From a virus: a stretch of DNA of 21,845 nucleotides. Location of the stretch: the IMG/VR virus record IMGVR_UViG_3300034062_008862, positions 1 to 21,845 of that record; one strand, 5' to 3'. The notes under the pieces were generated by a model, which worked only from the letters and a program-made list of their open reading frames with translations, was not told the origin of the DNA and did no database searches. The position numbers and the translations under genes are program-made. This document shows, piece after piece, positions 1 to 21,845 of this stretch. Each line of letters opens with the position of its first letter. Within the stretch, counting starts at the first letter, position 1.

Positions 1-12
1 GACCACCCCTGA

Positions 13-52
13 TTGATGGTATCCAGCACAGGTTGATGGCATCCAGCACAGG
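13..52. repeat. Tandem 20-bp direct repeat (two units)
   Basis: Two adjacent 20-bp units, 13-32 and 33-52, read TTGATGGYATCCAGCACAGG and differ at one base (T/C). They lie outside the tRNA remnant, on the presumed host side of the prophage junction. Only 84 bases of this flank are visible, so I cannot say whether the repeat continues to the left. No function is evident. Confidence 0.7.
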
Positions 53-84
53 CTCCATGCTGAGCTGGCGGCGATTGCGGACGA

Positions 85-126
85 TGGGGGTCCCGAGGAT
101 CGAACTCGGCTAAGGCGAATTATGAG
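85..126 (-). other. tRNA 3'-half remnant (Met-like, CAT), presumed phage attachment site
   Basis: Read on the minus strand this is the 3' part of a tRNA. It has a 7-base anticodon loop CTCATAA (120-126), 3' anticodon strand TTCGC (115-119), a 5-base variable loop, T stem CCGAG/CTCGG around loop TTCGATC, acceptor strand GACCCCC (86-92) and discriminator A (85). No CCA is encoded. The bases where the 5' half should be (127 onward) give neither GCGAA nor a D arm, so the gene is cut inside the anticodon arm. Phages using tRNA genes carry the 3' half and displace the host copy, leaving exactly such a stub at the end away from the intact tRNA. The orientation therefore puts the prophage to the right, with an intact tRNA and probably the integrase beyond the window. 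The variable loop CTTAG is slightly unusual. The att role is inferred. Confidence 0.6.
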
Positions 127-297
127 TCAGTCCGGAAGCCTTGCCGGCCAATGGATCTCGGAGGAGCTGTGCCTACAGGATGCCTAACAGCGGTCGCAGC
201 TGTTCCCATTTGCGCAACGTAGGGACTTCCGGCAGGGGCCGGTCTCACGGTCACGGGTCCCACCAGTAGCGGCTCGCCTGCGGTTCTTTCCCAGCCC

Positions 298-315
298 CAC
301 ACCAGCCCTGGTGTG
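298..315. promoter_or_regulatory. Perfect 8-bp palindrome, candidate operator
   Basis: CACACCAG (298-305) and CTGGTGTG (308-315) are perfect inverted arms around CC. A second small inverted repeat, CGGGA/TCCCG, sits at 332-344, and a -10-like TACAAT lies at 346-351, just before the first gene of the element. I find no good -35 at the right distance. The arrangement suits an operator controlling the left-end gene, but this is inference. The rest of 127-370 shows nothing else I can name. Confidence 0.35.
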
Positions 316-400
316 CATACCGGGGAGCAACCGGGAAAATCCCGCTACAATTCGTCGCAGATGAGCCTCATTGATACCGGATGCGGCTCGACCGGCGACC

Positions 401-1582
401 ATGGGCATGTCCATCTCAAGAGAGCGAGCTGAGACCCACACCAGCGCAGTAGAGGGCCGGGCCCTGCAGGCTGGGATCGCTCTTGCAATGCAGCACAGAG
501 CGGCGGCGGAGCTGGCCGAGGCCAGCAGGGTGAAGGCGTTCTCCTCTGCGCTCGAGACGAGTTTCGGAAGGAGCCTGAGCGCAGACATGGAGATCGGGCG
601 CCTGATCTCAGCCGATCTGCACCGCCTCCAGGGAGTCGCAGCGGGCATCTCCGCCTTGCAAGGCATCAACCCTCTGCTGGAAGCGGAGCGAGAGCGACGG
701 GAGCGGCTTGCGGAAATGCTCAATCCCAGCCGCGGCTTGATGGAGGCCCTTCGCGTACAGACCAGTGGATTGGAGCGGATCGCTGAGGCCAGCAGCGCGT
801 CGCTTCGCCGGATGGCGGAGGCCTGCGCCCCCCGCATCGCCCCCATGGAGATCGGACTGGGACTCAATGCCATCTCCGCCCTGGGCTCGATCGGCAACCT
901 CGCTGCCGTTGCTGCCCTCGCAGATCTGCACGTTCCGGTTCGTATCCATGCGGTCCCGCGCCTGCCTGCGCAGAGCGCCCCTCGACCTGGAAGATGCCGG
1001 GAAGCGTTCCTGGACGGACCGCCGTTCAGCCCAGTCCGGGAAGCCCCGAGCCATCCAGAGCCGACTGACTGGCTTGAGGACGGTCTCGATGACGAAGGTG
1101 GCCGGAGGGTCCTGGAGCAGCTGAGTCGGTTCGTGCGCTCGGAGGAGATCCCCAGCGATGCCCGAGAGGGGATGGACTTTCTTCTGGCGTTGTGGAAGCT
1201 GAAAAAGACTGGCATCAGCAAGGCGGAAAGGCACAAGCTCCACATGACCGTTGTGGACTTCCTCAGGCAGCAAATCGGCGTGTTGTCTCCCGCTGGTGGC
1301 CTCCACCAACTTGCGAGTGGCTTGCTGGTTCCTCACTCCCACAGCAAGACGCCTGCCCCGGACTTCGCTCCCGAGATCTTTACGACGCAGCAGTTGGCCA
1401 AAAAGTTGCCTTCGACAACAGACACCCTGAAGCGTCATGCGAAAAAAGCCTGTGAGAATGGGCCACTGCCCCAGCCGATGCCTGCTTTCTCTGGCTGGTT
1501 CGTCGTGGCGCAGAGTGACCCCAGGGGCGGCCAGGGTTGTGGCTGGAAGTTTCAGCAACGCCGCGAGCTCCAGGACAGCTGA
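401..1582 (+). CDS. Unrecognised protein, first gene of the prophage
   Basis: A 393-residue protein I do not recognise. The start is uncertain: TTG 371, ATG 401 and ATG 407 are all in frame and none has a clear Shine-Dalgarno. The N-terminal 180 residues are Ala/Arg/Glu-rich and predicted helical, with many heptad-like stretches. The middle is Pro-rich. The last 70 residues form a compact basic block that begins FTTQQLAKKLPSTTDTLKRH, a helix-turn-helix-like pattern, and ends with a Gly/Trp-rich segment (GQGCGWKF). DNA binding by the C-terminus is possible but not shown. It stands alone between the attachment site and the packaging genes, where temperate phages often keep regulators, excision functions or accessory genes. 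Composition is GC-rich like the phage core. Two long minus-strand open frames opposite it lack any protein character and are shadows. Existence as a gene is likely; function is unknown. Confidence 0.65.
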   Translation: MGMSISRERAETHTSAVEGRALQAGIALAMQHRAAAELAEASRVKAFSSALETSFGRSLSADMEIGRLISADLHRLQGVAAGISALQGINPLLEAERERRERLAEMLNPSRGLMEALRVQTSGLERIAEASSASLRRMAEACAPRIAPMEIGLGLNAISALGSIGNLAAVAALADLHVPVRIHAVPRLPAQSAPRPGRCREAFLDGPPFSPVREAPSHPEPTDWLEDGLDDEGGRRVLEQLSRFVRSEEIPSDAREGMDFLLALWKLKKTGISKAERHKLHMTVVDFLRQQIGVLSPAGGLHQLASGLLVPHSHSKTPAPDFAPEIFTTQQLAKKLPSTTDTLKRHAKKACENGPLPQPMPAFSGWFVVAQSDPRGGQGCGWKFQQRRELQDS

Positions 1583-1713
1583 GCTGGCTTGTCCGGTCTG
1601 ACGAGCTGAAAGCATTCATATTCCGGCCACCAATGGGAGTCCTATTCATAATCAAGGTGACAGATCGGAACAGTTAGGCCCAATAGAGCAGCCTCAGTCC
1701 TGACGGGAATATC

Positions 1714-1731
1714 TAGAATCTGACAGTCAGA
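1714..1731 (+). promoter_or_regulatory. Possible promoter -10 and palindrome before the terminase genes
   Basis: The 159-base gap between the left-end gene and the small terminase holds a -10-like TAGAAT (1714-1719), overlapping a 13-base palindrome TCTGACAGTCAGA (1719-1731). No convincing -35 is present. It is the only promoter-like spot in front of the packaging genes. Weak evidence. Confidence 0.25.
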
Positions 1732-1741
1732 GCTGAAGCTG

Positions 1742-2332
1742 ATGGCCGCTCAAGGTGAGCCACAAGAGAGCGGCCCAGCCGTTGACATCCAGGACGTTCA
1801 TGTTGATCCGATCGAGGATCTACGTGGGGCTCCTGGTGAGGAAGATGATGATGGCCAGCCGCTCTGGCCAGCCCAGAAGCAGGCATCAGCCTCGCGGGCA
1901 GGGAGGAAATCCACGGCAGGGGGCTCAGCCCGGCATCCCCGCTGCAGCCAGCCTCCCCGATCCACCAAGGACAAGCCCTTCGCTCCCAGGCCCAGTCGGG
2001 GGGAGGTGGAACGGCGGATCGCGGAGGCCCAGCTGTGGATCGCCCAGCGGCTGCCGCTGATCAGGATTCGGGACAATGCTGCCCAGAGCTGGGGGGTGAC
2101 CAACACCAAGACGGTGAACCGTTACCTCAACCTGGCCCGCGAGCGGATGGTGGAGGAGCTGATCTCCGACCGCCGCCGTCACCAGGCCGAGCAGATCTTC
2201 GCGCTGAATGAATGCGCCCGCCGGGCGATGGACGCGGAGCAATTCTCGGCAGCGGTGGGCGCCTTCCGGGTGATCGCCGAGATTGGCGGCCTGCTCCGGG
2301 CCCCGATCAAGCCGCCGGAGGCAAGGGGCTGA
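1742..2332 (+). CDS. Probable terminase small subunit
   Basis: 196 residues. The small subunit recognises phage DNA and delivers it to the large subunit for packaging. The call rests mostly on position: its stop overlaps the start of the large terminase in a TGATG junction, the normal order. The C-terminal half fits too. Residues 88-135 are helical with a helix-turn-helix-like segment (NAAQSWGVTNTKTVNRYLN), followed by two long helices (136-185) of the kind used for oligomerisation. Residues 1-82 are low-complexity, acidic then Ser/Arg-rich, and look poorly conserved, so the true start may be further in. I find no obvious Shine-Dalgarno before ATG 1742. It could be another small DNA-binding packaging protein, but that is less likely. 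Confidence 0.6.
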   Translation: MAAQGEPQESGPAVDIQDVHVDPIEDLRGAPGEEDDDGQPLWPAQKQASASRAGRKSTAGGSARHPRCSQPPRSTKDKPFAPRPSRGEVERRIAEAQLWIAQRLPLIRIRDNAAQSWGVTNTKTVNRYLNLARERMVEELISDRRRHQAEQIFALNECARRAMDAEQFSAAVGAFRVIAEIGGLLRAPIKPPEARG

Positions 2333-4032
2333 TGGGGCGCATCGCTTCCACCACCAGGGGCATGGCCGCGGCAGCAAGCGATGGAGGCCTGCTGCTTGCT
2401 CCCGCCACCGACCTCTGGGGCGACTGGGGTCTGCTGGCCGTTCCCGATCCCGACCGGGCGACAACGACCCGCCAAGGCCTGCTGTTCCGCGACTTCATCC
2501 GCACCGCCTTTCCGACCTTTCAGTTCCACCGGCTGTCCGAACTCCTGATCGAGCTGTTGCAGCAGGTGGCCGATGGGCAGCTGACGCGCCTGATCGTCTG
2601 CTGTCCTCCGCGCCACGGGAAGAGCCAGTTGGTGTCACGCCTGTTCCCCGCCTACTGGGTGAGCCGGCACCCGGAGCTGTTCTGCGCCATCGCCAGCTAC
2701 TCCGGTGAACTGGCCTATGCCCACAGCCGTGAGGCGCGGCACTACTTCCGCCTCACCGGCCATGCCCTCTCCAAGGACTCTGCGGCCGTGGGCAACTGGC
2801 TCACCCCACAGCGCGGTGGCTGCATCGCGGCCGGGGTGCGGGGACCCTTCACGGGGAAGGGCTACAACCTCGGGATCATCGATGACCCCTACAAGGGTCC
2901 TGAGGATGCCAAGTCGGCCCTGCAGCGGGAGCGACTGATCGACTGGCTCAAGAGCGTCTGGTTCACACGCGCCGAACCGGGCCTCACTGCAGAGGGTGCC
3001 CTGCTGCCAGCGGCGCAGGTGGTGGTGCAGACCCGCTGGGACCACCACGACATGACCGCCTGGCTCCTGGAGCAGGAAACCGAGGAAAACCCGGAGCACT
3101 GGACGGTTCTGAACCTGCCGGCCATCGCTGAGCCCGAGGCAATTTCTATGCAGATTCCGCATACCTGCAAGAAGGTCCACGACTGGCGCCAGCCCGGCGA
3201 GCCGCTCTGCCCGGAGCGGGTGCCGCTGGCGGTGCTGCAGCGCATCCGCACCCGCCTGGGCTCCTATTGGTGGAACGCGCTGTATCAGCAGCGGCCCAGC
3301 CCGGCGGAGGGCCTGCTGTTCCGCAAGGACTGGATTCAGTCGCCGCTACCGATCACCCCCGGCCAGCCCCGGCGCTACGCGCCCTTGGTGCTGAGCTGCG
3401 ACCTGAGCTTCAAGGACGGCAAGGACAACGACGCCTGCGGCTTTGCGCTGCTGGGTCTGCTGGAGCCTCAGCGGCATCCAGCGGTGGAGGCGCGGCGCCA
3501 GGGCTTGACGCTGGCTGCCAATGCCGCCGGAGCCCAAGGAGCGCCGAGGGGTGTGAATGCCACTCACCCCCTTTCTGGTGGCCCAGACCCATGGGCGGAG
3601 CTGCAGATCGAGGCGCTCTGGGCCCACCGGCAGCGGCTGGATCTGCCGGGGGTGATCAAGTTCTTGTTGGCCTCGTTGGCGTCGCTGGAGCGTCAGGGAC
3701 TGCGCCCCAATGCCGTCCTGATTGAGGACGCCGCCAACGGGCCGGCTGTCTGCCAGCTGCTCAGGCGTCAGGTGCCGGGGCTGATCGCCATCCCGCCCAA
3801 GGGCAGCAAGGCTTCCCGTGCCCATGCCGTGGCCCCCTTGGTGGAGGCGGGCCAGGTGCGCTTTGCCCGCAAGGCCAACTCCCTGGTGGAGGAGCTGCTG
3901 GCCTTCTCCCCCCGCGGAGGGGTGGACGACCAGGTGGATGCCTTCTGCCTGGGGGTGCTCTGGATCGAGGCCCAGTTCTGGCGGGGTCGGGGCTACGGCA
4001 GCTCGCCGGTGCCGATGTTGTTTTCCAGGTAA
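2332..4032 (+). CDS. terL: Terminase large subunit (ATPase + nuclease)
   Basis: 566 residues counting from ATG 2332, chosen because it overlaps the upstream stop by one base; an upstream in-frame start at 2212 would run through the small subunit. The motor packages phage DNA into proheads and cuts concatemers. The ATPase domain has Walker A PPRHGKS (92-98) and Walker B LGIIDDP with acidic pair D184-D185. The RNase H-like nuclease domain has its first Asp at 357 (LSCDLSFKDGKDND), the second acidic site in LIED (465-466) and the third in DDQVDAF (532-536). All expected catalytic residues are present. Between the first nuclease strand and the segment DLPGVIKFLL there is an Ala/Gly-rich stretch of about 40 residues (roughly 380-420) that looks like a lineage insertion. 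The length is normal. The PPRHGKS form is typical of the family with the psiM2-type C-terminal domain. Confidence 0.93.
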   Translation: MGRIASTTRGMAAAASDGGLLLAPATDLWGDWGLLAVPDPDRATTTRQGLLFRDFIRTAFPTFQFHRLSELLIELLQQVADGQLTRLIVCCPPRHGKSQLVSRLFPAYWVSRHPELFCAIASYSGELAYAHSREARHYFRLTGHALSKDSAAVGNWLTPQRGGCIAAGVRGPFTGKGYNLGIIDDPYKGPEDAKSALQRERLIDWLKSVWFTRAEPGLTAEGALLPAAQVVVQTRWDHHDMTAWLLEQETEENPEHWTVLNLPAIAEPEAISMQIPHTCKKVHDWRQPGEPLCPERVPLAVLQRIRTRLGSYWWNALYQQRPSPAEGLLFRKDWIQSPLPITPGQPRRYAPLVLSCDLSFKDGKDNDACGFALLGLLEPQRHPAVEARRQGLTLAANAAGAQGAPRGVNATHPLSGGPDPWAELQIEALWAHRQRLDLPGVIKFLLASLASLERQGLRPNAVLIEDAANGPAVCQLLRRQVPGLIAIPPKGSKASRAHAVAPLVEAGQVRFARKANSLVEELLAFSPRGGVDDQVDAFCLGVLWIEAQFWRGRGYGSSPVPMLFSR

Positions 4033-4036
4033 GCCA

Positions 4037-4561
4037 ATGAGCCAATCACTCAATCCGTCCCATTCCCATCGGCCCTACCCCAGGGTTGTCGCTTATCCAC
4101 CCAAGCCACGGCGCCATCGGCCGGTGAACCCTCATGCCGCAGCCAATGCGTTGGCGCTGCAACACCGCGACATCGCCGCCACCGTGGCCGGCAACATCTC
4201 ACGCCGGACTGGTCATCCAAAGGAAGACCTGGAGCAGATCGCCATGCTCGGAATCATCCAGGCTGCGCGCCGCTACTCACCGGAGCGAGGGTCGTTTCGT
4301 CCCTATGCACGTACCTATGCCAATGGGGAGGTGTATCACTACCTGCGGGATAAAGGGTTCTTGATCAAGGTGCCAGCGAGCTGGAGGGAGTTACATGCAA
4401 GAGGCATGCGAATGCAAAGAATGGGAAACTCAATACAAGAAGTTCTCTCTCGTCTAAAGGTAACTCAGGATAAATGGCGAATAATCTCGCGCGCGTGCGG
4501 ACAGAGAGTAGTGTCTATGGAAGAAGACTCGCGGCTTGAACAAGTAGGCAATCGTTCATGA
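4037..4561 (+). CDS. Phage-encoded sigma-70 family factor lacking region 4
   Basis: 174 residues, starting 4 bases after the large terminase. Residues 36-110 match sigma region 2 of the SigB/SigF type, with the characteristic series EDLEQIAMLGIIQAARRYSP, RGSFRPYA, GEVYHYLRDKG. Residues 111-165 look like a shortened region 3 (KVPASWRELHARG, then an LSRLKVTQD helix and VVSMEED). The protein stops where region 4, which contacts the -35 box, would begin. It would bind host core RNA polymerase and direct it to promoters with only a -10-type element, as T4 gp55 does. That comparison is by architecture, not sequence. Base composition falls from GC-rich to nearly balanced at about 4380, inside the gene, and the low-GC cassette follows. 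The missing region 4 may therefore be natural or the result of recombination. Sigma identity is strong; the target promoters are inferred. Confidence 0.85.
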   Translation: MSQSLNPSHSHRPYPRVVAYPPKPRRHRPVNPHAAANALALQHRDIAATVAGNISRRTGHPKEDLEQIAMLGIIQAARRYSPERGSFRPYARTYANGEVYHYLRDKGFLIKVPASWRELHARGMRMQRMGNSIQEVLSRLKVTQDKWRIISRACGQRVVSMEEDSRLEQVGNRS

Positions 4562-4580
4562 TTTCTCATCTTTGATCCTG

Positions 4581-4602
4581 CTGTCACGCGGATCAGCAGA
4601 TT
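4581..4602. repeat. Small inverted repeat after the sigma gene
   Basis: CTGCTG and CAGCAG arms, separated by 10 bases, lie about 20-40 bases past the sigma stop in the gap between two convergent genes. A weak stem-loop is possible. No T run follows, so a terminator role is doubtful. The rest of 4562-4723 shows nothing recognisable. Confidence 0.25.
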
Positions 4603-4723
4603 CTCTGGGCCTTCCACTAGCGTCGTAGGGGCTAGCTGAGCTTGACCTGATTACATCTACAGCTGGCAACGAAGTAATCCGGCGCGGCGTGTAGAGAGAA
4701 GCTGGGATGGGGTCCGACATGAT

Positions 4724-6160
4724 TTAGATCGCGGGTTTGAGATAGAAGTTCCAAAATGTGTTTACTAACATCAAATCCTTCGTCATAACTCTAAAAACGC
4801 AATCAGAAATTTTTTCTCTGAGCTCCAAAGCATGATCGCTCTCAACCAAATCAAACTCCAAGCTCTGCAGTATGATTCTACGCACAAGCTCTGCGCACTT
4901 GTCAATGCTTCGCACCACAAGTACACCATTTGAAACTCCCGTGTCTAGATTGATCTGAATTCCCAGCGGATGGGAATCTCTAAGTGTCCTTGCTCGAGTA
5001 TCAAAATGAGCCTGCATCTTGGCAAAAACAAGACTTTTTAAATCAGCAACATCGACTTGTTCCCTGTTCGAGCACCATTCTCTCACTCTGTGATCTGTCC
5101 ACGCAAGTTCTGGAGCATAGATGCGAAGCTGCTCAAGCAGCAAGCTGGCCTCCCCTTCCGCCGGGGATCTATCTTCATGCAACCCCGCAAAGTGTTGTTT
5201 AAAATATTCATCTGTCACTTCAGGAATATAAGCAACGACAGGCTTTCCTTGGGCAAGTGTTGAGGCTAGCTCAGAGTCTTTACCAAGTGTGTCGCTTTCT
5301 TGGGCAAGATATATTGTGCAGCTTGCGCGCCTTAGCATTAGCGCTTCGGCGAGGCCTTTGTCTATCCTATTTTGGCAATATGCCTGAGTCGGATCGAACC
5401 ATCTTAGCTTAAGCTCGCTGAGAGCATGATGCTGAAAAATTTTAGTTGTTATCCTGTTGATTGCCTTGAACTCATGCCTTTCCCGCATTGACGTAGCCAC
5501 ATAAACGTCAAGATGATCTGATGCTAAATAGGCTTCTTGGTTTCTCTTGGCTGTTTCTACTGCTTGCAATCGCCTCCCTTCGAGTTCAAGCATTTCAGGG
5601 TTACCTGGGTTCGCGCTTAGAGCATCTTTAATCTGTCTCTCTATGAGATACCCAGTCAAATATGTGTCTTTTGAGTCAATCTCGATATGTGGCAGTATCG
5701 GAAGGTGTCGAGATTTAAATTTGTAGTCCGCTATCGGCTCTAGATTGAGAAGAGTTCTGCGCAAGTTGACATCTCTAGACAATATCTTAAAGCCGTACTT
5801 AACATTGCCGAACAGGAGAATCGCGAGCTTTCTGAATCTGTTGACAGCATCGTTGAGCTGCTCGCTCGACTCAAAAGCCAATCCAGGTTCGTACTCTGTC
5901 TTTCCATCTAGCAAATATCGAAAAAACTGACTCGTAATGCGATCAAAGCCAAACAGCAAAAGTAGTTCATTTAGCTGGCTGTACCCGAGCCCCTCCCCCG
6001 GCGCATTAAGCACGGACAAGCCAGGGACAGAAGCGTCAATCTGAGCGCTTTGTCCAGTCAACTTCGAAAGTAGCTCCTTTATTTCCGAGTGATTCACTTG
6101 AGTGCCAACAATGGACCAAGCCTCCATCTTAGTCTGCGCCAAGTCCTGAGTCAAGTTCAA
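4724..6160 (-). CDS. TIR/nucleoside-deoxyribosyltransferase-like protein, candidate anti-phage or exclusion gene
   Basis: 478 residues, reversed and AT-richer than everything around it. The start is TTG 6160, with AGAGG about 10 bases before it; ATG 6127 is the alternative. Residues 1-210 are mainly helical and unrecognised. Residues 216-315 form a Rossmann-like core: LDVYVATSMRERHE, then FDPTQAYCQNRIDKGLAEAL, a strand CTIYLAQESD, and DSELASTLAQGKPVVAYIPE. The Glu at 297 followed by GKPVV matches the catalytic Glu region of nucleoside deoxyribosyltransferases and TIR-like NAD-cleaving effectors. The C-terminal domain (398-478, HPLGIQINLDTGVSNGV onward, ending FWNFYLK) is unknown to me and could be a sensor. 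Proteins of this build are often defence effectors. A solitary reversed cargo gene inside a phage packaging operon suits superinfection exclusion. The fold is moderately sure; activity and role are inferred. Confidence 0.7.
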   Translation of the reverse strand: MNLTQDLAQTKMEAWSIVGTQVNHSEIKELLSKLTGQSAQIDASVPGLSVLNAPGEGLGYSQLNELLLLFGFDRITSQFFRYLLDGKTEYEPGLAFESSEQLNDAVNRFRKLAILLFGNVKYGFKILSRDVNLRRTLLNLEPIADYKFKSRHLPILPHIEIDSKDTYLTGYLIERQIKDALSANPGNPEMLELEGRRLQAVETAKRNQEAYLASDHLDVYVATSMRERHEFKAINRITTKIFQHHALSELKLRWFDPTQAYCQNRIDKGLAEALMLRRASCTIYLAQESDTLGKDSELASTLAQGKPVVAYIPEVTDEYFKQHFAGLHEDRSPAEGEASLLLEQLRIYAPELAWTDHRVREWCSNREQVDVADLKSLVFAKMQAHFDTRARTLRDSHPLGIQINLDTGVSNGVLVVRSIDKCAELVRRIILQSLEFDLVESDHALELREKISDCVFRVMTKDLMLVNTFWNFYLKPAI

Positions 6161-6313
6161 GTATCAATAGCCTCTGAATCTGAGTTCATTGGTTTGCGAA
6201 TTATTGCCTTGACCCCTGTCCCGTTAGGGTCTGGGTGGAAGGCATGGCGTTCAAGAACTGGCTTGTATTCATGCTCAGGCGAGATATAAGCATGATTGCT
6301 GCTGATTTGAGTT

Positions 6314-6347
6314 GACATGGCAATAGGTTTCAGCATCCCTCCATGTC
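6314..6347 (+). promoter_or_regulatory. Late-gene element copy 1 (TGGCAATAGG within a 7-bp inverted repeat)
   Basis: TGGCAATAGG (6318-6327) is the core shared with copies at 9623, 12677 and 18280. Here the downstream GCRGTGA part is absent. The core is instead framed by GACATGG (6314-6320) and CCATGTC (6341-6347), a perfect 7-bp inverted repeat. The proposed portal start (TTG 6348) follows immediately. The element lies between the reversed low-GC gene and the portal. The remaining 6161-6313 is AT-rich and shows nothing I can name. Its role, promoter or 5'-UTR structure, is inferred from the set of four. Confidence 0.55.
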
Positions 6348-7943
6348 TTGCCGCATCTCTCAGGCCCTTCGAAAACCACGCCTAGGTCCATTTGGAGCCC
6401 TCACCACTTGCTAAGTAGCTTGCGCCCATCGCTTCATCTCACCGCCGACTGCTGGGCCCTTCTCGCCGCCCAGGACGGCAGCAGCCGCAAGGAGCACTAC
6501 CTCCCCAAGGGTGAACGGGAGCCTGACACTGCGTACCGCAAGCGCCTGGATGCCGCCCGCCCCTCGGGCTTTTTCCGCGATGCCCTGCGCACCTACGCCG
6601 GCATGCTCAGCCGGGGCAGCTGGATCAGCCTCCCGGCCAGCCTGAGCTCGGTGCTCACCGACGTGGACGGTCGTGGCACGGACCTGGGAGTCTTCCTGGC
6701 GGCGGCCGACCTGCTGGTGCTGCGGGACGGCGCCGCTCTGGTGCTGGTGCTGCCGCCCGAGCACAGCTGGCCCAGCGAGGGGGACCGTCAGGAGGCCCTG
6801 CGCCGCGGCGATCGCCTCTCCCTTCCCCGGCTGCAGCTGGTTTCCCGAGCCAACTGCCTGAACTGGGAGTTGCCTGTCTCCCACGGGCTCCCTGGCCGGA
6901 TCATCTGGCGGGAACCTGTGAATCGCCCCATCAGCGCCGAGCCTCCTGGCAGCGAGGGGGCAGTCACCGAGCAGATCAACGCCCTCCTGGGGGATCCCGA
7001 CGCCCCTGATCACTGGCACTACCGCAGTCTGGAGCTGCTTACCTCTGGCGATGCCGTCGTCGGCCTGCAGCTGGCCCACCACCCGGTCTGTGCTGACCCG
7101 CAGGCCATGACGGGCTGGCGCTGTGACGAGCCGGTGGTCACCACCTATGAGGGCATCCATCGCCTGCCGGCCTGCTGGTACACCTCCGATGGCTCGGCCT
7201 TCGGGGAAGGGGACCTGCCGCACCTGGGCCTTGCACACCAGTATCTGAACCACTTCCGCTGCAAGAGCGAATACGAGGAGCTGCTCTCCCGCACCGCTTT
7301 GCCAGTGGGGGTCCGCAAGGGGATGGTGGACGCGATGGGCAACAGCCAGGCCGGCCCGGTGGTGCTGGGGCCGAACACCTGCATGGACCTTCCCTCGGAC
7401 GCCTCCTTCGAGTTCGTGGAGATCCGGGCCCGCTCGCTGGCGGAGCACCGCGCCTGGCTGCAGATCCTCGACGACACGATGCGCCGCGATGCACTCATCC
7501 CGTCTCAGAACCGCGGAGCCGCCCGGACCGAGATGGAGATCAGCCTCACCGCTTCCCAGAGCTATGCGCTGCTGCAGGCCATGGCGATCCAGAAGGCTTC
7601 ACTGTTCTCCACGCTCCTTCAGCACTGGTGTGCTCTCACCGGTGAACCCCTCGATTCCGGTGCCGGCCTGCAGGTGACTGTGAGCCCGCTCACCCCGCCC
7701 ATCCAACCCCAGCCCCAGGTGAAGGAGTGGATCGAGCTCTTTGACAAGGGGGTGATCAGCCGGGAAGAGCTGCGCCACCAGCTGGCCCTGGCCACGGCCA
7801 ATGCGATCAGCAGCCCGACCCTCGATGACAGCCCGGCAACCAGGGCGGGCGAGGGGAGCCGGAACCCAGAGCCCAGGGCTCCCGGGAGTTCGGCGCCGGT
7901 GCCCCTCAGGCAAGAGGAGTCAGCCGCGCCTGCAGCCGCATGA
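6348..7943 (+). CDS. Portal protein (DUF4055-like)
   Basis: 531 residues from TTG 6348. The true start could be TTG 6408 or 6420, since the first 25 residues look non-conserved and no ATG is available. The portal forms the ring at the capsid vertex through which DNA is packaged. The N-terminal region from about residue 31 (CWALLAAQDGSSRKEHYLP, AYRKRLDAARPSGFFRDALR, TYAGMLSRGSWISLP) matches the pattern of DUF4055 portal-like proteins. The middle has the alternating strand/helix clamp region, and the C-terminal third has the expected helical stretch (MEISLTASQSYALLQAMAIQ, then VKEWIELFDKGVISREELR). The tail after residue 490 is low-complexity. It is second after the terminase apart from the sigma gene and the inserted cassette, the usual order. 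It overlaps the next gene by ATGA. Confidence 0.8.
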   Translation: MPHLSGPSKTTPRSIWSPHHLLSSLRPSLHLTADCWALLAAQDGSSRKEHYLPKGEREPDTAYRKRLDAARPSGFFRDALRTYAGMLSRGSWISLPASLSSVLTDVDGRGTDLGVFLAAADLLVLRDGAALVLVLPPEHSWPSEGDRQEALRRGDRLSLPRLQLVSRANCLNWELPVSHGLPGRIIWREPVNRPISAEPPGSEGAVTEQINALLGDPDAPDHWHYRSLELLTSGDAVVGLQLAHHPVCADPQAMTGWRCDEPVVTTYEGIHRLPACWYTSDGSAFGEGDLPHLGLAHQYLNHFRCKSEYEELLSRTALPVGVRKGMVDAMGNSQAGPVVLGPNTCMDLPSDASFEFVEIRARSLAEHRAWLQILDDTMRRDALIPSQNRGAARTEMEISLTASQSYALLQAMAIQKASLFSTLLQHWCALTGEPLDSGAGLQVTVSPLTPPIQPQPQVKEWIELFDKGVISREELRHQLALATANAISSPTLDDSPATRAGEGSRNPEPRAPGSSAPVPLRQEESAAPAAA

Positions 7944-8458
7944 GCCAGACCCCCACCGACTCGCCCTACCGCTGGCGTGCTGCTGACCTGGAGGGGATTC
8001 GCGTTGCCCTCTCGATTCCGGCCCAGATGGCCGCGATCCGCGCCATTAACGACGCCATGGCTGATCTCGAGCAGCTCTACCCCGATGCCATCCCCACAGC
8101 CCGCCGCGAGCTTGATGCCATCGCCGCCATCGACATCGAGCTGGCGGGGCTGGGCCCTGAGCAGCTGCAGGCGCCGATCGAGACCCGTCGCAAGGCCGTC
8201 GGCCCAGATGCCCTGCCGGAGGACGGCACCCTGCCGGTCAAGAAGGCCGACGTGATCGAGTACGACACTGAGCTGCTGCGGGAGGAGGTCACCACCCGCT
8301 ACGGCGAGGGGCTTTCGATCGAGGCCGCTCTCCGCCGCCAGCGGGGCAGCCATGCCCAAGCCCTGCTGCTGATGCTCCCCACCTTGGCAACCTGGAGCCG
8401 CGACCCGCAGCTGAGCGGCCAGGGCAGTGGGTTCACAGCGGCGCTGGAGCGGGGCTGA
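7940..8458 (+). CDS. Hypothetical head-region protein
   Basis: 172 residues, translationally coupled to the portal by an ATGA overlap. I do not recognise it. The protein is predominantly helical. Residues 10-110 contain IPAQMAAIRAINDAMADLEQ and RRELDAIAAIDIELAGLG, and residues 110-150 contain DTELLREEVTTRYGEGLSIE. There is no signal peptide, transmembrane segment or Cys cluster. Its place between the portal and the LysM protein suggests a virion or assembly role, for example a connector-associated or capsid-maturation factor, but nothing in the sequence proves it. It does not show the catalytic motifs of an HK97-type prohead protease, which might have been expected here. Existence is well supported by gap-free packing and consistent codon use. 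Confidence 0.7.
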   Translation: MSQTPTDSPYRWRAADLEGIRVALSIPAQMAAIRAINDAMADLEQLYPDAIPTARRELDAIAAIDIELAGLGPEQLQAPIETRRKAVGPDALPEDGTLPVKKADVIEYDTELLREEVTTRYGEGLSIEAALRRQRGSHAQALLLMLPTLATWSRDPQLSGQGSGFTAALERG

Positions 8459-8461
8459 ACC

Positions 8462-9361
8462 GTGACGAGCACCCCTGTGCTGCCGCCTTCGGCACTGCAG
8501 CCTTACGCCAACGCCCGCATCCTGCTGTTCTCCAACGCCATCCCCGGCGTGCTCGATTCCACCCGCACGGGGAGGTTCGTCTTCGAGGGGTTCCTCAAGC
8601 GCCTGCGGGGGATCTCCAGCAAGGAAAACGCCCCGGGGCTCGATACGGGCGACTTCACCTACGAGGGCTATCTCACCCGCGGGGCCGTGCTGCCGCTGAC
8701 GCCGTCCCAACCCTGGGACTGGCTGGCAGCCGCCGTCAGTTGGAGCACCAGCGGCATCCGGCCCGTCTCTGCCACGACCCCGGCCTTGCTCACCCCCTGT
8801 TTCGGGGCGGTGTGGCTGGGGCCGCTGACTGAGCTGCGCACCCCCGGCCTGCTCCCCTCCCCCAGCCGAGGGCAGCTGGGGGCCTTCTCAGTGACCGAGT
8901 TCGGCGGGCTCTACGGCGCCGGTGGCATCGGCTCCCTCACCCAGCCTTTATTGGGCGAACGGATCCAGGCCGCGCTCAAGCCCAACCGGGTGGCAGTGGT
9001 CGGCACCGGCGACAGCCTCAACGTGCTGGCCGAGCGCCACGGCACCACTGTGACCACCCTGCGCAGCCTCAACCCCACCATCACTGCCCGTCCGTCGGAC
9101 CAGTTGCTGCTGGGGAGCTGGCTGTTCATCCCCAAGCGCCGCGCTGCTGCCAACGCCGACACCAGCACCACCAGCCTGCCGAGCGGCTTCTACACGCCCG
9201 AAACCCTGGCCACCTACCTGGGCGTGTCGCTCTCCACCATCTACAGCTGGAACTCCAGCGGCTACGGGCCTCCCTTCGTGAAGCTGGGGAATCTGGTCCG
9301 CTACACCTACGAGGACGTGGAGCTGTGGCTGGCGCGGCAGCTGGAGCTCTCGCGGGGCTGA
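8462..9361 (+). CDS. LysM domain + excisionase-type HTH fusion protein
   Basis: 299 residues from GTG 8462, three bases after the previous stop. Three parts are visible. Residues 1-170 are beta-rich and unrecognised. Residues about 177-226 look like a LysM repeat (VAVVGTGDSLNVLAERHGTT, then LRSLNPT and a closing SWLFIPKR), the module that binds peptidoglycan or supports virion assembly. After a Ser/Thr linker, residues 243-292 form an excisionase/MerR-type winged helix (YTPETLATYLGVSLSTIYSW, PPFVKLGNLVRYTYEDVELW), normally a DNA-binding domain. Combining a LysM with HTH_17 in one virion-region protein is unusual. It may be a structural protein that contacts DNA at the portal vertex, or a regulator fused to a structural gene. 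No frameshift is seen between the parts. Confidence 0.75.
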   Translation: MTSTPVLPPSALQPYANARILLFSNAIPGVLDSTRTGRFVFEGFLKRLRGISSKENAPGLDTGDFTYEGYLTRGAVLPLTPSQPWDWLAAAVSWSTSGIRPVSATTPALLTPCFGAVWLGPLTELRTPGLLPSPSRGQLGAFSVTEFGGLYGAGGIGSLTQPLLGERIQAALKPNRVAVVGTGDSLNVLAERHGTTVTTLRSLNPTITARPSDQLLLGSWLFIPKRRAAANADTSTTSLPSGFYTPETLATYLGVSLSTIYSWNSSGYGPPFVKLGNLVRYTYEDVELWLARQLELSRG

Positions 9362-9364
9362 GCC

Positions 9365-9589
9365 CTACAGCCGCTGCGGCCGCCGGGCCGTGTCGATCAG
9401 CAGGTTGTGCAGCAGCTCCTTGCTGCTGATCAGCAGGTAGGCCATCCAGGAGCCCGTCAACTTCGGCTCGGCGACGAGATCGCCCCGGCACCCCCTCATG
9501 CCCTTCTCAATCTCGGCCAGCTCCCGGCCGATGTTGCGGACCATCGCTTCGGTGCTCTCACGCGGTGTGGGCCGGGGCGGGATCTGCAT
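9365..9589 (-). CDS. Small hypothetical protein, reversed
   Basis: 74 residues from ATG on the minus strand. Its stop lies three bases from the stop of the LysM/HTH gene, so the two converge with almost no gap. The protein reads like a real one: a polar N-terminus (PRPTPRESTEAMVRNIGREL), a charged middle and a C-terminal helix (WMAYLLISSKELLHNLLIDT) that is amphipathic to hydrophobic. I do not recognise the family. It is one of three reversed blocks in the packaging/head operon, and the second copy of the TGGCAATAGG element lies just beyond its start. It may be an accessory (moron) gene. A longer in-frame start at 9628 would run into that element and is less likely. Confidence 0.55.
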   Translation of the reverse strand: MQIPPRPTPRESTEAMVRNIGRELAEIEKGMRGCRGDLVAEPKLTGSWMAYLLISSKELLHNLLIDTARRPQRL

Positions 9590-9622
9590 GGGCTCCACTC
9601 TGGGGCCCTGCGCCAGCAGCCA

Positions 9623-9662
9623 TGGCAATAGGCGGTGAGCACAGCCCGGATGGGGTGCTCAC
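9623..9662 (+). promoter_or_regulatory. Late-gene element copy 2 (16-base motif + hairpin)
   Basis: TGGCAATAGGCGGTGA at 9623-9638 is identical over 16 bases to the copy at 12677. Its last bases start a hairpin: GTGAGCAC (9635-9642) pairs perfectly with GTGCTCAC (9655-9662), with an inner CCC/GGG (9645-9647/9652-9654). The scaffold-like gene starts at 9685, 23 bases after the stem, without a Shine-Dalgarno. The element sits between a reversed small gene and the scaffold gene. The base-level repeat is certain; the function is inferred. Confidence 0.65.
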
Positions 9663-9684
9663 TCCACGACAGCCGCGATGGGTC

Positions 9685-10581
9685 ATGGCCACTGCCACTG
9701 CTTCCTCCACCTCCAGCACCGCCGCCGCCAGCGGCCAGGGTGCTGAAGACAATTACGCCGCCACCGGCCAGCCGGGTGAGACCACGACTACTGGTGGTCC
9801 CACGGGCGACCCCAACAGCACCGGCAGCCAGGGCGGTTCTGCCGTCAGCGGTGGCGACAGCTCTGGCACTGCTGCCTCCGAGGGCGGTGCTCCCCTGCTG
9901 GACGACAGCCGCCTCACCGAACCCCTGCGGGCTGAGCGGCGCAAGAGCAACCAGCTCGAAAAAGAGATCCGCACCCTGCGCCAGCAGCTGAACCGCTTCT
10001 CCGAGATCAACCCCGAGGAGTACGCCCGCCTGCAGGAGGCCGAACGCCAGAAGCAGATCCTCGAGCAGCAGATGGAACTGCGCGAACGCCAGATGGAGGA
10101 GGCCTCCGCCCAGAAGGTGGCCGCCGTCGCCGCCGAACGCGACGAGGCCAAGCAGCAGATCCTCCAGCTCCGCAAGGACCGCCTGCTGGAGCGGGCCTTC
10201 TCCCAGGCCGAGGGCCGCACTGGTGGGGATGCCAGGGGCACGTTCTTCGACATCTTCAAGGGGCAGCTGGGCACCTGCTTCCGTCTCAGCACCGGCGGGG
10301 ACGGCAAGGACGTGCTCGAACCGCTCGACTCCCAGGGCAAACCCCTGCTCGGCGATGACGGCCGCCCGATGACCACCACAGAGTTCCTCGATCAGATGCG
10401 CGTGCACCCCGTCTATGGCTTCCTGTTCCAGCAGCGGGGTCCGGCCGGCATGCAGGCCGCCGGTGGGCTGACGGTGTCGGGCATCGGCAGCAACGGCGAG
10501 CCGATCAATCCCCAGGCCATGAGCGCCTCTGAGCTCTACCGGGCGTCCTTCGCGGTGAATGGCCGCGGGGCTCGACGCTGA
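9685..10581 (+). CDS. Probable capsid scaffold / assembly protein
   Basis: 298 residues from ATG 9685, chosen because it follows the repeated element; in-frame starts at 9565 and 9622 would put the element inside the gene. Scaffolds shape the prohead and leave before DNA enters. Residues 1-75 are low-complexity Ser/Thr/Gly/Ala. Residues 76-175 form a long charged coiled coil (PLRAERRKSNQLEKEIRTLR, then Glu/Gln/Arg-rich heptads through ILQLRKDRLLERAF). The C-terminal third is compact (GTFFDIFKGQLGTCFRLSTG, FLDQMRVHPVYGFLFQQRG) and ends in a basic tail (NGRGARR), as scaffold proteins often do to grip the capsid. It lies upstream of the capsid gene, but with one small gene and a reversed cassette between. 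Identification is by architecture and position only. Confidence 0.65.
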   Translation: MATATASSTSSTAAASGQGAEDNYAATGQPGETTTTGGPTGDPNSTGSQGGSAVSGGDSSGTAASEGGAPLLDDSRLTEPLRAERRKSNQLEKEIRTLRQQLNRFSEINPEEYARLQEAERQKQILEQQMELRERQMEEASAQKVAAVAAERDEAKQQILQLRKDRLLERAFSQAEGRTGGDARGTFFDIFKGQLGTCFRLSTGGDGKDVLEPLDSQGKPLLGDDGRPMTTTEFLDQMRVHPVYGFLFQQRGPAGMQAAGGLTVSGIGSNGEPINPQAMSASELYRASFAVNGRGARR

Positions 10582-10590
10582 GACCAGCTG

Positions 10591-10977
10591 ATGGCACGGC
10601 GGCCCCGCAGCTTCTACGCCGGACTCTCCTTCCGGCCACCGGAGTCGGTGGCTGCTGCTGCCCGTCGTGCCCTGGAGCGCCGGGCCCAGCAGCCTCCCTC
10701 CAATCGCGGCATGACGCCGGTGGGGCTGGCCCGCGCCCGGCAGCTGCTCCATCGTCAGGAGCTCTCACCGCAGACGATCGATCGGATGGTGAGCTACTTC
10801 GCTCGCCACGAGGTCGACAAGCAGGGCTCCAGCTGGGAGAGCTACGGCAAGGGCCGGCAGGCCTGGGATGGCTGGGGCGGCGACCCCGGCCGCCGCTGGG
10901 CCACGGCTGTCGCCAGACGGATGGATGCGGCGGAGCAAGCAGCTCAGCGCTCAACCAATCCACCGCGCCGCCGCTGA
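10591..10977 (+). CDS. Small conserved phage head-region protein
   Basis: 128 residues, nine bases after the scaffold stop. Residues 44-112 form a conserved-looking block: GLARARQLLHRQELSPQTID, then RMVSYFARHEVDKQG and WDGWGGDPGRRWATAVARRM. I recall this pattern (a YFARHEVDK helix followed by a WGGD-type turn) in small proteins encoded among virion genes of other phages. I cannot name a function. The N- and C-termini are basic and low in order (PPRRR tail). A short DNA-binding or connector role is conceivable. It is the last plus-strand gene before the reversed DoxX cassette, and may originally have been directly upstream of the capsid gene. Confidence 0.7.
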   Translation: MARRPRSFYAGLSFRPPESVAAAARRALERRAQQPPSNRGMTPVGLARARQLLHRQELSPQTIDRMVSYFARHEVDKQGSSWESYGKGRQAWDGWGGDPGRRWATAVARRMDAAEQAAQRSTNPPRRR

Positions 10978-11167
10978 CGCGCGAGTCGATCAACCCCGCA
11001 ACTGCCCGGAGCCTGGAAAACACCGCCGGCCAAACGATCAACACCTCAAAAGGGGAGAAAGCAACACGAAAAAAATCGAAAATTCTCCTCGTATTTTGCG
11101 TTTCAAAATCAGCTCCCTGTAACTCTTTGGAGAGCCCTGTAGCTCCTCATAGAAGAACGCAGACTCG

Positions 11168-11181
11168 GGGGGTATTCCCCC
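11168..11181 (+). terminator. GC hairpin between convergent genes, possible terminator
   Basis: GGGGG (11168-11172) and CCCCC (11177-11181) close a TATT loop, followed on the plus strand by TGTTT. This is the gap between the plus-strand head gene (ends 10977) and the reversed DoxX gene (ends 11243), where a terminator is expected. The T run is short, so it would be a weak one. Upstream, 11040-11110 is an AT-rich patch with a 6-bp GGAGAA/TTCTCC repeat. Confidence 0.3.
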
Positions 11182-11242
11182 TGTTTCCAGGAGCGGCGCA
11201 GGGTGCCTCGGAAATTTTTCAGGTTCTGGGAAATCCCTCGTC

Positions 11243-11617
11243 TCAGTCCCTGCTGTCCTGATCGGCCACCAGCAGCAGGCCGCCCATGATCGCCAGGTTC
11301 TTGAACAGCTGAATCCGCTCCATCTTGTCGGCCACATCGCCGTGGAACAGCAGGGTGGTGGGCACCAGGAACACCAGCAACAGCACCGCTCCTAGTCGGG
11401 CTTTCCAGCCGCTGATCACCAGGGCTGAACCCACCGCCATCAGGGCCATCGCCGCCACCAGCAGCACCGGCGCCAGCGGCAGTCCCTTGGCCGCAATGGC
11501 GCCGGCCACCCCGGCAAAGCCCGTCAGCTTGCCGATCACGGCATGGATGAACACCAGGCACAGCAACACCCGGGCGATGCGGTTCAGCAACGAGGGCTGG
11601 TGGCTCTGCTGGCTCAT
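11243..11617 (-). CDS. DoxX family membrane protein
   Basis: 124 residues from ATG 11617; ATG 11641 is a possible longer start. DoxX proteins are small four-helix inner-membrane proteins, in some bacteria linked to redox stress and in others of unknown role. The sequence shows four hydrophobic segments at about 14-30 (ARVLLCLVFIHAVIGKLTGF), 48-68, 74-92 (AVLLLVFLVPTTLLFH) and 103-117. It also has the family signature of a Gly-Lys-Leu turn after helix 1 and FKNLAIMGGLLL in helix 4. The length is typical. It is reversed inside the phage head operon, an odd place for a cell-type membrane protein, which suggests a captured host gene (moron) that could alter the lysogen's membrane or redox state. 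The family call is firm; the role here is unknown. Confidence 0.85.
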   Translation of the reverse strand: MSQQSHQPSLLNRIARVLLCLVFIHAVIGKLTGFAGVAGAIAAKGLPLAPVLLVAAMALMAVGSALVISGWKARLGAVLLLVFLVPTTLLFHGDVADKMERIQLFKNLAIMGGLLLVADQDSRD

Positions 11618-11746
11618 GGGGGAAAGGTCTGCTGCGGGCATTGTGTGGCCGGTGGCCAGGGTCCGGGTGTTGCTCGCACGATGGGCAGCGAAATGCCCCG
11701 GGGGCCCGCGGGCCCACCGGGGCAAGGGGCCGGAGCCCCTGGCGGC

Positions 11747-11959
11747 TCACAGCACCGCCACGGTGCCAAGCCGCTTGGCCTGCAGCTTTCGGGCCAGCTG
11801 ATGGGCCAGCTGGGCCGGAATGAAGCGGGGCTTCTTCACGGGGCGACCGCGGCGGCCATAGAAGACCACATGGCGCTCAGCATCGGGCGCCTTGATCCCG
11901 TCGGGATAGACGAACACCGCCAGCTGGCGGATCTCGCAGCGGGGAGAGAAGGAGGCCAT
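11747..11959 (-). CDS. Small hypothetical protein
   Basis: 70 residues from ATG 11959; a longer in-frame start at 12037 adds an N-terminus that looks non-coding. Not recognised. The residues read like a folded small protein: a central strand (QLAVFVYPDGIKAPDAERHV), then a basic turn (FYGRRGRPVKKPRF) and an amphipathic C-terminal helix (PAQLAHQLARKLQAKRLGTV). The net charge is positive, so nucleic acid binding is possible but unproven. It lies 129 bases upstream of the DoxX gene on the same strand and may share its transcript. No Shine-Dalgarno is evident. Confidence 0.5.
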   Translation of the reverse strand: MASFSPRCEIRQLAVFVYPDGIKAPDAERHVVFYGRRGRPVKKPRFIPAQLAHQLARKLQAKRLGTVAVL

Positions 11960-12288
11960 CACGAGGAAGGCGAGGGACACCCGCGTCAGGCCTCGGCTGT
12001 ATCGACCCGGCAGAACTTGATGGAAAACCCCATCCATAGGTTTGCAGGAGCTGGATCAGGTCCGGGGTGAGACGGCCGGGGCAGCGGGCTCCCCTTCTTC
12101 CCCTCGCCGACCGTGATTGCTTCCGCCTCCGCCAGTGCTCCACTCCCGCCAGCTCGGTCGTTGGGTCGGCTCGCGGTGGATCGGTGGGCTGCAAGGTCCG
12201 CTGGGCCTCCTGGGCTGTCTGGCCGGTGGTCGCGACCAACAGGAAGGCAGGGCCCTGGGGGAGCCCCGCCGGCTGCTGGCCCTGGCCC
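11960..12288. other. 329-base stretch without a convincing gene
   Basis: Open frames exist on both strands here because of the high GC, but their translations are rich in Arg, Pro, Gly and Ser without protein-like patterns. I see no tRNA, repeat or clear promoter. It may hold the promoter for the 70-residue gene to its left, or decayed coding sequence. Confidence 0.4.
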
Positions 12289-12474
12289 TCAGAAGGGCAG
12301 CAGTGCCTCCAGCTCCGGATCGACCGGCATGGCCGGGGCGGCTGCTTGCTGCTCGAACAGCATCTGGGCCGCCAGCTCAGCCAGCCGCGGCCAGCGCTCG
12401 CTGCAGAAGGCCAGATCTTCCAGCACCTGCCAGGAGAACTGCTGCAGCTGAGCTTTGCGGGACAGAGGGGCCAT
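12289..12474 (-). CDS. Small hypothetical protein with good ribosome site
   Basis: 61 residues from ATG 12474, with GGAG seven bases before the start on the minus strand, the best ribosome site among the reversed genes. The protein is a compact amphipathic helix pair (KAQLQQFSWQVLEDLAFCSE, then RWPRLAELAAQMLFEQQ) followed by an acidic Pro-rich tail (VDPELEALLPF). I do not recognise it. The size, helix pair and reversed position fit a small regulator or accessory protein, but no motif supports a specific role. It may begin a reversed unit with the 70-residue and DoxX genes, although 329 bases separate it from the next. Confidence 0.5.
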   Translation of the reverse strand: MAPLSRKAQLQQFSWQVLEDLAFCSERWPRLAELAAQMLFEQQAAAPAMPVDPELEALLPF

Positions 12475-12505
12475 GGGATGGCTCCGCGTAGGACCCCTCA
12501 GCCGG

Positions 12506-12603
12506 CGGGGGGCGGGTCAAGGGCCCGTCCACCACAACGATGCGGAGCACAGCGCAGCCAACGTCCCAGCGGCGGGCTCGGTTCACCCTTGACGCGCCCC
12601 CCG
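12506..12603. repeat. 18-bp inverted repeat around a 62-base spacer
   Basis: CGGGGGGCGGGTCAAGGG (12506-12523) and CCCTTGACGCGCCCCCCG (12586-12603) are inverted copies matching at 17 of 18 bases. Both arms contain TTGAC pointing outward, one toward the reversed gene at 12474 and one toward the capsid gene. No matching -10 boxes are found at 16-18 bases. It could be a binding site pair, a long stem-loop, or the ends of a small inserted element. Confidence 0.75.
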
Positions 12604-12676
12604 ACCATGAGGAGGGCCGGAGCGGAGCCCGTTCAGGAGCTGGTGGCTGCATCGCCGCCGCGCTGCTCACTCCCCA

Positions 12677-12728
12677 TGGCAATAGGCGGTGACGTGATCT
12701 GGGGCCGGGCCCCGGGAGTGCAGCACCG
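12677..12728 (+). promoter_or_regulatory. Late-gene element copy 3 (16-base motif + nested hairpins) before capsid
   Basis: TGGCAATAGGCGGTGA at 12677-12692 is identical to the copy at 9623. CGGTG (12687-12691) can pair with CACCG (12724-12728), which touches the capsid start codon at 12729. Inside, GGGGC (12701-12705) pairs with GCCCC (12709-12713). A GGGAG that might act as ribosome site (12714-12718) lies between the inner and outer stems. The corresponding outer stem in copy 4 is CAGTG/CACTG, a compensated change. Structure is inferred from base pairing by eye. Confidence 0.7.
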
Positions 12729-13646
12729 ATGGGCCTCACCCTGATCGAGGCAGCCAAGTACGAGACCCGCCTGGAGCACCTGGCGGTGATCAAGACCTTC
12801 GCTGAGGGCGAACTGCTCAGCTGGCTGCCGTTCATGAACATCGCTGGCGGCGGCCTCTTCTATTCCGTCGAGAAGGAGCTCCCCTCGGTGGGCTTCCGGG
12901 CGGTGAACGAGGGCTACAAGCAGAGCTATGGCGTCGTCGACCCCCAATCCGAGGCCGTGCACCTCTTTGGGGGTGACGTGGATGTGGACCGCTCGATCGT
13001 CGACCTGCAGGGCCCAGAAGCCCGTGCTGCCCAGACCGAGATGAAGGTGCGCTCGATGCGGCTGACGCTGGAGGCGGCCCTGATCAACGGTGATGCCACC
13101 GCCAGCCAGGGCCGGGGCTTTGACGGCTTGGCCCGGCGCCTCTCCCCTGGTGCTGAGATGGCGCTCAACAACGGTGGCGGGGCGCTCGATTTCGACAAGC
13201 TCGATGAGCTGATCGACTCGGTCAACTCTTACGGCGGCCGGAAGTACCTGGTGATGAGCAAGGCGATGCGCCGCCAGCTCAATGCCCTTGCCCGCCAGAC
13301 CGTCGGCCAAGGCGTTTACAACGTGAGCACCAACAACCTGGGGGTGATGGTGCATCACTACCAGGAGTGCCAGATCCTCACCGTCGACCGCGACGCCCAG
13401 GGCCTGGAGGTGCTGGGTTACGGGGAAGCGGGCGGCACCAGCTCGATCTACTGCTGCACCTTCGGGGACCAGGCGGTGACCGGCCTGCAGGGGCCGTTCC
13501 AGGGCCGCTACGGGATTTCGGTCCGGGACCTCGGCGAAGTGCCCGACGCCCCGGTGTTCCGCACCCGGATCGATTGGTACGTGGGCTTTGGCGTCATGCA
13601 CCCCCGCGCCGCTGGCCGGCTGCATTCCATCGCTCCGATCGCTTGA
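12729..13646 (+). CDS. Major capsid protein (HK97 fold)
   Basis: 305 residues. It builds the icosahedral shell. The N-terminus matches the pattern of HK97-fold phage capsid proteins that lack a delta domain: a leading helix (LTLIEAAKYETRLEHLAVIK), a WLPFMNIAGG segment, then the E-loop region with GGLFYSVEKELPSVGFRAVN and GYKQSYGVVDP. The spine helix is in TEMKVRSMRLTLEAALINGD, followed by GRGFDGLARR and the P/A domain with KYLVMSKAMRRQLNALAR. The C-terminus has the DWYVGFGVMHPRAAGRLHSI strand, typical of this group. The length is normal. The start codon abuts a base-paired element rather than a standard Shine-Dalgarno. It is separated from the scaffold by the reversed DoxX cassette. Confidence 0.88.
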   Translation: MGLTLIEAAKYETRLEHLAVIKTFAEGELLSWLPFMNIAGGGLFYSVEKELPSVGFRAVNEGYKQSYGVVDPQSEAVHLFGGDVDVDRSIVDLQGPEARAAQTEMKVRSMRLTLEAALINGDATASQGRGFDGLARRLSPGAEMALNNGGGALDFDKLDELIDSVNSYGGRKYLVMSKAMRRQLNALARQTVGQGVYNVSTNNLGVMVHHYQECQILTVDRDAQGLEVLGYGEAGGTSSIYCCTFGDQAVTGLQGPFQGRYGISVRDLGEVPDAPVFRTRIDWYVGFGVMHPRAAGRLHSIAPIA

Positions 13647-13699
13647 TCGCCCCCCATTGCCTGAGCCGCACACCATCCACCTGATCTGGAGATCGCCCG

Positions 13700-14137
13700 A
13701 TGACTCGACTGAAAGCCAACGCCCTCCTCGATGCCGCCACGGTGCTGGTGGGCTGGACCAACCGCTCCGCCACTCGCGACACCGAGAAGGTGTTCACCAG
13801 CGGTGAGGTGGTCAAGCTCAACACCAAGCTCGATGCCGCCTCTCGCTTCTCCCTGCTGGTGTCCCACCCCGGCCACAGCGCTGCGGTGACGGTGGTGCTG
13901 CACCTGGCACCCGAGCTGCGTGATGGCACCCGCGGCACCTTCGTGCCGGTGGCCACCGTCGCTGTTCCTGCCGAGGGTGGCCGGGTGGAGGCCTACATCA
14001 GCGGCCACGACATCCTGCTGGATGCCGCTGATGCCGACAACGCCGACCTGCCGGCGCTCTGCTTCGCCAAGGCCGTCGTCACTCCCTCCACGCCTCAGGG
14101 AATGGTCGTCGGCCTGACCGCCACCCTGCCGGCCTGA
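13700..14137 (+). CDS. Hypothetical capsid-proximal structural protein
   Basis: 145 residues, with GGAG about 10 bases before ATG 13700. Not recognised by family. It is beta-rich with alternating hydrophobic strands (RFSLLVSHPGHSAAVTVVLH, GTFVPVATVAVP, GRVEAYISGHDILLDAADAD, GMVVGLTATLP), has no Cys cluster or membrane segment, and looks like one compact beta domain. Directly after the capsid gene, phages often encode a decoration protein or head-completion protein, and this could be either. The next gene starts three bases after its stop, so the two are probably translated together. Confidence 0.65.
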   Translation: MTRLKANALLDAATVLVGWTNRSATRDTEKVFTSGEVVKLNTKLDAASRFSLLVSHPGHSAAVTVVLHLAPELRDGTRGTFVPVATVAVPAEGGRVEAYISGHDILLDAADADNADLPALCFAKAVVTPSTPQGMVVGLTATLPA

Positions 14138-14139
14138 CC

Positions 14140-14655
14140 ATGAGCCAGCCATCCATGACCGGGCCCCAGAGCCAGGGGCTCATTGCCCAGGGACCCCTCC
14201 CCGCCGGGATGCTGCGCATCCAGCAGGGCAACCAGGAGCGCTACGTCTGGCCCGTTCATCTGCCGGGCTGGCTGGCGCTGGGTTGGCGCGTGGCCGGGGC
14301 CGAGGCCGGAGCCGGAGGCCCAACCGTTGGGGTCGCCCCTGCAGAGCCTCCGGCATCCAGCACCGCAGCTGCTGGCGAGCTCTCTGAGCAGGACGATGCA
14401 AAACCTGCATCAGCTCGCGGCCGGCGCGGGCGACGCCGCAAGGAGGAGGAAGCGCAGTCTCCCGCTGCGGCTCAGGCCAATCCGGCAGTGACCGGCGCCG
14501 ATGCCGAGCAACAGAGCGAGGCCGATTCCGATCCCGAGGCAGCCACGGACCTGGCAGCAGAGGCGGCCGCTGAACCCGGTGACGACTCCACCGCAGACGG
14601 GGCAGTGGCCCTGAGCGCCCTGCCCGATGACCTCTTCTCTGACCCGTTGATCTGA
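14140..14655 (+). CDS. Hypothetical protein with disordered acidic tail
   Basis: 171 residues. Only the first 55 residues look ordered (GPLPAGMLRIQQGNQERYVW, PVHLPGWLALGWRVAG). The remainder is a Pro/Ala/Glu/Asp/Ser-rich low-complexity region with one basic patch (RGRRGRRRKEEE) in the middle. The ordered start, with its WPVHLPGWLALGW core, resembles short segments seen in other phage structural proteins, but I cannot assign a family. It lies between two virion genes on a tight transcript, so an assembly or head-surface role is possible. The long charged tail may act as a linker or bind DNA-free surfaces. Confidence 0.6.
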   Translation: MSQPSMTGPQSQGLIAQGPLPAGMLRIQQGNQERYVWPVHLPGWLALGWRVAGAEAGAGGPTVGVAPAEPPASSTAAAGELSEQDDAKPASARGRRGRRRKEEEAQSPAAAQANPAVTGADAEQQSEADSDPEAATDLAAEAAAEPGDDSTADGAVALSALPDDLFSDPLI

Positions 14656-14664
14656 TCCCCAGCC

Positions 14665-15450
14665 ATGCCCTACCCGCTGCCCGAACAACCCTCCACGGTG
14701 GGCGGGGCACGGGTGCGGCTGCTCCCCCCACTCGGCTGCCCCGGCACCGAGCAGTGGGTGCTGCCGATGGAGTTCGGCCGCTGGGAAGAACTGGGTTACC
14801 GCAAGGGCCCGGTGCCGGCGAACGACCTGGAGCTGTTCTGGCTGCCGGCCGATCGCCGCTGGAATGAACCGATCGCCTCGGTGGCGATTGAGCTTCTGAT
14901 CAACCCCCGCCAGAGCATCACCGCCCCGATCTCCGTGACCTGGGGGGATGGCAGCAGTGATCTGCTGCCCTGGCCCGCCACCTCCCGCACGGCACCGCGG
15001 CTGCGGCACGTCTACGCCCAGCGAGCCGATGTCACCGTGCAGGTGCAGCTGGGGATGCTGATCGCCACCCTGCCCGTTGCCCTGGTGGGCTGCCCCGTGC
15101 CGCCCCAACAGCTGCTGAACAACCGCGACGGCGGTGGCGGCACCAGCACCAGCAGCAGCACCATCCAGCCCCTGATCCCAAGCGGCGGCATCACCGGCGA
15201 GCCCTACGACGGTCGCCATGCCGTGGTGTGGCGCCTGCGGCTGCACCCCAATGGCGGCTTGGGCTTTCTGCCCGATCCCAGCAGCGGCGAGCCGGCGCTG
15301 GCGGTGGTGCAGGAATCGGGCGTCGGCAGCCGCGCCACCCGCTGGTTCTCCGGCGACGGCCCGCCGCCTTCCACCCTCCAGCCGCCACCGGCAGTGGGCG
15401 ACTTCTACCTCGACCGGCTCACCGGCCAGGTCTACGAACTCTCCGCCTGA
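14665..15450 (+). CDS. Structural protein with PKD-like domain and fibre-type C-terminus
   Basis: 261 residues. Residues 15-80 are a compact region with aromatic and Pro residues. Residues 87-134 have a PKD-like pattern: ITAPISVTWGDGSSDLLPWP followed by RLRHVYAQRADVTVQVQL, i.e. the WGDG and HVY signatures around paired strands. A Gly/Ser/Thr linker (155-168) leads to a third part ending with SGDGPPPSTLQPPPAVGDFY and LDRLTGQVYELS. That ending is the same type of module as in the collagen-like fibre gene downstream ([20 protein letters not shown]). Such modules are common in phage tail and fibre proteins. PKD-like domains are used for surface contacts. A role as neck, fibre or tail-tip protein is inferred. 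Confidence 0.65.
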   Translation: MPYPLPEQPSTVGGARVRLLPPLGCPGTEQWVLPMEFGRWEELGYRKGPVPANDLELFWLPADRRWNEPIASVAIELLINPRQSITAPISVTWGDGSSDLLPWPATSRTAPRLRHVYAQRADVTVQVQLGMLIATLPVALVGCPVPPQQLLNNRDGGGGTSTSSSTIQPLIPSGGITGEPYDGRHAVVWRLRLHPNGGLGFLPDPSSGEPALAVVQESGVGSRATRWFSGDGPPPSTLQPPPAVGDFYLDRLTGQVYELSA

Positions 15451-15457
15451 TCGATCT

Positions 15458-16210
15458 GTGCCCGAGCTCAACAAAGGCCTGGCCGAGCGGGTGGAGGTCT
15501 TCACCCGCGCCACCAGCGATGCCCTGCAGAAGGCGGTGGGCGACGTGCTCGATGCCCGCAATCCCTGGCAGCTGCTCTACCGCCTGTCGCGCATCGTGCT
15601 GCTCGGCCTGGTGCTCTACACCGCCTGGCTGTTGATCACCCTGCAGCCGGATCTGGCCAGACGGTTCAGCACCACCCCGCCCCAGACCCTGCAGGAGCAG
15701 GTGGCTGCCCATCACGGCCAGGTGCAGGCGTTGCTACGCACGGCGATCGAGACCAGCGGCGACGGCCTCCACACCCTGGCGCTGCTGCAGTGGGATGGCG
15801 GCAGTGGCGCCACCGTGCTGGTGGCTGCGGGGCGGCTCAACCAGCAGGGGCTCGCCGCCGAGCAGGAGCTGCTGCTGGGGGTGGAGATGGCCGGCGCCTT
15901 GGGCCATCTCGCCCTCGGGCTCTGCGCCAGCGAGCAGCCGGAGGCCCTACCCCTCACCTCAGGCCCCGCTGCATCCCCCAGCAGCAAGGCCACGGCGGCG
16001 CTGCTGTGCCCGGTGGGGTGCGGCACCCGCACCCGCCAGCGTGCCCTACTGCTCAGCCTCTACGACAAGCGAGCAGAGCAAGTGCCGGCAGCCGTTCAGT
16101 CCCTGGAACGCGAAAAGGAGCTGCTGCTGCTTGCCCGCCGGCTGGGGGAGCTGCTGGCTGATGACGGACCTGCCGGTGTCTCTGGCGCGGGCCATGGCAA
16201 GAGTCAGTGA
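15458..16210 (+). CDS. Single-pass membrane protein among virion genes
   Basis: 250 residues from GTG 15458, seven bases after the previous stop. Residues 1-43 are amphipathic helical. Residues 44-62 form one clear transmembrane segment (RIVLLGLVLYTAWLLITLQ). The part after it (80-245) looks soluble: VAAHHGQVQALLRTAIETSG, a strand LHTLALLQWDGG, ATVLVAAGR, a central helix, then ALLLSLYDKRA and a long C-terminal helix (LEREKELLLLARRLGELLAD). The order helix, strand, strand, helix, strand, helix resembles a GAF-type sensor fold, but no sequence match is strong. A membrane protein inside a tail/fibre operon could be an injection or internal virion protein, a holin-like protein or a host-membrane factor. 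I cannot choose among these. Confidence 0.6.
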   Translation: MPELNKGLAERVEVFTRATSDALQKAVGDVLDARNPWQLLYRLSRIVLLGLVLYTAWLLITLQPDLARRFSTTPPQTLQEQVAAHHGQVQALLRTAIETSGDGLHTLALLQWDGGSGATVLVAAGRLNQQGLAAEQELLLGVEMAGALGHLALGLCASEQPEALPLTSGPAASPSSKATAALLCPVGCGTRTRQRALLLSLYDKRAEQVPAAVQSLEREKELLLLARRLGELLADDGPAGVSGAGHGKSQ

Positions 16211-16228
16211 TCGCCGCTTCTCGCTGCC

Positions 16229-16519
16229 GTGGCCCTGTTCTGGACGCAACTGGCCTCCCTGCTCGGCCCCCCAGGGCAGATCGGACCGCCGGGCCCCCAG
16301 GGTGTTGGCGTGCCGGCCGGGGGCAGCACCGGCCAGCTCCTGCGCAAGCGCAGCGCCGCGGACCACGACAGCGAATGGGTCACAACACCCGCCGCTGAGC
16401 CCGTGTTCATCCAGGCCAGCCCGCCCAGCGCCGAACAGCTGGCCGGCGCCTCCCGCTACCAGTGGTGGGACACCAGCGGCGGGGCCCTCACTCTCTACAT
16501 CGAGGACGGGGTGACCTGA
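16229..16519 (+). CDS. Short collagen-like structural protein
   Basis: 96 residues from GTG 16229. After a hydrophobic start (MALFWTQLASLL) comes a short collagen-like stretch (GPPGQIGPPGPQGVGVPAGG). Then comes a module common in phage fibre proteins, in which a GQLLRKRS motif is followed by ADHDSEWVT, the variant of the GQVL-K-S-ADYDTEW theme. The C-terminal portion is a small beta domain (YQWWDTSGGALTLYIEDGVT). It overlaps the next start by TGATG. It is probably a fibre or tail-tip component that trimerises like the longer fibre at 18335. Confidence 0.65.
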   Translation: MALFWTQLASLLGPPGQIGPPGPQGVGVPAGGSTGQLLRKRSAADHDSEWVTTPAAEPVFIQASPPSAEQLAGASRYQWWDTSGGALTLYIEDGVT

Positions 16520-16806
16520 TGGCCCTGCGCAATGCCTTTGATGAGCTCGCCCTGGAGTCCACCCTCCAGTCGCTGCGGCTCGCGGTTGCTGCTTTGACCC
16601 GCACCATCGGCCTGATGACGCCCGATGCGGCCGGGCGGATGCGGGTGAGCCTGGACGCCGCCCCAGCGACCGTTGCCGCCACCCAATCCGGCACCTGGAC
16701 CCTCACCAACCAGAGCCAGGTGGGCGGCTACAGCGCCAACGATCAGATCCCCGCCCTGATGCACCTCTCCGCCGATGGGCTGCGGCGCAACATCACCGTG
16801 AGCTGA
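16519..16806 (+). CDS. Small helical virion protein
   Basis: 95 residues, starting at an ATG that overlaps the previous stop. The N-terminal half is a long helix (NAFDELALESTLQSLRLAVA, ALTRTIGLMTPDAAGRMRVS), and the second half is short strands (TVAATQSGTWTLTNQ, then GGYSANDQIPALMHLSADGL). Phage genomes often carry small proteins with this FDELALE-STLQ-like N-terminus next to tail or fibre genes. Their role is not known to me. A directly repeated GTGAGCTGAG (16798-16817) links its stop region to the next start, so the junction was probably duplicated. Confidence 0.65.
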   Translation: MALRNAFDELALESTLQSLRLAVAALTRTIGLMTPDAAGRMRVSLDAAPATVAATQSGTWTLTNQSQVGGYSANDQIPALMHLSADGLRRNITVS

Positions 16807-16817
16807 GGTGAGCTGAG

Positions 16818-18257
16818 ATGCCCATCAGCAACGGCAACCGCAAGATCCTCGATCTCAAGCGCTGGGAGTTCTGCACTCCTGCGCCCGCCGCTACGGCCGC
16901 CGGCCACTTCATCGTCTCCAGCCGCCATTACCGCCAGCAGCAACTGCTGGTGCAATCCAACACCGCCGCCTTCCTCTACAACCCGGCGGAAGACGGCTGG
17001 GTGCAGGTGCCCTCTCCCGCCCTGGCGGGAACCTTCGGCGCTGGCGCCTGCGGCACTGCCGCCTCCTTCTCCACCGGGGCCACCGCTGCCGCCGCCAGCC
17101 TCACCGCCACGGCCGGCACCACCACCAGCCTCACCACGAACCAGAACCTGCAGCGGGACCTGCGCGGCTACAGCGTGTGGATCGTGGGCGGCACCAATGC
17201 CGGCCGGCTCAAGACCATCGCCGCCAACACGCTCGGCGCCAATGCGGTGCTCCAATTCACAGAAGCAGAAGCGGCGGCCTTTGATGTCACAACCCAGTAC
17301 CGCCTGCTCACCCCCACCTTCTTTGTGCTCGGCGCCGGCACCCTCGCTGCCGGCTCGTTCCGGCGCTACGACTTCGCGACCAACAGCTGGATCACCCTGT
17401 CCAACACCGGCCTGCCGGCCACGATCGGCACCGACGGCCGCCTGATCGCCACCCCCGCCTGGATCGACACGGGCTTCCGCTCCTTTGCCTCCGGCACCGC
17501 CACCGGCGGCAGCAGCACCACCCTCACCAACACGGCCAAGGGCTGGACCCTCAACCAGTGGACCAACAGCCAGCTGCGCATCACCGCCGGCACCGGCGCC
17601 GGTCAGATCCGCACCGTGGCCAGCAACACCGCCACCACCCTGACGCTGAGCAGCGCCTGGAGCACCGCACCGGATGCCACCAGCCAGTACAGCCTGGAGG
17701 GCAACGACGATTTTCTGTACTTCATCGGCAACAACGCCATTACCCTTTATCGCTACAGCATCAGCGCCAACAGCTGGACCACCCTGTCGCCCACCACCGC
17801 TCGCGCCGCAGCGCCGGGGGCCGGTCTTTCCGGCCACTGGATCCATTCGGTGAGTGCCAGTGACTGGACGAACGAGGCCGCGATCCGCAATGGCCGCTAC
17901 CTCTATTCCTTCCGCGGCGGCGGCTCCGCAGTCCTCGACCGCTATGACCTTGCCGCAAGCAGCTGGGAGAACGCCCTGCCCTATGCCCCGGCAACGGAGA
18001 CTTTCACGACGGGGACCAAGCTGGCGTACAACGGCGATTTCCTCTACCTGCAGAAGGACGCCACCAGCCGCTGGTTCCGCTACGACTTCGCCCAGTCCGC
18101 CATGGATGGCTGGACCACCATGCTCTACCCCCAGGGTGCGGCGGTGGTGGGCGATACGGCCTTTGATGTGTCCTTCCGAGAGGGCAATACCGAGATTGTC
18201 TACATCTACATGCTGCTCAACACCTCAGCGGTGAGCCTGCGGCAGATGGTGATCTGA
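16818..18257 (+). CDS. Large beta-rich virion protein with kelch-like repeats and an internal duplication
   Basis: 479 residues, rich in Thr, Ser, Ala and Gly, with no membrane segment. Several blade-like units end with aromatic-rich signatures: RRYDFATNSWITLS (182-195), YRYSISANSWTTLS (311-324), DRYDLAASSWENAL (374-387) and FRYDFAQSAMDGWTTM (420-435). These resemble kelch blades and suggest a propeller or beta-prism. Residues 103-163 and 233-294 are duplicated domains inserted between blades (ending GRLKTIAANT and GQIRTVASNT). Such mosaics are typical of phage tail-tip or adhesin proteins. Located between small fibre-linked genes and the collagen fibre, it is probably a receptor-binding or baseplate-side protein. 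The family assignment is by pattern only. Confidence 0.7.
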   Translation: MPISNGNRKILDLKRWEFCTPAPAATAAGHFIVSSRHYRQQQLLVQSNTAAFLYNPAEDGWVQVPSPALAGTFGAGACGTAASFSTGATAAAASLTATAGTTTSLTTNQNLQRDLRGYSVWIVGGTNAGRLKTIAANTLGANAVLQFTEAEAAAFDVTTQYRLLTPTFFVLGAGTLAAGSFRRYDFATNSWITLSNTGLPATIGTDGRLIATPAWIDTGFRSFASGTATGGSSTTLTNTAKGWTLNQWTNSQLRITAGTGAGQIRTVASNTATTLTLSSAWSTAPDATSQYSLEGNDDFLYFIGNNAITLYRYSISANSWTTLSPTTARAAAPGAGLSGHWIHSVSASDWTNEAAIRNGRYLYSFRGGGSAVLDRYDLAASSWENALPYAPATETFTTGTKLAYNGDFLYLQKDATSRWFRYDFAQSAMDGWTTMLYPQGAAVVGDTAFDVSFREGNTEIVYIYMLLNTSAVSLRQMVI

Positions 18258-18279
18258 GCCCCTATCGGAGGCCCGTGCC

Positions 18280-18327
18280 TGGCAATAGGCAGTGATCTGC
18301 CCGGCTGCAAGGCCGGGCCCGCACTGC
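18280..18327 (+). promoter_or_regulatory. Late-gene element copy 4 (16-base motif + nested hairpins) before the fibre gene
   Basis: TGGCAATAGGCAGTGA at 18280-18295 differs by one base from copies 2 and 3. GCAGTG (18289-18294) pairs with CACTGC (18322-18327). Inside, GCCCGGC (18299-18305) pairs perfectly with GCCGGGC (18312-18318) around a 6-base loop. The fibre start is ATG 18335, with no Shine-Dalgarno. Unlike the other copies, no reversed gene precedes it. The G-to-A change in the motif is matched by C-to-T in the opposite arm. Confidence 0.7.
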
Positions 18328-18334
18328 TCCTGCC

Positions 18335-19579
18335 ATGGGTTCCTGGAAATCCTCCGGTTCGATCCGCGGTCCTGTCGGACCGGCTGGACCTCAGGGTTCA
18401 CCGGGTGTGCAGGGGCCCCAGGGACCGGCTGGACCGCAGGGGCCTCAGGGGCCATCGGGCTTGCAGGGGCCTGAGGGCCCGGCCGGCGTCGCCGGACCCG
18501 CTGGTCCGACGGGCCCCCAGGGCATCCAGGGCCCGGCGGGGATCGGCATCAACTTCAAGGGTCAGGTGGCGACGGTCGCCAACCTGCCGGCCAATGCGGC
18601 CCAGGGCGACGCCTATCTGGTGCAGGCCGACGACTCCCTGCGGGTGTGGGACACGGGCACCAACAGCTGGGTGAACGGCGGTTCGATCCAGGGTCCCCAG
18701 GGTCCGGCCGGTGTGGCCGGCCCGGCGGGCGCGACTGGTGCCCAGGGCCCCGCTGGCCCGCAGGGACCGCAGGGCATCCAGGGTCCGGCCGGCGCCGATG
18801 GGGCGATCGGCCCCCGGGGAACGGGCTGGTTCACCGGCTCCGGTGCGCCGCCGGCAACGATCGCCGGGGCGGTGGATGGTGATCTCTATCTCGATCTGGT
18901 CAGCGGCACCGTCTACGTGCTCGGCCCGATCCGGGTGGCCGATCTGCCTGCGATCGGCAGTGAGTTCCAGGGCGGCTTCTATGCCGGCCTGATCAGCCAC
19001 ACCGCCAATGGCGTGGCCACCCATGCCTTGATCATTGCGCCCAAGACCGCCGGCTCGCTGCTGAACGTGGCCTGGAAGAGCGCCAACACCGCCAGCACCG
19101 GCACCACGAGCGTCTTCGACGGGTGGGCGAACAGCGAGGCGATGAACAACGCCAGCCATCCGGCGGCCCAGTTCTGCTGCTCGCTCACCATCGGCGGCTA
19201 CGACGACTGGTACCTGCCGGCTGCCCAGGAGTGGGACATCCTCTACCGCTCCTTCAAGCCGGAGGCGACTGCTGCTGGCACCTATTCCGGGGCGGGTTAT
19301 GGCGCCAACCCCTATGCGGTGCCCCAAGGCGGCAACTACACCGACAGCAATCCGGCCCTCACTTCGGTGCTCGCCTTCCGGGCTGGTGGGGCGGAGACGC
19401 TCAAGCACTTCGACGAGAACTACGGCGACGATCCCTTCTTCCACTGGACCTCCACCCAGGCCGCCAGTGGCACCGCCTATCTGCGGATGACCTACATGGG
19501 GGATCAATACGCCGAGGCCAAGACGAGCGCTTCCATCACCCAGGTGCGAGCGATCCGCCGCATCCAGGTGCTGCCGTAA
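18335..19579 (+). CDS. Collagen-like tail fibre with DUF1566/lectin-like tip
   Basis: 414 residues. Two collagen-like Gly-X-Y blocks (about 11-69 and 119-161, GPQGPAGPQ-type) trimerise the shaft. A small domain lies between them ([20 protein letters not shown] to SWVNGG), a module typical of phage and virus fibres. After the second block comes a short beta unit ([20 protein letters not shown]). The C-terminal 210 residues form a globular tip; its last 125 ([49 protein letters not shown]) match the DUF1566/Lcl-C and C-type-lectin-like pattern. The tip probably binds the host surface. It is the only gene of the appendage block with its own copy of the TGGCAATAGG element. Confidence 0.85.
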
Positions 19580-19600
19580 TCAACAGGGAGGACAGCAGCC

Positions 19601-20026
19601 ATGGCCAACTGGCTGCCGCGCACCCAGGTCCCCGGCCAGCGACTGAGCGTGAGCGCCACCACCACGCCCCTGCTGCCGGGTGCCAGCGCCTTGCTGGACC
19701 TGCCGGGCCTGGGGCGGCTCGGCCATTTCCTGGCTGTGAGCACCGATGCGCCGGGCTGGGTGAGCTTCTACAGCTCGGCGACGGCACGGGAGGCCGATGG
19801 CAGCCGCCCGATCACCCAGGACCCGGCCCCGGGTAGCGGGGTGCTGCTCGATCTGGTCACAACCACAGCCGCCCTGATGATCACGGCCCCGCCGGGCGGC
19901 ACCTACTTCACCAGTGAGGTGACAGTCGCATCACCCCAACCTCCCCTGCGGGCGCTGGTGCGCAACACCGGCACCGCCCAGGCCGCCATCGCCCTCACCG
20001 TTTCCGCTGTGGTGCTGGCGCCATGA
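19601..20026 (+). CDS. Small beta-rich virion protein
   Basis: 141 residues, with a strong ribosome site (AGGGAGG) ten bases before ATG 19601, in contrast to the fibre gene. It is beta-rich with regular strands (QRLSVSATTTPLLPGASALL, LGHFLAVSTDAPGWVSFYSS, GVLLDLVTTTAALMITAPPG, ALVRNTGTAQAAIALTVSAV). The pattern recalls small tail or fibre-associated domains that form jelly-roll folds, but I cannot name a family. Its stop overlaps the next start (ATGA), so it is translated with the next gene. It is probably a fibre partner or part of the same appendage. Confidence 0.65.
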   Translation: MANWLPRTQVPGQRLSVSATTTPLLPGASALLDLPGLGRLGHFLAVSTDAPGWVSFYSSATAREADGSRPITQDPAPGSGVLLDLVTTTAALMITAPPGGTYFTSEVTVASPQPPLRALVRNTGTAQAAIALTVSAVVLAP

Positions 20027-20922
20027 GCCGCACTCTGATCGACATCAGCCGCCTCGGCACCGAAACCACCTGGCCATCGGTTGCGGTGGAGGTGAACGGC
20101 TATCTGCAGAGCTGGCTCACCGCCGCCAATGCCCAGGTGAGCCAGCACCAGCTGCGCCTGGCCACCACCCCCAACCCCACGGCCACTGCCGCGGATCCCT
20201 GCGGCTGGCGCCTGGAGGCGACCCTCGCCCAGCTCACCCCAGGCGGTGAGCCGGCGGTGCTGCTGCTGGAGGTGTTCCTCACCGGCACCACCCTGCAGAT
20301 CAAACCGGGCATCGCCAACCGCGAGCCCTTCCTGGGCGGCGATGACCAGGTGAGCTGGGTGTACCCCTCTGGAGAGGTGGGCACCAGCAGCGGCACCTGG
20401 AGCACCACGCCCCTGCCGTTCAACGCCCAGGTGGGCTGGTCGCTGGCACCGGGGGCTGAATACTTCGTCTTTGCCTACAGCCAGCACCGCTTCACGAACA
20501 GGCAGGCGGTGCCGCTGTTGATCGCCCGCGATCAGGTGTCCGGCCACTGGATCCTGGCGGCCTCGCCACCCTCCACCACCGCCGATGCCCTGCGGGCGGT
20601 GAGCTGGAACGTCCGCTCCGGCCAGCCCTCAGGCTCGCGCACCCTCCTGCGCGAGAGCTTCACGACAGCGGTGATGATCCGCCGGCCCGCCGAGCTGGTG
20701 ATCGCCACCACCGACTGGAGCTACTACGAAAACGCCAACGAACCGGCTCAGTTCTGGGAGCCGCTGATCCTTCCCGCCGACTTCGCGGTGGTGAACTTCG
20801 GCAGTGCGGCGATGAGCTACTTCAAGCCATCTGATGGCAGCGAGTGGCTGGCGATCGGTGGCCACGGCCTGCTGCTGCGCACCAAGGACGCACCTGCTCC
20901 GCAGGGAGGTACGACGCCATGA
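20023..20922 (+). CDS. Virion appendage protein, family not recognised
   Basis: 299 residues with ATGA overlaps on both sides. The N-terminal 170 residues hold short strands and a helix (TLIDISRLGTETTWPSVAVE, YLQSWLTAANAQVSQHQLRL), and a region with aromatic turns (GDDQVSWVYPSGEVGTSSGT). The C-terminal third continues with strands (AVMIRRPAELVIATTDWSYY, WEPLILPADFAVVNFGSAAM) and ends in a Gly/Pro tail. No membrane segment, coiled coil or catalytic motif is visible. Translational coupling with the neighbours suggests a complex of three or more such proteins. A tail or fibre role is likely from context; the detailed role is unknown. Confidence 0.65.
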   Translation: MSRTLIDISRLGTETTWPSVAVEVNGYLQSWLTAANAQVSQHQLRLATTPNPTATAADPCGWRLEATLAQLTPGGEPAVLLLEVFLTGTTLQIKPGIANREPFLGGDDQVSWVYPSGEVGTSSGTWSTTPLPFNAQVGWSLAPGAEYFVFAYSQHRFTNRQAVPLLIARDQVSGHWILAASPPSTTADALRAVSWNVRSGQPSGSRTLLRESFTTAVMIRRPAELVIATTDWSYYENANEPAQFWEPLILPADFAVVNFGSAAMSYFKPSDGSEWLAIGGHGLLLRTKDAPAPQGGTTP

Positions 20923-21845
20923 CCTATCAGGTGTTCTGCCAGAGCTTTGCCCCCGGCACTTGGAAGTGGACCGGCAAGGAGCCCGCCGGGGTGGGCCTGC
21001 AGCTTGACGCCGCCTTCCGCGCCTTCGCCGCCCTGGTGAACGCCCTGCCGGGCAACTCCAGCACGCCTCTCTCGGTGGTGCGTTCCCATGCCGATGCGAC
21101 CGCCAACCGCTGGGGTTACACCTGGCAGCTCGGCCATCCCGTGGAACCCGCCCACCTGTGGTTCCTCACCGAAACCACCGGGACCGTCCCCCAGGGCGAG
21201 ACCCAGAGCAGCAGCAGCGCGGTCTTTGGAAGCGCGCTGGCCAGCACCTTCACCAACAACACCAGCAACGGCGGCTACGGCGCCTACAGCAACTCCACCG
21301 CCTACGGCACTGGCCTGGCCTACATCGACAGCACTCTCACCGGGGCCACCGCTATCGGCGCGATCCTGCTGATCGCCCAGGACACCACCCCCGGCAAGGA
21401 GTTCTTCTGCTGGGCCCTCAAGACCCACGGCGGAAACGACGACCTGCACCGGGACTGCTGCCATGCCCTCTACAAAAGCCCTGGCACCACGGGCTGGAAC
21501 TCGATCGCCGTCTTCCCCCGCACCAGCAAGCAGTACTACGGGCAGGTGGTGCTGCACGGCTATTCGGGCAGCCGCTTTGGCGGCCTGCCCTCAGGGATCA
21601 GCAGCAGCATCCACGCCAACGGCCACCAGCTGCGCAGTGGCATCGTCCTGGGCCACTACGACTTCACTCTCCAGGCCCAAGGGCTCTTTGACGCCCCGCC
21701 GCCCTTGATCCAGCTGCCGGCGCCGCTGTTCATCGGCTCCACCTCGATCCGCGGCGCCAGCACCCACTTCGGCAAGGTGACGCGCCCCGATGGGGTGATG
21801 CTGCAGCTGGGCCAGCGCTCCAGCGATCGGGACGTGTGGCTGTGG
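20919..21845 (+). CDS. Virion appendage protein, cut by the window end
   Basis: At least 309 residues, open to the last base with no stop, so the C-terminus is missing. ATG 20919 overlaps the preceding stop. The N-terminus reads MTYQVFCQSFAPGTWKWTGK, followed by a helical segment (LQLDAAFRAFAALVNALPGN), strands (NRWGYTWQLGHPVEPAHLWF), and a Ser/Asn/Gly/Tyr-rich region (TFTNNTSNGGYGAYSNSTAY). A compact part then contains paired Cys (HRDCCHALYKSPGTTGWNSI) and a Tyr-rich strand (KQYYGQVVLHGYSGSRFGGL). I do not recognise the family. It continues the row of coupled appendage genes. Confidence 0.7.
   Translation, partial: MTYQVFCQSFAPGTWKWTGKEPAGVGLQLDAAFRAFAALVNALPGNSSTPLSVVRSHADATANRWGYTWQLGHPVEPAHLWFLTETTGTVPQGETQSSSSAVFGSALASTFTNNTSNGGYGAYSNSTAYGTGLAYIDSTLTGATAIGAILLIAQDTTPGKEFFCWALKTHGGNDDLHRDCCHALYKSPGTTGWNSIAVFPRTSKQYYGQVVLHGYSGSRFGGLPSGISSSIHANGHQLRSGIVLGHYDFTLQAQGLFDAPPPLIQLPAPLFIGSTSIRGASTHFGKVTRPDGVMLQLGQRSSDRDVWLW

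Follow-up and report, generated by a model that had tools for sequence, protein, structure and literature searches.

The window analysed here, a stretch of viral DNA of 21,845 nucleotides, encodes at 4037..4561 (plus strand) a SigF-type sigma factor of 174 residues, in which region 2 is followed by a short region 3 and region 4 is missing; very probably, this is a late sigma factor of SigF descent that would direct the host polymerase to -10-only promoters. The domain content of the protein, the linkage of its gene to that of the large terminase (terL), the positions of a single box before structural genes, the lack of a conserved -35 element and the covariation of a leader hairpin are established at the level of sequence, and the proposal is built on them. 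How cyanosiphoviruses control their late genes is largely uncharted, the regulon of the group 3 sigma factor of PSS2 having been left unspecified in 2009, and the analysis offers a concrete sigma factor, box and gene list for elements of freshwater picocyanobacteria and, for cultured marine phages, a box that parallels theirs. Moreover, a sigma factor that has lost -35 recognition in nature would inform how -10-only promoters work, and orthogonal expression in cyanobacteria is a possible use.

The sigma factor and its relatives

Sigma70_r2 is the sole Pfam match of the open reading frame (E 1.1e-12) and covers residues 42-107, corresponding to 4160..4357 on the plus strand; Sigma70_r4 was absent even at E 10 when the window protein and its relatives (ten members) were searched. 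The best curated model is the cyanobacterial SigF PRK07408 (7.9e-19), the alignment to which runs from position 42 to 163 of the 258-position profile and ends there, and the SigB/SigF/SigG model TIGR02980 is matched as well (9.9e-15), both with scores under the curated cut-off for full-length proteins. In the AlphaFold2 model, built with 32 family members as input (mean pLDDT 84), four region-2 helices (residues 32-105) are followed by three region-3-like helices (residues 114-155; 4376..4501, plus strand), which form the final ordered stretch, the chain being predicted as disordered beyond residue 155. The Foldseek matches of this model are sigma factors. Pfam, PRK07408 and AlphaFold2 thus agree with the preliminary description, which had read the protein as ending before region 4, after a region 2 of SigB/SigF type and a short region 3. 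With regard to group 3 of the sigma-70 family (SigB/SigF/SigG type), region 2 is present and region 4, responsible for -35 recognition, is not, so that by sequence and model the protein is to be regarded as SigF-derived, not as a complete SigF.

Scans for homologues first recovered 9 viral and 45 genomic sequences, the latter on contigs almost all labelled Cyanobium, Synechococcus or cyanobacterium. A common end point was found in the 53 homologues besides the window's own, save two broken copies, and about 75 related sigma genes, almost all of them intact, share the truncated form. Among close relatives region 2 is nearly invariant in the alignments (A1 and A2), and the DNA 3' of the stop codon is unrelated from locus to locus, because cargo genes start there. 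The shared end point and the unrelated DNA after the stop rule out both a frameshift and a contig artefact as the cause of the missing region 4; by these comparisons the truncation is taken as ancestral and not as an accident. In terL relatives at about 38-45% identity a sigma-like reading frame is kept at the equivalent site, with a longer C-terminus in which Pfam region 4 was not found. In the distant terL-linked frames (L127-L136, L142), the last 100 or so residues have no family match and are perhaps a degenerate region 4.

Linkage to the terminase

The sigma gene lies directly after terL (2332..4032, plus strand; phrog_38, 1.2e-76, and synteny), which is preceded by a terS-like gene for the small terminase (1742..2332, plus strand), whose role is inferred from its conserved position and homologues, family matches not being strong. 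The conserved order is terS, terL, sigma, variable cargo, portal, scaffold, variable cargo and capsid. In a terL-based scan of viral relatives, run independently of the sigma factor, each relative that had an identity of 57% or more and enough sequence beyond terL carried the sigma gene directly 3' of it. Among 300 genomes of the host family, 73 terL matches with an intact C-terminal end were obtained. In 71 of these, the sigma gene follows on the same strand after 53-285 nt. Of the two exceptions, one begins 5 nt away from the end of its contig, and the other probably sits at a contig end as well. At identities of about 36% or less the sigma gene is absent, L142 excepted, and most such terminase relatives have neither sigma nor box.

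The preliminary description had named relatives with the motif and without the sigma gene as one observation that would speak against it. When these were sought, close terL relatives with room downstream were all found to carry the sigma gene, and a small number of contigs had the motif and no sigma match, all of which were fragments or chance matches: G005, G007 and G008, which match the capsid-leader pattern, have no homologous genes and were discarded as chance, and G006 and G009 are true relatives on contigs that do not cover the interval between terL and portal. A scan of viral contigs with a badly chosen scaffold pattern returned one contig only. The co-occurrence of sigma and box was seen within one related family, in which shared descent may explain both being kept.

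The box before late genes

Exact copies of TGGCAATAGG occur four times on the plus strand of the window and never on the minus strand, first-order Markov sequences giving 0.01 on average and at most 1. They precede the portal gene (box 6318..6327; gene 6348..7943; DUF4055, phrog_145), the head scaffolding gene (box 9623..9632; gene 9688..10581; phrog_206), the GP7/SU10-like major capsid gene (box 12677..12686; gene 12729..13646; phrog_212) and a collagen-repeat tail or fibre-like gene recognised from its translation and relatives (box 18280..18289; gene 18335..19579), all on the plus strand. The head genes had earlier been called lambda-like, a description which the GP7/SU10-type capsid and the DUF4055 portal do not support. 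With two mismatches allowed, 16 sites were found in the window for 15.4 expected, a chance level; the signal is carried only by the exact sites and by the relatives.

In the relatives, a strict form of the box, [TC]GGCAA[TC]AG, was sought in the 250 nt 5' of genes, with a background of 0.014 per 250-nt stretch. It was present before scaffold in 45 of 49 loci, before capsid in 20 of 21 and before the collagen-like gene in 8 of 9, and was found before none of 65 terS, 76 sigma and 58 lysM (LysM/HTH) genes; in a separate check, the 450 nt 5' of terS had no box in any of 67 loci. The portal boxes are degenerate (strict form in 28/64 loci, loose core in 52/64), with a looser version YGGYAANRG, and in a few loci, such as L046, no box was found there, L018 having a loose look-alike only; this degeneracy counts against the proposal. 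Matches of the loose core before g7940 (41/55) were rejected, as they come from a conserved GGCAAGAGGAG resembling a ribosome-binding site. Upstream of the capsid box, at about 60-100 nt, CCCTTGAGGCGCCCCCCGACCATGAGGAGGGCCGGAGCGGAG is conserved and followed by a variable spacer (window 12580-12640; also L003, L004, L007, L018, L026, L033 and L036).

The recurrence of a box before late genes, as first described, was thus retained, and its sequence had to be amended: the conserved form is TGGCAATAG with G or C as the next base, and it varies between lineages. TGGCAATAG belongs to the window-type and SynAce01-type sigma lineages, TGGCAACAG to the lineage L112-L122 and CGGCAA[TC]AG to the lineages L101-L111 and L123-L125, and TGGCAATAG and CGGCAACAG are likewise boxes of different sigma lineages; the box variants go with the sigma lineages.

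When 52 non-redundant contexts were aligned on the box, no position from -46 to -2 exceeded 0.25 bit, so that no -35 accompanies the single box, as had been supposed. Since the contexts were chosen by pattern, the information inside the box stems partly from this selection, which leaves the absent -35 unaffected. The start of the box, GGCAA, resembles GGTAA, which Synechocystis SigF reads at -12 in promoters that also need TAGGC at -32 (PMC2758279). Natural GGTAA versions of the box are found before portal in L009 and L055. Of this two-part promoter only the -12-like GGCAA is present, and the loss of region 4 and the loss of the -32 element fit each other.

The linkage of sigma and terL, the restriction of boxes to late genes and the lineage variants support the earlier reading of sigma and box as a two-part late system, which may be outlined as follows. 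The phage sigma factor behind terL would descend from a cyanobacterial SigF through loss of region 4, and would use its region 2 to bind the host core RNA polymerase and to read the single -10/-12-type box TGGCAATAG, with core GGYAA and no -35. Because no box precedes the terS-terL-sigma cluster, this would need another, probably earlier, promoter, and the sigma product would then turn on the structural genes for portal, scaffold, major capsid and collagen-like tail.

A different division of labour, to which a low but real probability is given, is that the protein supplies region 2 only and that a second protein provides -35 binding or contact with a clamp, split sigma factors being exemplified by the RsoA/sigma-O pair of Bacillus. 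The phage does encode uncharacterised proteins that could in principle be such a partner, and T4 gp55 needs the coactivator gp33 and the sliding clamp gp45 for efficient late transcription. A -35-binding partner would, however, have no conserved upstream DNA to read, an objection that does not touch the clamp-type version, in which the activator requires no upstream element.

Hairpins in the leaders

Immediately downstream of the scaffold box, at the predicted 5' end of the transcript, a hairpin (GTGAGCAC ... GTGCTCAC; 9635..9662, plus strand) begins 3-7 nt 3' of the box. In 27 sequences, 8 of its 11 pairs undergo compensatory change, and 91.8% of cells are paired, against 41-49% when the partner is slid; its fold has -14 kcal/mol. 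The case rests on covariation, as folding of single sequences lends the hairpins little support (z -1.8 to +0.3). A G+C-rich hairpin in the capsid-gene leader (12698..12716, plus strand) does not fold below shuffles and is supported by an alignment of 13 leaders, and the collagen-like gene also has a hairpin in its leader (18299..18318, plus strand; -21.9 kcal/mol, z -1.8). Rfam gave no match. The loop of the scaffold hairpin, CAGCCCGGATGGGG, is echoed by CAGCCGCGATGGGTCATGG shortly downstream, near the start codon (window 9643-9695).

The covarying hairpin makes it very likely that some of the leader functions as RNA. By analogy with phiEco32, scaffold transcripts would start at the conserved hairpin or a few bases from it, and the hairpin may protect the RNA or set translation. 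If the true start sites were further upstream, the box would lie inside the transcript and could have an RNA role, and box and hairpin could then form one RNA element acting on translation or stability, with the sigma factor acting elsewhere. The covariation of a hairpin right beside the box speaks for such an element; this reading is nevertheless improbable, for the window's portal leader has a box and no clear hairpin on folding, conservation begins sharply at the box, and the box both matches the SigF -12 core and varies with the sigma lineage.

Comparison with known systems

T4 late promoters consist of only a -10-type box. The T4 factor gp55 and the window protein are alike as phage specificity factors, a parallel drawn by function: gp55 does not figure in the structural and family matches listed for the window sigma, and no gp33 or gp45 partners were identified. 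A closer parallel is gp36 of phiEco32, a phage sigma factor without region-4 homology; the promoters that it uses upstream of middle and late genes have a single element, tAATGTAtA, and transcription starts 6-8 bp downstream of this box (PMC8948821). The likeness, drawn by function, lies in the missing region 4 and the single-element late promoters; the window differs in its host and box, in a SigF-like sigma factor behind terL and in leaders that combine box and hairpin. The window protein, lacking region 4 and associated with single-element promoters before late genes, shares these two traits with the functional class of late sigma factors known from phiEco32 gp36 and T4 gp55, from which its SigF origin distinguishes it.

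The group 3 SigF of Synechocystis is alike in being of the type of the best-matching model and in the similarity between GGTAA and GGCAA, whereas it has region 4 and a -32 TAGGC, and the phage protein and its promoters have neither. The proximity of the two -12 elements would also be expected if a SigF-like factor of the host read the box and the phage sigma served other promoters; this has little probability, as the TAGGC-like -32 element required by host SigF is missing here and sigma and box occur together.

The cultured cyanosiphoviruses PSS2, S-CBS2 and S-CRES3 likewise have a SigF-type gene directly after terL, an arrangement shared by the window, and Pfam region 4 was not found in their sigma factors either. 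These differ from the window sigma in a longer C-terminus and low sequence identity, that of PSS2 having about 35% over 100 residues. A dedicated regulon was proposed for the PSS2 group 3 sigma factor by its authors, without a motif (PMC2784084), and no motif for it was found in the literature searched. The box as first described, GGCAATAG, was not found at late genes of S-CBS2 or PSS2 (3 plus and 2 minus sites, and 2 and 2, respectively), which have other motifs. S-CBS2 and S-CRES3 resemble the window in having a single box before late genes and differ in its sequence, GGMATHCTA (GG[AC]AT[ACT]CTA), which occurs 16 and 11 times, respectively, on the plus strand and never on the minus strand; 24 of the 27 sites are no more than 60 nt away from the start of a gene, the usual distance being 27-33 nt, and a strong upstream -35 element was not found at them. 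The pattern was picked after k-mer enrichment 5' of genes in the same genomes, so that its counts are descriptive, and strand bias and narrow spacing played no part in the choice. This box before the late genes of S-CBS2 and S-CRES3 (L172-L175) is apparently unreported in the literature searched. In PSS2 a motif GGTAGATTG/GGTAGACTG was seen, which partly reflects a triplicated segment.

Cargo and element copies

Two cargo hotspots, one after the sigma gene (window 4562-6317) and one before the capsid gene (10980-12600), differ in gene content in nearly every relative (L002-L056); in the window they include a minus-strand reading frame (4724-6160) with no match in Pfam, PHROG or NCBIfam and a DoxX-like one (11243-11725). 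No tRNA was found in the window. In many loci the cargo before portal and capsid ends just 5' of the box, which could suggest a recombination or insertion site at the right edge of the cargo, a very unlikely reading, given that the left edge has no box (0/18 within 300 nt after the sigma stop) and that boxes, always oriented with transcription, are found before scaffold and tail genes as well.

Some picocyanobacterial genomes hold many copies of the element: Cyanobium Cruz-8D1 has about 10 sigma genes, each copy of the element with different cargo (L012-L021, L048), and a MAG from Lake Pavin has many copies, also differing in cargo (L024, L025, L027, L032). In the complete SynAce01 genome (L057, L059, L058, L061), a distance of 35-50 kb separates the box-bearing capsid-tail modules from the single sigma gene, and a degraded portal-scaffold copy is about 190 kb away. 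This counts against the proposal: the capsid modules being far from the only sigma gene, either this would act in trans or the modules would be silent. A broader picture, put forward tentatively and with odds against it, is that of a radiation of cyanobacterial phages and prophages with a region-4-less SigF late switch hard-wired behind terL, -12-only GG boxes that diverged along with the sigma factor, a portable box-hairpin module and, in hosts with many copies, action in trans on the capsid modules of other elements. Among window-type relatives, the capsid protein is 93-100% identical, compared with 67-83% for the sigma factor, which reflects either unusually strong conservation or recombination.

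Follow-up and report, generated by a model that had tools for sequence, protein, structure and literature searches.

A DoxX-family membrane gene as a probable moron-type cargo in the head-gene region of a temperate Cyanobium phage lineage

Morons are genes that carry their own promoter and terminator and are inserted between genes that adjoin each other in related phages. The locus described here resembles the morons of temperate phages in that a gene of the DoxX family is optional, occupies a fixed place between genes that are adjacent in relatives, lies on the opposite strand and is accompanied by a possible -10 element and a hairpin. It differs from them in that DoxX sits in a standing antisense island together with two small genes, s70 and s61, rather than in a bare junction, and its promoter and terminator are putative. 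A second comparison is offered by the auxiliary metabolic genes of cyanophages, such as hli in S-CBS2, which likewise place host membrane and photoprotection genes on a cyanophage; unlike these, DoxX belongs to a temperate lineage, runs antisense and is kept by hosts after prophage decay. In the last respect the locus recalls grounded (decayed) prophages with kept cargo, where cargo is reported to outlast the phage genes (PMC6379469). Here the hosts are picocyanobacteria and the cargo includes DoxX and Hli-like genes.

Relatives of DoxX have been connected with oxidative stress in Mycobacterium tuberculosis, where DoxX forms a membrane oxidoreductase complex with its partners SodA and SseA, and a further relative belongs to a sigma-factor regulon of Haemophilus influenzae that is induced by hypochlorite, as reported in two sources (PMC6930017, PMC7907618). 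The M. tuberculosis protein falls into the same Pfam family as the phage protein and is distant from it in sequence; for the phage DoxX, a redox role with SodA- or SseA-like partners would be an analogy drawn from these distant relatives. Our literature searches found no publication that links DoxX with cyanophage, thylakoid or "auxiliary metabolic gene", and none on the function of DoxX in cyanobacteria; among publications pairing DoxX with prophage, as judged by their listings, none treated DoxX as phage cargo. No DoxX was found in PHROGs, nor at E<=1e-3 in 50,697 phage records. Moron cargo as a kind is well known, and DoxX would be a new example of such cargo. Prophages have been reported to be rare in unicellular cyanobacteria (PMC6157547).

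The DNA analysed is an IMG/VR record of 21,845 bases, referred to here in its entirety as the window. It is a tailed-phage fragment with terminase, portal, scaffold, capsid and tail genes, and close relatives of it lie in Cyanobium and freshwater Synechococcus genomes. The features of the region are collected in Table 1.

Table 1. Features of the island and of its surroundings in the window
Feature	Position	Strand	Evidence or remark
m87, 74-aa antisense gene between g299 and scaffold	9365..9589	-	second cargo site; here without Hli genes
Head scaffolding protein	9685..10581 (longer reading from 9565)	+	phrog_206 2e-16; start 9685 by codon score
g128, 128-aa head-region gene, left bound of island	10591..10977	+	phrog_2859 8e-19; present in close clade
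Hairpin GGGGGG-TATT-CCCCC, possible shared terminator	11167..11181		between convergent g128 and DoxX
DoxX-family membrane protein, 124 aa, probable cargo gene	11243..11617	-	PF07681 E=1.5e-13; hydropathy; homologue starts
CACAAT, possible -10 element, 22 bp before DoxX ATG	11640..11645	-	CANAAT conservation
s70, 70-aa basic protein	11747..11959 (11750-11959 plus stop)	-	29/29 MCP loci; alignment
s61, 61-aa helical protein, divergent from capsid gene	12289..12474 (12292-12474 plus stop)	-	17/29 MCP loci
MCP (major capsid/head protein), right bound of island	12729..13646	+	phrog_212 4e-66

A sequence-only reading of this DNA had described three minus-strand open reading frames, for DoxX and for proteins of 70 and 61 residues, set among the head genes between scaffold and capsid. 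All three are where it placed them, and codon scoring, which was trained on window genes including DoxX but neither s70 nor s61, calls each of them coding; the one amendment concerns the left side, where g128 intervenes and the block does not follow the scaffold gene directly. The same reading held that head operons are otherwise compact, and comparison with four reference phages bears this out. The gap from scaffold to MCP measures 189 bp in P-SS2, 203 bp in S-CRES2 and 55 bp in Paenibacillus phage Unity, and in S-CBS2 194 bp separate MCP from the preceding gene, which is not annotated as scaffold; the capsid proteins of the four are about 43-46% identical. Of the 30 loci compared here, 29 have MCP and 26 have scaffold as well; in all 26, the two genes lie 1,682-10,605 bp apart. 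Measured against these gaps of 55-203 bp, the island is thus inserted between genes that adjoin in relatives, as is expected of a moron.

The identity of the DoxX gene is well supported. Its Pfam match reaches 51.6 bits against a cutoff of 23.6 and spans profile positions 4-85 of 85, and hydropathy reveals three strongly hydrophobic stretches, enough to class the product as a multi-pass membrane protein. The best supported start is the ATG at 11617, since both host and phage homology begins there and codon scoring picks it; starting at 11725 instead would extend the 124-aa form upstream to 160 aa. At 0.68, the GC content of the gene equals that of its surroundings, so that the phage-unlike composition often sought in morons is not seen and this comparison yields no sign of recent capture. 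The composition test says little here because host and phage are both GC-rich.

Upstream of DoxX, 14 of the 15 aligned sequences that cover this region have a CANAAT hexamer, among them the remnants L044 and L046, whose DNA farther upstream is unlike that of the others. The phage and several remnant copies also share a GC-rich hairpin downstream, and the replacement of one G-C pair in L043 preserves the pairing, a compensatory change. A scan for the sigma-70 consensus at DoxX gave no promoter match, and a terminator scan did not flag the hairpin at 11167-11181, which in the window is not followed by a T run. The hexamer and the hairpin may represent a promoter of DoxX's own and a terminator shared with g128, although the consensus scans support neither.

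The other two genes of the antisense block behave differently. The gene s70 is present in the gap at every one of the 29 MCP loci, including those of a clade with an MCP of only about 63% identity (the 63% clade), and s61 is present in 17, with a distant 66-aa relative, c51, in four more from the 63% clade. Judged from this distribution, s70 belongs to the phage lineage, and s70 and s61 are the conserved genes of the site. Neither has a match in Pfam, PHROG or NCBIfam. Their alignments comprise 28 rows with a mean column identity of 74% for s70, and 23 rows with 68% for s61, from which L053 was left out owing to a stop in the given frame. Codon scoring prefers a slightly longer s70 (11747-11980), and the homology alignment fits the 70-aa form. 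An AlphaFold model of s70 (pLDDT 84) predicts beta strands and one helix; a fold search with it against the PDB gave no match at E<=0.001, and its sequence matched none of the solved structures. The model of s61 is of low confidence (pLDDT 72.5). Relatives of s70 also occur in other genomic islands. We rejected the idea that it is a phage-only gene, since 59 of the 300 genomes carry it, often in many copies and also without this capsid gene. It forms a multi-copy family in such islands, with six copies in G196 (L210-L213) and no capsid match there; island copies often lie near c11, c27, c34/c43 and Rad52- or primase-like genes, names assigned by eye.

Around these two genes the contents of the island vary widely. 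In the 63% clade, antisense lysis-type genes lie between s70 and the s61 relative, namely c18, holin-like by eye, and the YkuD-type c21. A PIN-domain toxin-antitoxin pair occupies the island of L051 and L053, and L011:4000-8908 holds a full-length DSR2-type defence protein and a DUF4365 protein between s70 and the capsid gene. Elsewhere we find an AraC regulator (L030), a transglutaminase-like protein (L008), YccF (L052, L053) and a fatty-acid hydroxylase gene (L053). In L030, g128 and s70 are each duplicated around the cargo, as expected if recombination brings cargo in. In two loci, L025 and L033, it is tail genes that surround the s61-s70 or DoxX-s61 stretch.

DoxX is one of these exchangeable contents. 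Among viral contigs found with MCP as bait it is present in one of 16 loci, and a DoxX-baited scan of the same collection returned that contig alone. In 300 Cyanobiaceae genomes, an MCP homologue occurs in 53 and a DoxX homologue in 141. Full-length MCP copies of 94% identity or more number 21; DoxX lies nearby on the same contig in seven of these, and a few of the others are cut by contig ends. DoxX is lacking in 16 of the 29 compared MCP loci, a set that includes several loci retrieved through DoxX itself. In L002-L005 and L008, similarity to the window resumes at about 11237-11285 and 11686-11689, flanking c34 and c43 in place of DoxX (in L008 c34 is called and c43 is not). A YccF-DoxX pair is common to the host loci L054, L055 and L059 and to the phage loci L052, L053 and L058. 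DoxX is therefore exchanged as a cassette, and a cellular gene family stands behind it. A search of viral contigs with YccF brought up one more distant contig, which was not used. The contig of L058 has DoxX alongside phage genes; its assignment to a Bifidobacterium breve metagenome-assembled genome is probably a binning error.

A DoxX tree of 59 rows (51 different) mixes phage and host copies; left out were the partial L064, same-place duplicates (e.g. L110-L117, L122, L127) and any homologue for which no locus had been fetched. Eight changes between phage and host are needed on it, of which branch support forces one; with support this weak, we rejected counting independent transfers from the tree.

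Host chromosomes show what becomes of the gene when the phage decays. The DoxX copies nearest to that of the window (at least 91% protein identity; 83% for L143) mostly adjoin scraps of the same prophage. L047 retains g128 and pieces of scaffold, g299, g172 and portal; L048 and L037 have smaller phage pieces and L043 pieces of scaffold; L045 and L046 have a fragment of g299 and a fragment of an integrase known from L141. On the complete chromosome of L143, broken portal, g299, scaffold and g128 genes occur without MCP. Five copies (L041, L042, L043, L047, L057) share the same host neighbours, which we take, from their sequences, to be a CobW/zinc-transport-like cluster. Phage traces are weak beside L035, L039, L050 and L057, and L042, cut by a contig end, is counted among the remnants by its shared neighbours only.

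In all 14 remnant copies the DoxX frame is open and under purifying selection, with dN/dS of 0.07-0.21 against the window and of 0.15-0.25 across the ten pairs of the five-copy shared-site group. Because DoxX served as the bait for most remnants, finding it in them does not independently show that it was retained; its intactness was not built into the search. A remnant search with g128 as bait gave only two clear places, both in G068, where DoxX is present at one and c34 at the other; two are too few to judge by. These observations suggest that hosts often keep DoxX after prophage decay and hence that it helps the cell. The sequence-only reading had viewed the whole block as captured host genes, had named a gene order universal in the lineage and silent in lysogens as the finding that would speak against this, and had proposed a search for the block in host chromosomes and other prophages. 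For DoxX the view is supported: the gene is cellular, optional, confined to a discrete cassette and intact beside prophage scraps. For s70 and s61 it is not supported, since their position is a feature of the lineage; the gene order is universal for s70 and largely so for s61, and not for DoxX.

The lineage has a second cargo site, which holds genes of the high-light-inducible (Hli) kind. In the phage L036 (4759-6040), two short genes, Hli1 and Hli2, lie with c54 between g299 and m87. Hli1 matches Chloroa_b-bind at E=1.3e-4, just above the cutoff, and Hli2 has the chlorophyll-binding motif only; the name Hli is our presumptive label for the pair. The gene c54 encodes a 74-aa membrane-like protein. 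It was rejected as phage-specific because it occurs in 99 of the 300 genomes, and a search of viral contigs found no relative of it. Thirteen loci were examined with c54 as bait (L244-L256). Four of them (L247, L248, L253, L254) are phage-like, have the cassette in the same place as L036 with both Hli genes complete, and cover both MCP clades; nine are remnants in whose stretch phage genes are fragmentary or absent, and both Hli genes are complete in six of these and degenerate or missing in three. In L045, L046 and L146 no more than about 0.7 kb separates DoxX from an Hli gene, and L036 and L143 each combine DoxX with Hli-like genes in a single phage or remnant. DoxX is absent from the stretch examined in the six remnants that keep both Hli genes, which indicates that the two cargoes usually travel apart.

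In our view, a temperate Cyanobium phage probably carries DoxX as moron-type cargo in a cassette, with a benefit to the lysogen through a role in membrane (photo-)oxidative stress. According to this model, a host membrane gene with short flanks, which may hold its own -10 element and hairpin, sits antisense in a lineage-specific island that also contains the lineage genes s70 and s61; the remaining contents of the island are swapped among phages, probably by recombination in the shared flanks. From its orientation opposite to the late operon we infer that DoxX could be expressed in the lysogen without late transcription. The protein would then act in a cell membrane against oxidative or photo-oxidative stress, with a benefit strong enough for hosts to keep the gene as the rest of the prophage decays. 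Protection of the membrane of a photosynthetic cell is the most economical reading of its function, given the Hli-like genes as the other recurrent cargo and the stress-linked relatives of DoxX.

The strongest competitor, to which we give a minor share of belief, is that DoxX serves the phage itself in lytic infection, sustaining the function of the photosynthetic membrane as an auxiliary metabolic gene. High-light-inducible genes are a known cargo of lytic cyanophages, which counts in its favour, as do the position of hli directly after the capsid gene in S-CBS2 and the purifying selection on the phage copies of DoxX (median dN/dS 0.25). Yet DoxX runs antisense to the surrounding late genes, and it stays open and constrained in remnants that are unable to make phage. 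We think it improbable that DoxX is a neutral passenger in a tolerant site, with no selected role in phage or lysogen, as the very varied island contents and the many copies without DoxX might suggest; the low dN/dS against the window and the lack of a stop codon in any of the 14 remnants speak against it. Least credible is a role as a small membrane protein in lysis or superinfection control, for which the antisense holin-like and YkuD-type genes of the 63% clade offer a parallel, but the lysis-type genes of the close clade (c11, c60) lie at the opposite genome end and DoxX is widespread in hosts and absent from most phage copies.

A broader extension of the moron-type reading, that a widespread temperate Cyanobium phage lineage carries an assortable photo-oxidative-stress package (DoxX; the Hli pair and c54) in its head region, that hosts repeatedly domesticate these genes and that lysogeny thereby supplies tolerance of light stress, is put forward tentatively and seems to us rather doubtful as a whole. 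The series from intact prophage to lone DoxX and Hli genes offers a natural experiment on which of the genes brought in by phages are of use to the host. With a capsid homologue in 53 of the 300 Cyanobiaceae genomes, and seven in one of them, lysogeny and its cargo are open to study in culturable freshwater strains. The latter genome, G001 (Cyanobium sp. Cruz-8D1, the source of L030; about 4 Mb), has four capsid-family copies close to that of the window and three of the 63% clade, and DoxX-positive copies are among those that this strain carries.

Two further genes of the window deserve mention. Between sig247 and the portal gene, a minus-strand orphan of 478 aa (4724-6160) has a low GC content of about 45%; in L141 its place is occupied by an integrase, and we rejected it as a defence gene as Pfam and PADLOC gave no match. 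In the tail region, 18335-19579 encodes a collagen-like protein of Gly-X-Y repeats, whose tblastn matches fall on related frames on both strands.
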